A DNA stretch of 64,000 nucleotides from a virus: positions 1 through 64,000 of IMG/VR virus record IMGVR_UViG_3300046691_000092. One strand, 5' to 3'. Position numbers and translations under genes: made by a program. Shown here piece after piece: positions 1 through 64,000 of the stretch. Position 1 is the stretch's first letter. Every line of letters starts with the position of its first letter. The notes beneath the pieces are model-generated. The model made no database searches, was not told the DNA's origin, and was given only the letters and a program-made list of their open reading frames with translations.

Positions 1-477
1 TATGTTTCGGTTGAATCGGCAGCAAGAGCGCACAAGATTTCAATTGACCAACTATCCCGGCTGCTTAATGGTCGTCGGGTTTCCAGCACCATCAACGGAT
101 TTCGTTTTGAATGGCACACCATGAGCAAGCGCGTTAAGATAGTAGAAACCGGTGAAATATTTGCGTCAGCCGCCGATTGCGCCGCCGTCCTTGGTTGTTC
201 GGTCGGGATGGTCGTTCATTGCCTGAAGGGGCGGCGCAAGAGCGTCAAGGGGTGCACGGTTCAGTACACGACCATCCCGACCAAGTTCGAAGGCTTCACC
301 CGACCGGCGTCAAAGCCGCGTGGATTGATCCGGGATGAAAGCGGGCTCATATTCAACAGCTATGCGGACTTGGCGCGGTTCAAAGGTGTCACACCGGAGA
401 AGGCGCGCGCCAATGTTCTGAAGCATGGCGGAACGTATCGCGAGGCGCATAATGACCTGTTCGGCCCACTCGATTAA
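1..477 (+). CDS. Partial NUMOD-like tandem DNA-binding protein
   Basis: The frame is open from base 1, so the true start lies outside the window. Three similar modules follow one another: about residues 1-38 (ending NGFRFEW), 43-88 (VETGEIFASAADCAAVLGCS) and 108-150 (DESGLIFNSYADLARFKGVT). Each has a beta strand and an HTH-like helix pair, as in NUMOD1 modules attached to phage homing endonucleases. No nuclease domain is visible here; it could lie upstream. The ATG at 121 has no Shine-Dalgarno and would remove the first repeat, so I do not treat it as the start. The family assignment rests on pattern similarity only. Confidence 0.6.
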   Translation, partial: YVSVESAARAHKISIDQLSRLLNGRRVSSTINGFRFEWHTMSKRVKIVETGEIFASAADCAAVLGCSVGMVVHCLKGRRKSVKGCTVQYTTIPTKFEGFTRPASKPRGLIRDESGLIFNSYADLARFKGVTPEKARANVLKHGGTYREAHNDLFGPLD

Positions 478-706
478 GTTTGAATTGATTAACGGCGTGT
501 ATCATGTCGACGGTTTACCTGTGGCGGAATCCCGTGCGGCGTTGCGCCGATACCTGAATGCGGCGGGGCGATCCGTTGTGTATCTGACCGGGTGTTGTGA
601 GTTGCTGAATTGGCCGGACGTCGCATTCGTTATTGTCCCGGACGGTGTAAAGACCGTGGCGCACATGCGAGACGGTCGCATCCTGAAGGAAGGCCGATTC
701 ATATAA
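452..706 (+). CDS. Hypothetical protein, 84 aa
   Basis: The ATG at 452 has GAGG 6 nt upstream and overlaps the end of the previous gene, so it is preferred to the in-frame ATG at 425. The protein looks like a small alpha/beta fold; a beta-rich C-terminal half (residues 54-84) includes FVIVPDGVKTVAHM. I do not recognise a family. It is the last plus-strand gene before a convergent minus-strand operon. Confidence 0.6.
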   Translation: MTCSAHSIKFELINGVYHVDGLPVAESRAALRRYLNAAGRSVVYLTGCCELLNWPDVAFVIVPDGVKTVAHMRDGRILKEGRFI

Positions 707-733
707 AGAAAAGGGCGACCCGAAAGCCGCCCC
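703..733 (-). terminator. Rho-independent terminator (minus strand)
   Basis: Read on the minus strand, GGGCG and CGCCC enclose a 10-nt loop and are followed by TTTTCTTT. It lies just downstream of the minus operon that ends at 748 and runs into the end of the convergent plus gene. Confidence 0.75.
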
Positions 734-747
734 GCACTCTGTGATTA

Positions 748-930
748 TCAGACGTCCCATCCTGCCCGGCGATCGGCAGCACGCCGAATAGCTAGCTCGC
801 GGTCATCATCCCGCGACGGTCGACGTTCGATCCGCACCACGGCGGGCGGTAAACCCCGGCACAATTCGCATTCGACACAATGCTCGCCGCAACGGCTGCA
901 CATGTGATCAAGATCAGTCATGGCTTTCAT
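748..930 (-). CDS. Small Cys-rich putative zinc-binding protein
   Basis: Sixty residues starting at the ATG that shares ATGA with the stop of the preceding gene. An N-terminal cluster, CSRCGEHCVECELC, provides CxxC pairs suited to binding one zinc ion; the C-terminal half is rich in Arg and Asp. It is the last gene of the minus operon descending from 2509. No family is recognised. Confidence 0.65.
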   Translation of the reverse strand: MKAMTDLDHMCSRCGEHCVECELCRGLPPAVVRIERRPSRDDDRELAIRRAADRRAGWDV

Positions 931-1127
931 ACGTCCACCCCCAACGCCCGATACCATGCCAGCACGTCCGGGTTATCCACGAAGCCAAGTTCGGCCCGGA
1001 GTTCGTCAAGCGACTCGCATTCCATGAAGACCGATAGAACGCGCCGCGTGAACGATTCTTTCGGTAATCCGAGTTTCAGTGTCGCGGCTTGCACACGAGC
1101 CCACAGTAACGATTCCGCGCGCTTCAT
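927..1127 (-). CDS. Hypothetical helical protein, 66 aa
   Basis: Coupled by ATGA overlaps to both neighbours. The sequence is mostly helical, with an N-terminal basic helix and an acidic middle (MECESLDELRAELGF). No recognised domain. Confidence 0.65.
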   Translation of the reverse strand: MKRAESLLWARVQAATLKLGLPKESFTRRVLSVFMECESLDELRAELGFVDNPDVLAWYRALGVDV

Positions 1128-1702
1128 CCGAGTAACGCCTTATATTGTTCGAACCGGCGAAGTGCGCTGTCGGCGTCGAAGCGATCGTAAAGACCGTTCA
1201 TGTCAGGCGCGCGCTTGTCACCCATGAAAGTTCGGGTCGGGGAACCGATCGGCACGGAGTCGGCGTATTGGTCCAGCACAATGACTGTTCCTTCCTTGTG
1301 CATTCGGATTGTATGGAAGTCCGAAGCCGACATATTGTAGGTGTCGCCGCACCGGTAGAAATGTCGCTGCGTTTCGATCAGTCGGGTTTCGCGTTTCCAT
1401 GTGAAGCCGTCGCCACCATTTAGAGGCGTGCGCCACTCGAATTCCTGATACACCTGACCGACCCGGCGATGTGTTTCGATGTATTGCGAATTCGACATGT
1501 GACCGCATAGCACGGTTGTCCTGAAATCATAGCGGTGGTCGTGCGGGTTGACGACTTCGGGTAATTGCGCAACATCCCCTTCGAAGAAATAGACCTTGCG
1601 GGTATGTTCCGGGGTGCGCTTGACGCAAAGATAGTCAAATCCCTTCACATGGAAGTTGCGGAACGAATGTTCCAACATGGTTTGCATGAGACTGTCATTC
1701 AC
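1124..1702 (-). CDS. Cupin-like protein, 192 aa
   Basis: The GTG start overlaps the stop of the upstream gene and has AGGAG 10 nt before it; the longer frame to 1807 has no such signal. The fold looks like a cupin: HDHRYDF offers metal-ligand histidines on an early strand, and FHTIRMHKEGTVIVL supplies later His residues and a strand, similar to cysteine-dioxygenase-type cupins. The substrate is unknown, and it could equally be a non-catalytic cupin. It sits in an operon of very small genes. Confidence 0.5.
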   Translation of the reverse strand: MNDSLMQTMLEHSFRNFHVKGFDYLCVKRTPEHTRKVYFFEGDVAQLPEVVNPHDHRYDFRTTVLCGHMSNSQYIETHRRVGQVYQEFEWRTPLNGGDGFTWKRETRLIETQRHFYRCGDTYNMSASDFHTIRMHKEGTVIVLDQYADSVPIGSPTRTFMGDKRAPDMNGLYDRFDADSALRRFEQYKALLG

Positions 1703-1958
1703 GGGGCAAGCGCTCCTGTTGCTTCTGTATCTGTTCGGGGATTTGCATCGGCGGCACGTCGTAAAGCGACAGCCGAAGCATGAGGATGTGCAATGCGGGG
1801 TCGTCAAGTTCGATCGCCCGCGCCGCGACTTCGGAAAGGATATTGCGAAGGATGTTCACCGGCTGGACAAGCGCCCAACCTGCCGGGTTTCCTTGAACCA
1901 TTTCGGCGAGTAGGCCGGGCGTATTGACACGCCATTCCATCTTGTCACCGTCCATCAT
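1695..1958 (-). CDS. Hypothetical protein, 87 aa
   Basis: Starts at ATGATG overlapping the previous stop and ends inside the next gene's start. Residues 16-60 are predicted to be helical (TPGLLAEMVQGNPAGWALVQ); the C-terminus is polar and rich in Gln. No recognised domain. Confidence 0.65.
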   Translation of the reverse strand: MMDGDKMEWRVNTPGLLAEMVQGNPAGWALVQPVNILRNILSEVAARAIELDDPALHILMLRLSLYDVPPMQIPEQIQKQQERLPRE

Positions 1959-2107
1959 ATCCGTTGTCCGCCTTTCCACCACACGACCGCGTCGCGCGGC
2001 AGTTTGAGCGTTGCGGCAGCATATGCCGCGTCAAGGTTCGGAACGTCATTGATGACGAATTCGTATTCCCCGCCCGGTGTCCTGATCCAAATGCGATAGC
2101 TGTTCAT
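1955..2107 (-). CDS. Hypothetical protein, 50 aa
   Basis: The ATG at 2107 is in ATGA overlap with the upstream stop, giving 50 residues starting MNSYRIWIRTPGGEYEFV. This pattern of a small beta hairpin followed by an Ala-rich helix is common in phage accessory proteins whose role is unknown. Confidence 0.65.
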   Translation of the reverse strand: MNSYRIWIRTPGGEYEFVINDVPNLDAAYAAATLKLPRDAVVWWKGGQRI

Positions 2108-2292
2108 TCCGTCACCGGTGCGGTCCGGAGCGTGTCGACGCCGACCCATGCGGCTTGTTCGATCACGGCGATTACTTCGATAAGGGTCATGCCCTTCCCG
2201 AACATTTCCCGGACCGTATCGGTAAGAAAGCCGTTCACTTCGTTGTCAATGCGATCGATGAAAATATCAATCTGTTGCTGTTGCGTCGTCAT
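2104..2292 (-). CDS. Hypothetical protein, 62 aa
   Basis: AGGAG lies 10 nt before ATG 2292. The protein begins with a Gln run (MTTQQQQIDIF) and is otherwise helical. It has no recognised domain and is the second gene of the operon driven from 2565. Confidence 0.65.
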   Translation of the reverse strand: MTTQQQQIDIFIDRIDNEVNGFLTDTVREMFGKGMTLIEVIAVIEQAAWVGVDTLRTAPVTE

Positions 2293-2308
2293 TGCCCTGT
2301 TCTCCTGT

Positions 2309-2509
2309 TTAGATTGATGCAATCTTGCCGCTGACCGCCTTGAATTCGGCTTCAAGGGCGGCGCGTTCGATACGGATAATTTCGAGACGTTCAAGATTTT
2401 CCAGCTTCAACGGCAACGACTTTTCTTCACGGAACAGAGCGGTCAGCTTGGCGCGGATTTCCGTCAGCTTTGCGGTTGCTTCGTCGCGGTTCATGGTCGT
2501 TATACGCAT
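2309..2509 (-). CDS. Small coiled-coil protein, 66 aa
   Basis: First gene after the promoter at 2536-2565, with GGAG 6 nt before ATG 2509. Heptad-like Leu/Ile spacing and alternating Lys/Glu (EIRAKLTALFREEKSLPLKL) indicate an antiparallel coiled coil. Function unknown. Confidence 0.7.
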   Translation of the reverse strand: MRITTMNRDEATAKLTEIRAKLTALFREEKSLPLKLENLERLEIIRIERAALEAEFKAVSGKIASI

Positions 2510-2516
2510 CGTCGTA

Positions 2517-2566
2517 TCTCCGTTTCAACGTCACGTTTATAAGTCGTTTCGGTGCGATTCGTCAAC
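2517..2566 (-). repeat. 50-bp direct repeat, copy 1
   Basis: Identical over 50 bp to 2921-2970. It contains the complete promoter, the leader and the start of the ribosome binding site, so one regulatory cassette is used twice within 410 bp. Confidence 0.9.
2536..2565 (-). promoter_or_regulatory. Early promoter (conserved family)
   Basis: Minus strand: TTGACG (2560-2565), 18-bp spacer ending CGAAACGACT, then TATAAA (2536-2541). Drives the operon starting at 2509. Confidence 0.8.
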
Positions 2567-2572
2567 GGATAT

Positions 2573-2616
2573 TTTGAATAAAAAGAACCCCGGAACGCGA
2601 TACCGTGTCCGGGGTC
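2573..2616 (-). terminator. Rho-independent terminator (minus strand)
   Basis: On the minus strand, ACCCCGGA pairs with TCCGGGGTT and a run of T follows. It separates the transcript beginning at the 2940-2969 promoter from the next promoter. Confidence 0.85.
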
Positions 2617-2689
2617 AAGTTTAAGGGGTCGAAACAAGTCCCGACCGGGGCACCCTAGCCGAATCGACGGTCCGGGTCAAACGGTTATT

Positions 2690-2821
2690 TCACCACCCGT
2701 CAAAGCCGGATCGGTCTACGACCTTGCCGCAACATTTGCACTTTTCCCGCCAAGCAACATGTTGCTCACTGCTCTTGACGTATTCCCAAACGTGCCGACC
2801 GAGTCTGCAAAGTAATCCCAT
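2690..2821 (-). CDS. Small zinc-binding protein, DUF1660-like
   Basis: Forty-three residues. The N-terminus GLLCRLGRHVWEY and the later CKCCGK resemble DUF1660-type phage proteins (LCxxxGHxW, then CxxCG), probably one zinc site. An in-frame upstream ATG at 2836 would add five residues. It overlaps the frameshifted reading frame described at 2716-2911, and only one of the two may be expressed. Confidence 0.55.
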   Translation of the reverse strand: MGLLCRLGRHVWEYVKSSEQHVAWREKCKCCGKVVDRSGFDGW

Positions 2822-2911
2822 ATTGCGATACCCCATTTTGCCGCTAGTTCGCGGCGGTTAATCCACGTCCAATGATTAAGGTCGATATATCCGCGATCTT
2901 CGCGTTTTCAT
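2716..2911 (-). pseudogene. Possible frameshifted small gene
   Basis: The promoter at 2940-2969 and a Shine-Dalgarno (CGGAGACAG) point to ATG 2911, but that frame ends after 11 codons. One base fewer in the AAAA run right after the ATG would open 64 codons containing RRELAAKWGIAIWDYF, an HTH-like segment. This may be a real frameshift, a sequencing indel or a short leader peptide. Confidence 0.35.
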
Positions 2912-2920
2912 GTCCGTCTG

Positions 2921-2970
2921 TCTCCGTTTCAACGTCACGTTTATAAGTCGTTTCGGTGCGATTCGTCAAC
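2921..2970 (-). repeat. 50-bp direct repeat, copy 2
   Basis: Second copy of the promoter cassette found at 2517-2566. Confidence 0.9.
2940..2969 (-). promoter_or_regulatory. Early promoter (conserved family)
   Basis: TTGACG (2964-2969), 18-bp spacer with CGAAACGACT, TATAAA (2940-2945), minus strand. It reads towards ATG 2911 and the small zinc-binding gene. Confidence 0.8.
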
Positions 2971-2972
2971 AC

Positions 2973-3009
2973 ATAAAAAGACCCCGGCGAAATTAATCAT
3001 CCGGGGTCG
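2973..3009 (-). terminator. Rho-independent terminator (minus strand)
   Basis: Minus strand: GACCCCGG and CCGGGGTC flank a 13-nt loop and are followed by TTTTTA. It ends the ParB-like gene transcript. Confidence 0.9.
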
Positions 3010-3034
3010 TGCTTGCGGCACTGAGACAATCGGC

Positions 3035-3874
3035 TCACTCGTGTTTGTAAAGTGCCGCTTCGTCCCATCCCTTCAGAATGAAATCGTCCTTCGACCGGGC
3101 CGACTTCACCGGTGTCTTGCTGGCGAACTTGTCCCACATGTTCGCGAACAGGCTATAAGTCTTGAAGTCGGCACGCCTGACGCCCTTTTGCCGTTCCTTG
3201 ATCAGCATTTCCCGGAGCGCGTGCGCGGCGTCGCCCTTGTAATCGGGAAGCCCGGTCTTGAACACGCCGACGAAAGCGTTCGCCCTGTCGGGCTCTTTCT
3301 GGACGGCGGACCCGACATAGTGAATTGCCGCTAGAATTGCGGGGCGTGCCGGTGCCGAACCGAGTGTCAAGGTTGTCGACTCGATAATGCCCGGATGAAG
3401 TTCAAGCAACCGTTCGACTTCCGACGCGGTCGGCGTTGCCGCCAAGTCCTGACGCGCGAAGATCACAAGATTCCTGATTGCCGCCGCAACAGCCTTTCCG
3501 TTCTGAATAGAATGCAGCATGGTCAGGGTGTCGCCGATGTTGCGGGGACGTCCCCGGTCAATCGTCAACTGGTCTTCGCGGTCAATGCCGGTCATGAGCA
3601 GCGTTTGAAATGACCGGTCGGCTTCGACGGCGGCGGTCAGCCGGTGTTGCCCGTCAAGCAATTCGCCATTGACACCGAGCCGGATAGCATCGCCGTTCAG
3701 CCGCCAATCGTCGGCCATCATGTCACGCACCATTGCAGACACGGCATTCTTTGAAAGAGAACGGTTATTAGTGTTGGTCGCCAACAGCTTAGCGGCCCAT
3801 TCAGGGGTCATCGTAACGATCTGTACGTTGCGGGTTTCTTCGGTAATCTGTTGCTTCTTGACTGCACTGTTCAT
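3035..3874 (-). CDS. ParB/sulfiredoxin-like domain protein
   Basis: 279 residues. The signature GELLDGQHRLTA (about residues 70-80) is the ParB N-terminal (ParB/Srx) motif; it is preceded by a helix-rich segment with SKNAVSAMVRDM and followed by RGRPRNIGDT. The C-terminal half is helical and unlike chromosomal ParB HTH domains. In phages such proteins are of uncertain role (nucleotide-dependent DNA binding or nuclease-like). AGGAG lies upstream of ATG 3874. It is transcribed alone, from a region divergent to the early plus operon, and is followed by a terminator. Confidence 0.75.
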   Translation of the reverse strand: MNSAVKKQQITEETRNVQIVTMTPEWAAKLLATNTNNRSLSKNAVSAMVRDMMADDWRLNGDAIRLGVNGELLDGQHRLTAAVEADRSFQTLLMTGIDREDQLTIDRGRPRNIGDTLTMLHSIQNGKAVAAAIRNLVIFARQDLAATPTASEVERLLELHPGIIESTTLTLGSAPARPAILAAIHYVGSAVQKEPDRANAFVGVFKTGLPDYKGDAAHALREMLIKERQKGVRRADFKTYSLFANMWDKFASKTPVKSARSKDDFILKGWDEAALYKHE

Positions 3875-3930
3875 TTTTTGTGTCTCCTAGTGGTTTTTGG
3901 GGATTGACTTGCATTTTCAATTTATACGGA

Positions 3931-3959
3931 TTGACAGGAATCGCAAGGCAAAATATTAG
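3931..3959 (+). promoter_or_regulatory. Sigma70-like promoter of the main early operon
   Basis: TTGACA, 17 bp, TATTAG. It faces the plus-strand operon and is divergent from the ParB-like gene. It lacks the CGAAACGACT spacer element of the other early promoters. Confidence 0.65.
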
Positions 3960-3997
3960 CCGTTCCGTTAATGGTTTACAAAAGGGTTAACGGCATT

Positions 3998-4198
3998 ATG
4001 ACGCCTTGGGATAATCAAATTCTTGGAAAATACCCCCTTCGGCTTACTTCGAAGGTGCGAGTCACCTTCCGGGACGGCAGTACATCGCGCCACGCCGCAA
4101 CCGTGGGTGATCATCACGGACTCGGTGACGATAGCTCTAATTGGCTATGCACCGGCGAACCGGAAGATATCATTGCATATGAGGAAATTGCAGCATGA
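3998..4198 (+). CDS. Hypothetical protein, 66 aa
   Basis: First gene of the operon. ATG 3998 is chosen because the promoter at 3931-3959 would leave almost no leader for the in-frame ATG at 3971. The middle is beta-rich (SKVRVTFRDGSTSRHAATVG), with an acidic C-terminus. It ends in ATGA overlap with the next gene. Confidence 0.55.
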   Translation: MTPWDNQILGKYPLRLTSKVRVTFRDGSTSRHAATVGDHHGLGDDSSNWLCTGEPEDIIAYEEIAA

Positions 4199-4530
4199 CA
4201 GAGTTGCATCAGCTTCTTGAATCCGGTCCCGTCATCACCGAAACACCCGAACCGGCGAAAGGTTCCGCGTATAATGGATGGATGTCGGATGCGTTGGCGC
4301 ACGCCGACAAAAAGGCTTCCCCACTATCCCGCGCCCTGACCACAATCATGTCATGGGACGTTGCCGGACCCCAACCGACATACACCGCGACGGTCATCGT
4401 TGAAAATTCGGTGACGATGTATTTCACACCCGGCCCGGACGAAACGCCCTATGAAGCCCTTCAGCGGGAAATCGACCGCCGAGTCGGTTCAGGTGTCGTC
4501 ATCCGCCATTCGGACCCGCGCGCCCTATGA
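4195..4530 (+). CDS. Hypothetical protein, 111 aa
   Basis: ATGA-coupled on both sides. A beta-rich C-terminal half (YTATVIVENSVTMYFTPGPD) is followed by a helix with EALQREIDRRVG. No family recognised. Confidence 0.65.
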   Translation: MTELHQLLESGPVITETPEPAKGSAYNGWMSDALAHADKKASPLSRALTTIMSWDVAGPQPTYTATVIVENSVTMYFTPGPDETPYEALQREIDRRVGSGVVIRHSDPRAL

Positions 4531-4721
4531 TCGCATTCGGTTCCCCCCAACACAAGGTAGCGGCGGCAACCAACGCCTTAGAAATCGCACGCCACGCGCT
4601 CGCGGCAAATCCCGGCAATATAACGTTCGCAATGGACGTTCAGAAAGCCAAGGCGGTGCGGGATGCGGCAATCATCGAATTGCGCCGGACATTCAGGGTG
4701 ATCAATGGCACCGCCGATTAA
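4527..4721 (+). CDS. Hypothetical helical protein, 64 aa
   Basis: ATGA start at 4527. An Ala-rich two-helix protein (AAATNALEIARHALAANPGN). It overlaps the next gene by 17 nt. Unknown role. Confidence 0.65.
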   Translation: MIAFGSPQHKVAAATNALEIARHALAANPGNITFAMDVQKAKAVRDAAIIELRRTFRVINGTAD

Positions 4722-4944
4722 CCCGTACAAAGCGCCGGTAAAGACCATGTCCCCGGTGTTGCGCGCGCTGTTCAAACGTGCCAATGAATTGAAGATACCT
4801 GTTGCGGAACTCGCGGCGGGAATAGGCACACACGGCAATTCCCTTCGTAACTGGAAATCCGGGCGATCGGCACCGTCAATTATCGAAGTCGAAAGCTTCG
4901 CCGAATTCATCGGAGTGAAAATCTACATGGGGAACCTGCTATGA
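4705..4944 (+). CDS. Cro/C1-type HTH protein, 79 aa
   Basis: Residues 15-75 fit an XRE-type helix-turn-helix: LFKRANELKIPVAELAAGIG, then HGNSLRNWKSGRSAPSIIEV. A single-domain DNA-binding protein of this size inside an early operon is a candidate regulator of phage transcription. A related fold occurs at 9716. Confidence 0.75.
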   Translation: MAPPINPYKAPVKTMSPVLRALFKRANELKIPVAELAAGIGTHGNSLRNWKSGRSAPSIIEVESFAEFIGVKIYMGNLL

Positions 4945-5342
4945 GTCAGGCCGAAATTCTGAATATCCTGAAGGAACCCGACACGCGAATGAACGGGATT
5001 GACGTCGACACGCTTTGCGATCGGCTTTACACCGACACGAACCGCCCGGCGAACCCGAAAGACGTCGTCCGGGTATGCGTCAACAAGTTGCGGGCGAAGG
5101 GGATCAAGATCGTCAATCCCTTCATCGGGCGCGGTAAGAAAGCCGTGTATCGGCTGGACGACGAACGGGTAGCGCTGAAGGCCGGGTTGAAGTATGCCCG
5201 TCAGGCGTATCACCTTGCCGGGATGACGGTCGGTCACCTGTCGCAACAGCTTGACCCGGTCGCGCTTGAAGAAGCGAAACGCCGTATCGAAGAAATCGCC
5301 GCTGACGTGCGGTTGATCGAAACGGAGCTAGTCGCAATATGA
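4941..5342 (+). CDS. Winged-helix-like DNA-binding protein, 133 aa
   Basis: N-terminal residues 1-75 look like a winged helix of the OmpR C-terminal type: DVVRVCVNKLRAKGIKIVNP is the recognition helix and KAVYRLDD the wing strand. The C-terminal 45 residues form a coiled coil ending EIAADVRLIETELVAI, probably for dimerisation. ATGA-coupled to the HTH gene upstream. A second candidate early regulator. Confidence 0.6.
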   Translation: MSQAEILNILKEPDTRMNGIDVDTLCDRLYTDTNRPANPKDVVRVCVNKLRAKGIKIVNPFIGRGKKAVYRLDDERVALKAGLKYARQAYHLAGMTVGHLSQQLDPVALEEAKRRIEEIAADVRLIETELVAI

Positions 5343-5515
5343 CGTACACGCCGGAGGAATTCGCCAAGTTCGACAGGCTGACGCGCAACACGTCAAGCCA
5401 GAATGGGGCAATACGTGTCATGTCCCGTATCGACCTGTCGGGTTTCATTAAGGAACACGGCAAGGAAAAGTGCGATGAAATGTGGGAAGTCATCAAAAAG
5501 CGGGACAAACTATGA
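5339..5515 (+). CDS. Hypothetical protein, 58 aa
   Basis: Short gene with ATGA overlaps at both ends (5339 and 5512). Starts MTYTPEEFAKFDRL and ends in a charged helix. Supported by perfect operon spacing rather than by homology. Confidence 0.65.
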   Translation: MTYTPEEFAKFDRLTRNTSSQNGAIRVMSRIDLSGFIKEHGKEKCDEMWEVIKKRDKL

Positions 5516-5751
5516 AGGAACGATTGGTCATCATCACGACCGCGAGGGCGGTGGCATTGGCGCACGCGTTGGCCGGGCACGATATAGACGTCATCATTAC
5601 CGATGAAAATTACTATCCGGAAAAGCCCGACTTGAAGATGTTGCGTGAAGAACCCGCCGCGCCCGATGATCGCCCCGAACCCCGACGGTCGCGCCTGACG
5701 CCACGCGGCGGACGTTCCGACGACTGGAAAGGGAAGTACCGGTTTGGGTAA
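5512..5751 (+). CDS. Hypothetical protein, 79 aa
   Basis: ATG 5512 overlaps the previous stop. The first 40 residues could form a Rossmann-like beta-alpha-beta unit (RLVIITTARAVALAHALAG, then IDVIITDE); the C-terminus is basic and probably disordered (RPEPRRSRLTPRGGRSDDW). No family recognised. Confidence 0.65.
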   Translation: MKERLVIITTARAVALAHALAGHDIDVIITDENYYPEKPDLKMLREEPAAPDDRPEPRRSRLTPRGGRSDDWKGKYRFG

Positions 5752-6292
5752 ATATTCCGACATGCCCCGCCGCAAGGCGGATAAATACCTGACGCCCATG
5801 AAGCCGGTTATCCCGCTCGTGCCATTCATTCACCACATCGATACGTTTGACGAACCGTGCGCCGGTGACGGGCGGCTAGTGAACCATCTGGTCAAGCTAG
5901 GCAAGCGCGTGCGCCGGGCGTTCGATACCGAGCCCGATTCGCTGTTCGTCGCGAAGGGTGACGCGCTGACGACCCATTACGACGGGGTTGATGCAGTGAT
6001 CACAAACCCGCCTTGGTCGCGTCCGATCCTTCATGACATGATCGCGCATTTCGTGGAAACGGCGGCGGAAGCTTGGTTGCTGTTCGATTCGAATTGGGTC
6101 AACACCGGGCAATCGGCGTATTTCCTGAAATGGTGCACGGATATTGTACCCATCGGACGCGTCAAATGGATCGAAGATTCCGAGCATGACGGCGGCAAGG
6201 AAGACGCTTCTTGGTTCCGTTTCAGCGCCGATTCAAACGGGCAAACAATTCAACATCCGCGAGTGTTGACAGGCGGCAAGAAGCGTTTATAA
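5744..6292 (+). CDS. Putative N6-adenine DNA methyltransferase
   Basis: SAM-binding motif I is FDEPCAGDGRL (residues 35-45) and catalytic motif IV is NPPW (88-91), the signature of amino-methyltransferases acting on adenine N6. The TTG start at 5744 is chosen because GGGAAG lies 7 nt upstream; ATG 5762 has no ribosome site. At 182 aa it is shorter than most phage methyltransferases and shows no clear target recognition domain. It may protect phage DNA from restriction or mark it. No cognate endonuclease is nearby. A promoter for the next gene lies inside its 3' end. Confidence 0.8.
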   Translation: MGKYSDMPRRKADKYLTPMKPVIPLVPFIHHIDTFDEPCAGDGRLVNHLVKLGKRVRRAFDTEPDSLFVAKGDALTTHYDGVDAVITNPPWSRPILHDMIAHFVETAAEAWLLFDSNWVNTGQSAYFLKWCTDIVPIGRVKWIEDSEHDGGKEDASWFRFSADSNGQTIQHPRVLTGGKKRL

Positions 6293-6293
6293 G
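6266..6293 (+). promoter_or_regulatory. Internal early promoter
   Basis: TTGACA, 16 bp, TATAAG, inside the 3' end of the methyltransferase gene. The sequence around the -10 (CGTTTATAAGTCG) is a diverged form of the conserved early promoter. Confidence 0.65.
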
Positions 6294-6322
6294 TCGGTTC
6301 AGTGAAACGGAGAACCACGAAC

Positions 6323-6520
6323 ATGACGATGAAAGTTCATATTGACGTCAAGAACCGCGAAGTCATCGCCGAAAATCCTTGCGGGACGATGGGTTTCGTG
6401 ACGTGGCGACGCCTGACGGAAGAACTGTTCCGCGAGGCGAACGAAATCACGGAACGCGAAGAAGTGACCCACGTGACCATTGACAAGGATGGAATCACCT
6501 TCAGGATCGGGCGTAAGTGA
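6323..6520 (+). CDS. Hypothetical protein, 65 aa
   Basis: CGGAG lies 10 nt before ATG 6323. The order looks like beta-alpha-beta: MTMKVHIDVKNREVIAENP, then an EELFREANEITE helix, then THVTIDKDGITFRIG. No family recognised. First gene after the internal promoter. Confidence 0.65.
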   Translation: MTMKVHIDVKNREVIAENPCGTMGFVTWRRLTEELFREANEITEREEVTHVTIDKDGITFRIGRK

Positions 6521-6735
6521 TGACAATGCATCTTCTTAAATCAGACTTCGCGAACTTCCAATTTGAACGTCAGATTGCCAGTGACAACGGCGTCAAGACT
6601 CTTTCCGTCGTGATTAAGCCGTTCGACGGAACAGCTTATTACAGGTTCGAAAACCGTCGTCGCGGGTCGATCAGCCATTTTGCGCTTTTCGAAGACGCGA
6701 TCGAAGCGTTCAACACCGCGAAAACCGGGGGCTGA
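6520..6735 (+). CDS. Hypothetical protein, 71 aa
   Basis: TGATG coupling to the previous gene fixes the start. Mostly beta sheet with a C-terminal helix (FEDAIEAFNTAK). Unknown. Confidence 0.6.
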   Translation: MTMHLLKSDFANFQFERQIASDNGVKTLSVVIKPFDGTAYYRFENRRRGSISHFALFEDAIEAFNTAKTGG

Positions 6736-6738
6736 TCG

Positions 6739-6909
6739 ATGAACGCCCAACGCTTCAACGAACTCGCCGACCTTGCCCGCATCTACTTTGAAGACGGGGC
6801 ACCGGCAACCGCCGCAATGGCACTCCGTAAACTTGCGGACGAACTGGACGTCGCGCAACAGAAGAAAAACGCGGAGCTTGACGCGCTTATCCGGGGGTCG
6901 CGCCGATGA
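6739..6909 (+). CDS. Hypothetical protein, 56 aa
   Basis: Small helical protein starting 3 nt after the previous stop and ending in ATGA overlap. Sequence type: RFNELADLARIYFEDGAPAT, then LRKLADELDVAQQKK, a two-helix hairpin. Unknown. Confidence 0.65.
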   Translation: MNAQRFNELADLARIYFEDGAPATAAMALRKLADELDVAQQKKNAELDALIRGSRR

Positions 6910-7244
6910 ACAAGGAACGCCTCTTACGCCTTGCCGACCGCATCGAAACCGCGACTGATTTCAACATGCGCGACTATCATTATTGCTTCGCCGGTCAGAC
7001 GATCGCCGAATTCAAGCCGGAACCGGTCTATAACCCGATAACCGACGCGCTTTCGAGACACAACACGGCCCGGCGCGCGCTGGACCTGACGAAGCGGCAG
7101 TCCGAAGACCTGTTCACGCCGTCGGTCCATCTGTGGCGGGACCGGGGCATTAACAACGTTCACGCTATCACCAACAAGCAAGGCGCTGCGGTTCTTCGCC
7201 ACTTCGCCGCAACTGAAAAAGTGGATTTCTCGATATGTCAATGA
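6906..7244 (+). CDS. Hypothetical protein, 112 aa
   Basis: ATGA start. Opens with NKERLLRLADRIETA, as in several small phage proteins, then a mixed region and a C-terminal part with HAITNKQGAAVLRHFAAT. Overlaps the next gene by 10 nt. No family assigned. Confidence 0.65.
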   Translation: MNKERLLRLADRIETATDFNMRDYHYCFAGQTIAEFKPEPVYNPITDALSRHNTARRALDLTKRQSEDLFTPSVHLWRDRGINNVHAITNKQGAAVLRHFAATEKVDFSICQ

Positions 7245-7654
7245 CCAAGCGGGAACAGTCGGAATTCGACATGATGCGCGCCCGTATGAGTATGGCGCAA
7301 GCGCTCCGTTGGCCGGAAGGTGAAAAGCCCGTACCCATGACACGTGCCACGATTCAGGCCGCGTTACTTGGCCCGCACGCCGTCGAAGTACGGAGCGACT
7401 ACGGCACAATGCGCAAGGCCGTCAAGGGTTGGGACTATCACCATTGGAACGGCAACTATTCGGTTCGCGAAATCGTCACGGACGGGAACAGCCATGCCGG
7501 TCTATATGATGGTAAGGCGTCAGGATGGGCACAGGGCGGCGGACGGGTATTCACCACACGCGCGGATGCGTTGCGCGCGCTCCGGTTCGACATGACCGAA
7601 TCATTCGCGGCGAACCTTGCCGACGTCGACAACATGATAAAGGCCGCACAATGA
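7235..7654 (+). CDS. Hypothetical protein, 139 aa
   Basis: Polar N-terminus, then an aromatic-rich core (KGWDYHHWNGNYSVREIV) and a C-terminal helix (RADALRALRFDMTESFAANL). ATGA-coupled to the next gene. Function unknown. Confidence 0.65.
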   Translation: MSMTKREQSEFDMMRARMSMAQALRWPEGEKPVPMTRATIQAALLGPHAVEVRSDYGTMRKAVKGWDYHHWNGNYSVREIVTDGNSHAGLYDGKASGWAQGGGRVFTTRADALRALRFDMTESFAANLADVDNMIKAAQ

Positions 7655-8157
7655 CCGCATACGCCGAGTTTCACGGGCAAATTCTCCGGGAAGTCACCGG
7701 AATCAACATCGACGGCAAGACTTACGCGGCTTCCGCGATCGAACGCGACCACAACGATTTGCGCGCATTGTGCGGCGCGGTGTTGGAACACTTCGGAATT
7801 TCCGGCCTTGACGCGGTGTTGAAAACCGCCCTTGGTGTGCGTCATCAACCCGCCGAGCCCGCACCGTGCCCGACCTGTGGCGCTGATTGCGCCGGGGCGA
7901 ACCCGCCCGTCACGTACTGCCCAATGCAGAACATCGAAGAACTGAAGCGCGCCGTCGCTCCGCTCGTGGCTATCGCCAACGCATACGACGCGAATGATCT
8001 TGACGACGAAGCCCGGAAGCATTGGGGACCGGGACCGGATCACAATGCTTTCACGAACGACACACCGCCGCAACAGATCGAACTTTACAGCGGACGCGGC
8101 GGCAAGCGCCTTCTGACCCTTGCCGACTGCATCACAGCACGGAGCGCGGCGCGATGA
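7651..8157 (+). CDS. Hypothetical protein with Cys motif, 168 aa
   Basis: ATG 7651 overlaps the upstream stop; the longer frame from 7525 is ignored. A CPTCGADCAGA stretch near residue 71 and a later C suggest a metal site. The rest is helical (IEELKRAVAPLVAIANAYD). Unknown function. Confidence 0.65.
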   Translation: MTAYAEFHGQILREVTGINIDGKTYAASAIERDHNDLRALCGAVLEHFGISGLDAVLKTALGVRHQPAEPAPCPTCGADCAGANPPVTYCPMQNIEELKRAVAPLVAIANAYDANDLDDEARKHWGPGPDHNAFTNDTPPQQIELYSGRGGKRLLTLADCITARSAAR

Positions 8158-8396
8158 GAACCGAACGGAGTATTCACGGTCTTTCCGGCGACGGGCAATA
8201 TCACGAACGCCAAGCGATCGGCCCGTTCGTCACATACAAGCGCGTCCGGGTTCAGAAATGGTCGCCGGTCATGTCTGAAATCGAAGTCGAATGCGGCGTT
8301 CGTGTCGGGCGTTGGCGCTTCGGCCTGACGTCCAGCAAGTTGAAGTTCAGCGACGGGCAAGAACCTGCCGTTCAATACAAGAGGTACGGGCTATGA
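8154..8396 (+). CDS. Hypothetical beta-rich protein, 80 aa
   Basis: ATGA-coupled on both sides. A predominantly beta-strand sequence with many Arg and Val residues (YKRVRVQKWSPVMSEIEVEC). No family recognised. Confidence 0.65.
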   Translation: MRTERSIHGLSGDGQYHERQAIGPFVTYKRVRVQKWSPVMSEIEVECGVRVGRWRFGLTSSKLKFSDGQEPAVQYKRYGL

Positions 8397-8785
8397 AATA
8401 TCTAGCGTTATCATTCGCCGCGTGCCTTCGTCACGCATTCATGAGCGGTGCCGGGTACGGCGATCTTGAACGGATCAGCGAAACCGATCAGCAACGATGG
8501 TCGCATTACAATCCGCCCGACGTCGGCGCGTTCACTCGCATGAACGAAGCGATCCTGAAGATTGCCGAGCCCACGCCGTCGAATTGGCAACCGGTCGAAA
8601 CACTGCCGAAGCAAGGTCGCATTCTCGCGACTTCCCGATACACCGGTAACGCATGGGGCGAACCGTACGTGTTCGAATGGAACGCCCGCGCCGAGCTTTT
8701 CGACTGCCGCAAACGCGGCATTTGTATCTATCCGCAATTTGCTGACAAGTGGGTCGGCCTTCCGATTCCAGAGTTTCCCGCATGA
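8393..8785 (+). CDS. DUF551-like protein, 130 aa
   Basis: The C-terminal half from about residue 64 (NWQPVETLPKQGRILATSRY, then DKWVGLPIPEFPA) matches the DUF551 pattern common in phages, where a W-x-P start and a W-x-x-LPxPP end frame a small beta domain. The N-terminal half is helical and unassigned. No biochemical role is established for DUF551. Confidence 0.7.
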   Translation: MKYLALSFAACLRHAFMSGAGYGDLERISETDQQRWSHYNPPDVGAFTRMNEAILKIAEPTPSNWQPVETLPKQGRILATSRYTGNAWGEPYVFEWNARAELFDCRKRGICIYPQFADKWVGLPIPEFPA

Positions 8786-8970
8786 AGTACGCCGGGCGCA
8801 ATGCATGGGGTCAGCACGTCGTTGGGGCGCTTCACCGCGAATGGTCGAACGGGATAACGATCGAATACGAAAACGGTGTTCGGGAATTCATCAACACCGC
8901 ACGCGTCATTGGGCGCGTCGAAGAAACCGAAAGGGACGGCAATGCTGACTTATTCGGTCCCGTTCGCTGA
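8782..8970 (+). CDS. Hypothetical protein, 62 aa
   Basis: ATGA start at 8782. Small beta-rich protein (WSNGITIEYENGVREFINTA). It overlaps the next gene by 29 nt, an unusually long overlap for this operon, but both frames look coding. Confidence 0.55.
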   Translation: MKYAGRNAWGQHVVGALHREWSNGITIEYENGVREFINTARVIGRVEETERDGNADLFGPVR

Positions 8971-9190
8971 TTACGAAGCGGACATGAAAGAAACCGCCGA
9001 ACAGGCGGCGGGGATTATCCGGAAGCTTCGCCGGGAAATCACGAACCGCGATCAGCTAATCATATGGCTGATCAAGGCGGCGGGCGGTGAAATCCGCGTT
9101 CCGATTGAACGGATGCTTGAAACGGACGGAACCTTTCAGGTGTGGGAAGACCCGGCGAACTTCGCCCGAATTTACAAGGTGGAAAAATGA
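8942..9190 (+). CDS. Hypothetical protein, 82 aa
   Basis: Start ATG 8942 with a GGGA-type site upstream. A helix with ETAEQAAGIIRKLRREITNR is followed by a small beta segment. ATGA-coupled to the next gene. Confidence 0.6.
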   Translation: MLTYSVPFADYEADMKETAEQAAGIIRKLRREITNRDQLIIWLIKAAGGEIRVPIERMLETDGTFQVWEDPANFARIYKVEK

Positions 9191-9510
9191 CACACGAACG
9201 AATCATCGGCGTCGCGGTGCGACTGAACGGCGAGGTTTACGGATTGCCAGCACCGGCCCGGCACGGTCAGGTTTTGCGCCTGATCGGCGCTTGTATGCCG
9301 GACGACCCCGACGCGCCGCACAAGGCGGAACAGGGTTTCATTACCGACCGCGCCCGGTTCGTCACGCGTGAGGAAGCGCGCCACGTTGTACAATGGGAAA
9401 TGGCCCGTACGACCGCGCCGAGACTTGTACACTATCCCCGGCTGAAGGATCACGGGCGATGGGAACCAAGCCACCACGCGACGCAATTGTTCAGTGAGGA
9501 TTTATGGTAA
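9187..9510 (+). CDS. Hypothetical protein, 107 aa
   Basis: Contains EQGFITDRARFVTREEARHV, a pattern (GF-x-T-x-x-GRFVxREEA) seen in many small proteins of proteobacterial phages, of unknown role. The central HGQVLRLIGACMPDD segment is also typical of that group. ATGA start at 9187. Confidence 0.65.
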   Translation: MTHERIIGVAVRLNGEVYGLPAPARHGQVLRLIGACMPDDPDAPHKAEQGFITDRARFVTREEARHVVQWEMARTTAPRLVHYPRLKDHGRWEPSHHATQLFSEDLW

Positions 9511-9719
9511 TGAACGACGATATTCTTGACCTGATCCGCCGACGCCCGGACATTTCGAGCGCTTACATTGCCGGATATCTGCGGGGCACCTATCCGAAGC
9601 TGACAACGGCGGAAGTAACCCGCCGATTGCTCCGCATGGCAGCGCAAGGTGTCGTGATGCACCAAGCCGGTTCCATTCATGGCGGGGTTCAATACGTATG
9701 GCGGTTGGCGCAACAATGA
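9510..9719 (+). CDS. Small winged-helix-like protein, 69 aa
   Basis: TAATG coupling and a GAGG 11 nt upstream favour ATG 9510 over ATG 9504. The order DDILDLIRRRPDISSAYIAG, TAEVTRRLLRMAAQGVV, then YVWRL fits a compact winged helix. Possible DNA binder, unproven. Confidence 0.55.
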   Translation: MNDDILDLIRRRPDISSAYIAGYLRGTYPKLTTAEVTRRLLRMAAQGVVMHQAGSIHGGVQYVWRLAQQ

Positions 9720-10162
9720 CCTATGTGTATCGCCGGGTCGAAATCCCCACGAACGCACACCCGCTTGTGTGCTTGCTGTTCGAAACGATGCGGGAACGCC
9801 GAATCACCGTTCAGGAAGTCGCCGACCGATCGGGCGTTCACCGCGACACACTCCGGGATTGGCGCAAGCGCCATTGCGCGACGGTCGAAAACCTTGAAGC
9901 GTGCTTTAACGTCGTCGGCATGACGTTGCAGCCGGTGCCGTTGACCGACAAGGCACCGCGTCAAAAGCTTGACCGGATCGCCGATATCATGGGCGAATTG
10001 CTTGACCGCCCGTCCGCTGCCGCCCAACTCGGAATTAGCGTCGTGTCGCTTCGCCGGCTGGACATTCCGTATCGAATAATCAATAATCGCTGCTACTATC
10101 ACCGCGACGACCTGAAAGTATGGGTCGCCGGTCATCCCAAGATTCGGAGCAACCTGAAATGA
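9716..10162 (+). CDS. DNA-binding protein with two HTH motifs, 148 aa
   Basis: Residues 22-75 resemble an XRE HTH (RRITVQEVADRSGVHRDTLR). Residues 98-135 resemble a MerR/excisionase-type HTH_17 unit (AAAQLGISVVSLRRLDIPYR, then YYHRDDLKVW). Two unlike DNA-binding units in one short protein suggest an architectural or regulatory role. ATGA overlaps both neighbours. Confidence 0.65.
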   Translation: MTYVYRRVEIPTNAHPLVCLLFETMRERRITVQEVADRSGVHRDTLRDWRKRHCATVENLEACFNVVGMTLQPVPLTDKAPRQKLDRIADIMGELLDRPSAAAQLGISVVSLRRLDIPYRIINNRCYYHRDDLKVWVAGHPKIRSNLK

Positions 10163-10488
10163 TCACCCTGAACCCGGCACAAGCCGCCGCCGTCCCGTTC
10201 GTCCGGGAAGAACTCGCCAAGGGCGGGGAAATGGTCTTCAATGCACCGGTCGGCGTGGGTAAATCAATCGTCCTGATCGAAGCGATTCGAGACGTACCGC
10301 GCGTGGCGTACTTGTCGTGCATGGCGCAATTGCGCGAACAGTTCAAGCACTTGTGCGGCGAAATGAACGTCCACAACGTGACGTTCATTGAACCCCGAAC
10401 CGGGCTTGTCGGTCATTTTGAATTGGTCGTCGCCGACGAATCCGCCCGTGACATAAAAATCAATCACCCGTGCGTCATTCGGTATTGA
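10159..10488 (+). CDS. Stand-alone SF2 helicase N-terminal fragment
   Basis: 109 residues carrying only the first motifs of a superfamily 2 helicase: motif I NAPVGVGKSIVL (about 29-40), an Ia-like segment VAYLSCMAQLREQF, and a Walker B LVVADESA (about 94-101). It then stops; motifs III-VI are absent and no continuation is seen in any downstream frame. It may be a truncated remnant or a mini-ATPase. Its ATGA coupling to the HTH gene argues that it is expressed. The early promoter at 10485 overlaps its stop codon. Confidence 0.6.
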   Translation: MITLNPAQAAAVPFVREELAKGGEMVFNAPVGVGKSIVLIEAIRDVPRVAYLSCMAQLREQFKHLCGEMNVHNVTFIEPRTGLVGHFELVVADESARDIKINHPCVIRY

Positions 10489-10513
10489 CCGGTCATCCGA
10501 AACGACTTATAAA
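10485..10513 (+). promoter_or_regulatory. Early promoter (conserved family)
   Basis: TTGACC, 17 bp including CGAAACGACT, TATAAA. Confidence 0.85.
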
Positions 10514-10535
10514 CGTTGGCATTGAAACACCAACG
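10514..10535 (+). promoter_or_regulatory. Dyad operator candidate
   Basis: CGTTGG and CCAACG arms with ATTGAAAC in the centre, starting right after the -10 and spanning the expected start point. Same element at 11014-11035; centre inverted at 30939-30960. Confidence 0.55.
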
Positions 10536-10546
10536 GAGTGACCGAC

Positions 10547-10960
10547 ATGGCCCACAAGACACCATTTACCAAGGCAGTTGAAAACGCGATTGAACGTCAC
10601 GGTTCCCGCGCCGACTGCCGGGAACTTTGCCAGCGTTTGGAGACGGAAGAAAAGATCGTCAAGAAGCTGATCAAGCGGGCGCTCGACTCCGAATATTACA
10701 TCACGGTCAACGACGGCGAAGAAGACGTCGTAATCAAGAGCCGGGATTACCCGAAGATTATCGACGCGGTGTTCAGCACTGACGAAGATTACTTGTCGTT
10801 CTACAAGGCCGCCGACGCTGACGACCGGGTCGGAATCGTCTATCTCGTGTACGGGAACGACGGCTTTGACGTGATCAGCGACTATGCTTCGTCCGATCTT
10901 GACGCGTTCGAAGTGTGGATGACGCCAGTTAACGAATACGCCGACAAATTCGACAAGTAA
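10547..10960 (+). CDS. Hypothetical acidic protein, 137 aa
   Basis: CGGAG lies 8 nt before ATG 10547. A helical N-terminus (CRELCQRLETEEKIVKKLIK), possibly HTH-like, is followed by an acidic beta-rich C-terminus (VYGNDGFDVISDYASSDLDA). It has its own early promoter and is probably expressed early. No family recognised. Confidence 0.65.
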   Translation: MAHKTPFTKAVENAIERHGSRADCRELCQRLETEEKIVKKLIKRALDSEYYITVNDGEEDVVIKSRDYPKIIDAVFSTDEDYLSFYKAADADDRVGIVYLVYGNDGFDVISDYASSDLDAFEVWMTPVNEYADKFDK

Positions 10961-10967
10961 TTTCACG

Positions 10968-10985
10968 AGCGGCGCGAATGCCGCT
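10968..10985 (+). other. Short hairpin with GCGAAT loop
   Basis: AGCGGC and GCCGCT enclose GCGAAT between two early genes, just before the next promoter. No T run follows, so it is not a standard terminator. A similar hairpin lies at 11433-11450. Confidence 0.5.
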
Positions 10986-11013
10986 TGACCACCCGTCCGA
11001 AACGACTTATAAA
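10985..11013 (+). promoter_or_regulatory. Early promoter (conserved family)
   Basis: TTGACC, 17 bp with CGAAACGACT, TATAAA; nearly identical to the copy at 10485. Confidence 0.85.
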
Positions 11014-11035
11014 CGTTGGTATTGAAACACCAACG
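11014..11035 (+). promoter_or_regulatory. Dyad operator candidate
   Basis: Perfect 7-bp arms (CGTTGGT and ACCAACG) around ATTGAAAC, directly downstream of the -10. Confidence 0.55.
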
Positions 11036-11046
11036 GAGTGACGGAC

Positions 11047-11424
11047 ATGACGAACTTTAAAAAAGGCCAAATCGTAAACCTTGTAAAAGATTGGGACGGT
11101 AAGGGTACTGTTTACATCGCACCGGCAATCGTTCACTCTTGCGGCAAAAAGCAAATGGTTCTGACACACGCCGTTACCGGTGTCGAACTTGGCCGCCATT
11201 TTCGCCCGCAACGCGAAGGTTGGGGAAATGCTGAACTTGTTCTGACGGCTGATGAAGATGCCAATGTGATTGCCCTTGAAATGGCAAAGACCATCCGCGC
11301 AGAGTTTATCGCTAAGGAAACGCAGACTATCGCCACGGCGACCGGTTCAAAGGAATATTGGGATAAGCGCCGGGCGGTCCTGACGGAAGTTTTGAACGGC
11401 GAGGCTTCGGTAATCACCCGCTAA
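11047..11424 (+). CDS. Hypothetical protein, 125 aa
   Basis: Start ATG 11047 behind CGGAG. The N-terminal half looks like a small beta barrel (KKGQIVNLVKDWDGKGTVYI, then HAVTGVELGRHFRP), the C-terminal half helical. Codon use is less GC-biased than in its neighbours (many AAA and CTT codons). Own promoter; unknown function. Confidence 0.65.
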   Translation: MTNFKKGQIVNLVKDWDGKGTVYIAPAIVHSCGKKQMVLTHAVTGVELGRHFRPQREGWGNAELVLTADEDANVIALEMAKTIRAEFIAKETQTIATATGSKEYWDKRRAVLTEVLNGEASVITR

Positions 11425-11432
11425 CAAAGGAA

Positions 11433-11450
11433 CGGGGCGCGAATGCCCCG
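11433..11450 (+). other. Short hairpin with GCGAAT loop
   Basis: CGGGGC and GCCCCG enclose GCGAAT after the stop of the 11047 gene. Same loop as at 10968-10985. Confidence 0.5.
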
Positions 11451-11458
11451 GCAATCAC

Positions 11459-11578
11459 ATGACCCTGAAACGAGCGCTTTACGCCTTGTGCGTCGCGATC
11501 TTCATCATCAACGCGTTTCAACTTCGCGCCGCCCTGAAGGCCGAAGAACAGCGCATGGAACAGGCGGCAAGGGTATGA
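11459..11578 (+). CDS. Small membrane protein, 39 aa
   Basis: A single membrane helix near the N-terminus (LYALCVAIFIINAF) is followed by a charged helix. The stop overlaps the next start as ATGA, which supports it despite its size. Confidence 0.6.
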   Translation: MTLKRALYALCVAIFIINAFQLRAALKAEEQRMEQAARV

Positions 11579-11772
11579 CCTACGCACAACACATGATCCA
11601 TGCTGACGCGGCGGCGCGGTGCAAGAAATGGGACGAAGCCGCCCGGCACTATACGACGGCGCTTCGCATCCTGCTTTTTCAGGCTACGTTTCCCGTGACG
11701 AATACGCAGGTTCAGACCGTTCAGGCGCTCCGATTCGAATGCTATCGCCAATCCCGCGCCCGGTCGGTATGA
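11575..11772 (+). CDS. Hypothetical helical protein, 65 aa
   Basis: Start ATG 11575. The sequence AAARCKKWDEAARHYTTALR resembles one TPR-like helical hairpin. No clear partner is visible. Confidence 0.6.
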   Translation: MTYAQHMIHADAAARCKKWDEAARHYTTALRILLFQATFPVTNTQVQTVQALRFECYRQSRARSV

Positions 11773-11805
11773 TACGGCCCGGACCAACAAGAGGAACTAT
11801 TCATC

Positions 11806-12234
11806 ATGGGCGTTGAAGCCATTGCAGAACTTGCCGACAAGCGGCGAGCATTGAAGGCCGACAAGGCAAACGTTGATACTCGCGTTACCGGCCTGACCAC
11901 GCGTCAGACGGCGCTTGCCGCGTCGATTACCGATATCGAAGGCGGCATTACCGGAGCGGGCGGCGCTATCCCGGCGAATACGGCTGTTCCGACAGTCACG
12001 GGGACGGCGAAGGTCGGTTCAACCCTGACCGGTGTCGACGGCACGTTTACCGGCACACCGACGCCCACGAAGACGCGTGAATGGCTGATCGGCGGTGTCG
12101 TCAAGTCGACGGCGCAAACCTATGTGCCCGTCACGGCGGATATCGGCAAGACGGCGGTTTTCCGTGTCACGGCGTCGAACGTCATTGACAAGGTCACGGC
12201 GTCCAGCGTGGCGACGTCAGCGATTATCGCTTAG
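11806..12234 (+). CDS. Coiled coil plus Ig-like domain protein, 142 aa
   Basis: GAGGA lies upstream of ATG 11806. Residues 1-45 form a helical coil (ELADKRRALKADKANVDTRV); residues 60-142 form a bacterial Ig-like domain (PTVTGTAKVGSTLTGVDGTF, then VFRVTASN). Such domains usually occur in phage capsid or tail decoration proteins, where they bind surfaces or sugars. Here one stands alone among early genes, which is unusual. No signal peptide is seen. Confidence 0.7.
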   Translation: MGVEAIAELADKRRALKADKANVDTRVTGLTTRQTALAASITDIEGGITGAGGAIPANTAVPTVTGTAKVGSTLTGVDGTFTGTPTPTKTREWLIGGVVKSTAQTYVPVTADIGKTAVFRVTASNVIDKVTASSVATSAIIA

Positions 12235-12527
12235 GTCGATTCGACCTTCGACCACTCCGCATTCAAGCGGCGGCTAAACATCGTGACGGCACGGAAGCTT
12301 TCAAACGTTCTTTCGTGCCGTTCGCCTTCTTCGTCATCCCATTTGATTCGCCACTTCCGATCAGGCGGAACATAAGGGCGCGTAAGGATTTCCTTGATCG
12401 CGTCTTCATCGACCCCGAATCGTTCGGCGATCAGACAAATCTCTATTCGGTATTTCCGGTATAGATCGTGAATTTTACGGACGTCTTGCGCGGTCACGCG
12501 TTCGTTGTCCCGTTGATGCTTTGCCAC
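12231..12527 (-). CDS. HTH-like protein, 98 aa
   Basis: GTG start with CGGAG about 11 nt upstream. Residues 12-52 look like a homeodomain/resolvase-type HTH (VRKIHDLYRKYRIEICLIAE, then FGVDEDAIKEIL). It lies alone on the minus strand within the plus operon and converges on the Ig-like gene with a 4-nt overlap. TTGCGC-17-TAAAAG upstream may be its promoter. Confidence 0.6.
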   Translation of the reverse strand: MAKHQRDNERVTAQDVRKIHDLYRKYRIEICLIAERFGVDEDAIKEILTRPYVPPDRKWRIKWDDEEGERHERTFESFRAVTMFSRRLNAEWSKVEST

Positions 12528-12592
12528 GTGGTAAAAGTTCTCCGTTTCGCGGGTCTTTTAGCGCGTTTTTCGCGTGCGCGCAATATACGCAG

Positions 12593-12621
12593 TTGACAGG
12601 TTATCCGAAACGACTTATAAA
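12593..12621 (+). promoter_or_regulatory. Early promoter (conserved family)
   Basis: TTGACA, 17 bp with CGAAACGACT, TATAAA. No CGTTGG/CCAACG dyad in this leader. Confidence 0.85.
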
Positions 12622-12652
12622 CGGTCATCAACACACAAACGGAGTGACCGAA

Positions 12653-12925
12653 ATGACCGACAGTTTCGCAGCATCTACCGAGATTACCGCCCGCTACATC
12701 AATCTGAAGTACGCTGCCGCGACTAAGTCAGATTGGCGTTCGCTCATGCTTGACGCCGGTTCGGTAATCAAGACGATCAAGTCGGAAAAAGAAGCCGTCT
12801 ACACGGACGGCCCGAAGGTCCACGGCGCGCGTCAGGCTTCACAGCTTGACATTCTGGACGAACGCGAATTCCGCATAAGCGCGGTTTACGATAACGCAAT
12901 GAACATGATGGTACGGGCTATTTAA
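12653..12925 (+). CDS. Hypothetical helical protein, 90 aa
   Basis: ATG 12653 behind CGGAG. All-helical prediction (ARYINLKYAAATKSDWRSLM, then LDILDEREFRISAVYDNAMN). First gene of a three-gene unit. Unknown. Confidence 0.65.
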   Translation: MTDSFAASTEITARYINLKYAAATKSDWRSLMLDAGSVIKTIKSEKEAVYTDGPKVHGARQASQLDILDEREFRISAVYDNAMNMMVRAI

Positions 12926-12955
12926 GCCCGCCACAACCCAACGGAGACAACGACA

Positions 12956-13150
12956 ATGATCAATACTAAACTTACCGCCCGCATGGTCGATGACGGTGTT
13001 TACCTGACCGACGTAAACCGCGATATCGTCGCGACGTTTGTCAGTCTCGCGACCTTCTATATCGTCACCGGCTTCAAGACCGTCGAAGCGTACAACGACT
13101 ATCAGGACGAACAGCCGGTCAAGTTCCTCGTATGGGAAAGGAAACACTGA
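12956..13150 (+). CDS. Hypothetical protein, 64 aa
   Basis: CGGAGAC lies upstream of ATG 12956. Beta-rich small protein (DDGVYLTDVNRDIVATFVSL). Unknown. Confidence 0.65.
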   Translation: MINTKLTARMVDDGVYLTDVNRDIVATFVSLATFYIVTGFKTVEAYNDYQDEQPVKFLVWERKH

Positions 13151-13151
13151 A

Positions 13152-13331
13152 ATGAAGAAGCTACCCGAAATCAAGGTCGGATCGAAAGTCGCATTCAACA
13201 CGCTCGCGGACGCCGTTTGGTTCGACGTTCTGGAAATCGACGGGTTCACACTTGTCATCCGGGAAACCGGCACGAGCTACGCGAAACAGTACATGGATAA
13301 GTCGCTTGTGAAGGCGGTGAAATCCGCTTAA
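13152..13331 (+). CDS. Hypothetical SH3-like protein, 59 aa
   Basis: Starts 1 nt after the previous stop. KVGSKVAFNTLADAVWFDVL and FTLVIRETG suggest a small SH3-like barrel. It ends convergently in a 4-nt overlap with the primase gene. Confidence 0.6.
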   Translation: MKKLPEIKVGSKVAFNTLADAVWFDVLEIDGFTLVIRETGTSYAKQYMDKSLVKAVKSA

Positions 13332-15811
13332 GCCGCGTATCCCTGTGCAATCATGAAAGCCTGTGCCGAAAGGTCCGGGCTTTCTTTCATTTCGCGCTTG
13401 ATCCAGATCGTCGGGCGGACCGCGCCTTCGGCCATGATCAGAACCGGCGAGCGACCCCATTCCATGAAGCCGAGCGATTCAAGCGCCATCTTCCGGCGCG
13501 TGCGGTTCGTGCGGAGCCGCTTTTGCTCTTCCAGCTTGGTCAGGGCGACGGATGACAGCCAGCCGCCCCGGAAGCCCTCGCGGCCCTCGCTGATCGCTTC
13601 CATGACTTCTTGTTCGTAGTTGCCCATAGACGCGCCGATTGCTTCACGCGTGCTTGACGTGTCAGGGGCGCGAGCCCGCGCCGCGCCGGTGCCGATCGGG
13701 TTGAACTCCGGGTTCAGTTCACGGGTTTGAAGGTAATGCGTCATGTGAGCAAAGCCGCCGTTGCGAAGCCAGTCCCACAGTTCCGGGAAGTACCCGACCG
13801 GAAAGTCACGGTGCACGTCGTCGGCGGACTGTTGGGCGGTGAAGAACGGCGCATAGCGGCGCGTCCCGGCATCGATCGGAAGGGAATTCTTGAAGTTTGA
13901 AAGAATGATCCAATTCGACTTGTTCGGACGCATAGCTTTCTTGCCGCCCTTGGCCTGCATTTCAACAATGTCCGACGTGACCCACGTTTTCAGATTGTTT
14001 TCGACTTCATACCGGCCTTCAAGGGTCAGTTCTTCGACAATGATCAGGATGCGATTTTCAAGCCAGTCGTTGAACTTGTTCGCGATGTCGTCACTGAAAG
14101 GCTCGTGGACATATTTCGGACCGACCGCCATTTTCAACATTGCGCCGATCATGGATTTACCGTTGCCTTGCGCGCCCTGAATGAACGGTGCCCATTGGAA
14201 CTTTACGCCGGGGTTCTGAACTACCGCCGCGAGATAGGTCCAGATGATTTCACGATCGCGGGCGTCCGGGAACAGCTTTTCGAAGTGGTGCAGCATCGGC
14301 GACACGTCGCCCGGTACGGACCGAACAATCGGGTCGGGCATGTAAACGTTGACCATGCGATTTTCGATGTGACCGAACGGCAATTGCGGCTCAAACATTG
14401 TCGTTTCGACCTTCGGGAACTGATAGGCGCGGTTCTCGGTGAAGGCTTCAAACGCGTTCTTCGTCGGGCCGGTCATGTCGGCGGACATAATGAACGTGTG
14501 TCCGCCATACATGGACTTGAAGACTTCGGGTTTCATGAGCGTCCCCGACGGCGTCAACATTTGGTGAAGGCTGGCGACGTACACGCACCCTTTGAACTTT
14601 TCAATCTGATCTTGGATCAGCATTAGTTCTTGCGGCGTGCCGAGCAATTCCCCGTCAACCGCGACGCCCTGCATTCCGACGGGTAACGCGCCGGTGCCGG
14701 GAAGGCCGGGAAGCCCCGTGCCCGGTAGCGCCATTCCAGCCGGGGCGGCGGTGACGCGCGGTTCTTTCACCACGTTGTAGAACGACGACGAACCCTTCAG
14801 CGCCTTGCCGATTGTGATCGACCGATACGAATCGCGAAGCCACTTGTCGCGCTTGCCGAGCGCCGACATTCCGAACAGCCGTTCCATGCGCCGCGCGTCG
14901 CGCCCGGTGTAGAACGCCAGATGCGCGAGCAATGCAAGGTCGGCTTCGGACGCGCCGTATTCGTCGGAGTCGGACGGGAAAAACTTCTTCAGCGCTTCGA
15001 CGTCACCGTTCCACAGATCGGAGAACGACGCCTTGTTGCCGAACATCGTTTGCGCACCGCCCCGGCTGGAAAGCATGAGCCGTATCAACGAAGCGTCATC
15101 AGCCGGGCCGGTGTATCCTTCGCACGGACCATCCGGCAATTCTTCGATATGACTTTCAGCAACCGGTGACGCCGGGAAGGCGGCTAGCAACGCCGTGGGC
15201 GCGTAAAACGCACCGTTGAAGGGTTGGGATAGCCCGGACGTCGCCGGAACGCGCCCTAGTGCCCGCTTCTTGGCGTCAGGGTGGTTGATCGTGCCGGGAA
15301 GGCGCAACAGGCGGTCAACGTTCCAACAGTGATCGGCGTTGAACCGGTCGGCAATGCCCCGATTGATCTGTTCGACGGTTGCGACGTCCGTTTGTTCGTT
15401 CAGCCACCATAGCGCTTGCCAACCGTTGCCGCTGTCGATGATCACGGACGGCGCACCGCGCGCAATCAGATCGTCATAGGCGGCTTGCTTGTCCCACACC
15501 GCGACGCCCTTCGGCGGGTCAATGTCGACATGCGCGCAACGAATGCCCACGATATCGGTTTTCTTCGGCTTGTTCTTGCTGAAGCCGGGCGGGACAATAT
15601 TGACCGTCCAGTAAACGTTGCGACCCTTGGCGTTTTCCGCCTGAACCCAATTCGAAGCGGATTGCCAGTCATTCGCGAACCACGCGCCGGATACGGCGTG
15701 CGCCGGGTCGAATGCGTCCGGAGTGATCGCGACAACATGAATTGAGTTAGACGGCGCGAGATAGTCGCGAAGAAACGTTTCAAGCTGACCAGTCACGAAT
15801 ATATCTTTCAT
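13328..15811 (-). CDS. Primase-polymerase / SF3 helicase
   Basis: 827 residues from ATG 15811 (a TTG at 15859 would add 16). The N-terminal archaeo-eukaryotic primase-like domain has HVDIDPP (95-100, metal-binding acidic pair), SVIIDSGNGWQALWW (122-136) and NVDRLLRLPGT (164-174). A Pro/Gly linker near 365-390 (GTGLPGLPGTG) leads to an SF3/D5-type helicase with Walker A GAQGNGKS (about 545-552) and Walker B ILIIVEE. The layout matches primase-polymerase helicases of the NrS-1 type, which both start and unwind DNA. It is the last gene of the minus replication operon and converges on the early genes. Confidence 0.85.
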   Translation of the reverse strand: MKDIFVTGQLETFLRDYLAPSNSIHVVAITPDAFDPAHAVSGAWFANDWQSASNWVQAENAKGRNVYWTVNIVPPGFSKNKPKKTDIVGIRCAHVDIDPPKGVAVWDKQAAYDDLIARGAPSVIIDSGNGWQALWWLNEQTDVATVEQINRGIADRFNADHCWNVDRLLRLPGTINHPDAKKRALGRVPATSGLSQPFNGAFYAPTALLAAFPASPVAESHIEELPDGPCEGYTGPADDASLIRLMLSSRGGAQTMFGNKASFSDLWNGDVEALKKFFPSDSDEYGASEADLALLAHLAFYTGRDARRMERLFGMSALGKRDKWLRDSYRSITIGKALKGSSSFYNVVKEPRVTAAPAGMALPGTGLPGLPGTGALPVGMQGVAVDGELLGTPQELMLIQDQIEKFKGCVYVASLHQMLTPSGTLMKPEVFKSMYGGHTFIMSADMTGPTKNAFEAFTENRAYQFPKVETTMFEPQLPFGHIENRMVNVYMPDPIVRSVPGDVSPMLHHFEKLFPDARDREIIWTYLAAVVQNPGVKFQWAPFIQGAQGNGKSMIGAMLKMAVGPKYVHEPFSDDIANKFNDWLENRILIIVEELTLEGRYEVENNLKTWVTSDIVEMQAKGGKKAMRPNKSNWIILSNFKNSLPIDAGTRRYAPFFTAQQSADDVHRDFPVGYFPELWDWLRNGGFAHMTHYLQTRELNPEFNPIGTGAARARAPDTSSTREAIGASMGNYEQEVMEAISEGREGFRGGWLSSVALTKLEEQKRLRTNRTRRKMALESLGFMEWGRSPVLIMAEGAVRPTIWIKREMKESPDLSAQAFMIAQGYAA

Positions 15812-16292
15812 AGTCCGACGTCGAACATGCAAACCCGGCGATACCGCCAAGGGAAGCAACGTGAGTCAGGCAAGTCATCTGTGCGCGTTCGCGCGTATTC
15901 GAAGGCCGGTTCAGGTCGCGCGGGTTCCAATCGGGCTTTTTCGCTTCGATCATCGTAAAGACGCCGAAGGTTCGCCCGATGTGGTGTGGCTGGACAACGA
16001 CCCGCGTCACGCCGACATAGTCGCCGGATCGCCAGTCTTTCCACCATGACGCCGAATCGTTGCCGAGCCCGTAACGAACAGGGCGTTCGGTTTCGTCCGT
16101 GGGGGTGGTCGCGCCCGCATTGTTGCGCCACAGTGCGCCATGCCCGACGGCGGCAAGACGAAGTTCCGAGCCGACCCGCGATTCGGAACCCTGTTCGTTC
16201 TTTCGGACGTCGGGCGGTGTGAGATTGGCGCACCAATCCGCAACCGCTTCGGCGGGTATTTGCCACTTTGCCGCCCATTCATGGAACATCAT
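15780..16292 (-). CDS. VRR-NUC-type endonuclease
   Basis: 170 residues with the PD-(D/E)xK order of VRR-NUC proteins: GALWRNNAG, then WRSGDYVGV, then TMIEAKKPD (catalytic E-x-K), then RERAQMTCLTHV and a Gly-rich strand (SLGGIAGFAC). Such proteins cut structured DNA such as Holliday junctions or flaps. It overlaps the primase start by 32 nt and sits between helicase and primase, consistent with a job in replication or recombination intermediates. Confidence 0.7.
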   Translation of the reverse strand: MMFHEWAAKWQIPAEAVADWCANLTPPDVRKNEQGSESRVGSELRLAAVGHGALWRNNAGATTPTDETERPVRYGLGNDSASWWKDWRSGDYVGVTRVVVQPHHIGRTFGVFTMIEAKKPDWNPRDLNRPSNTRERAQMTCLTHVASLGGIAGFACSTSDYERYIRDWSA

Positions 16293-16296
16293 GCGG

Positions 16297-16476
16297 TCAG
16301 ATACCCGCGACGTATGCGGTCAGGAGCGAAAGAACACCAAAGACGGCGAACATGTAAAGACGAAGGACGGCAGCAAGAACGCCAAGACAGGTACGCCGGA
16401 AAGCGCCGATCAGCGACGCGAAAGAGATAACGGCGAAAAGGATTGTCAGCGCATAGCCGATAACGTGGACTAGCAT
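16297..16476 (-). CDS. Small membrane protein, 59 aa
   Basis: Two hydrophobic segments (VIGYALTILFAVISFASLIG and VLRLYMFAVFGVLSLLTAYV) indicate a two-span inner-membrane protein. ATG 16476 is favoured: GGAG lies 13 nt upstream, whereas the TTG at 16488 is too close to it. Role among replication genes unknown; membrane anchoring is one possibility. Confidence 0.65.
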   Translation of the reverse strand: MLVHVIGYALTILFAVISFASLIGAFRRTCLGVLAAVLRLYMFAVFGVLSLLTAYVAGI

Positions 16477-16513
16477 GATGGGGAACAAGCTCCGTTGTTA
16501 AGCGTTGGATACG

Positions 16514-18226
16514 TCAAGCGGCGACAGGTGTCAACCGCCGTTGCATGTGTTCACGCACCTTCGTTTCAAGCGCGTCGACTTCGGGCCGGGAATCGATCGA
16601 TTGCGCCGACATGACGTCAACCCCGAATGTCAGGAAGAACCGCCGATACAGTTCCGAATCACTTTCACGGTGAACGTCGCGCCCGACACCCGCCCAAAGC
16701 TTTATCGCTTCGGCAAGTTTCCCGTGTGATTCGAGTAGTTCCCGACGGCGCTTCTTGATCGAATTGACCACGACTTCAGACGCGCCGAGTGGGACGGCGG
16801 CGGGTACATCGTGAAGCTTGCGAATCTGACCGTGAAGCCGGGCCATCAGTTCGTCAGAGAATTCCACAAGATCGCCGTCGACCATGTCAGGCAGTGACCG
16901 ACCGACCGGTTCCGGCTTGTGTCCGCAATGACTGCATTTCGTCAGGTTGCGGGGGTAGGGGTTTTTGCACCCCTTGCAGTTCGTCAGCGGAATTTCGTCA
17001 TCTTTTTCCCGCGTCTTCTTGCCCTTTTCTTCGTTCATCAGATACCACTTGCGCGGGCTCGCGGGCATGTGGTGCGTTATCCAGTTGTTGACGTGGTCGA
17101 TGATGACGCCTTTCGGCTTCGGCCCGGCAGCAATCGCAGCGAGTCGGCCTTCTTGCGTGTTCAGGTCAAACCCCGGAGCGTAAACCGGCCTGATCTGTCG
17201 TCCGGCTTGCTGCCTGAACTTGCCGAGCGACATTGTCGGTCGACCCATCGAAACGACGTCCACGCCGGGGATATCAAGCCCTTCATCGAACAGGTCGACG
17301 TTGACAAGCTGAAGCAAGCGCCGTTCGGCGAACTTGTCCATTAACCCCATACGGATGTTGTCGGGCGTCTTGCCGTTAACTGCCGCTGCCGGAACGCCGC
17401 GACGGTTGAATTCCGCCGCTACCTCAATCGCCGTTTCGACGTCGACAACGAAGGTAATCCCGGCAAGCCCCGGCGCATTGTCGAGATAGGTTTGCACGAT
17501 ATCGCCGACGATCTTCGACTCGCGCGACTTGCGCCGGGCGGCGTCAAGCTTGAATTCGCCGGTCGATTCGCTGATATCTTCCGCCGTCATGTGGATTGAC
17601 GGATTTTCCGCTATGTATCGGTAGTTCGACAGATAGCCTTGTTCGATCATCCAAGCCGGTGACGGTCCTTCAATCATTTCGTGGAACACGCCGCCCTGAA
17701 CCGCCGCGAGTGACCGACGATCACACCGGAGCGGCGTCGCCGTCGCACCAAGGCCAAGCGCGTCCGGAACCTCTGCCGGTATCTTGCCGAACTGATTGTT
17801 TGCAAGGAAGTGGTGTGCTTCGTCGCCGACCCAAAGGCGAATCGATTTGATCCACTGTTCAAGTTCCTTGAAGCGTTGCACGAGCGTTTGAATGGACGCG
17901 ACGCCGACCGGGCTTTGCTGATGCACGAACGACTTGCCGAACTTCTTCACGTGCCGCGCGACGCAAAGTCGATAGGTCGATTCGGACCCGATAACGCGGT
18001 GCACGATTCCGAGCAACGCCAGCGATTCGGACAATTGCGCGACAAGCTCGCCGCGATGCACGGTCAAGCATGTCGGAACGCCCATGTCTTGGATGATTGA
18101 CGCGATCGTGATCGTCTTACCCGATCCGGTCGGCAGCACGGCAAGAACGTTTCGATTCCCGGCATTCCAAGCGTTAAAGATTTTCTGTTTCGTCTCGATT
18201 TGGTAGGATCGAAGATTGACTGTCAT
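16514..18226 (-). CDS. SF2 DEAH-box helicase with zinc ribbon
   Basis: 570 residues. RYSQ-like start (NLRSYQIETKQKIF), Walker A LPTGSGKT (31-38), DEAH (135-138), motif III GATATP (160-165), and a C-terminal helicase domain with VNVDLFDEGLDIPGVD and QQAGRQIRPV. A four-Cys zinc ribbon (CKGC, then CSHCGH, about 418-437) follows, as in many phage UvsW/RadD-like helicases. Likely role: branched-DNA remodelling in phage replication or repair. TAATG-coupled to the small membrane gene upstream. Confidence 0.9.
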   Translation of the reverse strand: MTVNLRSYQIETKQKIFNAWNAGNRNVLAVLPTGSGKTITIASIIQDMGVPTCLTVHRGELVAQLSESLALLGIVHRVIGSESTYRLCVARHVKKFGKSFVHQQSPVGVASIQTLVQRFKELEQWIKSIRLWVGDEAHHFLANNQFGKIPAEVPDALGLGATATPLRCDRRSLAAVQGGVFHEMIEGPSPAWMIEQGYLSNYRYIAENPSIHMTAEDISESTGEFKLDAARRKSRESKIVGDIVQTYLDNAPGLAGITFVVDVETAIEVAAEFNRRGVPAAAVNGKTPDNIRMGLMDKFAERRLLQLVNVDLFDEGLDIPGVDVVSMGRPTMSLGKFRQQAGRQIRPVYAPGFDLNTQEGRLAAIAAGPKPKGVIIDHVNNWITHHMPASPRKWYLMNEEKGKKTREKDDEIPLTNCKGCKNPYPRNLTKCSHCGHKPEPVGRSLPDMVDGDLVEFSDELMARLHGQIRKLHDVPAAVPLGASEVVVNSIKKRRRELLESHGKLAEAIKLWAGVGRDVHRESDSELYRRFFLTFGVDVMSAQSIDSRPEVDALETKVREHMQRRLTPVAA

Positions 18227-18387
18227 TATTTACAGATCGCCTTGAAGATCAGGAATTGCGCATACGAAAACAGCGACGCGAACCACCATGTCGGGGTGTC
18301 AAGCGGGAAGTCCCACATGTAGCGCGCCGCGAAATAAGTCGCGGCGCAAATGGCGGACGCGACGACAAACCTTCCGATTGCTTCCAT
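18226..18387 (-). CDS. Small membrane protein, 53 aa
   Basis: Starts 2 nt after the exonuclease stop. Two hydrophobic stretches (VVASAICAATYFAARY and WWFASLFSYAQFLIF). Its stop and the helicase start share one base. Confidence 0.6.
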   Translation of the reverse strand: MEAIGRFVVASAICAATYFAARYMWDFPLDTPTWWFASLFSYAQFLIFKAICK

Positions 18388-18389
18388 GA

Positions 18390-18911
18390 TCAAGCCGCCC
18401 ACGCCGCGCATACGATTCGCGCTTGGTGTTTCGCGTCGTCCAACGCGTAATGTTCGACGCCCTTGAACGGAATGGACTTGTCGTCAAAGCCGGTCCAACG
18501 AATCACCGTGCGCACACAAAGCGGTTGCCGATGGGTCCACGGGACCGGCTGACCGACCATTTGATACGCGCGTTCCGTCAGCGCACAATCGAACGCGGGC
18601 GGCTTGGCAAAGATGTTCTTGGATTCCGCAACCCGGCACCATTTGCCGAATTCTTCCAACGCGTCAGCAAGCGGTTTCTGATCAGCCTTCAGGTATTTCC
18701 GCGCTTCGTCGCGCTCCGGATCGGCCCACCATTTAATAGTGTCCGCATCCGTGGTCATCCCCTGCAAAATAGACGATAGCGGGTCGATATTGACATAGAA
18801 TTCATCGTAAAACGTGCCGCTTTTCAGATCGAAACGCACCGCGCCAATAGATAGCACGACCGCGCCGACCGACGTTCCGAGTGTTTCAATATCAAGGCTG
18901 ATATCCGACAT
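18390..18911 (-). CDS. DEDD-type 3'-5' exonuclease (Rv2179c-like)
   Basis: 173 residues beginning SDISLDIETLGT, which supplies the first acidic pair (DxE). FAKPPAFDCALTERAYQ carries another Asp, and HYALDDAKHQA is the final H-x-x-x-D type motif of the 3'-5' exoribonuclease Rv2179c-like family. GGAG lies 8 nt before ATG 18911. First gene of the minus replication operon; probably trims RNA or DNA ends. Confidence 0.8.
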   Translation of the reverse strand: MSDISLDIETLGTSVGAVVLSIGAVRFDLKSGTFYDEFYVNIDPLSSILQGMTTDADTIKWWADPERDEARKYLKADQKPLADALEEFGKWCRVAESKNIFAKPPAFDCALTERAYQMVGQPVPWTHRQPLCVRTVIRWTGFDDKSIPFKGVEHYALDDAKHQARIVCAAWAA

Positions 18912-18931
18912 GCAATTTTCTCCGGGGTGTG

Positions 18932-18960
18932 TTGACAGGTGGCTTCAATGCGACTAAACC
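18932..18960 (+). promoter_or_regulatory. Plus-strand promoter of the replication operon
   Basis: TTGACA, 17 bp, TAAACC. A TTGACA on the opposite strand at 18968-18973 faces the exonuclease gene, so this gap may hold divergent promoters, although the minus -10 (CATTGA) is poor. Confidence 0.5.
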
Positions 18961-19001
18961 CCGTCCTTGTCAACAGGCAACAAACGGAGATATTGCCAAT
19001 C

Positions 19002-19676
19002 ATGACCACCCGCAAATTTACGGTTACGTTCGACGTTTCCGACTCGGAATTCGAAAACTTCATGGTTCGCCTTGGTGGCGGTGCCGTGCTGAACAAGGAA
19101 ATTCCGCGCAATACGACGGTCACTTCTGAGGAAGTCGGCGACGGCGACGAAGGTGAAGCGATCACCGGCACTACCGACAAGTTCGGCGTGACATGGGACG
19201 CCCGTTATCATAGCACCACGAAGAACACGAACAAGGATGGCTCTTGGAAGCGTGTCAAGGGTCTTTCCGACGCCGCCAAGGCTGAAGCCGACGTCTATGA
19301 AGCTGCACAGAAGGCCGCTGCCGTCACTGTTGCCGCTCCTGTGGTTCCCCTCACACTTCCGGTTGCCGAGACTGCCCCGGTCGTCGCTGAAACCGTCGCC
19401 GCCCCGGTCGTCGGCCTTCCCACCGGCCTTCCGACAGGTGCCGCCCCGATCGGCCTTCCGATGCCCGTCGCACCGGTAACACCGCCGCCTGTCACGTACG
19501 AAGAAGTCGTCGCCAAGTATCAGGCCGTTGCCGCCGTCAACCCCGGTGCCGTCGCCGACTATGTGGCGCTGTATGCATCCGTCGGTATCACCGACCCGAA
19601 CGCCCTTCAGACTGACGAAACGCTTCGCCGCAAGCTGTTCGACAAGCTGACCGAACTGACCCCGGTCGCCGCCTAA
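19002..19676 (+). CDS. Hypothetical protein with GLP-rich linker, 224 aa
   Basis: CGGAG lies 12 nt before ATG 19002. Residues 1-90 are a beta-rich folded unit (RKFTVTFDVSDSEFENFMVR); 100-165 is an Ala/Val/Pro linker with GLPTGLPTGAAPIGLPMP; the end is a compact helical domain (YEEVVAKYQAVAAVNPGAVA). First gene of the plus replication operon, suggesting an accessory to the DUF2800/DUF2815 pair. Family not recognised. Confidence 0.6.
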   Translation: MTTRKFTVTFDVSDSEFENFMVRLGGGAVLNKEIPRNTTVTSEEVGDGDEGEAITGTTDKFGVTWDARYHSTTKNTNKDGSWKRVKGLSDAAKAEADVYEAAQKAAAVTVAAPVVPLTLPVAETAPVVAETVAAPVVGLPTGLPTGAAPIGLPMPVAPVTPPPVTYEEVVAKYQAVAAVNPGAVADYVALYASVGITDPNALQTDETLRRKLFDKLTELTPVAA

Positions 19677-19683
19677 ACTGCCG

Positions 19684-19702
19684 GGCGGGTGAATAGCCCG
19701 CC
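19684..19702 (+). other. Hairpin between gene and tRNA
   Basis: GGCGGG and CCCGCC enclose a 7-nt loop just after the preceding stop. It may protect the mRNA end or help tRNA processing. No T run. Confidence 0.45.
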
Positions 19703-19708
19703 TAACGT

Positions 19709-19783
19709 TGGGGAATAGCCAAGCGGTAAGGCTACGGTTTTTGGTGCCGTCATTCCTTGGTTCGAATCCAAGTTCCCCAACCA
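19709..19783 (+). tRNA. tRNA-Gln (TTG anticodon)
   Basis: Full cloverleaf of 75 nt: acceptor TGGGGAA/TTCCCCA, D arm GCC...GGC, anticodon stem ACGGT/GCCGT with loop TTTTGGT (anticodon TTG, reads CAA), T arm CTTGG TTCGAAT CCAAG, discriminator A and encoded CCA. It lies within the replication operon and probably has to be cut out of that transcript. Confidence 0.95.
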
Positions 19784-19804
19784 CATTCTTTCCCGGAGAT
19801 ACCT

Positions 19805-20896
19805 TTGGCCTACAATCTTCGACCGTCAGCGTCCGGGATATGGACGAAGTGCGCGGCAAACCCGCGAATATCAGCGAACGTCAAGCGCGAGCCCGTGACG
19901 TCGGACGCGGCCCGTGAAGGCACTTGCGCGGCATGGGTTGCCGAATGCGTCCTGAAGGGTCAGTTCGCCACGTGCGCCGATATGCTTAACCATGTCCACC
20001 CGAACGGATGGGTCGTTGACGATTTCATGACCTATTACATTCAAGGGTACGTCGACAAAGTCCGGTCGCGCGGCGGCACGATCAACGCTGAAATGTTCGT
20101 TCGTCTGTCGGACACGATCGCCGGAACATATGATTCATCCGTTGTGTCGTCTGATGCGGAAACGCTGTTCGGCGACGACCTGAAATATGGCTTCGGTATT
20201 GTGGACGTCTATGAATGCACGCAACTTATCATTTATCTTTACGGCGAATATTTGCGACTCGGTCGCCCGGCTTCGATCAAGCGCGCCACGTTGGGCATTT
20301 ATCAGCCGCGCGCCTATCATCCGGAAGGCATTCACCGGACATGGACGATCAGTATTCAGGAGCTATATGAACGCGCCTTGGCGATCGTTCAGGCCGGGGC
20401 GAAGTGTCAAGAACCGGACGCCGTAGCGACGCCGGGCGGACACTGTACCTATTGCAAAGGCGCGCTGGAATGCGCTTCGTCGGCGTGGACGCTTTACAAG
20501 GGCTTCGAAGTCATCGAACGCAGCGAACAGGGTGAAATGTCGGCGGAAGAACTCGCGAACGAAGCGAACTTCTTGAAGCTCATGGACACCATGTTGAAGG
20601 GTCGGAAAGCCGCGATCGAAGCGGAGCTTGAAGCCCGTTTGTCGCAAGACGAATACGTTCGCGGTTGGGGTCTTGAAGATCGTACCGGAAACCGCAAATT
20701 TACGGTTGACCCGGTCACGGTGCATCTGTTAACAGGTGTCAACCCTTTCAAACAAGAGGTTATGTCACCCGCCGAACTGGAAAAGGCCGGTGCGAACAAA
20801 AACGTCGTCAAGACAATCACACGCGTCCCGAAGATCGGGACGAAGTTGAAACAAACCACAGATAGAGACTTTGGGAGAATGCTTCGTGAACGTTAA
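19805..20896 (+). CDS. DUF2800 protein, Cas4/RecB-like nuclease
   Basis: 363 residues from TTG 19805 (CGGAG 8 nt upstream; upstream ATGs fall inside the tRNA). The start AYNLRPSASGIWTKC matches the DUF2800 opening, and the later CTYCKGALEC-type cluster fits the Cys set of Cas4-like iron-sulfur nucleases in this family. FGIVDVYE may carry a catalytic Asp. DUF2800 genes accompany phage DNA polymerase and DUF2815 genes, as here, and are thought to process ends during recombination. It overlaps the next gene by 11 nt. Confidence 0.75.
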   Translation: MAYNLRPSASGIWTKCAANPRISANVKREPVTSDAAREGTCAAWVAECVLKGQFATCADMLNHVHPNGWVVDDFMTYYIQGYVDKVRSRGGTINAEMFVRLSDTIAGTYDSSVVSSDAETLFGDDLKYGFGIVDVYECTQLIIYLYGEYLRLGRPASIKRATLGIYQPRAYHPEGIHRTWTISIQELYERALAIVQAGAKCQEPDAVATPGGHCTYCKGALECASSAWTLYKGFEVIERSEQGEMSAEELANEANFLKLMDTMLKGRKAAIEAELEARLSQDEYVRGWGLEDRTGNRKFTVDPVTVHLLTGVNPFKQEVMSPAELEKAGANKNVVKTITRVPKIGTKLKQTTDRDFGRMLRER

Positions 20897-21329
20897 ATCG
20901 TGGATCGAATCCGTCCGTGACGGCAAAGTTTTCACTCATGCGCTTGCCATTGTCGGCCCGCGCGGATCAGGCAAAGGCGTGGCGGTCAAGTTGCTGGAAA
21001 CGGCATTTCCGTTCATACAATCAATCACCGTCAACGCTTCGCATTTCGGCGCAAACGGCCTATTCGACCCGCTCGCAATTGCCGTCACGGAAACCGATCT
21101 TGTGACCGTGGACGAAGTATTTACGAACGGCCAACTTGACGCGGTCAAGAATATCATATCAGAAAGGTTTATCCGGGTTCAGATTCGTGGCAAGGGTGAA
21201 GAAGTTCGCACGCCGAAAGCTAACCTGATCGTGACGGCACAATACTTCCCGGTCGATACCGATCGGCGTTTCATCGTGACGACGCCGATCGAACTTATCG
21301 CTAACCTTATCCCTTTCCTTGCCCGATAA
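20886..21329 (+). CDS. Mini-ATPase resembling an SF3 helicase core
   Basis: 147 residues from GTG 20886 (GGGAG 8 nt upstream). Walker A GPRGSGKG (24-31), Walker B-like LVTVDEV (72-78), then a region with KNIISERFIRVQIRGKGEEV and ANLIVTAQYFPVDTDRRFI that looks like the post-Walker B part of D5/SF3 helicases. It is less than half the usual size and lacks an origin-binding domain. It lies between the DUF2800 nuclease and the ssDNA-binding protein, so it could be a loader or clamp-like accessory. Confidence 0.6.
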   Translation: MNVKSWIESVRDGKVFTHALAIVGPRGSGKGVAVKLLETAFPFIQSITVNASHFGANGLFDPLAIAVTETDLVTVDEVFTNGQLDAVKNIISERFIRVQIRGKGEEVRTPKANLIVTAQYFPVDTDRRFIVTTPIELIANLIPFLAR

Positions 21330-21381
21330 CGCGAGAAACGCGCAAGGTAGCTATTCACTCGCAACAGGAGCATAAACGCGC

Positions 21382-22305
21382 ATGGCGCAAGAATCTATCC
21401 ACCTTCTTTCTCCGCTTGGTCGTCTTGTTCGCGGTTCGATGACGGAACGCCAGACGACCGACTATGACGGCAACCCGTACGAAGACGGCAAGGGTCCGTT
21501 TGAACTCGGTTTTGCCGTTCCGAAGGCTGACCCGAAAGTCGGCGAATTGCTTGTCAAGATTTTCGGTCACGCAAAGGCCGGTTACGCGAGCAAGCCGCAC
21601 ATCGTCCAGAAAATGGAAATCGAGTGGAATTCGGGCTTCAACGCCGGTTCGTTCCGCTTCAAGGTCCGCGACGGCGACAAGCCGAACAAGGAAGGTCGCA
21701 TCAACGAAAACACCATCGGCCATTGGGTGTTTAACCTGTCGTCGTATCTGCCGTTCAAGACGACCTATGTCACGAACTACGGCTTGCCGAAGTTCAAGAA
21801 TGCACAGGGCGTTGATATCGAACCGAACACCGAAATTCCGCCGTCGCTGATCAAGATCGGCGACTATGCACACGTGAACATCGGAACGAAGGTCAACGAC
21901 AAGGAAGACCACACGGCGGGGATGTTCATGAACATCAATGCCGTCATCCTCGCCGCGAACGGTCCGGCCATCACTGGCGGCATTGACCTTAAGACCGCCA
22001 CGAGCGGCATTGAAGGCATGATCGGTCAGCTTCCGCCCGGCGCATCTGTCGCCCCGGTTGCTGCCGCGTCCGGCCTTCCCGCCCAAACGTCGGCACCGGT
22101 ACAGTCCACGGGTTTGCCGGGTCCGGGCGGCGCTGCACCCGTTGCGGGTTCGACCGGCCTTCCGGGTCCGGGCGGTGCGCCGACGGGCGTTCCGGGTGGC
22201 TTGCCGACTGCATCCCCTTCTAACGTCGCCCCGCATGAAACGTTCCTTCAGGGTCCGGGTGGCGGCGCGGCACCGGGTGGCGTTGGTCTTCCGCTTCCGG
22301 CCTGA
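21382..22305 (+). CDS. DUF2815-like ssDNA-binding protein
   Basis: 307 residues. Residues 1-210 fit the DUF2815 fold, an OB-fold-like ssDNA-binding protein found beside DUF2800 and a DNA polymerase (TYVTNYGLPKFKNAQGVDIE, NIGTKVND, AGMFMNINAVILA). The long C-terminal tail is Gly/Pro-rich with repeated TGLPGPGG units, taking the place of the acidic tip seen in bacterial SSB. A strongly expressed replication protein is expected. Confidence 0.75.
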   Translation: MAQESIHLLSPLGRLVRGSMTERQTTDYDGNPYEDGKGPFELGFAVPKADPKVGELLVKIFGHAKAGYASKPHIVQKMEIEWNSGFNAGSFRFKVRDGDKPNKEGRINENTIGHWVFNLSSYLPFKTTYVTNYGLPKFKNAQGVDIEPNTEIPPSLIKIGDYAHVNIGTKVNDKEDHTAGMFMNINAVILAANGPAITGGIDLKTATSGIEGMIGQLPPGASVAPVAAASGLPAQTSAPVQSTGLPGPGGAAPVAGSTGLPGPGGAPTGVPGGLPTASPSNVAPHETFLQGPGGGAAPGGVGLPLPA

Positions 22306-22307
22306 TC

Positions 22308-22490
22308 ATGAACGATCTTTTCGCCCCGATAGAATGGTTGCCGCTTTACACGGTCCTGAACTGTTGGGGCGAAATCATCACACGCGAAGCCTTGTGGGTC
22401 CGGAGAAATGGCCCATATTCGGCGGTTTTCATCATTCGCGGACGTCCGGAATGGACCGTTCCCGATGGCCTTTGGAGAAAGAACACATGA
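22308..22490 (+). CDS. Hypothetical protein, 60 aa
   Basis: Starts 2 nt after the previous stop; ATGA-coupled downstream. Trp-rich (PIEWLPLYTVLNCWGEIITR). Unknown. Confidence 0.65.
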   Translation: MNDLFAPIEWLPLYTVLNCWGEIITREALWVRRNGPYSAVFIIRGRPEWTVPDGLWRKNT

Positions 22491-23044
22491 GGGATTTTGA
22501 AGCGTTTGCGGCGGATGTTCATTGCCGCAATGCAAAGTGGTGGTTCGACAAGGACGGCGTGCCGGTTGCTCGTGACTACGGAGAACTGCTCATGCTCGCC
22601 GTTTCGGAACTTGCCGAAGCGATGGAAGGCGTGCGCAAGTCAAAGCCCGGCGCACCACTCATGGACGACAAGCTTCCGTCACGTCCAATGGAAGAAGTCG
22701 AGATTGCCGATACGGTCATTCGCCTGACTGATTCGTCGGTCGGCCTGAAGACCGGTCTTTATCCCGCCCTGATCACCATTCGAAGCGGCATGGAACGCCC
22801 GACGAAGGCCGCAAACCTTTTGACGATCGTCAAGACGATCTGCCTTCTTGACGACGCAATCGCGGACGGCGATGATCAGGGCGCGCGACACTACCTTTCA
22901 ACGGCCATTGCGTATTGCTACGATTACGCCGAGCAATACGGGCTGGACCTTGATGGTGCGATTGACGCGAAAATGGCGTACAACGACAACCGCAAGGACC
23001 ACACCCACGAAGCGCGCGCCGCCGTCGGCGGGAAGTCGTTCTAA
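22487..23044 (+). CDS. MazG-like nucleotide pyrophosphohydrolase
   Basis: 185 residues. SELAEAMEGVR (E-x-x-E) and PMEEVEIADTVIRLTD (E-E-x-x-E/D) form the acidic metal-binding set of MazG-like enzymes, and AKMAYNDNRKDH near the C-terminus is the closing K-x-x-x-N-x-x-R pattern. Such enzymes hydrolyse (d)NTPs or alarmones. It sits among nucleotide and replication genes. ATGA start at 22487. Confidence 0.75.
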   Translation: MRDFEAFAADVHCRNAKWWFDKDGVPVARDYGELLMLAVSELAEAMEGVRKSKPGAPLMDDKLPSRPMEEVEIADTVIRLTDSSVGLKTGLYPALITIRSGMERPTKAANLLTIVKTICLLDDAIADGDDQGARHYLSTAIAYCYDYAEQYGLDLDGAIDAKMAYNDNRKDHTHEARAAVGGKSF

Positions 23045-23211
23045 TGGCGATCCGCATCAGATGGGGCGAAACGCCATGGTGGCTTCGAATCGTAGGGCTT
23101 TCGCCCTACCGCCGCCGTGTGGTCATTCCGCACGACACCGACCCGTTGCAATCAACCGTTCGTTGGGAATATTGGAACCCGACGATTCACGGCCAAATTC
23201 TCCGGTTCTGA
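23044..23211 (+). CDS. Hypothetical basic protein, 55 aa
   Basis: TAATG-coupled to the MazG-like gene. Rich in Trp and Arg (MAIRIRWGETPWWLRIVGLS). Unknown. Confidence 0.65.
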   Translation: MAIRIRWGETPWWLRIVGLSPYRRRVVIPHDTDPLQSTVRWEYWNPTIHGQILRF

Positions 23212-23212
23212 C

Positions 23213-23752
23213 ATGGTTATTCGAGTCAACGATATCGTCAAAATCGTCACACCGGAAATCTTCATTCGGTGTGGTTACCCCTTCGATCAGATAGCGGCGA
23301 CAGATCATCTTGTTGACCATTACGCCGAAGATGTTCAGGCGCTGATTACCAAGATCGACCCGAACGCCAAATATCCCCGCCGCTTCGGAAGCGGAAAGGA
23401 TTTCCGCGATCTTTGCGGGCGTATCGCCCGGATCGTCGCAACGCGTGACGGCTTCGGCGGATGGACGCGGTCGCTTCACACGGAGCGGAAAGAAGAATGG
23501 ACCGGGCTTCGGTGTCAGGTCCGCGCCAAGAAGGTACACAAGACCGGAAACTATTTTCCGCCGACGGGCGGGGATGAATGGTATGAGCCGGGCGGCTTGG
23601 ATAACGAAAAGACACACGTCATATTGACCGTCTCGCCGATCTGGTTTTATGACAATAACGGTCGGGTAAATCGAACGATATTCCCGGACGGTGCGCCGCC
23701 GTCACAGTTTCAAATCGAACGAATTCACGTCGAAAAGGAAAACACGCCTTGA
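23213..23752 (+). CDS. Hypothetical protein, 179 aa
   Basis: Starts 1 nt after the previous stop. An N-terminal strand unit (RVNDIVKIVTPEIFIRCGYP) and helix (LVDHYAEDVQALITK) are followed by a beta-rich region with ERKEEWTGLRCQVRAKKVH. No family recognised, but its length and coding quality are good. Confidence 0.65.
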   Translation: MVIRVNDIVKIVTPEIFIRCGYPFDQIAATDHLVDHYAEDVQALITKIDPNAKYPRRFGSGKDFRDLCGRIARIVATRDGFGGWTRSLHTERKEEWTGLRCQVRAKKVHKTGNYFPPTGGDEWYEPGGLDNEKTHVILTVSPIWFYDNNGRVNRTIFPDGAPPSQFQIERIHVEKENTP

Positions 23753-23970
23753 ACGTCCAGAACATGACCGCGAAAATTCTTCGCGAAATCAGCCGTCGCC
23801 AGTTTACGCACCAAGAAACGGCAGATATTTTCATCCTCGCAACGGCAATGCTGTTTTTCCAGATCGCCCACGGTCGACAAGAGGTTCAGTTTATCGGTGT
23901 CGACAAGTTCGCCGACGAAGTGAAAAACCTTCTTCGCACCTTCAACCTTGAAGCCGGTATTCCGAATTGA
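23749..23970 (+). CDS. Hypothetical protein, 73 aa
   Basis: TTG start in TTGA overlap with the previous stop, with AAGGA upstream. Helical, with a hydrophobic middle (TADIFILATAMLFFQIAHG). Unknown. Confidence 0.6.
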   Translation: MNVQNMTAKILREISRRQFTHQETADIFILATAMLFFQIAHGRQEVQFIGVDKFADEVKNLLRTFNLEAGIPN

Positions 23971-24003
23971 CCGGCCTTCCCGGTGTCAAGCCCGCATTCG
24001 TTG

Positions 24004-24026
24004 CCCCGGAATGGTTTATTCCGGGG
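24004..24026 (+). other. Strong intercistronic hairpin
   Basis: Nine perfect pairs (CCCCGGAAT and ATTCCGGGG) around GGTTT, in the gap before the gene at 24054. No T run; possibly an mRNA stabiliser or weak terminator ahead of the polymerase gene. Confidence 0.55.
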
Positions 24027-24053
24027 TATCACCGGACACAACGGAGAACACCG

Positions 24054-24248
24054 TTGACCCCGGAACACGTCTTCGTCGGCGAAGATTACCAGACGGTTTA
24101 CACCGCCGAAGAAGTGCTTTCAGCCGTCGAACAGCGGTCGTTCTGCACAATCGGCCCGCTGCCGGTGATCCTGTTCCGCAAGGGCGTCATCAACGCCGAA
24201 GAATTTCTTGAATCGATCCACGCAAGGGATTTCAATATTGTCGGATGA
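24054..24248 (+). CDS. Hypothetical protein, 64 aa
   Basis: TTG 24054 has CGGAGA 8 nt upstream. The alternative TTG at 23967 would run through the hairpin at 24004 and lacks a ribosome site. Predicted beta-alpha mix (LPVILFRKGVINAEEFLESI). It overlaps the polymerase start by 11 nt. Confidence 0.55.
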   Translation: MTPEHVFVGEDYQTVYTAEEVLSAVEQRSFCTIGPLPVILFRKGVINAEEFLESIHARDFNIVG

Positions 24249-26316
24249 ACGCACCGAAGCGTACCCGCAAGACGTCGGGTTTGACCTTGAAGTTTACCAA
24301 GACGTTTTCACCGCAATTTTCGTCCACATCCTGACCGGGCACCGATGGGTTTTCGAGATATCGGACCGGGTCAACCACTCGAAAGAGTTGTTCGAACAAC
24401 TCTATCATGCCAAGCGCTGCAACATGCGCTTCGTGGGTTTCAATAACGTCGGGTTTGACTATCCGGTATTGCATGAATTCCTGAATATTTACGCCGCCCA
24501 AGGTGTGGTTTACCCGATTCAGCTTTACGCGAAATCGTCGTCCATTATTCATAGTGGGGACCGGTTCGGGTCGATGATTTGGCCGCGCGATCGGTTGATT
24601 CCGCAACTCGATTTGTATCTGATCCACCATTTTGACAATCCGGCGAAAACCACGAGCCTGAAGGCGCTGGAAATCAACATGCGGTCGCATACGGTCGAAG
24701 ACTTGCCGTTTGATCCGAACTTCCCGATCGGTGTCGAGAACATCCCGAAGCTGATCCAATACAACGCCCACGACGTCGCCGAGACGATCAAGTTCTACAT
24801 GCATAGTCTTTCGGCGATCGAAACGCGTATGTCGCTCGTGGAAAAGATCGGCCCGGACGTCATCAACTACAATGACACGAAGATCGGCAAGGAATTCTTC
24901 ATCGGCGAGCTTGAAAAAGCCCAACCGGGAATTTGCTTCGATCGGTCGACGCGTAAGAAGGTGCCGCGACAGACGCCGCGCCCGAACGGAATCGCGCTCC
25001 GGGATGTGATCTTCCCATACGTCCAGTTTCAACACCCTGAACTGCAACGCGTGCTGGAATACCTGAAGACGGTGACGATCACAAACACCAAGTCGGCGGA
25101 AGAACTGAAAGACCTTCACGCGATCATAAACGGGTTCCGGTTCGACTTCGGCACGGGCGGAATTCACGGATCGATTGAAAAGCGAATTGTGCGGTCGGAT
25201 GATGATTATATCATCGTTGACGCCGACGTCGCTTCGTTCTATCCGAACCTTGCGATCAAGAACCGGGTTTTCCCGGCGCACCTGTCGGAACTGTTTTGCA
25301 CGGTCTATTCGGACCTATATGACACGCGTCAGAAGTACCCGAAGAAGTCCGCCACGAACCTTCTATACAAGCTCGCGCTGAACGGCGTCTACGGTGACAG
25401 CAACAACGTTTATGGCCCGTTCCTTGACCCGCAATATACCATGACGATCACCGTCAACGGTCAGCTACTACTTTGCATGTGTGCGGAGTGGGTCATTGCC
25501 GAATGTGACGCCGAAATGATCCAAGCGAACACCGACGGTTTCACGGTTCGCATCCCCCGGAGCAAGCGCGCCCGGTACGATGAAATTTGCAAGTGGTGGC
25601 AAGACCTGACGAAGCTGACGCTTGAATTCGTGGACTATGAAGCGATGTTCATCCGCGACGTGAATTCGTATATTGCGAAGTCGACGTCCGGCAAGCTGAA
25701 GCGGGTAGGCGCATATCAGCATGTAACGCCCGTGGACGGCGAATCGTTCAAGAAGGCACCGGAACGCGGGTGGCACCAAGACCACGGGGCACTTGTCATT
25801 CAGAAGGCGGCGGAAGCGGCAATGTTGGCCGGGGCGGATATCGGGCAATTCATCCGATCGCACAAAGACGCCTTTGATTTCATGATGCGAATCAAAGTAC
25901 CGCGATCGTCCAAATTGTGCGCCGTTTACGCCGCGCCAAAGTGGGCTTATCCGGTTCACCACGAATGGGCCGGGCCATCGGGGCACGTGATCGGCTGGCA
26001 ACAGAACGAAGCGCCGGTTCCCTTCATTGGTCCGCCGAACGGCGCGATCGTGCAAAACATCTGCCGGTATTATGTAGCGAATACAAACGTTTCGCTTATG
26101 AAGATCATGCCGCCAATGCCGAAGAAACCGGACGCTGAACGCCACTTCAGCGTTGAATCCGGGTGGAATGTTCATCTGTGCAACACCCTTGACGAATGGG
26201 ACTGGTCGACGGTGAACTATGATTACTATATCGAAGAAGCAAAAAAGCTTGTGTTGACAGACGACGTCAAACCGGCATATCAGGGACTATTCGCGCCGGT
26301 CAAATTGGCCGCGTAA
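24238..26316 (+). CDS. Family B DNA polymerase with 3'-5' exonuclease
   Basis: 692 residues from TTG 24238 (AAGGGA upstream); an in-frame ATG at 24208 lies inside the previous gene. Exo I FDLEVY (15-20), Exo II VGFNNVGFDYPVL (about 66-78) and Exo III YNAHDVAET (about 176) give a proofreading domain. Pol motif A is DADVASFYPNL (about 327), motif B KLALNGVYGDSNN (about 378), and motif C QANTDGFTV (about 431), where NTD replaces the common DTD as in several phage enzymes. It is shorter than most family B polymerases. Replicative polymerase of this phage. Confidence 0.9.
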   Translation: MSDERTEAYPQDVGFDLEVYQDVFTAIFVHILTGHRWVFEISDRVNHSKELFEQLYHAKRCNMRFVGFNNVGFDYPVLHEFLNIYAAQGVVYPIQLYAKSSSIIHSGDRFGSMIWPRDRLIPQLDLYLIHHFDNPAKTTSLKALEINMRSHTVEDLPFDPNFPIGVENIPKLIQYNAHDVAETIKFYMHSLSAIETRMSLVEKIGPDVINYNDTKIGKEFFIGELEKAQPGICFDRSTRKKVPRQTPRPNGIALRDVIFPYVQFQHPELQRVLEYLKTVTITNTKSAEELKDLHAIINGFRFDFGTGGIHGSIEKRIVRSDDDYIIVDADVASFYPNLAIKNRVFPAHLSELFCTVYSDLYDTRQKYPKKSATNLLYKLALNGVYGDSNNVYGPFLDPQYTMTITVNGQLLLCMCAEWVIAECDAEMIQANTDGFTVRIPRSKRARYDEICKWWQDLTKLTLEFVDYEAMFIRDVNSYIAKSTSGKLKRVGAYQHVTPVDGESFKKAPERGWHQDHGALVIQKAAEAAMLAGADIGQFIRSHKDAFDFMMRIKVPRSSKLCAVYAAPKWAYPVHHEWAGPSGHVIGWQQNEAPVPFIGPPNGAIVQNICRYYVANTNVSLMKIMPPMPKKPDAERHFSVESGWNVHLCNTLDEWDWSTVNYDYYIEEAKKLVLTDDVKPAYQGLFAPVKLAA

Positions 26317-26339
26317 GACGAAACGGAGAAATGCACCAC

Positions 26340-26702
26340 ATGAGCAAACTTAAAATCTACCTTGCGGGACAAATGAGCGGAATTCCGAAATTCAACTTCC
26401 CGGCGTTCCATGCCGCTGCCGCGACGCTTCGCGCGCAAGGTCATTACGTGTTCAATCCGGCTGAAGCCGATATTGAGCGTTCCGGCGTCGACCCGTCCGT
26501 TCTGAACCCGGAAGGTGACCCGAACGGTAGCACCGCCGCAATCCCCGGCCTGTCGCGTCGTGAATGCCTTGCTGCTGATCTGGCGTGGATCGCCGCCGAA
26601 GGTGAAGCGATCGCGCTTCTTCCCAATTGGGAGAATTCCAGCGGAGCGCGGGCGGAAAAGGCGCTTGCCGACGCCCTGAACCTTCGGGTGATTTACCTGT
26701 GA
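26340..26702 (+). CDS. DUF4406 protein, deoxyribosyltransferase-like
   Basis: 120 residues from ATG 26340 (CGGAGAA 9 nt upstream). KIYLAGQMSGIPKFNFPAFH is the DUF4406 start, followed by FNPAEADIER, RRECLAADLAWIAAEGEAI, then LLPNWENSSGARAEKALA, where the Glu is in the position of the catalytic residue in nucleoside 2-deoxyribosyltransferase-like enzymes. Possible role in nucleotide salvage. Encoded right after the polymerase. Confidence 0.75.
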   Translation: MSKLKIYLAGQMSGIPKFNFPAFHAAAATLRAQGHYVFNPAEADIERSGVDPSVLNPEGDPNGSTAAIPGLSRRECLAADLAWIAAEGEAIALLPNWENSSGARAEKALADALNLRVIYL

Positions 26703-26917
26703 GGGAAGCACCGGCACCGGAATACCGGTTCGACCCCGGTAAGATCAAAATCAAACTTATGTCGATTTTCGTCGCCAAGGGAATCGACGTCATGTCGGCG
26801 CTCGAATGTGCGCATGATTGCGTGACTGCCGGGAAGACAACCGCGTTTTGGCGCGACCGTATGGCGGTACTTGACGCCGACGCGCTGGATAAAGACCTTG
26901 AAAGGATGAAAGCATGA
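26699..26917 (+). CDS. Hypothetical protein, 72 aa
   Basis: GTG start in GTGA overlap with the previous stop. Helical ([20 protein letters not shown]) with no known domain. ATGA-coupled to the GapR-like gene. Confidence 0.6.
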
Positions 26918-27210
26918 GCAAGGCAGGGGATAACGACACGGACGCGCACGGTGTCGCACGTGATCAGCTTCGGGCGTTCGTTGAACGTATCGAGCGACTC
27001 GAAGAAGAGAAAAAGACGATCGCCGAAGACATTAAGGATGTTTACGGCGAACTGAAGGGAATGGGCTTCGACGCCAAAATGGTCAAAAAAGTGATCGCAC
27101 TTCGCAAGAAGGACGAACAAGAGCGCATGGAAGAAGATGCGATTCTTGAAACGTATATGGTGGCGCTTGGGATGCTCGCCGAAGGCAAGCTTCCGGGAAC
27201 AACCGAATGA
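26914..27210 (+). CDS. gapR: GapR-like nucleoid protein (DUF2312)
   Basis: 98 residues. [40 protein letters not shown], then [20 protein letters not shown] follow the whole DUF2312/GapR family closely. GapR of Caulobacter crescentus wraps overtwisted DNA ahead of replication forks and stimulates topoisomerases. A phage copy beside the polymerase suggests help with torsional stress or takeover of host chromosome structure. Known GapR proteins are alphaproteobacterial, which points to the host. Confidence 0.9.
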
Positions 27211-27515
27211 TGGGAACCCGCGTCTATACGCTCCTGACGCCCGGTCAGAAAAAGGAACTTGTCGCACTCGCCGCCAAGCAAGACCGGTCCGTTTCCTACC
27301 TGATCGCCCGCGCGGTCAAAGATCACATCGGCGCGCGGGGTTGTGGTCATACGGCGGCGCAAGCAACTGAAAAGGCATTTGCGCGTACCGATCGCGACAC
27401 CGCCGACTCCGTCAAGGACATGGCGGCTAAAACCGGTTGGTGTGAATGGCAAGTCGTGAACGCCGCAATCGAAACCTATTTGGAGACACATTCGGATGCG
27501 CTTTGTAACGCTTAA
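27207..27515 (+). CDS. Tandem ribbon-helix-helix-like protein, 102 aa
   Basis: [20 protein letters not shown], then [13 protein letters not shown], has the beta strand and two helices of an RHH domain. A second diverged unit ([20 protein letters not shown], then [11 protein letters not shown]) follows, so the protein may fold as an internal dimer. Possible transcription regulator. ATGA overlap with GapR; 20-nt overlap with the kinase. Confidence 0.6.
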
Positions 27516-28056
27516 CGGACCGCTTCAGTGCGGTAAGTCGTGGGTCGTGAAGAACCTTCGCGCCCGGTTCCCGGAAACCCGCTTCGAAGCCGTGTCGTTT
27601 CAGGATACGCTCGCCGCGTCCGTGCCGATCCTGCTAGGTGTCGCCGGTGTCGACTATGAGACGTTCAAGAAAACCGACTATTATGGTCGGACCGGGCGCC
27701 AGCATATTATCGACGTGGCGACGAAGAAGCGCGAATTTGACCCGCTATTCTTTTCACGCGTTCTCGCCGATCGGATGCGCACGATGAACCACACGACACA
27801 TACGGGGCGGCGGCGCGTGTTCATCGCCGACTCGAACGGTTTCGCCGACGAACTCGGTTTCATGCGTGGTCAGACGGATATCGATCTGCTACCCTGTTCG
27901 ATCGAACCGCCCGACACCGTGGCACGTGGCGAGAAATACCCTGATCCCGATTCGCGCTTCAATCTCGCGCACATGTGCGCCGTCGTCACGCCCGATTCAT
28001 CGGTGATGCTAGAAAGACTTTCCGAAAGGCTGATTGCACGCGGTTGGGCGGCTTGA
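27496..28056 (+). CDS. Deoxynucleoside monophosphate kinase-like
   Basis: 186 residues with P-loop GPLQCGKS (8-15) and the order of phage dNMP kinases: a substrate segment with VSFQDTLAASVPILLGVAGV, an Arg-rich lid region (FFSRVLADRMRTM), then RRRVFIADSNGFADELGF. It would phosphorylate dNMPs for the polymerase. Last gene of the plus replication operon. Confidence 0.7.
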   Translation: MRFVTLNGPLQCGKSWVVKNLRARFPETRFEAVSFQDTLAASVPILLGVAGVDYETFKKTDYYGRTGRQHIIDVATKKREFDPLFFSRVLADRMRTMNHTTHTGRRRVFIADSNGFADELGFMRGQTDIDLLPCSIEPPDTVARGEKYPDPDSRFNLAHMCAVVTPDSSVMLERLSERLIARGWAA

Positions 28057-28080
28057 CGGCCCGGCGAATCGTGCTATCGT
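28053..28080 (+). promoter_or_regulatory. Candidate promoter of the 28.1-kb RNA
   Basis: TTGACG, 16 bp, TATCGT, overlapping the stop of the kinase gene. Predicted start near 28087. Confidence 0.5.
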
Positions 28081-28085
28081 AGCTG

Positions 28086-28345
28086 CATTCGGAAGTTATA
28101 TCTTCCTGCCGAAACAGTATAACGGGGTAAGGTCATGTAGATCGCAACGCGGGGCGCGTAGGGACCGGAGACGGACCAATAAACCCTTGATAACGTACAG
28201 TGTTTAGATGGAATGTGAAGCGCGAAAGCCAGCGCGGTAAGAAGGCGTCCGGCCCGACTTTAGGGTGACAAGATCGGCCTTGAAAAGACGGAATTTTAAG
28301 ATAGTCCTTGCCAAGCCCCGGAACTTCCGGGGCTTTTCTTTTTGC
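28086..28345 (+). ncRNA. Candidate structured non-coding RNA
   Basis: The 352-bp gap between 28056 and 28409 has no credible reading frame on either strand but begins with a promoter-like signal and ends in a strong terminator. The presumed transcript of about 255 nt opens with a GGAAG/CTTCC hairpin (28091-28106) inside a TTCGG...CCGAA pair, and contains a GC-rich block near 28148-28160 and GCGC...GCGC near 28220-28236. It does not look like tRNA, tmRNA or any RNA family I recognise. Confidence 0.5.
28312..28342 (+). terminator. Rho-independent terminator (plus strand)
   Basis: AAGCCCCGGAA and TTCCGGGGCTT form an 11-bp stem with a very tight loop, followed by TTCTTTTT. It ends the candidate RNA or the kinase operon, directly before the next early promoter. 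Confidence 0.9.
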
Positions 28346-28347
28346 GA

Positions 28348-28376
28348 TTGACGTCTGATCCGAAACGACTTATAAA
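28348..28376 (+). promoter_or_regulatory. Early promoter (conserved family)
   Basis: TTGACG, 17 bp with CGAAACGACT, TATAAA. Confidence 0.85.
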
Positions 28377-28408
28377 CGACGTCAACAACGCAACACGGAG
28401 CGACTCAC

Positions 28409-29263
28409 ATGGCTTTCATCCCGAAACTTTTCGTCAGTATCGGCAAAGATCAGCATTTCTTTACACTTCGTGAAACCTACGAACACACCACATATTTGCC
28501 CGGCGCAAACGGCAACGCCGTGGTCAATGGCGTCTATCAGGGCACGGCGATCAAGGAAACGCGTTCGTTTCACCACTTCAACCTGTCGCAAGACGCGGAC
28601 GAAGCTTGGCCGAAGGCGCAAGAAGCGTCAGCGCGCTTCGGGTTGCCGCTCATGGGCTCGCGTGACGAAATCGTTGAAGAAATGCGCGACATCGCACGCG
28701 CCACGGCTGAACAGCTTGCGCAGCGCGAAGCGGAGCGGCTTGAATGGGAAGCTGAACGAAAAGCCATGCGCGAAGCGGAATTTGCCCGCAAGGTCGCAAT
28801 GATCAATGACGGCCTGTTCGCGTTCGGCCCGTTTGTCGGAAAGCCCTTCACGGAAGGCGAACCGGGCTATCTGGAATGGTTCGTGGATAAGCGCGATGAC
28901 TTCGAAGTCGATTCGTTGCCGCGACTGACCGCCGATGCGATCTTGAAGTTCGCTGCCGATCGACTGCCGCCCAAGGCTGACCCGAACAAGACGGTCGGCG
29001 AAGTGGGCAAGCGGATTGACCTTGACGTGACGGTTGTCCGGTCGTTCAGCTTCACCCGCGACGCGTTCAGCGGGTACGGTACGGAGACGGTGACAATTAC
29101 GACTATGGTCACGTCCGACCGGACTTGTGTGGTCGTCAAGTCGACGGCGTTTTGCGCGGACGTCGGTGCATCGTTCAAGCTCCGGGGCACCGTCAAGGCG
29201 CATGAAGAATACAAGGGTCAAATGCAAACCATCCTGCAACGTGTAAAGATGCTTGACGCATGA
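28409..29263 (+). CDS. Hypothetical protein, 284 aa
   Basis: Largest of the late-early genes. A folded N-terminus (FIPKLFVSIGKDQHFFTLRE), a long charged coiled coil at about 85-135 (TAEQLAQREAERLEWEAERK) and a beta-rich C-terminus (RIDLDVTVVRSFSF, then FKLRGTVKAHEEY) that could be an OB-fold. Own promoter and CGGAG site. The next promoter lies across its stop. Function unknown. Confidence 0.7.
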   Translation: MAFIPKLFVSIGKDQHFFTLRETYEHTTYLPGANGNAVVNGVYQGTAIKETRSFHHFNLSQDADEAWPKAQEASARFGLPLMGSRDEIVEEMRDIARATAEQLAQREAERLEWEAERKAMREAEFARKVAMINDGLFAFGPFVGKPFTEGEPGYLEWFVDKRDDFEVDSLPRLTADAILKFAADRLPPKADPNKTVGEVGKRIDLDVTVVRSFSFTRDAFSGYGTETVTITTMVTSDRTCVVVKSTAFCADVGASFKLRGTVKAHEEYKGQMQTILQRVKMLDA

Positions 29264-29281
29264 TACGAAACGACTTATAAA
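29253..29281 (+). promoter_or_regulatory. Early promoter (conserved family)
   Basis: TTGACG, 17 bp with CGAAACGACT, TATAAA. Only the left half of the dyad operator (CGTTGGTATTGAAAC) follows. Confidence 0.85.
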
Positions 29282-29309
29282 CGTTGGTATTGAAACGGAG
29301 AAAACGAAA

Positions 29310-29639
29310 ATGACTATCGCTCTTGTGAACGAAATCGCCGCTGACGTAATTGCTAACCTGAAGCGTAACCCTAATGGCTTCACGGCTGAAACGCTCGTTA
29401 AGAATTGGGAAGATCGTATTGCTTGGCTTGGTTTGAAAGTCGGCGGTCAGGCATGGGTTCGTGAACTGGTCAAGGTCGCCCGCGCCGGTTGGATCGCCAC
29501 AACGCAAAAGACGACGGTTTTCATTCCGCCGAGCGAAGAAACGCTTTCATGGGGTGGTTTCCTTGGCGGCGAATATGTTTCTACCGAAGAAATGCGCCTG
29601 ACCGCCGACGAAGCCTTTGAAAAGAGGTTTGCGGCGTGA
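29310..29639 (+). CDS. Hypothetical protein, 109 aa
   Basis: CGGAG lies upstream of ATG 29310. Helical first half (NEIAADVIANLKRNPNGFTA) with a winged-helix feel (VKVARAGWIATTQKTTVFIP). Unknown. Confidence 0.6.
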   Translation: MTIALVNEIAADVIANLKRNPNGFTAETLVKNWEDRIAWLGLKVGGQAWVRELVKVARAGWIATTQKTTVFIPPSEETLSWGGFLGGEYVSTEEMRLTADEAFEKRFAA

Positions 29640-29917
29640 AAGAGGACACGTTTAAAGCTGGTGACGCGGTGCGAGTAAGTGCCGCGTTTCTTCGTTCGAT
29701 ATGCCCGTCAGCGGCGAAGGGTTGGCCGACGACTCGCGATCCGGGGAAAGGTCAGGTTCTCGCGGTCACCCCTTGCGGTCATACCGATTTAGTGCACGTA
29801 TGGTTTTTCGACTTATCGATACCGAAAACGTACAATTCCGCGAACTTGGTGCACGATCGCGATGTTTATCGCGAATCGATGTGTGCCGAACATCGAAACG
29901 AATTCAAGGTTATCTGA
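29636..29917 (+). CDS. Hypothetical SH3-like protein, 93 aa
   Basis: GTG start in GTGA overlap. The FKAGDAVRVSAAFLR opening and GQVLAVTPCGHTDLVHVWFF suggest a KOW/SH3-type barrel. Unknown role. Confidence 0.6.
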   Translation: MKEDTFKAGDAVRVSAAFLRSICPSAAKGWPTTRDPGKGQVLAVTPCGHTDLVHVWFFDLSIPKTYNSANLVHDRDVYRESMCAEHRNEFKVI

Positions 29918-29918
29918 C

Positions 29919-30347
29919 ATGAAACAACTAATTCTGAACTTCCTATATCCGGACTTCGATTGCGCAGACTGCAACGGCATGTGCCGCATGTACGGCGCTT
30001 GCGAATGTGCCTATCATCATGCAGTTGCGCCGGGGGTCGGCCCGTCGAAGCTGATCCGGTTTCTTCGTCGCGCCTATGCGTTTCTGACGTCACCGGCATG
30101 GATGAACGAACCGACGGTCGTCGCCGAGTGGACGCGCACGATGCAGGGTCATCCGTACTATCGGGCGTGGGAACTGCCGGACTTTTCCAACGACACTGCC
30201 GACACGCTGAAGCTTCGTGACTATTGCTTACGTGACGTCATGAACGCCAGTTACGGGCGGTTCAGTGATCGGCGCGACCCCATGCCGGTTTACCGCGAGC
30301 TTGCGGCAGTCCGCGACGAAATGCGGGTGCGGAAGGCGCTGGCATGA
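29919..30347 (+). CDS. Cys-rich N-terminus protein, 142 aa
   Basis: Starts 1 nt after the previous stop. FDCADCNGMCRMYGACECAY concentrates six Cys residues, probably a metal site; the rest is helical with many aromatic residues. Unknown. Confidence 0.65.
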   Translation: MKQLILNFLYPDFDCADCNGMCRMYGACECAYHHAVAPGVGPSKLIRFLRRAYAFLTSPAWMNEPTVVAEWTRTMQGHPYYRAWELPDFSNDTADTLKLRDYCLRDVMNASYGRFSDRRDPMPVYRELAAVRDEMRVRKALA

Positions 30348-30571
30348 TCGTGTATCACGGGTTCGACGCGTATCGGCTGACCGGCTGGAAACTGTTCATA
30401 GGGCTTTTCAAACGCCCTGACGTCGCTTTCGGCGGGCTCTTGCACCGCTTCAACATCGCGTTCCACATCAGCCGTCAGTTCGGTTTCATGGTTGCGATCC
30501 ACACTTACCCGGCTTGGGCGGACGTTCCGAGTGTCAAGGCCGAATATGAAAGGACTATGAGGCATGTCTGA
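30344..30571 (+). CDS. Hypothetical protein, 75 aa
   Basis: ATGA start. Hydrophobic aromatic sequence (RLTGWKLFIGLFKRPDVAFG). Overlaps the next gene by 8 nt. Confidence 0.6.
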   Translation: MIVYHGFDAYRLTGWKLFIGLFKRPDVAFGGLLHRFNIAFHISRQFGFMVAIHTYPAWADVPSVKAEYERTMRHV

Positions 30572-30767
30572 CCGTTATACACTGGAATATAAGCGGGAAC
30601 GCTCATCTGACGGCAAGCAACTGACGCGGGTCGGGATTACCTTTGAGGGGAAATGGTGCGGCTATTACAAATCATTCGCCGGGGCGATGACGTGTCTGAC
30701 GATCCGCAAGGTCCCACCGGACGAAGCGCGCGCCGCCGTCGCGAAATATTGGCCGCATAAGGGTTGA
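30564..30767 (+). CDS. Hypothetical protein, 67 aa
   Basis: Start inside the previous gene. Beta-rich start (YTLEYKRERSSDGKQLTRVG), helical end. Unknown. Confidence 0.6.
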   Translation: MSDRYTLEYKRERSSDGKQLTRVGITFEGKWCGYYKSFAGAMTCLTIRKVPPDEARAAVAKYWPHKG

Positions 30768-30775
30768 CGGCGGTC

Positions 30776-30913
30776 ATGATCTATTTCAAGGGTGCGACTG
30801 CCTACGAACTTCAAATCGGTAAGGTGTGGGTGATGTGGTGTCACCTGACCGGAAATTATTGGCGATGGAAGCCTTGGCGGCGGTTCAGTATGGGACTCGA
30901 AAGAGACGGTTGA
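30776..30913 (+). CDS. Hypothetical Trp-rich protein, 45 aa
   Basis: Short frame with seven aromatic Trp/Tyr residues in its centre (VWVMWCHLTGNYWRWKPW). It sits neatly between its neighbours, but no Shine-Dalgarno is obvious. Moderate support. Confidence 0.45.
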   Translation: MIYFKGATAYELQIGKVWVMWCHLTGNYWRWKPWRRFSMGLERDG

Positions 30914-30938
30914 CGGCACGTCCGAAACGACTTATAAG
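30910..30938 (+). promoter_or_regulatory. Early promoter (conserved family)
   Basis: TTGACG, 17 bp with CGAAACGACT, TATAAG. Confidence 0.85.
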
Positions 30939-30960
30939 CGTTGGTGTTTCAATACCAACG
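30939..30960 (+). promoter_or_regulatory. Dyad operator candidate, inverted centre
   Basis: Same CGTTGGT and ACCAACG arms as at 11014-11035, but the centre reads GTTTCAAT, the exact reverse complement of ATTGAAAC. Confidence 0.55.
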
Positions 30961-30971
30961 GAGTGACCGAC

Positions 30972-31307
30972 ATGGCCGGGAAACAGTTTGAAATCTATCA
31001 GGCATACAAAGAACGCACGGAGCGGAACAACGTCAAGCCCGGCCCGTGTATCAAAGGTGACGCGGTGTTCAAGGAACTTCGCGCGAATATCGCGGATTTC
31101 GACTTCAACAAGCCTTACAGCACCACGACTCGTTATTGGGACAACGGCCCACGCACGAAGGTTTTCAAGTTCGATGACGGTCGTATCGCCGAGTACGCTA
31201 CGACGAATTCTGCGATCGGCACCGCGCTTCTTGTCGTGTTCGAAAAACACGATCACTGGCTCAACTACCGGCGTGCAATGGGCATGTTCCATTACCTGAA
31301 CACTTAA
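30972..31307 (+). CDS. Hypothetical protein, 111 aa
   Basis: ATG 30972 behind CGGAG. Charged start (KQFEIYQAYKERTERNNVKP), then beta-rich middle (GPRTKVFKFDDGRIAEYAT). Last plus gene before the lysis region, converging with a 4-nt overlap. Confidence 0.6.
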   Translation: MAGKQFEIYQAYKERTERNNVKPGPCIKGDAVFKELRANIADFDFNKPYSTTTRYWDNGPRTKVFKFDDGRIAEYATTNSAIGTALLVVFEKHDHWLNYRRAMGMFHYLNT

Positions 31308-32533
31308 CCCGACGCGCCGCGTACCATTTCCGGGGAAAGTGTGAACCGCGACACTTCCCCGAATTCCTTGTGATAGACGATCGCTTTCGCGTCCCGCTTG
31401 GTCACATGCCCCATCGACGCGGAATAGGAATCAGCCGGGGCAAGCGTGCGGTGCCGCTCCGTCTTCATCAGATTGCTATCCTTGGCTTCGTCGTTATGCC
31501 AATGCCCGACATGACCGTACGAATGCGGGCAACGACCGAAGATTTCCCGGAACGTCCCGGCGAATGTGGCGTCAACGTCCTTGACCTGTCGCCGGTGCCC
31601 GTGGTGATAGAATAGTGCCGTCTTTCCCCATTCGAAAACGTAATATTCCGACGGCGTCGTGTCGATCGTGATCCGGGGTTCATCCTCATACAGCGCCGCG
31701 AAGCCTTCGCGCATCCATCCCGACGAATAGGGGTCATGGTTCGCCTTCGCCATGATGACATGAACGTGCATGTGTTTTTCGAGTAGCATTGCAATGATGC
31801 GCCGGACGACGCGGATAATCACGCGGATCATCTTTTGCGGACGGCTGTCACCGTCGACCACGTGCTTTGACGTCGGCGTGACGGTTTCCATGCTGTCATA
31901 ATGGGCAAGGTCGCCAAGCTGCGCAAATATGGCGGTGTGCGCTGCCGGTGCCATTGCAATCGCGGCGGTGAACCAATCCGTCAGGAGCTTTTCGCCGATC
32001 TGCAAATCATAGTCAGCGACGCGGGTTTCTTCGGCCCACGCCAGCATTCCGAAATGCAGGTCCGTCACGGTGTACTGAACGCAAAGCTGACCGTTGACGA
32101 AGGTCGGGGCGGCGGTGATCGGAAGTCGCGGCAAGGACGCCTTGAATTCGTCCAGCGCGAGCCGCCAAGCCGTCGCTGACTGCGTTTCGGTCTTGGTCTT
32201 GATCCATTTGACGATTTCGCGTCCGTCTTCGTCCACGAGCGCCGAGACGCCGCTAAGCGCCTGACCTTCCGGTATGGTGAAGATTTCACCGCGTTCCGGC
32301 TTTTGCTGGACAAATGTTCCGTTCGGGGTTTCGGTCGTCTGACTGACACGGAAGCCCGGCAGCACCGGCTTGAATCCGAGCAAGCCTTTTTCGGCGCAAC
32401 GCTTCAACCTGTTGTCGAGTGATTGACGTTTGATACCGAGCGCGGCGGCGGTTTTGGTCTTGTTCTGGTCATTGTCGGCGTACGCCTTGGCGGTCGCTTC
32501 AATTTCTTCGTGGGTCAGCGTGAAGTTGGTCAA
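31304..32533 (-). CDS. HTH-metallophosphoesterase fusion, 409 aa
   Basis: Residues 5-50 form an HTH (EEIEATAKAYADNDQNKTKT, then AAALGIKRQSLDNRLKR). After a linker comes a calcineurin-like phosphoesterase: DLHFGMLAW (D-x-H), GDLAHYDS (G-D), AKANHDPYSSGW (N-H-D), YHHGHRR, and GHVGHWHND (G-H-x-H). All metal ligands are present. Similar fusions occur near phage lysis genes; the substrate (nucleic acid or cyclic nucleotide) is not known. Last gene of the lysis operon. Confidence 0.8.
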   Translation of the reverse strand: MTNFTLTHEEIEATAKAYADNDQNKTKTAAALGIKRQSLDNRLKRCAEKGLLGFKPVLPGFRVSQTTETPNGTFVQQKPERGEIFTIPEGQALSGVSALVDEDGREIVKWIKTKTETQSATAWRLALDEFKASLPRLPITAAPTFVNGQLCVQYTVTDLHFGMLAWAEETRVADYDLQIGEKLLTDWFTAAIAMAPAAHTAIFAQLGDLAHYDSMETVTPTSKHVVDGDSRPQKMIRVIIRVVRRIIAMLLEKHMHVHVIMAKANHDPYSSGWMREGFAALYEDEPRITIDTTPSEYYVFEWGKTALFYHHGHRRQVKDVDATFAGTFREIFGRCPHSYGHVGHWHNDEAKDSNLMKTERHRTLAPADSYSASMGHVTKRDAKAIVYHKEFGEVSRFTLSPEMVRGASG

Positions 32534-32796
32534 AGCGGGTTCCCCATAGCTTTCTCATGGATTTCGCGTGGGACGAAGACGGATTGCACGACGCATCCGT
32601 TCGTGTCGATCACCGCCGCGTAAATGTTGACCGCGCCCCGGATCGTCAGCATTGAAGAAATGTGGGCATCAGCGGGAAGCGGAAGGCCGATCAGGCTGGA
32701 ATAGGTGCGAACCACGGACGCCGGAACGACCTGTTCGATTGCGAGCTTGTCACGGTCGGCAAGGCGCACAATGTCCGCGTCAGTAATACACGTCAT
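32530..32796 (-). CDS. Hypothetical protein, 88 aa
   Basis: ATGA overlaps on both sides. Mixed alpha/beta (VPASVVRTYSSLIGLPLPAD). No family recognised; part of the lysis-region operon. Confidence 0.6.
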   Translation of the reverse strand: MTCITDADIVRLADRDKLAIEQVVPASVVRTYSSLIGLPLPADAHISSMLTIRGAVNIYAAVIDTNGCVVQSVFVPREIHEKAMGNPL

Positions 32797-33113
32797 GCAA
32801 GACCGATCGCGTGCATGAGTTTTTCACGAAGACCGATGACCACGCCGCCGAAGATCGCCCCGACGGCAGACACGGCGGCAATCATGCCAATCCCGCGCTG
32901 TTCCCATTGCTTCGCTTTGTCGATAAACGGTTTTGCGGAATTGACGTCTCTTTCAACAAAAACCGTGCGCAGTTCCAACGCCGATACGGTGCGGGCAAGT
33001 TCAACACGTACTGACGCCTCGTGATCAAGCGTCTTTTCGATATTTTCGAGTTTTTCAAGTACCGTGCCAAGCGTACGATTAATTTCGTACATCATGGGTG
33101 AACTATCAGTCAT
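32793..33113 (-). CDS. Coiled-coil membrane protein, 106 aa
   Basis: ATG 33113 has AAGGA 9 nt upstream. An N-terminal coiled coil (INRTLGTVLEKLENIEKTLD) ends in a Gly-rich membrane segment (IGMIAAVSAVGAIFGGVVIG). Placed right after the spanins, it may be a second holin or lysis regulator. Inference only. Confidence 0.6.
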   Translation of the reverse strand: MTDSSPMMYEINRTLGTVLEKLENIEKTLDHEASVRVELARTVSALELRTVFVERDVNSAKPFIDKAKQWEQRGIGMIAAVSAVGAIFGGVVIGLREKLMHAIGLA

Positions 33114-33151
33114 GCGCGCCATTCCTTTGCTACGGGAAACGTAGCGCAAGC

Positions 33152-33484
33152 TTACGGGGTTTGCATACCCCGCGCCGCTTCGACCTGACGTTTCCGATAC
33201 CATTCGGCGCACCACGTCTTGCGAACATCGTCGGAATCGATGGGAAGCTGTTGCCGATCGAACGCATGACGCCACTTTTCGCCGACCTTCGGCGTCACTC
33301 GCGCGACATGTTCGGAACAGTACGCCGGATAGTCCGGAAGGATCGTCGGCGATTCGGCAATGACTTTCTGAACCGTCGGCTTAACGAGCGCCGCGACGTC
33401 GCTTTGACAGCCAATCAACATCAGATTGGGTAACAGAAGCACCATCGTCAGTGTCTTCCGAAACGGCTTGGTCATAACGGTCAT
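33152..33484 (-). CDS. Outer-membrane lipoprotein spanin (Rz1-like)
   Basis: 110 residues. A short signal ends in the lipobox LMLIGC, so the mature protein would be lipidated at Cys26 and sent to the outer membrane. The first 104 nt overlap the end of the i-spanin gene in another frame, the classic Rz/Rz1 arrangement. It has two further Cys residues. It would fuse the two membranes with its partner in the last lysis step. Confidence 0.75.
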   Translation of the reverse strand: MTVMTKPFRKTLTMVLLLPNLMLIGCQSDVAALVKPTVQKVIAESPTILPDYPAYCSEHVARVTPKVGEKWRHAFDRQQLPIDSDDVRKTWCAEWYRKRQVEAARGMQTP

Positions 33485-33812
33485 TGCTTTCCAGTTCCTT
33501 CATTCGGGCGGTTTCGACTTGCTGACGGGCTTCGTCGGCAGCTTCCCGGCTTTGCTGTTCCTCGCGCCGCACCTTGGCCGCGATTGCTTCGGCGGCGGAT
33601 ATCCGGGCGGCAGCTACAAGCTTTTCAGTTGCGACCTTGACCTGTTCGTCGGCATAGACGTGTTTTTCACCCGCCGTAAACGACCCGATCACCGGGACGC
33701 TTGTCAGGTACGGAATGCGCGCGAAGCCCGGCAGTCCTTCGTAGTAGAAGATCATCACGAACGCGCCTAGCGCGGCGTATGCGGCGGCTTTGACAGCGGC
33801 GATAGGGTTCAT
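33381..33812 (-). CDS. Inner-membrane spanin (Rz-like)
   Basis: 143 residues. One N-terminal membrane helix (AAYAALGAFVMIFYYEG), then a periplasmic coiled coil (AADEARQQVETARMKELESN). ATGA-coupled to the endolysin and overlapped at its 3' end by the lipoprotein gene. Confidence 0.75.
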   Translation of the reverse strand: MNPIAAVKAAAYAALGAFVMIFYYEGLPGFARIPYLTSVPVIGSFTAGEKHVYADEQVKVATEKLVAAARISAAEAIAAKVRREEQQSREAADEARQQVETARMKELESNDRYDQAVSEDTDDGASVTQSDVDWLSKRRRGAR

Positions 33813-34411
33813 CGTGTCACACACATTTCGCCGTCGCCGATACGGGTCGAATCGCCCATGCCGCGACGCTTGACAAGGCCGTCGTAGGTCTTGCCGCCCG
33901 ACTTGACGTAAAGGGTCGCGAGTTGGCAGCTTGCCTTGTAATCCGGAACCTTGCCGAGTCGCTTCGCTTCTTTGATGACGCCGACGGCGCTTGAATTGCA
34001 CACGCCGCGCGGGCCGATGTTCCACGACAGATCAAGCATTGATCCACGCCATCCGAGCGGGTGTTTGTCCCAATCAGGGATGCACTTCGGATCAGCCAGC
34101 GCCGGACGATAGTCGCGTTCCATCTTGACGGCGACTCGCCGGTCACAACTTTCATCGGTTTCGCGCTTGCCGGGCGTGACGTCGGTCGTGTCACCGTCGC
34201 ACACGGTCCAGCGATCCGGGTTCGGCAGCGTGTCGAGATAGGGCATGTATCGCCGACCTTCCCACGGACCCGTGAGATACTTGATAGCAAGCGCCGTGTC
34301 GTCATGGACGACGAAGCCCGACGACAGTGTCACATAACCGCCGACCGTGGTCGATACGATCACCGCCAACGCGGCAGCGGCGCGAGCGGTGGATTTAAGA
34401 TTGATCCGCAT
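33809..34411 (-). CDS. SAR endolysin, lysozyme (GH24-like)
   Basis: 200 residues. The weakly hydrophobic N-terminus (AAALAVIVSTTVGGYVTLSS), rich in Ala, Gly, Ser and Thr, is a signal-anchor-release segment exported by Sec. The lysozyme catalytic set is in GPWEGRRYMPYLD (E51, D60) and WTVCDGDTT (T69 region), followed by several Cys that could lock the enzyme while membrane-tethered. Cuts peptidoglycan once released. It overlaps the holin gene by 17 nt. Confidence 0.8.
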   Translation of the reverse strand: MRINLKSTARAAAALAVIVSTTVGGYVTLSSGFVVHDDTALAIKYLTGPWEGRRYMPYLDTLPNPDRWTVCDGDTTDVTPGKRETDESCDRRVAVKMERDYRPALADPKCIPDWDKHPLGWRGSMLDLSWNIGPRGVCNSSAVGVIKEAKRLGKVPDYKASCQLATLYVKSGGKTYDGLVKRRGMGDSTRIGDGEMCVTR

Positions 34412-34637
34412 TCTTCGGAATTCCTCTAACTTGGGCGATCAGCCGGAAGATATTGGCAAGCAAGGTTGTGACCATCGCCAGCACCGCAAAAGCGCCGGGC
34501 GGTATCCACGACGGCAGCGTGTACGGGTTGATCAGTGCGAACCATACTTCAAGCGCGCTGAAGATCGCGGCGAGGATGTTCGCCCGAAACTGCCATCCCT
34601 TCAGGACGATCCATTTCCAATCTTCGACAAGCCGCAT
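34395..34637 (-). CDS. Putative holin, 80 aa
   Basis: Two membrane helices (ANILAAIFSALEVWFALI and GAFAVLAMVTTLLANIF) with a cytoplasmic N-terminus (RLVEDWKWIVLKGWQFR) and a basic C-terminus. Direct contact with the endolysin gene supports a holin or pinholin that dissipates membrane potential and frees the SAR endolysin. Confidence 0.7.
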   Translation of the reverse strand: MRLVEDWKWIVLKGWQFRANILAAIFSALEVWFALINPYTLPSWIPPGAFAVLAMVTTLLANIFRLIAQVRGIPKNADQS

Positions 34638-34642
34638 GGTGG

Positions 34643-34969
34643 TTAATCCAGTTTCGCGCCATCGCGCCACAGTTGATCAATATCAGCCGGTGACATGTTT
34701 TGCATAGCGCCGAAGAAATTCACCGCCCAAAAAGCGCGTTCGAACGTTTGCGCCGTGAACGACATTTGCGTATTCCACCGAACATCTTCGTCGGGTATCG
34801 CTTCGATCATGACCACGAACGCGGCGGGCAGGGTGCCGAGCGTGACGGCGTCAAGCGCTTCTTGGCGCGTGATCATTTCCCGGTTCGCCAGCACTTGGAA
34901 GAACTGGCGACGGCTGATCGACGTGGGTATTTCGACGGGAAGCGCGCTTCCCCAAAGGCGAGGGGCCAT
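34643..34969 (-). CDS. Tail-region hypothetical protein, 108 aa
   Basis: EIPTSISRRQFFQVLANREM and PAAFVVMIEAIPDED belong to a type of small protein often encoded just after phage tail fibres; its function is unknown (possible fibre chaperone or tail assembly). It ends with a helical WAVNFFGAMQNMSPADIDQL segment. Confidence 0.65.
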   Translation of the reverse strand: MAPRLWGSALPVEIPTSISRRQFFQVLANREMITRQEALDAVTLGTLPAAFVVMIEAIPDEDVRWNTQMSFTAQTFERAFWAVNFFGAMQNMSPADIDQLWRDGAKLD

Positions 34970-34973
34970 TAGA

Positions 34974-37900
34974 TCAACTCCATTGCAGCGCCACGCCGGA
35001 AGCGATGACGTTTTTGTTCGTAAGGGATTTCATACGCCATTTCATCGCCGTCCCGGACGGCTGACCGGAAACGCTGACGGCGCCTTCGTACATGCGAATA
35101 CCGTTATAGTTCATGGTCAACGAAAGCGTTGCAGTCGACCAAGTCGTACCGCCATCGCGCGACACGTCAACACTGAAGTCGGTGTTCGGGGTAAACGCCA
35201 CCGCACCGGACAACTGAACGGCGACTCGCGCGGTTCCCGGCACCGTCGGCGCGGTGTAGTCGATCGACACGAGCGCCATGTTAGAATAATTGGTGGACGC
35301 GATTTCCATCATTTCAATTTCGGTCATGCCCCAAACCGCACTACCGACGGTCGGGTTGGCGTTCGCAACGATAATCCAATAGCGGTGTGCGCCGACGTCA
35401 GGAATGTCAAACGATTGCACGGCTGACCCGAAGGTGATCGGTAAGGTGACGGCAGTCGTGTATGTGCCGTTGTCGTCGGAATAGCGGACAAGCACGCTCG
35501 AAATCGAGTTAGCCGCCGCCAAGTTCTGGACGATATTAATTCGCCGGATGGCTCGCGCCGTCCCCAAATCCTGACCGATGTAAGCTTGTAAAGCAACGCC
35601 CGTTCCGATCTGTGACGACGCCCACCCGGTGCCGACAGACACGTCACCGTCAAACGCCTTCCCCTTGGCGAACGTCGCACCGCCCCCCGAAGGATCATCA
35701 CCGCCCGAAATGGCTTGTGCGGAAGACGTCAGATCAGCCGTGTACACGACCGGAGCAACGTATGGGTTTGTCGGCGGCGTGAAATTGGCAGTCCAGCGTG
35801 CGACGTTCGAAATCCGGAATTCATCGAAATAGCCGTTAAACCCGCTACTGCCGTCATACCCGGCACCAATGACGCACGCGGCAGCAACGTAGCTGTTAGG
35901 GTCGGTGTATGTGGCACCTTCTTGCGTACCGTTGACATACATTCGCAATTGACCGGATGATTTGACAAGTGCCACATGGTTCCACACACCTGCCGCGAAA
36001 ACAGTCGTACCTGTGATCCGTAGTAACCCGCCCGCGTAAACGGTCACGAGCCCGGCCGCGCTCAGTGCGATCAGCGGGTTATTCAAGTTGACGCCGTTTC
36101 GACTTTCCCACAAACCCGATATCGCGGTGACCGTGGCAAATGGTCGAACCCAAAGATCAACCGTGAAATCTCCGGTTCCGAACGCAAGGTTCGGTGTTGC
36201 GGTCGTCAAAATATAGTCGCCGGTTCCGTCGCAATAAAGTGACGCACCGCCAAATTTTGACTGTGCCGTGCTGATCTGTGCGTTTCCGGTTACCGTCCAA
36301 GTTCGGGCCGTTACGGCGTTGGAATCCGTGAAGACGGTTGAACCGTTCGTTCCGTCCAGATGCAGGATTGCGAGCGTGTTCGCATCAATACCGGTGCCGC
36401 TCAAAGCAGGTGCGAAATAATCATTCGCGGCGTCGTAAGTCGCGTTCACGGTCCCGGCTGGGTCGATGAAATAAGGCGCGGTCGCGGGAACGAAGTTTGC
36501 GGGGTATAGCCCGGCCTTGGAAAGTCGGAATTCATCAATATAACCGTTCGTGCCGGTTGACGCGTCATATGCGAAACCGACGAAGATTGTCGCGGATGCT
36601 CCGATATTCGTCGGGTCCGTGTAACTTACGCCTTCTTGCACGCCGTTGATGAACATGCGGGTCGTGCCCGCCACGCGCGAAACAGCGACGTGATACCAAG
36701 TCCCGGCAGTGATAACGGTCGTTCCGGTGATTCGAATAGCGCCGTTCGTGTTGAAGATGAACAGGTTAGCGGAGCTTACGAAAATTACCGGGTTATTCGG
36801 CACGGCGGCGGAACGCGGTTCAAATATGACCTGTTGCACGCCGACGGCGGCGGGGCGATACCAGAAATCGACCGTATAATCACCGGTGCCGACCGCAAAT
36901 TCACTCGGAAACGGAACCGCGATAGCGTCGCCGGTGCCGTCCAACAGGAGCGACGCGCCTCCGAATTTTGATTGCGCCGTGCTTATTTGAGCGTTGCCCG
37001 CGACGTTCCACGTTTTCGGGCTAAGCGAACTGTCAATGATCGCCGTTGAACCGTTCGTTCCGTCCAGATGCAGAATGGAAATCGTCGTTGGGTAAATGCC
37101 GCCGTTGCCGTACACCACGCCCGTTTGATCATCGAACGCATCGGCAACGCCGCCGTTCATGCCCTGACGCTGACCCTTGATGTCCGCGATTTCTAGCGCG
37201 AAGATAGAATCGTTCTTTCCACCGGCTGTTGTGACAGCTTCAATTGCCGCCTGAACGGTCGCCGGGTTACCGGGAAGGTTCGCAATAGCGTTGTTGAAAG
37301 ACACGGTCGCGGCAGTCTGACCAAGCCACGTCCGGAATTCGGAAGGCGTTGCGGCCTTGATCAACTTGCCGGTCGTGGTGTCGAACATTGCAGCGTTACC
37401 GTCAGGGACGCCGTTCGGGCCAACGACGTCACCCGTACCCGTACCGTCAATACCCTTGATAGCCACGAGTTGCCAATATGCGTTTGACGTCGTTGGCAGG
37501 GTCGGCGGCGCGTTGCCCGTGGTCGACTGAAGCGCGACGAAGGTCGAACCATTGTAAAGAACTGCATCAGTCGCGACGTATGCGGTCACTGCCGAGTAAG
37601 TGCCGCGCGGGTTCATGCCGGTAAGACCGGTTGCGCCCCGGCTGACAAGCTGACCCCATGTCGCGCCCGCAACCGGCGTAACGTTCGTGTTGCTCGCCAA
37701 GGCGATGAAGGCCGCACCGTTGTAGAAAACTGCATCGTCTTCATGGTAGGTGGTCGCGCCGCTCCATGTCCCGCGCCACGTCATGCCGCGCGGACCGGTG
37801 ATAAATGCCGGTGCCGACCAATCGCCGACGGCGACGGAAAGCTTTGTGAAGACCGCCGATCGACCATCACCCATGTCAGACACGAGAACCACGAACCCGG

Positions 37901-38366
37901 TAGCTTCGTTGTCGTAATCGTCGCGATCCGACAGGGTGTCAACCTGACTATCAAAGTGAACGCCGTTGATCAGGTCTTGCTTTGACAGAAGCCCCATCGC
38001 GCCCGGCCCGGTGAAGTACGGCACGGTGTCGGTCGTGGCGGAAAGCCCGGCGAACGCGTAAAGGTTGCCCGACTGCATCCGTTCAAGAAGTTGACGGGTG
38101 GTTTCCTGAACGCGGCCCTGATCCGACTGAAAGCGGATTTCATACGCGCCGGTCGCTTGCGTCGCGCCCGGCCAATCGTACGCAAGGGTAATGTGGGTAT
38201 TGTCAACGACCGTGAGAACGCGGACCGATTCGCCCGACGGTGACCAAAAGAAGTCACCCGGCAGAATGGTGTTCAGCCACATGGTGCCCGTACCGACGAC
38301 GTCCGGCGAACCGTTCGTGCAAACCGCCGTGCCGTCCGTGTACGTCGATGGTAGAATAACCGCCAT
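34974..38366 (-). CDS. Tail fibre/receptor-binding protein with two LamG domains
   Basis: 1130 residues. N-terminal virion-attachment part to about 160; two carbohydrate-binding-type repeats at 190-305 (RGTWSGATTYHEDDAVFYNG and RGTYSAVTAYVATDAVLYNG); two laminin-G/concanavalin-like domains (about 430-625 and 660-865), each opening ILHLDGTNGST; then a discoidin-like segment (IRRINIVQNLAAANSISSVL) and a beta-rich tip. It would recognise surface glycans. The two LamG copies are still alike at DNA level, a sign of recent duplication. Its stop is followed 4 nt later by the next minus gene. Confidence 0.85.
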   Translation of the reverse strand: MAVILPSTYTDGTAVCTNGSPDVVGTGTMWLNTILPGDFFWSPSGESVRVLTVVDNTHITLAYDWPGATQATGAYEIRFQSDQGRVQETTRQLLERMQSGNLYAFAGLSATTDTVPYFTGPGAMGLLSKQDLINGVHFDSQVDTLSDRDDYDNEATGFVVLVSDMGDGRSAVFTKLSVAVGDWSAPAFITGPRGMTWRGTWSGATTYHEDDAVFYNGAAFIALASNTNVTPVAGATWGQLVSRGATGLTGMNPRGTYSAVTAYVATDAVLYNGSTFVALQSTTGNAPPTLPTTSNAYWQLVAIKGIDGTGTGDVVGPNGVPDGNAAMFDTTTGKLIKAATPSEFRTWLGQTAATVSFNNAIANLPGNPATVQAAIEAVTTAGGKNDSIFALEIADIKGQRQGMNGGVADAFDDQTGVVYGNGGIYPTTISILHLDGTNGSTAIIDSSLSPKTWNVAGNAQISTAQSKFGGASLLLDGTGDAIAVPFPSEFAVGTGDYTVDFWYRPAAVGVQQVIFEPRSAAVPNNPVIFVSSANLFIFNTNGAIRITGTTVITAGTWYHVAVSRVAGTTRMFINGVQEGVSYTDPTNIGASATIFVGFAYDASTGTNGYIDEFRLSKAGLYPANFVPATAPYFIDPAGTVNATYDAANDYFAPALSGTGIDANTLAILHLDGTNGSTVFTDSNAVTARTWTVTGNAQISTAQSKFGGASLYCDGTGDYILTTATPNLAFGTGDFTVDLWVRPFATVTAISGLWESRNGVNLNNPLIALSAAGLVTVYAGGLLRITGTTVFAAGVWNHVALVKSSGQLRMYVNGTQEGATYTDPNSYVAAACVIGAGYDGSSGFNGYFDEFRISNVARWTANFTPPTNPYVAPVVYTADLTSSAQAISGGDDPSGGGATFAKGKAFDGDVSVGTGWASSQIGTGVALQAYIGQDLGTARAIRRINIVQNLAAANSISSVLVRYSDDNGTYTTAVTLPITFGSAVQSFDIPDVGAHRYWIIVANANPTVGSAVWGMTEIEMMEIASTNYSNMALVSIDYTAPTVPGTARVAVQLSGAVAFTPNTDFSVDVSRDGGTTWSTATLSLTMNYNGIRMYEGAVSVSGQPSGTAMKWRMKSLTNKNVIASGVALQWS
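35770..36390 (-). repeat. LamG-encoding repeat, distal copy
   Basis: DNA similar to 36480-37090. Both copies contain a shared stretch of almost 30 nt around GTTCCGTCCAGATGCAG (plus strand, near 36345 and 37055). Boundaries approximate. Confidence 0.6.
36480..37090 (-). repeat. LamG-encoding repeat, proximal copy
   Basis: First LamG copy of the tail fibre; partner of 35770-36390. Boundaries approximate. Confidence 0.6.
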
Positions 38367-38602
38367 TACTCTTTGTTCCTTGCGTTGCCGATTTCGGCAA
38401 GTTCAATATTGAGGTTCTGAATCTCTTCGCGATCGGCTTTCGCCGTATTTTCCAGCGCCGTCACCGTCGCGCGCAATTCCGTGATTTCTGCCGTCATATT
38501 CACAACCAATTGCGCAAGCACTAAGGCGCGCTGTTGCGTGAATTGATGAAGCGCTGCCGCTTCACTAAGTCGGACGGTGTCAGAAATCTTGATATCGCTC
38601 AT
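38366..38602 (-). CDS. Coiled-coil protein, 78 aa
   Basis: ATG 38602 has no Shine-Dalgarno; the late motif at 38612-38634 would place the RNA start at or just before it. Helical throughout (LVVNMTAEITELRATVTALE), a likely trimeric coil. TAATG-coupled to the tail fibre gene; may be a fibre chaperone or oligomerisation partner. Confidence 0.6.
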   Translation of the reverse strand: MSDIKISDTVRLSEAAALHQFTQQRALVLAQLVVNMTAEITELRATVTALENTAKADREEIQNLNIELAEIGNARNKE

Positions 38603-38611
38603 GCTTCGACA

Positions 38612-38634
38612 ATTATCATGCACTTCCGGGGAAT
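38612..38634 (-). promoter_or_regulatory. Candidate late promoter motif
   Basis: Minus strand: ATTCCCCGG, 7 nt, TGATAAT, then 9 nt to ATG 38602. Shared with 60398-60420 and 52798-52820. Confidence 0.5.
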
Positions 38635-38640
38635 GGATAG

Positions 38641-40164
38641 TTACACCGGAATCCCGAAAATGTAATATCGAATGCCGACGATCGGCGTTTCGTCAAATTC
38701 GTTCACAAGCTGATATCCGGGGTTAACTTGCGTCTGTTCAAGATACCGGCGCGTCGGGGCACCGACGAAAGTGAAAAAGCGTGCTTCGTTGGTGGTCAAT
38801 CGGCAATAACTGGAATCGCCGCCCGTGTAATAGCTCTTTCCGGCGCTTGGTGGCTGGACATACCCGAAGCTCGTGTAAGGCATACGGACGCGACGGCTGA
38901 CCGTCGTGGAACCTAGCGACGTGATAGTTCCGCCCCCGTGGACCGTCCAATATTTGATGAACGGGAATAGCCCGGAACTATCAAAAGAAACGACGTTCTG
39001 AAGCGATCCGGACCCGATACCGATGTAACCTTCCTTGACGATCTGAAGCACCGGCAAGCGGCTATCAATCATGATGTCGGAAAGGCGCGGCGGGTTGGCC
39101 GCACCGGGGCGGAGAAATTGCACGACGTCCCGCGTACCGTCGTTGAACTGCCTCAAGACCTTATTCGATCCGCTGGAAATCGAACCGTCGTCTTGAGCGT
39201 AAACGATGAACCGCGCCCGACATGTACCGTACGGGTTGGAGAAAATGATACTGTTGCCCGATACGGTGTAATCAGCGCCATATTGCGTTTCGTCGCTAAG
39301 CGGGCTGCTAGGGAAATAGACGGTCGACCCTTGATAGAAAATGATGTCAACTACCAGTTCCCCGGAAATGACCACGCCGGGCAAGGAAACCGTGTAAGAA
39401 CTGCTACCGGACGGAATTAGAATGTCATCCGCCGCGATTACCTTTGCGGGTCGTGATGAACTGTCGAATGCCATTTGTGAAGGTGTCGCCACCCGCACGT
39501 CATAGCCCGGCTTCGACACCCGGCAAAAGTTCTTGGTGATCTGAACGTTCATCTGACCGGGCACCGGCGAAAGCGCCTGATTGATGATCGGCGAGGAGTC
39601 GGCGGGAAGATTCCACATGAGCAATTTGATATTGTTCGGCTGTTCGCTGTTCATGCGGAATTCGCCGCCGTAGCTCATGAAGAACCCGCCGCCGAAGCCT
39701 GAAACGCTGGCGTTTTCCATCCACCCGACACTACCGCCTTGCGGCTGACGGTAAATCCCGGCGCGGTCCTGCCAACCCAAAAAGGCGAGCGACACGCGTC
39801 CGCCTACATACCATCCGCTGCTAGGGCTGACATATTTCACATCGAACGCCGGGAAGTTATATTCCAGTCCGGAAAAATGACTATTTCGATAGAAATTGTA
39901 TTGTTGGCCGTTGTTGCTGACCTTGTTTGAAAAGCGGGTGAAGTTCGAATTGCCCGCGCCGCCCGGTAAGTATGAGCTTCCGGCACCGCCAAGCTGCGAC
40001 ACGAAGTCGCTTCCCTGATAGCGAAGTTGCGCCGCCCATTTCGAGTTAAACCGGAATTTCCCGGATTGACTATCGGGCGTGGTCTTCGGATCGTCCGCCG
40101 TGCTTTGCATGATCTTAATACACGCGGTCCCCGTGTAATCAAGGCCGATTAATGTTCTTGGCAT
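38641..40164 (-). CDS. Tail protein, 507 aa
   Basis: Beta-rich, aromatic, Gly/Ser-rich sequence (VSGFGGGFFMSYGGEFRMNS) typical of phage tail tip or fibre proteins. It lies between the tip protein and the fibre. The start codon shares one base with the tip gene stop. No enzymatic motif seen. Confidence 0.65.
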   Translation of the reverse strand: MPRTLIGLDYTGTACIKIMQSTADDPKTTPDSQSGKFRFNSKWAAQLRYQGSDFVSQLGGAGSSYLPGGAGNSNFTRFSNKVSNNGQQYNFYRNSHFSGLEYNFPAFDVKYVSPSSGWYVGGRVSLAFLGWQDRAGIYRQPQGGSVGWMENASVSGFGGGFFMSYGGEFRMNSEQPNNIKLLMWNLPADSSPIINQALSPVPGQMNVQITKNFCRVSKPGYDVRVATPSQMAFDSSSRPAKVIAADDILIPSGSSSYTVSLPGVVISGELVVDIIFYQGSTVYFPSSPLSDETQYGADYTVSGNSIIFSNPYGTCRARFIVYAQDDGSISSGSNKVLRQFNDGTRDVVQFLRPGAANPPRLSDIMIDSRLPVLQIVKEGYIGIGSGSLQNVVSFDSSGLFPFIKYWTVHGGGTITSLGSTTVSRRVRMPYTSFGYVQPPSAGKSYYTGGDSSYCRLTTNEARFFTFVGAPTRRYLEQTQVNPGYQLVNEFDETPIVGIRYYIFGIPV

Positions 40165-42830
40165 TAGCTGTAAATCTCGATTGTTCCGACTTCGATGTTG
40201 ATCACCATTTTACCGGTCGGGCTCGTGATCAAACCGGCGTTGACCGTGCCGATGTTGGCGACGTTCAGCGTTAGTTCACTGTCCTGAAAAATCAAAGGAC
40301 TTTGTTTCGTGACCGGGTCGTCAGGATCGGCAACAACGAACTGATCGGCGAGGATGACCACGCGCGACGGATCGGCGGTGTTGACCGGGACGTCAATGAA
40401 AAGCCCGGCAGATTTGAACACGCCCGCGCCACCGGCGCGCGCTTCCATCGCGATACGTGCGGCAACCCCGGCTGACCCGGCGCTAGCCGTCATGCGGAAA
40501 TTCGCCGTCGCCGTGTCGCCCGCAACGTTCGCGGCAGAAAGCGCCGTGATCGCCTGTGACAATGCGTTGCCTTGGGCGTCGATTTCAGCCGACAACGATT
40601 CGATTGCCGTCGCCACCACGTCGTTTACATAGGTGGTCAATTCTTCGATACGGAGCGATAGCGCGGAATTCGGGCCGGTCGCAACGATGATCGAATTCGT
40701 ATAGCTCGCCGTCACGCCTTGCTGAACGCTGACAAGCTCCGTACGCAGCTTTTGCCGATCGGTGTAATCCCCGAAGTCCTGATCCATCGTCAGGCGCGCA
40801 ATGCGCTGTTGTTCAAGGATCGTCTGTCGGACGCCGTCACGAACCCACTTCGTCGCGTCGCTGACCAGATCGTTGACGCCGTCAAGGATACCCGGCAAGT
40901 AAACATCTTTTTCGCCGATCAGGACGTTAGGTGTACGAACGTCCAGCCAATCCGACCATTGCGTTTGACGGTCAGTGAACGGCACGAGAATGCCGCGCGC
41001 CTGATAATCGGTGTTCGGTAAAAACTGTCCCTGAAGCACGACGGACGGCGCGAGAACAAGCGGGTCATAAGGAACCTCGCCGTCAAACATGATATCAGTC
41101 GAGCCATCGAGTCGCACCTGAACGCGGACCCGCGCGACGTCGGTCAGTTCACCGGCAAAGAATACCTGAATGGACGGGCGGCGGTCGTCGCCGTCGTTGT
41201 CCTTGATGATCGCGGGAAGAACCTGCCAACCCTGCATTGGTTGCGGAGCGGGGAAGCTTGGCAGCAACGGAACCGTTTCATAGGGCAGTTCGTCCGTTTC
41301 CGGGTTCCAATCGTAATCGGACGGGTCGTTTTCCCTGATCGTGGTATCTTGCACGAGCGACGAACCGCCCGTGATCGCTTCAAGGTCAAACGCCTTGTTG
41401 ATATAGCCGTTGTGTGCCGATGACCACGAAACCACGTCTAGCGGTTCAAGTAACCATGCTTCGGGCGGCAAGGCATGTTGGTGGCGGCGGAAACGTCGAC
41501 CGTTCTTCAGTGCCGCCGCGCCGAGACGTTGCGCCGTCGGGTTGCTCAAAGTCCACGGCAACGAAACCGACATGGGCAGTTCGCGGTTATCGTCGCTGGC
41601 GATCATTGTCGCGTCGCGGCGTTCCGGCGATTCCTTGCTTGTCCATTTTTCATTCGGTTCCGTGTAGGTCAGCCGAATGATGTTGTATGTTTCTTCAAGG
41701 CCGGGGAAGGGTGAGTAACCTTGCTCGCGGCTGATGATAACGTTATCGTCGGTGAACGCGAAGATCGGCGCACCGGGCGGACCGACACGGACCTTGTAGA
41801 CGCCGCCGATTTCGGCGATCAGGCCGGACGCGCCGCGCAACAGTTCCTCTACCGACTTCGCGGGTTCGACGTCGCATTCAATAATGCCGCCGCCGTGGAA
41901 TTGCGGTTCGCTGCCGACAATGACGTCACACGCATTCAGCGCTGCCATCCACGACGCGGCGGGAAGCCGGAACGCGGGCCAATTCTGACCGCCGTAAACC
42001 CATTCGTTGCCGTAGTAGATACCGCGCATGACGTTGTACGCACGCACCATGTTGTTGTTTGACGCTTCCCACGTCGCCGGGTTATTCCAGCGGTGCGCGC
42101 CCGATCCGCCGACGGATGAATCCTTGCGGATGTCGTAAAGCTTGATCGACGGAATTTCGAAGGTCAGGCTAGGGAAGCCACCGGCCCACAAGCCGTTGTT
42201 CTGGTAACGCGCGGTGAACGTCGCATAGCACACGCCGCGCCCGACCATGTCGCCGAGCCAAGGGTAATCGGGGTGCGTGCCGAACTTCGCGGTCAGATAC
42301 GGGTTGACTGTCGTTTGCGTGCCGTCGAAGAAGTCAACCCACGCGTAATCCTGACCGTCCCGACGATATTCAAGGATCGGCCAACCCATCGCCGTTTTAG
42401 AATCGCCGAACAGGATCGTAACGCGCTGATCGTTCGCCCACAGGACGAAATTGCTAGACGCAACCGGAAGCGCCGACAGTGCTATGACGTCAACGGCGTA
42501 TTCGTTCGGGGTCTTGCCGTTCGCCCACGAGCCACAATAAACACGAACGCCCGATGTCGCGGTGTAACCGGTCGGGAAGAATAGCGAGTTGTCGCCACCC
42601 ACCTTCAACTGAATGCTTGTGCCGGGGTCTTTCTGACCGGGTTGTTTCTTGGTGAATAGCCCTTTGAGCAGACTCGCGCCGACGGAAATCGCCATGCCGA
42701 TCACGGCTTTGACAAGGAAACCGCCGATCGCACTTGATGCAAACGCACCGACCGCCGCGACGACAGGACCGGCTTGCGCCGTCTCTGTCAATGCCAGAAG
42801 CGCGACAATGACCCAAAGGATAAAGTTCAT
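40164..42830 (-). CDS. Tail tip protein (lambda J-like)
   Basis: 888 residues. The N-terminal hydrophobic Gly/Ala region (GAFASSAIGGFLVKAVIGMA) resembles the hydrophobic start of tip-attachment proteins. The middle holds baseplate-hub-like folds (EETYNIIRLTYTEPNEKW) and a fibronectin-like part, and the C-terminus is a DUF1983-like stretch (PTGKMVINIEVGTIEIYS). It would form the central tail tip and contact the host. Confidence 0.8.
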   Translation of the reverse strand: MNFILWVIVALLALTETAQAGPVVAAVGAFASSAIGGFLVKAVIGMAISVGASLLKGLFTKKQPGQKDPGTSIQLKVGGDNSLFFPTGYTATSGVRVYCGSWANGKTPNEYAVDVIALSALPVASSNFVLWANDQRVTILFGDSKTAMGWPILEYRRDGQDYAWVDFFDGTQTTVNPYLTAKFGTHPDYPWLGDMVGRGVCYATFTARYQNNGLWAGGFPSLTFEIPSIKLYDIRKDSSVGGSGAHRWNNPATWEASNNNMVRAYNVMRGIYYGNEWVYGGQNWPAFRLPAASWMAALNACDVIVGSEPQFHGGGIIECDVEPAKSVEELLRGASGLIAEIGGVYKVRVGPPGAPIFAFTDDNVIISREQGYSPFPGLEETYNIIRLTYTEPNEKWTSKESPERRDATMIASDDNRELPMSVSLPWTLSNPTAQRLGAAALKNGRRFRRHQHALPPEAWLLEPLDVVSWSSAHNGYINKAFDLEAITGGSSLVQDTTIRENDPSDYDWNPETDELPYETVPLLPSFPAPQPMQGWQVLPAIIKDNDGDDRRPSIQVFFAGELTDVARVRVQVRLDGSTDIMFDGEVPYDPLVLAPSVVLQGQFLPNTDYQARGILVPFTDRQTQWSDWLDVRTPNVLIGEKDVYLPGILDGVNDLVSDATKWVRDGVRQTILEQQRIARLTMDQDFGDYTDRQKLRTELVSVQQGVTASYTNSIIVATGPNSALSLRIEELTTYVNDVVATAIESLSAEIDAQGNALSQAITALSAANVAGDTATANFRMTASAGSAGVAARIAMEARAGGAGVFKSAGLFIDVPVNTADPSRVVILADQFVVADPDDPVTKQSPLIFQDSELTLNVANIGTVNAGLITSPTGKMVINIEVGTIEIYS

Positions 42831-43243
42831 ATCTTGAAAACCGATTCCGCGTCCAACAAACCGAGCGTTCCGACCCCGTCGGGACGACGGAAAAAGATGC
42901 GCTCGCCGTTGACTATACCAAGGGAATACCCCAATGGCGAGTTGTCCGGAATACAGGCTATGTCACCGGTGTAACCCATTGACGGGTGAACAGGTTCACC
43001 GAGAAACGACGCGACGGCTTGCTTCAGATCGGAGAACCCTAATTCCTTCATCTTCCGGATCGCCCCGGCGCGCGTGGAATAGGTGCCGATGTATTCTTCA
43101 ACGGGGTTCGGCTCGCCGGTCAAGACCGTGACATTACGCCCGGCGAACGACGGCCCGCAATCGGAACCCCATTCAAACGGAGCGCGGCGCATTTCTTCAA
43201 TGAACGCGACGAAACGGGAATGCCAGTCAGGTAAACGTTTCAT
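42827..43243 (-). CDS. Tail tip assembly protein, DUF6950/NlpC-like
   Basis: 138 residues from ATG 43243 (ATGA overlap). PFEWGSDCGPSF holds a Cys in the place of the NlpC/P60 nucleophile, and GYTGDIACI follows where the family has its D-I/L-x motif. A catalytic His is less clear, so peptidase activity is uncertain. Located in the usual lambda K position before the tip protein. Confidence 0.65.
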   Translation of the reverse strand: MKRLPDWHSRFVAFIEEMRRAPFEWGSDCGPSFAGRNVTVLTGEPNPVEEYIGTYSTRAGAIRKMKELGFSDLKQAVASFLGEPVHPSMGYTGDIACIPDNSPLGYSLGIVNGERIFFRRPDGVGTLGLLDAESVFKI

Positions 43244-43857
43244 TTCGGGTTTGCCCCCCAATAAAGCCGGACGTCACCCATGATGTCGATATATCGCCCG
43301 AACCGGTCACCGCTGCGACGGCTAAGCGTGGCGTCCGAAAACTTCGCGGGGTTCGTGCGGGTCAGTTCGTTGGTGATTGACGTCGCGGTGATCTGGATTG
43401 CGCCTTCGCCACCCACGCGCCCGCGTTGCGGATCAGCCTTGTTGACTGTGCCCATGAAATGCAGCATGGGCGGGTCCGCGAGTTGACCGGTTGCCGGGTC
43501 GATAATTCCCCGGTGGATTTCGATACGCGCGTTCCGGACGTCATGACCGCGCACCATTTCATTCACCTTCGGGTGAATATTGGAAAGCTTCACGCCGAGC
43601 GTGTAGACGTTCAGGCCGACGGAAAGCGTGATTGGATCGACACCCCGGAGCGCGCCCGCGCCGAAATATTCGCGGGTAGCGGGAAGCCCTGTTTGACCGC
43701 TGATGACCGGCAATGAAACGACCGGATCGATATCGGAAAAGAACCCGAATTCGAATAGGCCGACGACCGTTTGCACCCACACATAATCGCGAACGGAAAT
43801 TCCGTTCGCCGGTGCATTGTGCAAGACGTTGTATGTGTTTGTCGGGACGCTTCTCAT
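43240..43857 (-). CDS. Tail protein (DUF2163-like), 205 aa
   Basis: A beta-rich protein with HRGIIDPATGQLADPPMLHF, QITATSITNELTRTNPAKFS and the C-terminal RLYWG, as in phage tail hub or baseplate DUF2163/BR0599-type proteins. ATGA-coupled to both neighbours. Confidence 0.65.
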   Translation of the reverse strand: MRSVPTNTYNVLHNAPANGISVRDYVWVQTVVGLFEFGFFSDIDPVVSLPVISGQTGLPATREYFGAGALRGVDPITLSVGLNVYTLGVKLSNIHPKVNEMVRGHDVRNARIEIHRGIIDPATGQLADPPMLHFMGTVNKADPQRGRVGGEGAIQITATSITNELTRTNPAKFSDATLSRRSGDRFGRYIDIMGDVRLYWGANPK

Positions 43858-44477
43858 AGTTTTTGAATGGCCCTCATGCCGAAACCTGACATTTTCCAGT
43901 TTGAGGAGTCCGCGCTACCATAGTCAAGCCCCGATGGGTCGAACTGGCATTGAATTTTCGGGTCTTTCAACACGACCGCCGTGTTGACTGGCGTTGCTGC
44001 CGGAATGGTCGGGAAAACCCGGAACGCGTTGGTAATCCCCGCGCCGTTTGCGGTCGCGGGCCGACTAGCTTCATAGAACCCGCGCCGCCCGGCGAAGTCG
44101 ATTTGCATAAAGTCGCCGACGGAAATCTTGTAACCGGTCGGCAACCCCTTCAGCGTGAGCGTGCCGTCACTGCCGACCGAATCGACTTGCACCGTGGCGC
44201 TTCCTAGAATCGACCCGTCCGGATCGGCGCGAGGAAAGCGCGCGATAGGGTCATAGATGTCAAACACCTGACCGGGCCGGTTCAGATCGTTCAGCGTGGC
44301 GCGGATGTATCGCCCGTCATCGAATGTTGACAAGGGCGTTTCGATGTCCACGGCCCATAGTGGCGTTGCAAGTTCAGCCGTCAGGATTTGACCGCCGCCG
44401 TTGCCTTCGACTTCGTCGTTCCGTTGCGGGCGGATTGTGATCCGGGTAATCTCGAAAACGTCGTTCAGTACCGTCAT
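43854..44477 (-). CDS. Distal tail protein, 207 aa
   Basis: Beta-rich; follows the tape measure gene as the distal tail or hub subunit does in siphoviruses. LWAVDIETPLSTFDDGRYIR and GRRGFYEASRPATANGAG resemble DUF2460/hub-like strands. Assigned mainly by position. Confidence 0.6.
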   Translation of the reverse strand: MTVLNDVFEITRITIRPQRNDEVEGNGGGQILTAELATPLWAVDIETPLSTFDDGRYIRATLNDLNRPGQVFDIYDPIARFPRADPDGSILGSATVQVDSVGSDGTLTLKGLPTGYKISVGDFMQIDFAGRRGFYEASRPATANGAGITNAFRVFPTIPAATPVNTAVVLKDPKIQCQFDPSGLDYGSADSSNWKMSGFGMRAIQKL

Positions 44478-44478
44478 T

Positions 44479-46674
44479 CTATCGCATCCGTGGGTTTGAC
44501 GCTACGCGGTCAATGCTTTGCGGTAGCTGATGGGTGTCGTATTGGTCAAGGGCGTCGCGCGTCGCGTCATAGGCGATCTTCTTAATCGACTCATCGCCAT
44601 TCGCGTGCAAGTGCTGAACGATCGTCACACCACCGTTGTTCTGGTTGGCGGCACCGGCGAATGTCGGCGTGCCCGGCGCGCTGATACGGTTGTTCGGGAT
44701 GACTTGCGAGCCGCCCGGCACGCGCATCAGTTCCGGGCCTTTCTCGCCGACCATCTTCCAACCGCCCGACGAATACGCCGTGCCCGTTGCGTGACCGCCG
44801 AACAGACTCATGAACCCGCTAAGAACGCCGCTTCCGCCGCCCTTCCAAAGACTGTCAAAGATACCGTCCAGCGCGGAGTCAAGAATCTTGTCGCCGATCC
44901 TGCCGAGCGCATCAACTGCCGAGTCACCGAATGATTTCCACAAGCCTTCGCCGTCTGCAAGATTGGTCTTCAGATCGGTAAAGAAGCCCTTGAACGTGTC
45001 CTTGCCGAAGTCGTAAGCCTCGCGCAAATTCTTCATCTGCACTTCGGCGTTTGCCATCTGATCGGCAAGCCCCTGCAATTGCGTCGTCTGTTCGGGGGTT
45101 AGCTTGATACCCTTCGATTGTGCGTCGTTGAACAGCTTTTGACTTGCGGTCAGCTTCGCGGCCTGAAGGTCTGTCATGCCGAGCGTTTGCGCGAGCAATT
45201 GCTGTTTCTCAATATATTGCTGCGTTGACGTGATTAGCGCCTTATAGTCCTTGGCCTGACGTGCGGCGTCACGTTCGCCCTTCGATACGCCCGACTTTTT
45301 CGGCTTGTTCCACGTGCCGCCCGCATACATGCTTTCGGTCGACGGGCGATCTTCGGGGGTCGGAATGTCACCGTACGGGACAACCGCGCCTTGCGAATAG
45401 GTCTTGCCGTCCGCGCCCCGGAACGTACTGTTGCCTACGATATCCTGAACGTTGTCGCCGCCCGCGAGTGCCGTCACAAGCTGTTTCTGACCTTCGGCGG
45501 CAGTTTCAGCGGCGTTGCGAATGCGATCCGCCAACGCGTCAAAGGCGTCACCGAACTTTTCAAGCGACGGTACGCCAAATTGCGCAATTGCGGACGCGAG
45601 CGCGTTTTGCACTTCAAGCATGGCTTCCGCGTCAACGCGACCTTGCTTCGTGGCGTCCGTGACCTTTTCCCACGCGTTTTGAAGCTTGCCGATCTGTTCA
45701 CTTGACCCGTCAAGCATTCCGAGCGTTGCGATAGTGTCGGCGAACTGAACGTTCAGGTCTTCTAGTTCTTTGCGGACCGGTGCGAAATTGATGTTCGTGA
45801 AATCATTCGCAGCGGTGATTGCATCACTTACCGTCTTGACCCTGTCGAGTTGGTCAACGTAAGCCTGAAGCGCCGGGACGGCAGCACCCCATGCGCCCGC
45901 AACATCGCGAATAAGCTCTTCCTGTTCCTTCAGCGTCCGAACAGCTTCCTGACTGCCGAAAGCAAGGTCCATGAAATACTGAAGCGCATAACCGCCTAGC
46001 GCGATCGTTGCGATGATAAGCAAATCGACGGGTGACGCGAGTGACGCGAACGCTTCGCCGAGCCCTTCAATCACACCGGTCAAGCCTTGGCCGGAAAAGA
46101 TTTGACTTAGCTGCGTGCCCTGTTGCAAAGCGATCTGGAAAGGCGATTGACCGCCCGCAAGCTGCACCGCGATATCGTTGAACTGTGCGGTGATGTTACC
46201 AAGCTGACCTTGAAGACCCTTACCGGTTTGGGTAAGTTTCCCGGCGTCGCCGTTCGTGTCCTTCAGGTGGTCCCCGGCCTTATCCGCCGCGTTGCCGAGT
46301 TGATCGACACCGCCAGCGGCGGTTGCGGTCGCGCCTGCAAGTGCCGTCGTTTGAGCCGTCGCGGCGTCGACTGTCGCGGATAGCTGCGCAACACCTGACC
46401 ACGCCTTTGACAGCGAACCGGTTGCGGCACCGCTCATGGACGTAAAGGACTTTTGGAGTTGTTCGACGTTGTCGTTTGCGGACACAAGAGTCCGCTGAAG
46501 CTTTTCGACTTCAGCGCCTGCATCACCGCCGCCCGAACCGGACGACGCGGAATTCACCGAACCGCTGAACGCTTCAAGCGCGCGGCGCGCTTCGGCAAGA
46601 TCGGCCATAAGCGGCCCAAGGTCACCACGTACCGGAACGGTAAGTTCTGCGATAGCTGTACCCTGAGCCGCCAT
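44479..46674 (-). CDS. Tape measure protein
   Basis: 731 residues. The start (IAELTVPVRGDLGPLMADLA) and long helical repeats (ADKAGDHLKDTNGDAGKLTQ) are typical. Hydrophobic segment at about 218-240 (LLIIATIALGGYALQYFMDL). C-terminal Gly-rich block with GHATGTAYSSGGWKMVGEKG and PELMRVPGGSQVIPN is the usual end of this family. At about 1.5 angstrom per residue it predicts a tail near 110 nm. Confidence 0.9.
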   Translation of the reverse strand: MAAQGTAIAELTVPVRGDLGPLMADLAEARRALEAFSGSVNSASSGSGGGDAGAEVEKLQRTLVSANDNVEQLQKSFTSMSGAATGSLSKAWSGVAQLSATVDAATAQTTALAGATATAAGGVDQLGNAADKAGDHLKDTNGDAGKLTQTGKGLQGQLGNITAQFNDIAVQLAGGQSPFQIALQQGTQLSQIFSGQGLTGVIEGLGEAFASLASPVDLLIIATIALGGYALQYFMDLAFGSQEAVRTLKEQEELIRDVAGAWGAAVPALQAYVDQLDRVKTVSDAITAANDFTNINFAPVRKELEDLNVQFADTIATLGMLDGSSEQIGKLQNAWEKVTDATKQGRVDAEAMLEVQNALASAIAQFGVPSLEKFGDAFDALADRIRNAAETAAEGQKQLVTALAGGDNVQDIVGNSTFRGADGKTYSQGAVVPYGDIPTPEDRPSTESMYAGGTWNKPKKSGVSKGERDAARQAKDYKALITSTQQYIEKQQLLAQTLGMTDLQAAKLTASQKLFNDAQSKGIKLTPEQTTQLQGLADQMANAEVQMKNLREAYDFGKDTFKGFFTDLKTNLADGEGLWKSFGDSAVDALGRIGDKILDSALDGIFDSLWKGGGSGVLSGFMSLFGGHATGTAYSSGGWKMVGEKGPELMRVPGGSQVIPNNRISAPGTPTFAGAANQNNGGVTIVQHLHANGDESIKKIAYDATRDALDQYDTHQLPQSIDRVASNPRMR

Positions 46675-46925
46675 TATGATTTCTTCCGTGCTTTCGTTAC
46701 TGCGTTATGTGTCCGGGCAAAATCACGAATTGCGTTCGGCGTTGGTTTTGGGCTTGGGCGGTCCGATTTTTCGGAACCGAATACCGCCCGGAGCATATCA
46801 ACTTTACCTTCGTATCCCATGACGATATGATTCATATTCATCGTCATGACGTCTTCTTCGGATAATCCGAGCCACCCGACTCCCACCTTGAATAACCAAT
46901 CAAGGTATTGTTCGGGTGTTAGGAG
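46674..46925 (-). CDS. Tail chaperone T-like extension (read by -1 frameshift)
   Basis: This frame has no good start of its own; a GTG at 46886 lacks a ribosome site and would drop conserved LLTPEQYLDWLFKVGVGWLG. Joined by slippage at 46925-46931 it adds 83 residues to the 121-residue G-like part, giving a fusion of about 204 aa. This mirrors lambda G/GT, where the fusion recruits the tail tube protein to the tape measure. Confidence 0.8.
   Translation of the reverse strand, partial: LLTPEQYLDWLFKVGVGWLGLSEEDVMTMNMNHIVMGYEGKVDMLRAVFGSEKSDRPSPKPTPNAIRDFARTHNAVTKARKKS
46885..46906 (-). other. Hairpin downstream of frameshift site
   Basis: On the minus strand, ACCTTGA and TCAAGGT pair around an 8-nt loop, beginning 18 nt after the slippery heptamer. 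That is farther than the usual 5-9 nt, so its role in slippage is uncertain. Confidence 0.4.
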
Positions 46926-47287
46926 TTTCCCCCGGATTCACCCTTTTCGGTGTTGTCGTCGTTCGGGTCTTTCGGCGGCTTGCCGCCATTTGCCAGAATA
47001 TGCACGAAGCGCACGAGCGGGGCGGCAAGGTCAGTCAGGCCGGTTTCGTAAACGCGTTGGTCAAGACCTTCGCGGCCCTTGTCGGTCAGGCCGATTCCGT
47101 GGTCGATGACGTATTGGATCATGTCGAAGTCGAGCGATCCGAGCGCGTTTGCAACGGCGAGGTAACCGCCCTTCGAACGCGAAATCATCTTTGCCGCACG
47201 AAGCGTTGGTTTCAGTGTGTAGGCCGTAAGCTCGCCGCCCGGTTTGTCGACAAGCTTGATTTCAATTTCTCCGAGTCCAAGGCTCAT
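46919..47287 (-). CDS. Tail assembly chaperone (G-like)
   Basis: 122 residues from ATG 47287 (CGGAG 9 nt upstream). EIEIKLVDKPGGELTAYTLK, LKPTLRAAKMISRSKGGY and a Gly/Asn/Lys-rich end. It lies between major tail protein and tape measure, the standard chaperone position. Stop codon two codons past the slippery site. Confidence 0.8.
   Translation of the reverse strand: MSLGLGEIEIKLVDKPGGELTAYTLKPTLRAAKMISRSKGGYLAVANALGSLDFDMIQYVIDHGIGLTDKGREGLDQRVYETGLTDLAAPLVRFVHILANGGKPPKDPNDDNTEKGESGGNS
46925..46931 (-). promoter_or_regulatory. Programmed -1 frameshift site GGGAAAC
   Basis: Minus strand G GGA AAC in the chaperone frame fits X XXY YYZ exactly. Slipping to GGG AAA moves ribosomes into the 46674-46925 frame, avoiding the TAA at 46919. 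Confidence 0.8.
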
Positions 47288-47309
47288 TTCAGTTTCTCCG
47301 TTTGAAATG

Positions 47310-47813
47310 TCAGGTAGCAGCGTCTTCAACGATCAGCGAATTGATACCGATCGGGAAGTTCTGGCGAACGACGTTTTCGACGTTGCCGATGTTGCGGCGC
47401 TTCGACATGACCTTACCGATAAAGTAAAGCGTGGTCGGGGTGCCGGTGATTGTAAGCTGATCGTTCAGCGTGACTTTGAAGGGGAAGTCCAGATCGGACG
47501 CGAACGCGTCAATCATGGCCTGTTGACCCGCGTCGGTCGGATCGGAACCGACGGTGCACGTGATCGTACCGGCGTTGAAGGTGCCCTTGAACTTGCGCAC
47601 GCGGCGGTTCTTCAGGGCGGTAAAGGTGATTTCGGAAGCTTCGTCGCCGAATTCGCCAAGGTCTTCGGCTTCGCCGACTTCGACCCATGCAAGCGCTTCG
47701 GCGGCGGTGATGATCGCGGCGGCGGTCGACGCTTCGTTTTCGATCAGGGTAACGAAAGAAGGTGTTTGCGGAGCAATGTAAATTGCTGAACCGGCAGCGG
47801 TATTGACGCCCAT
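47310..47813 (-). CDS. Major tail protein
   Basis: 167 residues. NRRVRKFKGTFNAGTITCTV and SDPTDAGQQAMIDAFASDLD fit the phage tail tube fold (tail_tube/TTP family). It is placed between the tail terminator and the chaperone genes. Many copies per virion expected. Confidence 0.8.
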   Translation of the reverse strand: MGVNTAAGSAIYIAPQTPSFVTLIENEASTAAAIITAAEALAWVEVGEAEDLGEFGDEASEITFTALKNRRVRKFKGTFNAGTITCTVGSDPTDAGQQAMIDAFASDLDFPFKVTLNDQLTITGTPTTLYFIGKVMSKRRNIGNVENVVRQNFPIGINSLIVEDAAT

Positions 47814-47815
47814 GT

Positions 47816-48253
47816 TTATTCCGTCCTTACGACTAGTGTGACGACCCGTCCGACAATCGAATCTGTATCAGTCGGCGCGGCAATCGGTCCTGTTACATTG
47901 ATGGATACCACGTGGTAATCTGGATTGGCTAGCACGCGGGGTTGACGGTGAAAGACTTCCCGGAGCAAGCGCGCGATTCCGTCGACACGGCGCGTATGAT
48001 CTTCCGGCGTTCCGGGTGCGGCGACCCGGCCAAAAATGAACACATCCTTCGTGATGACTTCGCGACGCGCCTTGAGCCCGTCAAAGTCGCCGTGCGCGAC
48101 GTCAAAGGGAATGACGATCAGCGGATACGTTGCGTCTTCCGGCAGCGGGCGGCGCGTGAACACGGCGGGTTCCCCTTGCCATTGCGACAAGACGTTTGTG
48201 ATTTCAGGTTCGGCGAGGATCGCGGCCCGGACGTCCTTGGTGATGTCGGTCAC
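47816..48253 (-). CDS. Tail terminator/completion protein (DUF3168-like)
   Basis: 145 residues; RAAILAEPEITNVLSQ, TRRPLPEDATYPLIVIPFDV and EDHTRRVDGIARLLREVF follow the DUF3168 head-tail joining pattern. ATGA-coupled to the gp10-like gene. Confidence 0.7.
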   Translation of the reverse strand: MTDITKDVRAAILAEPEITNVLSQWQGEPAVFTRRPLPEDATYPLIVIPFDVAHGDFDGLKARREVITKDVFIFGRVAAPGTPEDHTRRVDGIARLLREVFHRQPRVLANPDYHVVSINVTGPIAAPTDTDSIVGRVVTLVVRTE

Positions 48254-48687
48254 TTGCTCAATTCCTTTACGATTTCGTCAACTATTCCTTGACGGATTTC
48301 GGCGGTTTTGTCTTGAAGCGCGGGTCGGGCGAACGGGCGGGGTGCAACGTCATAGGTGCGACCGTCGGCGTCCTGACCGACGAAGCCGTATTCCAGCCGT
48401 CGACCGTATCCCGTACCCACATTGACCGTTCCTTCAAGTTTTCCGTCGTCGTACTTCGTGGTAATGTTCCGGGCAAGATTGCCGGTGTCATTCGCCGGGG
48501 ACTCGCCAGCGGCGGAAGCTTGGTGCATCCGACCTTTGCCGCGCTTGTAAAGCCTACCGGACTTGGGCGGGTTCATGATGCGCGCAACCATGTCGGTACG
48601 AAGAAGCTCCGTACCCTTCACGACGCCGCGCATGACCGCGCGTTCAAGGCTCGCAACGACAGGATCACCAAACCACCGGAGACTCAT
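48250..48687 (-). CDS. HK97 gp10-like head-tail protein
   Basis: 145 residues from ATG 48687 (ATGA overlap). GVVKGTELLRTDMVARI, PPKSGRLYKRGK, ASAAGESPANDTGNLARNI and RPFARPALQDK are the hallmarks of the HK97 gp10 family, a head-tail connector or tail completion protein. Confidence 0.8.
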   Translation of the reverse strand: MSLRWFGDPVVASLERAVMRGVVKGTELLRTDMVARIMNPPKSGRLYKRGKGRMHQASAAGESPANDTGNLARNITTKYDDGKLEGTVNVGTGYGRRLEYGFVGQDADGRTYDVAPRPFARPALQDKTAEIRQGIVDEIVKELSK

Positions 48688-49049
48688 ACGACGTAACCCG
48701 CCCATCGGTAAGTTGCGTTGGCCGGGTCTTGTTCGACCTGTTGCCGAAGCTGATAGACCGCGCCCCGAATGGTTACACGATCGTCCTTCGTCGGGACGGT
48801 CTTGACAGATTGGGCAAGGATCAGGATAGACACATCGCCATCGGGGATACCGGCGTTTGCGCGGTAGAACGCGGTGAAGTTTTCGGCGAAGCCTTCGAAC
48901 GCAAACGTCTGTGCCGACGAAGCGACCGGATCACCAAAGGCGTCAAGCGTGCCGCCCGGAACATTCCGGGTCAGCACGCCTTTCAGGAGCTTGCCCTTAA
49001 AGCCTTTGTAGATCGCCTTGGCAATCTGACTTTCAAGCGGACTCGCCAT
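48684..49049 (-). CDS. Head closure/adaptor protein, 121 aa
   Basis: Beta-rich protein (VSILILAQSVKTVPTKDDRV, then YQLRQQVEQDPANATYRW) at the position of head-tail stoppers. It overlaps the previous gene by 17 nt. Confidence 0.65.
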   Translation of the reverse strand: MASPLESQIAKAIYKGFKGKLLKGVLTRNVPGGTLDAFGDPVASSAQTFAFEGFAENFTAFYRANAGIPDGDVSILILAQSVKTVPTKDDRVTIRGAVYQLRQQVEQDPANATYRWAGYVV

Positions 49050-49527
49050 TTGTAGCTTTCGCCTTTTCGATTTCCGCTTGCAGGCGCTTCACGCCCCAAC
49101 GACCATCGAAGTCAACGTTCAGGGCTTTTGCTTCAGCGCGAAGCACGTCGATGTCAGGTTCCGACTCCGGTGCGACGACCGGGGCAGTGTTTTCAGGAGC
49201 GGCACCCGGTAGGCCGGGAAGTCCCGGAGCATTCGCCGGTGTGGCGGTTTCCGGCTCACCGGCGACAGGTTCGGCGACAGGTTCGGCGACTTCAGCCGGG
49301 GCGAACGGATCGGTTTCAAACCGCGAAATGCCTTCGTTCAGTGCATCCCATGTCACGCGATGCACGATGTGACGCATTTCGAATAGTTGCCGGAGTCGGC
49401 GCGGAGAAAACGCCGACTCCGGTACTGCGTCCCCCGGAGAAAGGGACGTGTCACCCGCGAGCAATTCGCGGCGGGTGACAAAATCCGTGCTGGCGTCGAA
49501 AGGTAACGACCAGACACTTTTACGCAT
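49033..49527 (-). CDS. Head protein with GLPG linker and SAP/LEM-like end
   Basis: 164 residues from ATG 49527, overlapping the capsid stop by 8 nt. A folded N-terminus, then a Pro/Glu/Ala linker containing PANAPGLPGLPGAAP, and a C-terminal helix-extended-helix unit (DVLRAEAKALNVDFDGRWGV) as in SAP/LEM-type domains of phage head proteins. Possible neck or DNA-contact function. Confidence 0.6.
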   Translation of the reverse strand: MRKSVWSLPFDASTDFVTRRELLAGDTSLSPGDAVPESAFSPRRLRQLFEMRHIVHRVTWDALNEGISRFETDPFAPAEVAEPVAEPVAGEPETATPANAPGLPGLPGAAPENTAPVVAPESEPDIDVLRAEAKALNVDFDGRWGVKRLQAEIEKAKATNGESA

Positions 49528-50554
49528 CGGCGGCAACCGCGTTGCTGAAGAACACGCCGAGCGATTCGCCGATCAGGCGGGAATCCCATGCACCTTCGAT
49601 TTCGATGCGGTCCGCGTTCAGGTGTTCCATGCGGAATTTCTTCACACGGAAGCCCTGACGGGAAGCACCAATCCAGCCGTTCCACGAGAACGTCAGACCG
49701 GCAGCGGGCATCATCGTGGATGCTACGCGCGGGGTGTAGACCAGAAGCGCGCCCGTGGCGAAAATGAAGTTCGTGTTCGCATCGGTGCCGGGAATAGCGC
49801 CGACGGTGTTGCTGTTGACGACGGCTTCGGCGACAAGGATTTCATCGACTTCGAGCAGCGCGGCCATTGCCTGACGGTTGACCTGTGCGGCACCGTTCGG
49901 AGTCTGACCGTACTTGACGCGGTCAACAAGGTCCGGGTGGTCGACAAGGTCATCATAGGTCTTCTTGCCGAGAACAAGCTTGTTCGGCTTGAAGCCGGTG
50001 CGGGCCTGAACGCGGCGCTTGGCTTCGCGGATGTCTTCGATCGGGGTCGAAGCGGCCTGATCCCACTGGACGAACTGACCGGCGGTCGGGCCGGAAGCGA
50101 CGCCCGCAAGATCGGTTGCCCACTTGCCGGTTGTCAGGAACTTCGTGACGAAGTCGTTTTCTTTGCGGATCAGCGAAGCGTTCGTCAGAATGTCCGTCGC
50201 CTGACTGTCGAGCGAGAACACGGAGTCGGCGTTGCCGCGCGTGTTGTCCGAAATGTCGTGGTGCAGCGCCCAAACGTACGCGAAGTACGATTCTTGCGAC
50301 TGGACCATGCCGATACCTGCCGACTCGGTGCCCGGCGCGCGCTGGCGCATGACGTCCTTGTTGAACTGTTCCGGATTGAAATTCCAGATCAGGTCAGCCT
50401 GTTTCGCAACCGGCACGATCGGAAAGACCTTGTCGGCAATGAAGTTGTCGGCGGATTGCATGTAGGCAACCGACACGTTCGTCAGTGCGGCCTTGACATG
50501 CACGTCGCCCGGCATGGTGATAACACCGGCCTTTAGAATATTCTGTTCGCTCAT
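49520..50554 (-). CDS. Major capsid protein
   Basis: 344 residues. KAALTNVSVAYMQSADNFIA, FPIVPVAKQADLIWNFN, then NKLVLGKKTYDDLVDHPDLV and VVNSNTVGAIPGTDANTNFI match large phage capsid proteins of the HK97 fold (Mu/T-type major capsid family). It lies after decoration and scaffold genes. No cleavable N-terminal delta domain is evident, consistent with the separate scaffold. Confidence 0.85.
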   Translation of the reverse strand: MSEQNILKAGVITMPGDVHVKAALTNVSVAYMQSADNFIADKVFPIVPVAKQADLIWNFNPEQFNKDVMRQRAPGTESAGIGMVQSQESYFAYVWALHHDISDNTRGNADSVFSLDSQATDILTNASLIRKENDFVTKFLTTGKWATDLAGVASGPTAGQFVQWDQAASTPIEDIREAKRRVQARTGFKPNKLVLGKKTYDDLVDHPDLVDRVKYGQTPNGAAQVNRQAMAALLEVDEILVAEAVVNSNTVGAIPGTDANTNFIFATGALLVYTPRVASTMMPAAGLTFSWNGWIGASRQGFRVKKFRMEHLNADRIEIEGAWDSRLIGESLGVFFSNAVAADA

Positions 50555-50577
50555 GATGCGTTTCTGCCCTTGTGTTA

Positions 50578-50949
50578 TTACGATGCGGGAATGGAGAGCT
50601 TGACCGGGACGACGTCGCCGACAGCACCGGCGAGAACGGCGGTGCCGACTGCCTTCGTACCACCGTTAACGATCGTGCCGTTTGCGCCGACATGAACGAC
50701 AGAACCCTTGGTCACGCCGCCCGCGCCGACAAAGACCGGGACGATACCGCGCACGGCAATACGACCGGCTTCGCCCTGTTCGAAGTTGCCCGTCAGAACG
50801 CCGTAAGGTGCAGCGTTCACACCGGCGAGCGTAACGCCACCGGCACCGAAAACCACGAAGCGGTTTGCGCCGGGGGTAGTAGCATCGGAAGAAGCGTCGA
50901 AGCCGACGATTTCCGAGATTGCGTCAACATTTTCTTCAAAGTACGACAT
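50578..50949 (-). CDS. Capsid decoration protein (DUF2190-like)
   Basis: 123 residues, Gly/Val-rich beta sandwich (VLTGNFEQGEAGRIAVRGIV, then GSVVHVGANGTIVNGGTK). AAGGAGC before ATG 50949. It would trimerise at capsid local threefolds. Confidence 0.8.
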   Translation of the reverse strand: MSYFEENVDAISEIVGFDASSDATTPGANRFVVFGAGGVTLAGVNAAPYGVLTGNFEQGEAGRIAVRGIVPVFVGAGGVTKGSVVHVGANGTIVNGGTKAVGTAVLAGAVGDVVPVKLSIPAS

Positions 50950-50963
50950 TGGTCAGTCGCTCC

Positions 50964-51629
50964 TTATTCGTAAAGATCGGGATTGGCGTTGATCACGGCA
51001 GTCTTGGCGACTTCAATCGAAGTGCCGGGGTGCTGCTCCTGATACGCCTTGGCGAGCGTTTCGATTTTTGCCGACTTGGCAATGTCGACGCCGATCGCGG
51101 AAGTGCCGCGTTCGTTGAACGCACCGGAAAGACCGGTTTGCGCTGCCTTCAGCATGGCGGTAAGGGTGCCGCGTTCGGCTTCGCCCATCTTGCCCATTGC
51201 CTTCAGAACGGCGACCTTTTCAACCGACGTGCCCGGCAGATTGCCGTAGTCGGTTTCGGCGACCTTCGTCAGTTCGACGGTGCGGGTGGCTTCGTGAGCC
51301 TTGGCAAGTTCTTCGTTTGCCTTGGCGAGTCGGGCGTCCTGTGCCTTCAGGATATCGAACATTGGAGCGCCGATAGCGGACTTGCGAATTTCGATCCCGT
51401 CGACAGACTTGAAGACGTCGTCTTCGGAAGCGGCCTTTTCAAGCGTCTTCTTGCGTTCGTCTTCGGAAGCGGCCTTGAACTTGTCGGCGGCTTCCTTGTC
51501 GGCCTTGGCGAGATATGCCTTTTCGGCGTCGGAAAACTTCGCCAGCGTTTCGGCTTCGTCAAGCTTCTTGGTCAGTTCAGCGACTTGCGCGGTGGATGCG
51601 TCAAGTGCCTTCTTGAGTTCTTCACTCAT
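50964..51629 (-). CDS. Internal in-frame start: capsid scaffold, 221 aa
   Basis: ATG 51629 (MSEELKKALDASTAQVAELT) has its own AAAGGA 10 nt upstream inside the longer gene. This nested arrangement resembles lambda C/Nu3. The product is nearly all helical and would template the procapsid and then be digested. Confidence 0.65.
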   Translation of the reverse strand: MSEELKKALDASTAQVAELTKKLDEAETLAKFSDAEKAYLAKADKEAADKFKAASEDERKKTLEKAASEDDVFKSVDGIEIRKSAIGAPMFDILKAQDARLAKANEELAKAHEATRTVELTKVAETDYGNLPGTSVEKVAVLKAMGKMGEAERGTLTAMLKAAQTGLSGAFNERGTSAIGVDIAKSAKIETLAKAYQEQHPGTSIEVAKTAVINANPDLYE

Positions 51630-52055
51630 GTCGTTGTGTTCCTTTGCGATAACTGTGGTGAACAGCTTTTCGATATCGTCAGTGTTACCATCGATATCAG
51701 GGGATTGCATAGCGACAACGAATTGTGCTACGCTTTCCGCTATTTTACCCTGTCGATCGTCGCCCGAAAGTGATTCATCCGCGACGATAGAGCAGACAGA
51801 ATCGCGCAACGCGTCCAGAAGCGGCCAAACCGCCTCTTTTGCTTCCCACTTGCGACGGCACTCTTCGTCATCGGCCATGAAGTCGTTGAACGAAGCCGCG
51901 CCGTCATCGGTGGAAAGGTATTTCGTGATCGTCTCAATTGTCGGTGAATCGTCGGATTTCATAATGGTCACGAGCGCGCCGGATTGTGCCGGAACGGTCA
52001 CGCCGCTGATTTCCTTCAGGTGCAACGTTTTGATGATCTTGCGTTCTTTGGTCAT
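50964..52055 (-). CDS. Protease C-terminal segment fused to scaffold, 363 aa
   Basis: ATGA-coupled to the protease gene, with GGGGAG upstream. Residues 1-35 (LHLKEISGVTVPAQSGALVT) match the last strands of the XkdF/prohead-protease fold (L-E-I-S-x-V-x-x-PA), as if the protease domain were completed by this protein. From about 143 it is a scaffold: a long Lys/Glu/Ala coiled coil (LTKKLDEAETLAKFSDAEKA). An internal start at 51629 probably yields scaffold alone. Confidence 0.65.
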   Translation of the reverse strand: MTKERKIIKTLHLKEISGVTVPAQSGALVTIMKSDDSPTIETITKYLSTDDGAASFNDFMADDEECRRKWEAKEAVWPLLDALRDSVCSIVADESLSGDDRQGKIAESVAQFVVAMQSPDIDGNTDDIEKLFTTVIAKEHNDMSEELKKALDASTAQVAELTKKLDEAETLAKFSDAEKAYLAKADKEAADKFKAASEDERKKTLEKAASEDDVFKSVDGIEIRKSAIGAPMFDILKAQDARLAKANEELAKAHEATRTVELTKVAETDYGNLPGTSVEKVAVLKAMGKMGEAERGTLTAMLKAAQTGLSGAFNERGTSAIGVDIAKSAKIETLAKAYQEQHPGTSIEVAKTAVINANPDLYE

Positions 52056-52789
52056 GCGGGTATCAACTCCCCTGAACCGCCGATAGAAAAGCCACTGTAA
52101 GTCCCGTCGCGGAACTTCTGAAGCATCGGTTCATTGTCCGGTTTCATAGCGATCATGAGCCCCGTTTGATCGGAGCGAATGCCCATCGCTTCGGCGATAT
52201 CTTCCGTCACCGGAAACGCGAACACGACTTTGCCTTTTTCGCCGCCCACATGCATTTCTTTCGCGATGCGATCGTTTTGCATGTATTCGGATGTACCCTT
52301 CAACATAACATCTTCGGGGATGTGGTGACCTTGCGTGTCGAAGTGCGCGACGCCGTCAATCTTGGAAATGATCGCCCATCCGAACACGAGCCCAAGCGAA
52401 TCATTGACCTTCGTCAGCTTGACTTGGTTCGTCACCGGGGAAATGTCGGCGAAGTGGGCGTCAAGCGTTTCCGCGCCGTCCAGCCAATGCGCAACCGCCC
52501 GGTGATGACCGTCGGCGATGTAAGATTTGCCGTTGTGGATAACCACGAGCGGCTTTTTGCCGGACTTGTCGGCGCTTGCCCGGATCGCTTCAACCTTGCC
52601 GGTCGACACGCGGTTTTGCATGGCGGTCAAGGCGCTGATCGCGAAAGGCATGGTCGGCAGTGACTGCGTGTCCGTCAGCGCGCCGAAGAAACGCGGAACC
52701 TGATCTTCCCGGAGCGATCCGAGAATCTGACCGTCATAATTGAACGGAATAGCCGAATGTTCGTTGTCGATCGGTGTAAGTGTGCGCAT
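52052..52789 (-). CDS. ParB-like domain fused to XkdF-type prohead protease
   Basis: 245 residues. Residues 20-120 carry a ParB/Srx-like motif (LVVIHNGKSYIADGHHRAVA, DGHHR). Residues 130-245 match XkdF-like protease: LGLVFGWAIISKIDGVAHFD, HHIPEDVMLKGTSEYMQ, GLMIAMKPDNEPMLQKFRDG, TYSGFSIGGSGE. The final family strand is missing here and begins the next gene. No Shine-Dalgarno before ATG 52789; late motif at 52798-52820. Confidence 0.7.
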   Translation of the reverse strand: MRTLTPIDNEHSAIPFNYDGQILGSLREDQVPRFFGALTDTQSLPTMPFAISALTAMQNRVSTGKVEAIRASADKSGKKPLVVIHNGKSYIADGHHRAVAHWLDGAETLDAHFADISPVTNQVKLTKVNDSLGLVFGWAIISKIDGVAHFDTQGHHIPEDVMLKGTSEYMQNDRIAKEMHVGGEKGKVVFAFPVTEDIAEAMGIRSDQTGLMIAMKPDNEPMLQKFRDGTYSGFSIGGSGELIPA

Positions 52790-52797
52790 TGTTTTTC

Positions 52798-52820
52798 ATT
52801 ATCATGCGAAACGGGGGATT
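52798..52820 (-). promoter_or_regulatory. Candidate late promoter motif
   Basis: Minus strand: AATCCCCCG, 7 nt, TGATAAT, then 8 nt to ATG 52789 (protease). Confidence 0.5.
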
Positions 52821-52846
52821 GACTAACGCGCATGATCGGTTACACG
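52819..52846 (+). promoter_or_regulatory. Weak plus-strand promoter of the island
   Basis: TTGACT, 16 bp, TACACG. Divergent from the protease gene and overlapping its late motif. The -10 is weak. Confidence 0.35.
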
Positions 52847-52877
52847 TGTTGACACATGACAACGGAGAGCCGATCAA

Positions 52878-53219
52878 TTGAAGTCCTACGAAGAATGTCG
52901 AGATATCGCGCGACACTACACTTCGCGAACGCCGTTCAACGCGCTTGATAAGACTGCATACGACACCGCCCGTCGTAATGGGTGGCTTGACGAAATTTGC
53001 GCGCACATGACGGGGATATCGGGCAAAAACACCGGGGCAATCGCGAACTATTCGGATAAAGACTTGATTGACGAAGCGAAAAAGTTCAGCACCCGTAAGG
53101 AAATGCGAGCAATCGCCGTGTCGGCTTATTCGGAAATTTATGAACGGCGAATCAACGCCGTCGCATTTGCCCATATGCCCCTGTTGGTTCGGGGTGCAAA
53201 GAAAAGGAACGCAGCATGA
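52878..53219 (+). CDS. Phage accessory DNA-binding-like protein, 113 aa
   Basis: TTG start with CGGAGAG 9 nt upstream. The opening SYEECRDIARHYTSRTPFNA, then AYDTARRNGWLDEICAHMTG, is a module often attached to phage nucleases (A-x-x-R-x-x-G-W-L-D-E-I-C-x-H-M). No nuclease residues are seen here. First gene of the plus-strand island. Confidence 0.6.
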   Translation: MKSYEECRDIARHYTSRTPFNALDKTAYDTARRNGWLDEICAHMTGISGKNTGAIANYSDKDLIDEAKKFSTRKEMRAIAVSAYSEIYERRINAVAFAHMPLLVRGAKKRNAA

Positions 53220-53383
53220 TCTATCATTTTTCATTCATCATCACGAACGGCGTCGAATACATCGACAGCGACGGCAAGCGCACCGACGACCGGAAGCGCG
53301 CGCATCATTACCCCTATCGGGGCGAAGCGTCCGCCGCTGCCGAAAAGTTCGGCCCGTCGTTCAAGGTCAGGGAATTGGACTAA
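53216..53383 (+). CDS. Hypothetical protein, 55 aa
   Basis: ATGA start and TAATG end couple it to both neighbours. Charged, with YHFSFIITNGVEYIDSDGKR. Unknown. Confidence 0.65.
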   Translation: MIYHFSFIITNGVEYIDSDGKRTDDRKRAHHYPYRGEASAAAEKFGPSFKVRELD

Positions 53384-53736
53384 TGTTCGAAGTTGGAAAA
53401 CAGTATCAGCACAGTGTAAGCAAGCGAACCATTGAAGTTCTTTTCGTCGGCGAGCGTAGCGCCTTCGTGAAAACCCGGTCTTCCGGGGCAAGCATCGTCA
53501 GCGCTTCGTCGGAGACAGTCGAAGAATGGGGCGGCCAATGGGAACCGTATCTTCCGCCGACGAAGATCGGTCAGGAATACACCGTTCTTGTCACGGTCGG
53601 CGGCGGTATGACGTTACTGGAATGGACCCCGGAACCGTTCGCAATGCCCCCCGGTCAGAAATGTATCGGTCATATTCGGGTGGTGTACATTGACCACCAC
53701 GACGGCACCGAATCGTTCGACGTGGTGACGGTATGA
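53383..53736 (+). CDS. Hypothetical beta-rich protein, 117 aa
   Basis: TAATG start. Two SH3-like repeats seem likely: MFEVGKQYQHSVSKRTIEVL and PTKIGQEYTVLVTVGGGMTL. Unknown role. Confidence 0.6.
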   Translation: MFEVGKQYQHSVSKRTIEVLFVGERSAFVKTRSSGASIVSASSETVEEWGGQWEPYLPPTKIGQEYTVLVTVGGGMTLLEWTPEPFAMPPGQKCIGHIRVVYIDHHDGTESFDVVTV

Positions 53737-53825
53737 CCGCGAACCCCCTAATCATCGGCGAAGGCGCGTTTGCGCTCCTGATTATCTTCCTGTGGCTTTA
53801 CTCGGTATATTGGGCGATCCGTTGA
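53733..53825 (+). CDS. Single-span membrane peptide, 30 aa
   Basis: ATGA start, TTGA end. ANPLIIGEGAFALLIIFLWL forms one membrane helix. Its size is typical of phage inner-membrane peptides that alter host functions, but nothing specific is known. Confidence 0.55.
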   Translation: MTANPLIIGEGAFALLIIFLWLYSVYWAIR

Positions 53826-54049
53826 ACACTATCGAAAAACTGACCCAATACAGTCAGCACGTTCAGGATGAAGCGACGACAACCGCCGACCTGTTGAACG
53901 ACGCGTCGGCACTACTGACGGACGCGTGCGCCGTGATTGACCAACTCATATCGGCGCAACAATCGCTCTTGCGCCGTCACGGCTATGAACCGTATAGCGA
54001 ATCCTGTAACGCGGGGTACGCACTGCAAAAGCGGATCAGGGGATATTGA
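53822..54049 (+). CDS. Hypothetical helical protein, 75 aa
   Basis: TTG start in TTGA overlap. Helical bundle type (VQDEATTTADLLNDASALLT) with two Cys. Unknown. Confidence 0.55.
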   Translation: MNTIEKLTQYSQHVQDEATTTADLLNDASALLTDACAVIDQLISAQQSLLRRHGYEPYSESCNAGYALQKRIRGY

Positions 54050-54240
54050 TGACCAAGCGATACATTACGACGGAACCGTTTCAGGATTGGGACGGTCAGC
54101 ACATCCGCGCCGGGGAAATCGGCGAACTTGCCATGCAAGGCGCGAGCAAGGGCGGTCGGTTCTTTTGGAACCTGATACGTGACGGTGCGGTGATCGCGGT
54201 CACGCTTGGGCGTCCGCCTGTCAAGGTTCACCGGCTATGA
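54049..54240 (+). CDS. Hypothetical SH3-like protein, 63 aa
   Basis: TGATG coupling; TTG 54046 would add one residue. KRYITTEPFQDWDGQHIRAG, then GELAMQGASKGGRFFWNLIR. Small beta protein, unknown. Confidence 0.6.
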   Translation: MTKRYITTEPFQDWDGQHIRAGEIGELAMQGASKGGRFFWNLIRDGAVIAVTLGRPPVKVHRL

Positions 54241-54464
54241 AAATCACCGTTTCGTTTGACGATGTTCATTGTTCCCGAATACCCGTCGGTCAATGGCTCG
54301 CAATGGACTCGTACTTTCACGATGCCTTGCGGTCACCGGTTACTATCGACACGCCGCCTTTTCTTCGCGACATGACCGATGTGCAAAGGTCACTGTATTC
54401 GTCAACTATGGGCATTTTTCGCGAAATTTGGGCGGCGCAAGACAGGCTGGAAAACAATGAATGA
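54237..54464 (+). CDS. Hypothetical protein, 75 aa
   Basis: ATGA start. Helical with a beta start (MKITVSFDDVHCSRIPVGQW). Unknown. Overlaps the next gene by 8 nt. Confidence 0.6.
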   Translation: MKITVSFDDVHCSRIPVGQWLAMDSYFHDALRSPVTIDTPPFLRDMTDVQRSLYSSTMGIFREIWAAQDRLENNE

Positions 54465-54735
54465 AAAGATGCGGCAAGCATTCGAGAAAGCCGGTTTCAA
54501 GCTTGGTCGCGTCACCCATACCGGCGAGCCGTTGTTTCTCCGCAAATGGGAAACGCAAGACGTTCTTCCGCTGGACCTAAGCATTGAAGCGTGTTTGAAA
54601 ACTATGGAAGAATTTCAACGCGCGTACGATAAGATTATGCTGACGCGCCGCGAAGCGCGTCAAGCTCTATTCACGCGGCAAGAAGCTGCTGATAGCCAAG
54701 ACGATCGCGTTCGTAAACCTGACTATAGCTCATGA
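54457..54735 (+). CDS. Hypothetical protein, 92 aa
   Basis: ATG 54457. Last gene of the island; its 3' 65 nt overlap the convergent spike gene. Charged helical C-terminus (KIMLTRREARQALFTRQEAA). Confidence 0.55.
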   Translation: MNEKMRQAFEKAGFKLGRVTHTGEPLFLRKWETQDVLPLDLSIEACLKTMEEFQRAYDKIMLTRREARQALFTRQEAADSQDDRVRKPDYSS

Positions 54736-56272
54736 ACTTGAAGCCAAGTTGCTTTGCATACGAAAGCCAGTCGTAAAAGTCTTGGGTCGCGATGTCGATC
54801 GAACCGCCAGCCGGGGTTATGTTGTGGATGTACGGGAATAGCGTGCCGCCGACCGCCGCGACTTTTTCAAGGTCCAGCTTCATGTTGGCGAGCGGGGTTA
54901 GCGTGTAACCCTGACCCGGAATCATCTGTGCTTGATCGCCGAACCCAAAGCGAGTGAAGAACGGACGATAAGCCGCCGCGCCTGACGTACCGCCGCCCGT
55001 CGTGGTTGACCACAGGCCGCAACCGGCAGCTTTCAACGCGGCGGGAAGACCCGGCAACGTGAACGGGCTGGAAAGATCGATGAACGCCAGTCGCGTTACA
55101 GCGGCGTTGATGACCGTGCCCGGCGTAAAGGTGATCGTCGTTCCGGTGATGTCGATAATGGTCGCACCGGACACTTTGTTTGCACCGAAACCGCCGAACG
55201 CCTTCATCCCGATAGCCGGGACCGTTCCGGTAGGCGACGCCGACAGGAGTGTACTATAGGTGATGACGTTCGACCCGGTCGCAACAACGTCGTTGGACCT
55301 GACGGATATGTTCGGAACGCCGCCGTGTGCACCACTCGGAACGGTGTCCGTTGCCATGAAATGGCCTTCAGGGTAACACCCGTGGATAGCACCGCGAGGC
55401 ATTCCGTTGCTGACCAGATAGTCACGGACGGTAAGCATGGCTGCAACGGCACCTGCCGGGTCGTCCCAAAAGAAGTATGAGAAATCCGACGGACTGTCGC
55501 AGCAAACATCGTGCCCATAGGCGTAAAGGATGTTTTGAAGGCTTGACAAAGTGTATTTGTTCGGCTGACCGACATTGACCGGGTCGCACATGACACTAAA
55601 GAAAGCGCCCGGTCCCAAGACGTCACGATAGAACGGATGTGCAACCGAGACGGCGGAATTGTGGTCGTCGTCCATGCGCAAGCAAAGCGTTGGTTCACCA
55701 CGGCAGTTCGCAACAGCGGCGTGATAGGTGACTTCGGCGTTGCTTGGTGTGCGCGTGCTGTAACGGGGACGAATCTTGATATCACCCACGCCGACCGGCA
55801 GCGCCGTAAACGCGGACTTCGGGAATGCTACCCATTGCGCACCGGGCGGGACGGTGTCGGAATTGACGTTGATCGATACGCCAGTATAGGACGACGCGCG
55901 CCCGATTTCCAACTGTACCGTATTGCCCGCATAGCGATCCCACGAAACAAGAAACGCGATAGTGTCGCCGAAGTCCGTTGCAGGATCGTATTGCGTGGCA
56001 AGTGTCTTCGGTCCGGCAATACCCTGACCGGTGCCGACCGCCGTCGTCGTGAACTTGACGCTGTTCGCCACTCCGGGAATCGAAGACGTGTCAAGCGACG
56101 CGGTGCAATTCGACGCGCTTGTACTGTATCCGGTAAGGCTCGTGAACAGGTCAAGAACCAACGGCTTAGGCAGCGACGGACCGCCGCCACCATTTGCACC
56201 ACGAGCGCGCAAGCCAAGGCGCAAGCCAAGACCCATCGCGCCGATATCGAACGGCAGCGAACGAACCGTCAT
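54671..56272 (-). CDS. Head spike with polysaccharide-deacetylase-like domain
   Basis: 533 residues. A beta-rich N-terminal half (residues 40-190) is followed by a NodB-like region: LCLRMDDDHNSAVSVAHPFY (Asp cluster), FFSVMCDPVNVGQPN, ILYAYGHDVCCDS (in the H-x-x-x-H/S position) and GCYPEGHF; the C-terminus ends with a barrel-type DFYDWLSYAKQLGFKFMSYS. Encoded directly after the spike base, it is the likely head spike fibre and may trim or bind capsule sugars. Not all deacetylase ligands are clear, so activity is uncertain. Confidence 0.7.
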   Translation of the reverse strand: MTVRSLPFDIGAMGLGLRLGLRARGANGGGGPSLPKPLVLDLFTSLTGYSTSASNCTASLDTSSIPGVANSVKFTTTAVGTGQGIAGPKTLATQYDPATDFGDTIAFLVSWDRYAGNTVQLEIGRASSYTGVSINVNSDTVPPGAQWVAFPKSAFTALPVGVGDIKIRPRYSTRTPSNAEVTYHAAVANCRGEPTLCLRMDDDHNSAVSVAHPFYRDVLGPGAFFSVMCDPVNVGQPNKYTLSSLQNILYAYGHDVCCDSPSDFSYFFWDDPAGAVAAMLTVRDYLVSNGMPRGAIHGCYPEGHFMATDTVPSGAHGGVPNISVRSNDVVATGSNVITYSTLLSASPTGTVPAIGMKAFGGFGANKVSGATIIDITGTTITFTPGTVINAAVTRLAFIDLSSPFTLPGLPAALKAAGCGLWSTTTGGGTSGAAAYRPFFTRFGFGDQAQMIPGQGYTLTPLANMKLDLEKVAAVGGTLFPYIHNITPAGGSIDIATQDFYDWLSYAKQLGFKFMSYSQVYERDRLGYQQLLAA

Positions 56273-56578
56273 TTAGATAAAACCCTTGATACCGGTAATG
56301 GTAGCGGTTCCGGTCACGTTGATACGAACAATCTTGCCGGTGTACTGAACGCCCGGCTGACATGACGGATAGATATCGGAAGAACCGTCCGCCATGAGAA
56401 CGGAGACGTTGCCCGCCGTCGTCACCATGAAGGCACGAATCGGCTTGGCAAAATTGACAGTGTCGGACGGGGTAACGGCAACGATACCTTGCGGAACCAA
56501 CGCTTCCTTTTGGTTCTTTACCTGTTCGGCGAGAATACCCATGTGATCAAAATCCCGGTTTAAGTCAGGATCAGTCAT
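56273..56578 (-). CDS. Head spike base protein (RCAP_Rcc01079-like)
   Basis: 101 residues. ILAEQVKNQKEALVPQGIVA, DTVNFAKPIRAFMVTTAGNV and PSCQPGVQYTGKIVRINVTG belong to the spike base family named after Rhodobacter capsulatus rcc01079, which anchors head spikes on the gene transfer agent capsid vertices. It directly precedes the spike gene, as in that agent. Confidence 0.75.
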   Translation of the reverse strand: MTDPDLNRDFDHMGILAEQVKNQKEALVPQGIVAVTPSDTVNFAKPIRAFMVTTAGNVSVLMADGSSDIYPSCQPGVQYTGKIVRINVTGTATITGIKGFI

Positions 56579-56600
56579 AACGCGCGAATAGGGGGATTGC

Positions 56601-58202
56601 CTACATGATGCGGTATGAACACACGCAGCGGCAGCGGATACGGTCTTCAGCCGGGGCGGATAGATCGCCGGGGAACATCAAACGGTTGCCGAGCCCGGAC
56701 ATAAACAAGCCGTCCATTCCGATCACGACTTGACCGCCGCGTGCACCAAGATAGACATGCGACGGACGCGTTCGACCGTCCAACGTGGAATTCCATTTCT
56801 TTTCGACGTCGCCCGGATCGATACCCGCCATGTCGATCGTTTGCAACATCGCTTCGTGGTTCGCCATGCTTGTTGCCGTGGTCGACTCCGTCAACGCGAT
56901 CGTGTCGGCCCGGAATGCAACGAACCGTTCCCGATAACGATCAACCATCCGGTCAATCTGTTCCGGGGTCAAAGGCGTGTCGGTCTTCTGTGCACGTTGA
57001 ACGGTGCGATCGAAACGCGCGTCGCGCAATGCACGGTCAAGCGCATCCGCTGAATTCGTTTCGAGTGCCCGGCGATAGTTCTTCACCGCTTCGTTCTGTT
57101 TGCGGGTCAGGCCGATGGATTCGCGAATGTCACGCGCCGCCGTCTTCGGGTGTTTGCCTTCCTGCAACGCTTCGGTGACCGCCTGACGCACCACGTCGCG
57201 TTGTTCGTCACTCACTTGCCGGATGAACTGATATGCCAAGTCGTTCGCGCTCGCGGCGGCGCGCGGGTTAGTCGGATCGAACGATATCCCAACCGACGGG
57301 CGAAGACCACGGGCGAAGTTTTCCAGATCAAGCGCCGTCTGTTTCGTCGCGGCGACTTCTTCGGCAGCTTGTCGTGCGGCGTTCGCAGCGCTCGCGGCGG
57401 CTTGTGCGGCTTGTTCGGGCGCGGACCCTGCCATTGCCTGTGCACGATCGGCGAGCTTCGCAGCGTCTTCCGCCGCTTGGATCGCGGCGCGGGCGCTGTT
57501 CGATATTGCACCGGTGACGTCGTCGGGCAGTTCCCGGATTTGCGCGGCGGACCGTAGCGCCGCCTGAATGGATGTCATCGCACGTTCGGCGGATAGGCGC
57601 GCTTCACGGGCGTCACTGATCGCGGCTTGTGACGCAACGCGGGACACGCTGACCACATCGTCAACCGCCTTGACCTGATCGGCGACGTCTCGAATCGTAT
57701 AGACGGAATGGGTCGCGGCAGCTTCAGCGGCGCGCGCTTCGTTGGCGACGTTCCCGAACGTGACCGTCAGGTTCGAAGGTCGCATTCCTTCAATTGCGGC
57801 GCTGAAGTCGCGCGCCATTTCCTTACCCGCGACGGAATACCCATCTTTCAGGGTTGCGACCAGACGGGCAAGCGGAGCGTCGACAAGCGCGACCACTTCG
57901 TCAACCGAGTTCCGGGCAAGCAAGGACTGTATCAGGTTCAACGTCTGTTCGGAGCGCATGACCTGAACGTACTGGACGAACGACGAACGCAGCGCCACAC
58001 CCAACGCGAGTGCCACGACGGCAAGCCGGTTGTCGCCGATGGATCGCAACGCGGCGGTGATCGCGCCACCTTCGACAAGGTCGGCAACTGATCCGATGAT
58101 GCTATCTTCCGGGCCGGAATCGAGAAAGCGCGCGAATGTCGGTTGATACCGCTTCGGAACCTTCGTTGCGATCAGTTCGGCGAGTCGTTCAGTGTTCGTC
58201 AA
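56601..58202 (-). CDS. Minor head protein, MuF/SPP1 gp7-like
   Basis: 533 residues from TTG 58202. The N-terminal half is an unusually long Ala-rich helical region (AAASAANAARQAAEEVAATK). The C-terminal MuF domain has RFVAFRADTIALTESTTATS, EKKWNSTLDGRTRPSHVYLG and ends PAEDRIRCRCVCSYRIM, the typical R-C-x-C close. It binds the portal and helps head assembly or is injected. Confidence 0.85.
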   Translation of the reverse strand: MTNTERLAELIATKVPKRYQPTFARFLDSGPEDSIIGSVADLVEGGAITAALRSIGDNRLAVVALALGVALRSSFVQYVQVMRSEQTLNLIQSLLARNSVDEVVALVDAPLARLVATLKDGYSVAGKEMARDFSAAIEGMRPSNLTVTFGNVANEARAAEAAATHSVYTIRDVADQVKAVDDVVSVSRVASQAAISDAREARLSAERAMTSIQAALRSAAQIRELPDDVTGAISNSARAAIQAAEDAAKLADRAQAMAGSAPEQAAQAAASAANAARQAAEEVAATKQTALDLENFARGLRPSVGISFDPTNPRAAASANDLAYQFIRQVSDEQRDVVRQAVTEALQEGKHPKTAARDIRESIGLTRKQNEAVKNYRRALETNSADALDRALRDARFDRTVQRAQKTDTPLTPEQIDRMVDRYRERFVAFRADTIALTESTTATSMANHEAMLQTIDMAGIDPGDVEKKWNSTLDGRTRPSHVYLGARGGQVVIGMDGLFMSGLGNRLMFPGDLSAPAEDRIRCRCVCSYRIM

Positions 58203-58215
58203 GTTTCATCGTCCA

Positions 58216-58803
58216 TCAGAACCCCCGGTTCACGCCCCAACGTCCGCGCACGCCGACGACGGACTCTTTGCACGTCCCATACGACGAAGAACCGGCGTTG
58301 CCAAGCCCCGCGCCGAGCGCCGAACAAAGAAACGCACCTAGCAGGTTCATGACGGATTTCGGGAACGGGGAAACCGAGCCATTGCCCGACACGATGAACG
58401 ACAGGTTCCGGAAGTATTCGATTTCCACGGACCCGGCCTTCAGCCGCTTGGTGCCGCCGTCTGCCGATGCTTCGACGTTGCCGGTCATCTGATCGGGAAG
58501 TTCCGGATTTGCCGCCGTCAGCACCGCGAGCAAGATTGCGGCGGCTTCGTATTTGCTCGCCGGAACAGTCACGCCATCGATAACGCGCGGCCATTCAAGC
58601 GGCTGATCCGCGACGGACTTTTCACCCTGCCAGCACTGCGAATCAATCCAGCGCGTCGCGCTGACGATCGCCCGACCCCTGTCGTCGTCAAGCAATGCTT
58701 CCCACGCGGCAGCGTTCAGCGATCCGTTCGCGTATGTATCAACCTGATCGACCGATACATACGCGTCGTAATTCTTGCCGCCGATTGTGATCGTCACGGA
58801 CAT
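58216..58803 (-). CDS. Head-tail connector (DnaT-like/gp6-like), 195 aa
   Basis: IGGKNYDAYVSVDQVDTYAN, ALLDDDRGRAIVSATRWIDS, and SVEIEYF are the standard order of phage adaptor proteins with the so-called DnaT-like fold. It would form the ring below the portal. Confidence 0.75.
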   Translation of the reverse strand: MSVTITIGGKNYDAYVSVDQVDTYANGSLNAAAWEALLDDDRGRAIVSATRWIDSQCWQGEKSVADQPLEWPRVIDGVTVPASKYEAAAILLAVLTAANPELPDQMTGNVEASADGGTKRLKAGSVEIEYFRNLSFIVSGNGSVSPFPKSVMNLLGAFLCSALGAGLGNAGSSSYGTCKESVVGVRGRWGVNRGF

Positions 58804-58812
58804 GGTTGTTCC

Positions 58813-59019
58813 TTACGAAATGATACCGGCGTTCCGGAGCGACGTCAGCAACGCGAGGTATTCGGCGGCGGTCGGGTTTGCACCGGCAGCGTTCGCCACG
58901 GCAACGCCCTTCTTCACGACACCGGCGACCGTGGTCGTGGCAACTGCGAATGCGTCCGAACCGTCCGCCTTACGAAAGCCCGGTGCCATGACCGGACGCT
59001 TTGATTTATCGACGCCCAT
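58813..59019 (-). CDS. Head fibre-like protein, 68 aa
   Basis: VKKGVAVANAAGANPTAAEY, then LLTSLRNAGIIS, is the short motif seen at the C-terminus of phage head fibre proteins; here it stands alone behind a basic N-terminus. It overlaps the portal 3' end by 14 nt. Confidence 0.6.
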   Translation of the reverse strand: MGVDKSKRPVMAPGFRKADGSDAFAVATTTVAGVVKKGVAVANAAGANPTAAEYLALLTSLRNAGIIS

Positions 59020-60388
59020 TTTTCTTTATTCCTTTTCCGGTTGTGTCCGTGGATAGATCATCCATTGGGACATATTCTTCAGCCTCACTAACGCCGAGTA
59101 GCGTACGCACGTCATTGATAACCGGATCAGTAGGCGACAGGATCGCGCCCGCCGTCGCCAAGTCCTTCAACGCGGCGGTGATTTCTTCGACGCTCTTGAA
59201 GCTGACGTCTTCCGGCTGAAGCGACGGCTTCAACTTGTCGTCAAGCCCGTTCAGTTTCCAGAGCGGGCCGAAAAAGTCCTTGTCGAACGCTTCGCCGATA
59301 TCCTTGGTGCAGGAATTGACCGTCAGGTACAGATTGCGCGACTTGTCTTCCGACAGGGCACGCGAACCGCTATCCTTGCCAACAAGCAACCCTTCGACGC
59401 CAAGGATCAGCGCCATATCGTACATTTCGCGTTCAATCGCCTTGCCGACTGCCTCAATACCCGAAGCGTCGCCGGTCAGGAGTTCGATACCCCAACGCTT
59501 CGTTGCGGAAGGCGTCGCGCCCGTGTCGGTTTGACTCATGTAAACCGAGCTATCAAGCAACAGGCCGGTGTTCGAAGACTTGGCACGCATAGACACGAAT
59601 TGCGAAAGCCCGTTGATCATCGAATCAGCGACGCCGCGTTCGATCTGACCGGCTGCAACGGCGGCTTCGATTTCAGCGCGCGGAGCATAGCCGATCGGAA
59701 CGCCCCGGAAGTCCCGTTCAAAGCCGGAACCTTCGATGCGCTTGTATTCGGCGTATCGGTCAGCCGGTTCAGCCAAGTGACGCACAAGGCCGAAGCCTTC
59801 CGGGCTATCCGTTAGCGAATCATCGACAAGATACACGAGCTTCGCACGCGGCAAGTACAACTGTTGAAACGTCAGCGGCGAGAACTGAACAACGCCCTTG
59901 ACGTCGCCGTTGTCATCAATATCCCACTGATGAATTGTGTGTTGCGGGCGGGGCGCGAGACGCTTGATACCGATTCGCCCGTCGTCGCGCTTCTTGGCGG
60001 TCCATTCCTGAATTCCGAAACCATAGAAACGGAACATCGCGGCACGGCGAATAGCCTTGTGCCAAGATTGATCCATATCATACATGCATTCTTCCGCGAA
60101 GTCGGCGGCGGCTTTTGCCTCGCTCGAATCATCGGCGGGTTCGACCTTCCATTCAGGGGAAGCGACAAGGTTCAGGAAATAGTGAACGCCAGCCGCAACG
60201 ATGGACACATTCGCGAGAATGTCAGAAGCGGTAATCCACTTCTGTTCGCCGATCAGTTTCGGGTTTCGTTCTTCGGGGGTGTTGACATATCCGCCTACGA
60301 CCTGAAAACCCGGCACGCCCATATTGCGCATGGGTTTGACGGGTTCAGGTTTAACGCCAACAGGAGTAACGCCGGGTAAATCTGCCAT
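59006..60388 (-). CDS. Portal protein (DUF935-like)
   Basis: 460 residues. IRRAAMFRFYGFGIQEWTAK, then LPRAKLVYLVDDSLTDSPEG, GLVRHLAEPADRYAEYKRIE and DSGSRALSEDKS follow the DUF935-type portal family. It forms the dodecameric DNA entry ring. No Shine-Dalgarno; the late motif at 60398-60420 leads into ATG 60388. Confidence 0.85.
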   Translation of the reverse strand: MADLPGVTPVGVKPEPVKPMRNMGVPGFQVVGGYVNTPEERNPKLIGEQKWITASDILANVSIVAAGVHYFLNLVASPEWKVEPADDSSEAKAAADFAEECMYDMDQSWHKAIRRAAMFRFYGFGIQEWTAKKRDDGRIGIKRLAPRPQHTIHQWDIDDNGDVKGVVQFSPLTFQQLYLPRAKLVYLVDDSLTDSPEGFGLVRHLAEPADRYAEYKRIEGSGFERDFRGVPIGYAPRAEIEAAVAAGQIERGVADSMINGLSQFVSMRAKSSNTGLLLDSSVYMSQTDTGATPSATKRWGIELLTGDASGIEAVGKAIEREMYDMALILGVEGLLVGKDSGSRALSEDKSRNLYLTVNSCTKDIGEAFDKDFFGPLWKLNGLDDKLKPSLQPEDVSFKSVEEITAALKDLATAGAILSPTDPVINDVRTLLGVSEAEEYVPMDDLSTDTTGKGIKKNGRR

Positions 60389-60397
60389 AGCGTGACA

Positions 60398-60420
60398 CTT
60401 ATCACGCAGCGCCGGGGAAT
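60398..60420 (-). promoter_or_regulatory. Candidate late promoter motif
   Basis: Minus strand: ATTCCCCGG, 7 nt, TGATAAG, then 9 nt to the portal ATG. Confidence 0.5.
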
Positions 60421-60422
60421 GG

Positions 60423-60653
60423 CTAGGCGGCGGTCAGCACCGACCGAATGCGCGTTTCGAAATGCTCTTGTGCGCAAGCCTTGGCCGGTTCAGCTTCCGG
60501 GAAGAACCGTTCGTTGATCGGCACCAAGGAGTTGTTGAAGAACAGTTCCCATTTGCCGGGGCGAAGCTGGAAAACGTCGTAAACGAACCCGATTGACCGG
60601 GCGGTAAAGTCCCCTTCCCGGTCTTCTTTCCATTCCAGTTGCTTGATTTTCAT
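60423..60653 (-). CDS. Hypothetical protein, 76 aa
   Basis: ATGA start. IKQLEWKEDREGDFTARSIG, then YDVFQLRPGKWELFFNN, is a pattern seen in small phage proteins (W-x-x-x... A-x-S-I/P-G-x-x-Y). Unknown role. Last gene of a short minus operon starting at 61608. Confidence 0.65.
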   Translation of the reverse strand: MKIKQLEWKEDREGDFTARSIGFVYDVFQLRPGKWELFFNNSLVPINERFFPEAEPAKACAQEHFETRIRSVLTAA

Positions 60654-60832
60654 GCTGCGTTCTTGCGTCCTTGCCGCTTCGTCAAAGGCTCGCCGACGTG
60701 GAAAAACCCACAGTGACGGCAATGATATGGAACGGATACTTCGTTATATTTCCGACGGATGTCACGCGAATCGTATTCAGCGTGCTTGAACGTCTGATAC
60801 GGTTTCTTGTTGCCGCACATTTCCTTTGACAT
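60650..60832 (-). CDS. Small zinc-finger-like protein, 60 aa
   Basis: A Cys at position 6 and YHCRHCGFFHVGE provide a C...CxxC...H set. The pattern C-x-x-K-x-x-Y-x-x-x...A, then Y-x-C-x-x-C-x-x-F/W-H, recurs in phage proteins of unknown role. The start overlaps the preceding gene by 56 nt. Confidence 0.6.
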   Translation of the reverse strand: MSKEMCGNKKPYQTFKHAEYDSRDIRRKYNEVSVPYHCRHCGFFHVGEPLTKRQGRKNAA

Positions 60833-61022
60833 GATCTTTCATCCTGACGTTGATCCGATAGAGAACGCGTGTCGTCCGGGCTTTTGCCGTCCGAACTGCC
60901 GCTTCTTTCGTGGGGTGTGGAAAACCGGTCATGTGCGTAAACAGAACGTTGCCTTGATAGATGTTCAGGACCGCATCGCGCACATGTTCCGGAGATTGGA
61001 AAATCCGACAAGAATAGCTCAT
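60777..61022 (-). CDS. Hypothetical protein, 81 aa
   Basis: ATGA start at 61022. Basic C-terminal half (KARTTRVLYRINVRMKDHVK). Its long 3' overlap with the zinc-finger-like gene is unusual but both frames look coding. Confidence 0.55.
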   Translation of the reverse strand: MSYSCRIFQSPEHVRDAVLNIYQGNVLFTHMTGFPHPTKEAAVRTAKARTTRVLYRINVRMKDHVKGNVRQQETVSDVQAR

Positions 61023-61255
61023 GGTCCGACCATCCTTGCAAAATCTTCGATCGTGACGCAATCGGCGAATGGTTCGGCGCACCGGGGAAACGACCGGTAA
61101 AGCTCCGCTTCGAATAGATCGCGTTCGCCGTTGCGAATGCCCCAATCCGGGCCGATTTCGTCTTTCCGGTCGACGCGATCCGGCGCAATGCCGAACAGGT
61201 CTTGCAGGATGTAACGGATGTTGTCGATGATTGCGAGTTCGCGCGTGATGCTCAT
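61019..61255 (-). CDS. Acyl-carrier-protein-like fold, 78 aa
   Basis: REIAIIDN-type opening (ELAIIDNIRYILQDLFGIAP), then DRVDRKDEIGPDWGIRNGER and DCVTIEDFARMV follow the helix order of acyl carrier proteins. The DSL serine that carries phosphopantetheine is absent (NGERDL instead). So it is a possible non-acylated ACP relative, or an unrelated helical protein. Confidence 0.4.
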   Translation of the reverse strand: MSITRELAIIDNIRYILQDLFGIAPDRVDRKDEIGPDWGIRNGERDLFEAELYRSFPRCAEPFADCVTIEDFARMVGP

Positions 61256-61608
61256 CGTGCGACCACCTTATAGCAAAGAATGTCGCCACCATTACCGGCA
61301 TGATCCCATTCGAAATTGCGAGCAATGCTGGAATTTTTTCTTCCGTCGCGTAGGATCGCGCACACCATCGCATCACCGCGAACGGGGCATTTACCGCCGC
61401 CCCATACGAACCATACGCCTTCCGGGATAAACATCGTTGTCGGCGCGTATGTCCCGTCATCCGGGTTGATCTTGATCGCGCAAGGTGGTTCGGCGGAAAT
61501 CTCCGGTGCCGCCAAATGCTCGTGAATGGCGATTACGTCTTCTACTGAAGGCGCTTCGATGTGAAAGAAGTGACTGCCTTCAATGCCCCATTTCAATACA
61601 ACTGTCAT
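61252..61608 (-). CDS. Hypothetical protein, 118 aa
   Basis: First gene of the minus operon, driven from 61640-61669. Beta-rich (MFIPEGVWFVWGGGKCPVRG). Unknown. Confidence 0.65.
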   Translation of the reverse strand: MTVVLKWGIEGSHFFHIEAPSVEDVIAIHEHLAAPEISAEPPCAIKINPDDGTYAPTTMFIPEGVWFVWGGGKCPVRGDAMVCAILRDGRKNSSIARNFEWDHAGNGGDILCYKVVAR

Positions 61609-61639
61609 GTCATGCGATTCCCCGTTTGAAACTGTCGCG

Positions 61640-61669
61640 ACGATAAGGGCGGGTGTTGTCAGGTGTCAA
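61640..61669 (-). promoter_or_regulatory. Minus-strand promoter
   Basis: TTGACA (61664-61669), 18 bp, TATCGT (61640-61645). Confidence 0.65.
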
Positions 61670-61673
61670 GGTG

Positions 61674-61702
61674 TTGACAAGTGGCAAGAGTTGAAATATT
61701 AT
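61674..61702 (+). promoter_or_regulatory. Plus-strand promoter
   Basis: TTGACA, 17 bp, TATTAT. Its -35 lies 4 bp from the -35 of the divergent minus promoter. Confidence 0.8.
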
Positions 61703-61745
61703 TCGAAACAGTCGAAGCACTTAACCTTGATGGGGACATGAACTT

Positions 61746-62177
61746 ATGAGCGACGTTATTATCACGGGTCCGGGCGCGTATCGGACAATCGACGGTCGGA
61801 AAGTTACGATCGGGCGAAAAGAACCGGATGGGGTTTGGGACGCTACCGACCTGAAAATGATGAGCAGTAGCGGTGTGCGTTACAACTCGTGCGACTCATC
61901 GTGGCAACGCTACCTTGACGACGGATCGGTTTATTCGGAACGCGACGGCGAAGAGAATGACCGGATTGTCGGACCGTGGGTTGAACGGGTGATGTCACCC
62001 GTTCAGGAAGTGACGGAACGCCGCATTGTGCCGGGTGTGTATGGCGTTATCGCCGTCGCGAAGCGTGGTGATAAGTTCAATTTCGGCTTGCCTGTCGACA
62101 GTTACACACCCGCCGAGCTTCGCGACGCCGCCCGCGTCCTGACCGAAATCGCGGAGTTCATCGACAATGGTTCTTGA
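61746..62177 (+). CDS. Hypothetical protein, 143 aa
   Basis: GGGGAC lies upstream of ATG 61746. First half beta-rich with a GPGAYRTIDGRKVTIGRKEP start; C-terminal helix (YTPAELRDAARVLTEIAEFI). No family recognised. First gene of the plus-strand group before the terminase. Confidence 0.65.
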   Translation: MSDVIITGPGAYRTIDGRKVTIGRKEPDGVWDATDLKMMSSSGVRYNSCDSSWQRYLDDGSVYSERDGEENDRIVGPWVERVMSPVQEVTERRIVPGVYGVIAVAKRGDKFNFGLPVDSYTPAELRDAARVLTEIAEFIDNGS

Positions 62178-62283
62178 TTTCCTCCTGAACAATCAATGGG
62201 TCACCGCGACACTGTTTGTCGGCGCGGTCGTCGCAATCATCCACGTAACGAACAGGTCACCGAATGACGGATACAAAGAATGA
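62167..62283 (+). CDS. Small membrane protein, 38 aa
   Basis: One membrane helix (TATLFVGAVVAIIHV). It overlaps both neighbours (11 and 20 nt), in keeping with the packed style of this genome. Confidence 0.5.
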   Translation: MVLDFLLNNQWVTATLFVGAVVAIIHVTNRSPNDGYKE

Positions 62284-62479
62284 ACGCCGCGAATGGTTCA
62301 TCAAGCATGTAGCGCAAATGAGCGCTGACCGGCTGAAACGCGAACTTGTCGATGAACGTCGATTGCTCGCCGATGCACGGCGCGAAGTGGCGCGACACGA
62401 AAACAATGTTCGCGGATCGCTGGACGTGATCAACGAAATCAAGCGCCGGGCATATGCGGAAGGAATAGACCTGTCATGA
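62264..62479 (+). CDS. Coiled-coil protein, 71 aa
   Basis: Highly charged helix (LKRELVDERRLLADARREVA). Unknown. ATGA-coupled downstream. Confidence 0.65.
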   Translation: MTDTKNERREWFIKHVAQMSADRLKRELVDERRLLADARREVARHENNVRGSLDVINEIKRRAYAEGIDLS

Positions 62480-62667
62480 AATATTTTGTCTACACCGGAC
62501 ACACGGTCATTCGACAGCATGTCGTTGATGCGGAAAACGAGGAACAGGCGCGCAAACTGGTAATGGCCGGGAAAGTGAAGCCCGACAGTGAGGAAGCGAA
62601 GAAGATCGACATTCGCTTTTCGTACCCGCTCGCCGATCAGACCTTGCCAGCGGGGAACGTCGAATGA
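62476..62667 (+). CDS. Hypothetical protein, 63 aa
   Basis: MKYFVYTGHTVIRQHVVDAE, then NEEQARKLVMAGKV, is the order of many small phage proteins in which a strand pair is followed by an EEA-type helix. Unknown function. Confidence 0.65.
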   Translation: MKYFVYTGHTVIRQHVVDAENEEQARKLVMAGKVKPDSEEAKKIDIRFSYPLADQTLPAGNVE

Positions 62668-62915
62668 TCGGCACACCCGAATCGGTTCGCCTATCGCTTG
62701 GTTATGACGAATGGGGCAATCATGCCGGATTGCTTCACCCTGACGACAAGCAACGCATTGACGGCGAAACGCCGAACGGTCGATACGGCAACACGGGCGT
62801 TCCGCGCGCCGGGGGTGAAGCCGTGTGCAAATGTGGGTTCATCTTCTATCTTCACCCGCCCGTTCAGGGTGCGCTCTATTTCACCCGGACATGTGAAGGG
62901 ATTGTCAAACTCTAA
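62664..62915 (+). CDS. Hypothetical protein, 83 aa
   Basis: Start by ATGA coupling. CKCGF and a later Cys may bind metal. Converges on the terminase stop with a 4-nt overlap. Confidence 0.6.
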   Translation: MIGTPESVRLSLGYDEWGNHAGLLHPDDKQRIDGETPNGRYGNTGVPRAGGEAVCKCGFIFYLHPPVQGALYFTRTCEGIVKL

Positions 62916-64000
62916 CCCGACACGATCGGAACAACCAACGGCGCGGCAAGCATGAGATTAGGTGTCGGTGTTTCAACAAAGACACGGTGCGCATTCGACA
63001 CCGCGTCGACTTGGTCTTTCCACTTGCCGCCCGGAAACATGCACAGTTCTTCAACGAACGATGCGTTCCAATCACCTTCAATCAGGTCAACGTTGCCCGC
63101 CTCGCACTGTGCGGCGAACGGTTGGGCGCGTTCTTCCTTGTCGCCCATTTCCTTACGGTAACGGATGTTGAAGCCGTCCAGATGTGCGACGATATCCTTC
63201 GCTTGATACTTGCCGCCCGCTCCGGGGTCCAACGGAACGAAGATTTCGACGTTCTTTCCTGACGCCTTGTCCGCTTCGGCTTGCAACTTGATGTTCGTGC
63301 GTACCGTTGCCGATTCCTCTTGGAACTTGTTGACATGCGCGACGATGTAGCGACCGCCAAGCGTCTTGCCGAGCAGCACGCCAGCCGTACGCGCCGCGTT
63401 CACATCCTTCGTCGCTGCCAAGTCCCACCAACGGACCCACCGGACGCCATGAGGGATTTCGTTGACGTAATGGCCGTCAAACCATGCGAGCTTGAACATA
63501 CCGCCTTCACGCGGCACCGGACGTTGCTGAAGCTGACCGGCTGTTGCGTATGCGCCCAAGATACGTTCAAGCGCTTGAACGGCCTTTTCGCTGTAACGCT
63601 CCGGGAACAGCAATTCCCCGTCGGTCGTTCGCCAGTCGCGCGGGTCGGCGCGCTCCGGATCGAAACGCATAGGCAGGATGACGACTTTATACCCGAAATG
63701 TTCTTCATCGGCGAGGATGACGCCCGACGGGTCGCGCTCATTCAAGCGCTGCATAATCATGATGATCGCCGACTCGTCGTTGTTGATACGGGTCGGTAGC
63801 GTCTCGCGGAAGATGCGATCAGCTTCTAACAGATGCGCCGGACTGTTCGCATGTTCAGCGGATAGCGGATCATCGATAATCACGAAGTCCGAACGTCGAC
63901 CGGTCAGCGATCCGAACGGCATAGCCTGACGGAAACCGCGATACTCATTTTCGAATAGTGTCTTGGCGTTGGCGTCGATCGCCAGTTTCAGCGGCCAACG
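62912..64000 (-). CDS. terL: Terminase large subunit (partial)
   Basis: The frame is open to the window end, so the N-terminal ATPase start (Walker A) lies outside. Visible are Walker B FVIIDDPLS, IIMIMQRLNERDPSGVI, GQLQQRPVPREGGMFKLAWF, and the RNase H-like nuclease start RWWDLAAT. The C-terminal part continues through DPGAGGKYQAKDIVAHL. This motor cuts and packages the genome. An in-frame ATG at 63922 is not the start. Confidence 0.9.
   Translation of the reverse strand, partial: RWPLKLAIDANAKTLFENEYRGFRQAMPFGSLTGRRSDFVIIDDPLSAEHANSPAHLLEADRIFRETLPTRINNDESAIIMIMQRLNERDPSGVILADEEHFGYKVVILPMRFDPERADPRDWRTTDGELLFPERYSEKAVQALERILGAYATAGQLQQRPVPREGGMFKLAWFDGHYVNEIPHGVRWVRWWDLAATKDVNAARTAGVLLGKTLGGRYIVAHVNKFQEESATVRTNIKLQAEADKASGKNVEIFVPLDPGAGGKYQAKDIVAHLDGFNIRYRKEMGDKEERAQPFAAQCEAGNVDLIEGDWNASFVEELCMFPGGKWKDQVDAVSNAHRVFVETPTPNLMLAAPLVVPIVSG

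Follow-up and report, generated by a model that had tools for sequence, protein, structure and literature searches.

The 64,000-nucleotide stretch of viral DNA analyzed here (the window) comes from a 67,540-base record of a rhizobial-type phage, and it encodes on its minus strand a small protein of a head-spike base family, directly followed by a 533-residue fibre. We consider it rather probable, at roughly 0.68, that the two form a capsid-vertex spike like that of the Rhodobacter gene transfer agent (RcGTA), with an exchangeable, glycan-directed and NodB-related body. This reading is carried by the family membership of the base, a tag at the start of the fibre, the position of both genes within the head cluster, the relationship of the fibre to NodB and the exchange of fibre bodies at this locus. 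The base family and the gene position, known here from the genes alone, place the spike at the vertices by inference, while its stoichiometry, glycan binding and any catalysis are likewise proposals, worded as such below.

Genomic context

The head and tail genes lie on the minus strand, in the order portal (59006–60388; PF06074, 9.4e-16; phrog_113, 1.1e-42), small head fibre, head-tail adaptor (58216–58803; phrog_477, 4.3e-28), MuF-like head morphogenesis protein (56601–58202; phrog_3517, 1.3e-69), the base and fibre pair, prohead protease-like protein (52052–52789; PF14550, 5.4e-05; phrog_1530, 1e-24), major capsid protein of the E family (49520–50554; PF03864, 2e-08; phrog_1005, 9.3e-81), tail tube, tape measure, distal tail protein and a separate tail fibre (40164–42830; phrog_5616, 1.7e-197). 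The nearest named relatives, found via the base gene, are the Rhizobium phages RHph_Y5A, RHph_Y60 and RHph_TM3_3_9, whose portal, MuF, protease and capsid proteins are 83–92% identical to those of the window, where they fall within the fetched stretch; for the flanking head genes overall, the range is 75–92%.

The small head fibre (58813–59019, minus strand; 68 residues), situated between portal and adaptor, matches phrog_20838 (head fiber protein, 2.8e-08) and is unrelated to the 533-residue fibre. With this second capsid fibre gene, there may be two decoration systems on the head. Between fibre and protease, the head genes are split by a cluster of small ORFs on the plus strand (53790–54735), and the relatives likewise have small opposite-strand genes at this place.

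The spike base

The gene at 56.3–56.5 kb clearly belongs, by a family-level sequence match, to the RcGTA head-spike base family. Its reading frame is open from 56273 to 56578 on the minus strand (101 residues), but the conserved start of its relatives (MGILAEQ...) falls at 56542, which gives a protein of 89 residues (56273–56542). This protein matches the NCBIfam model NF048002 (‘spike base protein, RCAP_Rcc01079 family’) at 2.7e-12 and 46.8 bits, well above the curated cut-off of 28 bits, so that the family assignment made in a preliminary description of this DNA holds, as do its coordinates for both genes. It is the only copy of the family in the 67.5 kb record and is 69–74% identical, over 89 residues, to the bases of Y5A, Y60 and TM3_3_9. 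Across 46 base sequences, including that of the window, a TPSD motif (T24, P25, S26, D27) as well as G44 and R73 are invariant.

Alone, the sequence matches the solved RcGTA base weakly (E 0.3). A structure model computed from the 46 sequences is β-rich (pLDDT 73), and in a Foldseek search of all PDB chains with this model, the RcGTA base (6tb9) ranks second, with an E-value of 0.05 that is not significant by itself; a superposition of the two by VIA-align yields a Z-score of 5.2, mid-range among unrelated jellyrolls. The modeled fold is consistent with the jellyroll of the RcGTA base. Elsewhere in the family, four contigs (L056, L058, L064 and L074) carry two tandem base genes with no tagged fibre adjoining them.

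The N-terminal tag of the fibre

The ATG of the fibre gene (54671–56272, minus strand) comes directly after the stop codon of the base. Its first 22 residues, MTVRSLPFDIGAMGLGLRLGLR (56207–56272, minus strand), contain five alternating hydrophobic residues, M13, L15, L17, L19 and L21. In RcGTA, cryo-EM has located eleven spikes on capsid pentamers, with a base pentamer at the vertices; fibre residues 2–10 (IALGLGLGL) make a five-point star within this pentamer, and the head fibres bind capsule (PMC7296036). Similar alternating starts occur in the fibres that follow the bases of Paracoccus phage Pben1, Rhodobacter phage RcapNL (for whose fibre no relative was found in the PDB) and Verrucomicrobia phage P8625, and the fibres of Y5A, Y60 and TM3_3_9 share the start seen in the window.

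Such starts are enriched behind base genes. In 67 non-redundant base loci, runs of at least five alternating hydrophobic residues were found in 9 of the 67 ORFs after base genes, as compared to 20 of 4325 other ORF ends from the same loci, and runs of at least four in 16 and 124, respectively (Fisher p about 1e-10 for both run lengths, and 2e-10 for runs of at least five). The rule of exactly five is not strict, as the runs in the three closest relatives are four residues long; and many base-family genes lack any tagged neighbor, so that the base can also serve otherwise.

The pair in the window resembles the RcGTA head spike (Rcc01079 base and Rcc01080 fibre; PDB 6TB9) in its base family, in the pairing of base and fibre, in the N-terminal tag of five hydrophobic residues and in its presumed contact with capsule. 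It differs in that the genes lie within the head cluster, in the E-family capsid and in the NodB-related fibre body; the resemblance between the bases is weak in sequence, and for the fibres, the comparison covers the N-terminus. The preliminary description had likewise pictured spikes as on RcGTA: base family, head-cluster position and docking-type N-terminus speak for it, while the vertex site is a reading of the genes. We would expect a pentamer of the small, β-rich base to sit on the five-fold vertices of the capsid, with one copy of the 533-residue fibre plugged into it by its tag, such that M13, L15, L17, L19 and L21 each offer one hydrophobic side chain to one base subunit.

A NodB-related region in the fibre body

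The fibre has no match in Pfam (including PF01522), PHROGs or NCBIfam, and PDB sequence searches with the fibre or its two-row profile returned chance matches only. A tblastn match to an Actinomyces deacetylase (E 0.01), however, pointed to a CE4 subfamily that has members in haloarchaea and elsewhere. In a profile-profile comparison by hhalign with nine CE4-type proteins, residues 195–307 align with a probability of 96.7% and an E-value of 4e-10; the score of 79.8 lies far outside the controls, of which the best of 200 column shuffles reached 24.7 and the reversed profile 21.9. The earlier proposal of a NodB-like region in this large protein is thereby borne out, for a part of its length only.

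On the minus strand, the body can be divided into a likely β-sandwich region, resembling carbohydrate-binding domains (residues 37–190; 55703–56164), which aligns with the galactose-binding-like part of the turret head of the archaeal virus HFTV1 and with haloarchaeal CE4 proteins; the NodB/CE4-like region with motifs 1–3 (residues 195–307; 55352–55690); an insertion of about 110 residues relative to other CE4-type proteins (residues 308–415; 55028–55351); and a C-terminal part (residues 416–533 and stop; 54671–55027). We thus picture the fibre beyond its tag as a probable carbohydrate-binding β domain, followed by what would be a NodB-related barrel with an inserted β region. A single-sequence fold model of the fibre was unusable (pLDDT 32).

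The alignment equates D201 with the catalytic aspartate and D202 with the metal-binding aspartate of the tandem pair in motif 1, P301 with the proline of motif 3 and H483 with the invariant catalytic histidine of motif 5; the arginine of motif 3 is not evident. The metal-binding histidine pair of motif 2 is absent, and D259 and D263 stand in its place, both in the window protein and in that of Rhizobium podophage I40. In the CE4 subfamily used for comparison, the second of these histidines is often missing, but the first is always kept. H254, in ‘GHDVCC’, was considered as a motif-2 histidine and rejected, since it aligns with a tryptophan position among the CE4 relatives and is a methionine in I40. 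The preliminary description had envisaged that acetylated capsule sugars may be modified, and for this the sequence gives no support in the form of intact metal ligands: aspartates replace both motif-2 histidines here, as they do in the sole close relative. Based on its sequence, we regard the domain as NodB-related and do not class it as a CE4 deacetylase. Its metal site would consist of three aspartates, where Asp/His/His is usual, and the catalytic aspartate and histidine are kept.

Relation to the HFTV1 turret

When the profile of the CE4 subfamily was compared to the PDB, the best match, over nearly the full length of the profile, was gp31, the turret head of HFTV1 (E 1.9e-31). This turret consists of a gp30 base and a head with galactose-binding-like and Zn-bound deacetylase-like domains, and the authors suggest that it binds and degrades glycans from the capsid (PMC12494034). 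In the alignment, the fibre resembles this arrangement, and a joint profile gives 95.8% over alignment columns 49–319; the N-terminal region of the fibre alone is not significant, and neither is a direct comparison of the fibre with gp31 alone. The two systems share a small base gene directly before the head gene (PDB 8QPG for HFTV1) and are linked via the same CE4 subfamily; they may also share a layout of β-sandwich and polysaccharide-deacetylase-like domain. By contrast, HFTV1 is an archaeal virus with a hexameric base on capsid hexamers and a trimeric head that keeps the histidine pair with Zn, whereas the base in the window is a member of the RcGTA family.

HFTV1 thus already offers an example of a virus that carries an enzyme-like protein on its head, and the earlier suggestion of an enzyme on the head of this phage is supported in principle, even though the metal-binding histidines are replaced here. 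What appears to be new is that a phage would display such a protein on a five-fold base of the RcGTA type and exchange the bodies; in the open-access literature, we found no paper describing an RcGTA-type base that displays exchangeable enzyme-like bodies. A distant relative of the HFTV1 turret-head deacetylase, about 25% identical, is encoded on plasmid pHGLR2 of the HFTV1 host Haloferax gibbonsii LR2-5 (L119), and possibly represents the cellular source of the turret-head gene.

Exchange of fibre bodies

Between the window and Y5A, Y60 and TM3_3_9, the base is kept, as are the flanking head genes and, in the fibre, the first 20–35 residues, but the body of the window fibre has no counterpart in these three phages at the same locus. 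The fibre body of TM3_3_9 is annotated as an SGNH hydrolase, that of Y60 contains BNR_4 and that of Y5A belongs to the phrog_8480 esterase family. In Y5A, two tandem tagged genes and a pectin-lyase-fold gene stand behind a single base (L004:8279–13263). At other base loci, there are fibres whose bodies are ConA-like or apparently have no enzymatic function.

The closest relative of the window body is instead found in the T7-like Rhizobium podophages RHph_I38 and RHph_I40, in a ‘CE4 superfamily protein’ (QXV73679) that is 69% identical from residue 43 to the end and has D201, D202, D259, D263 and H483 in common with it. There, the body bears another N-terminus, which is shared, at 69–80%, by the otherwise different proteins of RHph_TM33 (GDSL) and RHEph09, other Cuernavacavirus proteins; all of these stand behind a conserved 101-residue protein that is unrelated to the base. 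In Cuernavacavirus, this 101-residue protein (L002:40752–41057, L128:3501–3806, L129:3501–3806) precedes variable proteins that start MADGVV..RL.SLK.G.DRR.L.RTPGT.PH, an apparent second plug-in carrier. Phage LKA1 has a weak relative, annotated as a putative structural protein. The esterase body of Y5A, too, has a podophage relative, a protein of RHEph27 that is 53% identical and lacks the tag. As two bodies are shared between base loci and podophages, the sequences suggest that fibre bodies move between two carrier systems, each behind its own tag. Relatives of the fibre were not found in viral and genome contigs, nor in the 397 genomes searched from the order to which Kaistia belongs, the latter search being run without a positive control.

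Binding or catalysis

The initial contact with a rhizobial host, a reversible one to its exopolysaccharide or capsule, is most likely made by the fibre body. The body may act as a glycan-binding head only, with a catalytically dead NodB-like domain, a view to which we give somewhat less than even odds. It accounts for the loss of both metal-binding histidines and has a precedent in 2VYO, which lacks both and was judged probably inactive (PMC10967932); the ConA-like and apparently non-enzymatic bodies at other base loci fit it as well. The remaining catalytic aspartate and histidine and the motif-3 proline sit less easily with it, since there is no need for a dead domain to retain them.

Alternatively, the fibre could be an active esterase or deacetylase whose metal site is unusual in being all-Asp (or Asp plus Cys), editing acylated host polysaccharide from the head; we deem this possible, at odds of around one in three. 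D201 and H483 are kept as a catalytic pair along with D202 and P301, and D259 and D263 are the same in the podophage protein, but with only one close relative, such conservation is weak evidence. De-acylation is a recurring theme, given the SGNH/GDSL-type esterases among the alternative fibres at this locus and in podophages; the HFTV1 turret head has its Zn-bound deacetylase-like site (PMC12494034), and the tailspike of Acinetobacter phage Aristophanes, a structural protein as the fibre would be, de-O-acetylates capsule of its host, albeit with an SGNH domain and from the tail (PMC8471582). On the other hand, we found in the open-access literature no characterized CE4 enzyme whose site is all-Asp, 2VYO speaks against activity, the motif-3 arginine is not evident and there is no Pfam match. 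Modification of acetylated capsule sugars, as put forward in the preliminary description, is hence possible on sequence grounds, and a role in binding only is about as likely.

Head or tail

The spike-base family name could be misleading here and the pair could form a tail side fibre, which we regard as improbable. PHROGs labels the base family ‘tail fiber protein’, and some of its genes lie near tail genes (in RcapNL and P8625, where the base comes after them, and at loci L021 and L096). Yet the RcGTA member was seen on capsid vertices by cryo-EM (PMC7296036), portals, a head protease and connectors are among the genes that immediately follow base-family relatives, and in the window the pair lies between MuF and prohead protease, with a separate tail fibre gene present. 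That the fibre gene is non-structural cargo (a moron) inserted behind the base by chance is very improbable: an exchangeable body, with relatives among unrelated phages, would fit this, but here it stands behind a tag common to other fibres at the locus, and base stop and fibre start abut.

Implications

The host range of phages and their breaching of capsules are usually explained by the tail. The vertex spike proposed here probably serves as an instrument on the capsid with which to grip, and perhaps edit, the sugar coat of the host. More speculatively, and in our view rather unlikely as a whole, vertex spikes could be a general plug-in platform, in which a pentameric base reads a tag of about 20 residues with five alternating hydrophobic positions and whole glycan-active bodies are swapped, including exchange with T7-like podophages, whose carrier and tag differ, and in which the body of this phage, related to NodB and with an all-Asp metal site, acts on host polysaccharide from the head. 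If true, part of host recognition would reside on the capsid, in a head-borne body that is enzyme-like and swappable. Such a body, attached by a short tag with a logic that echoes the five-fold vertex symmetry, would explain why unrelated phages of the same hosts have receptor-binding bodies in common. The tag rule would then allow head fibres to be recognized from sequence alone.
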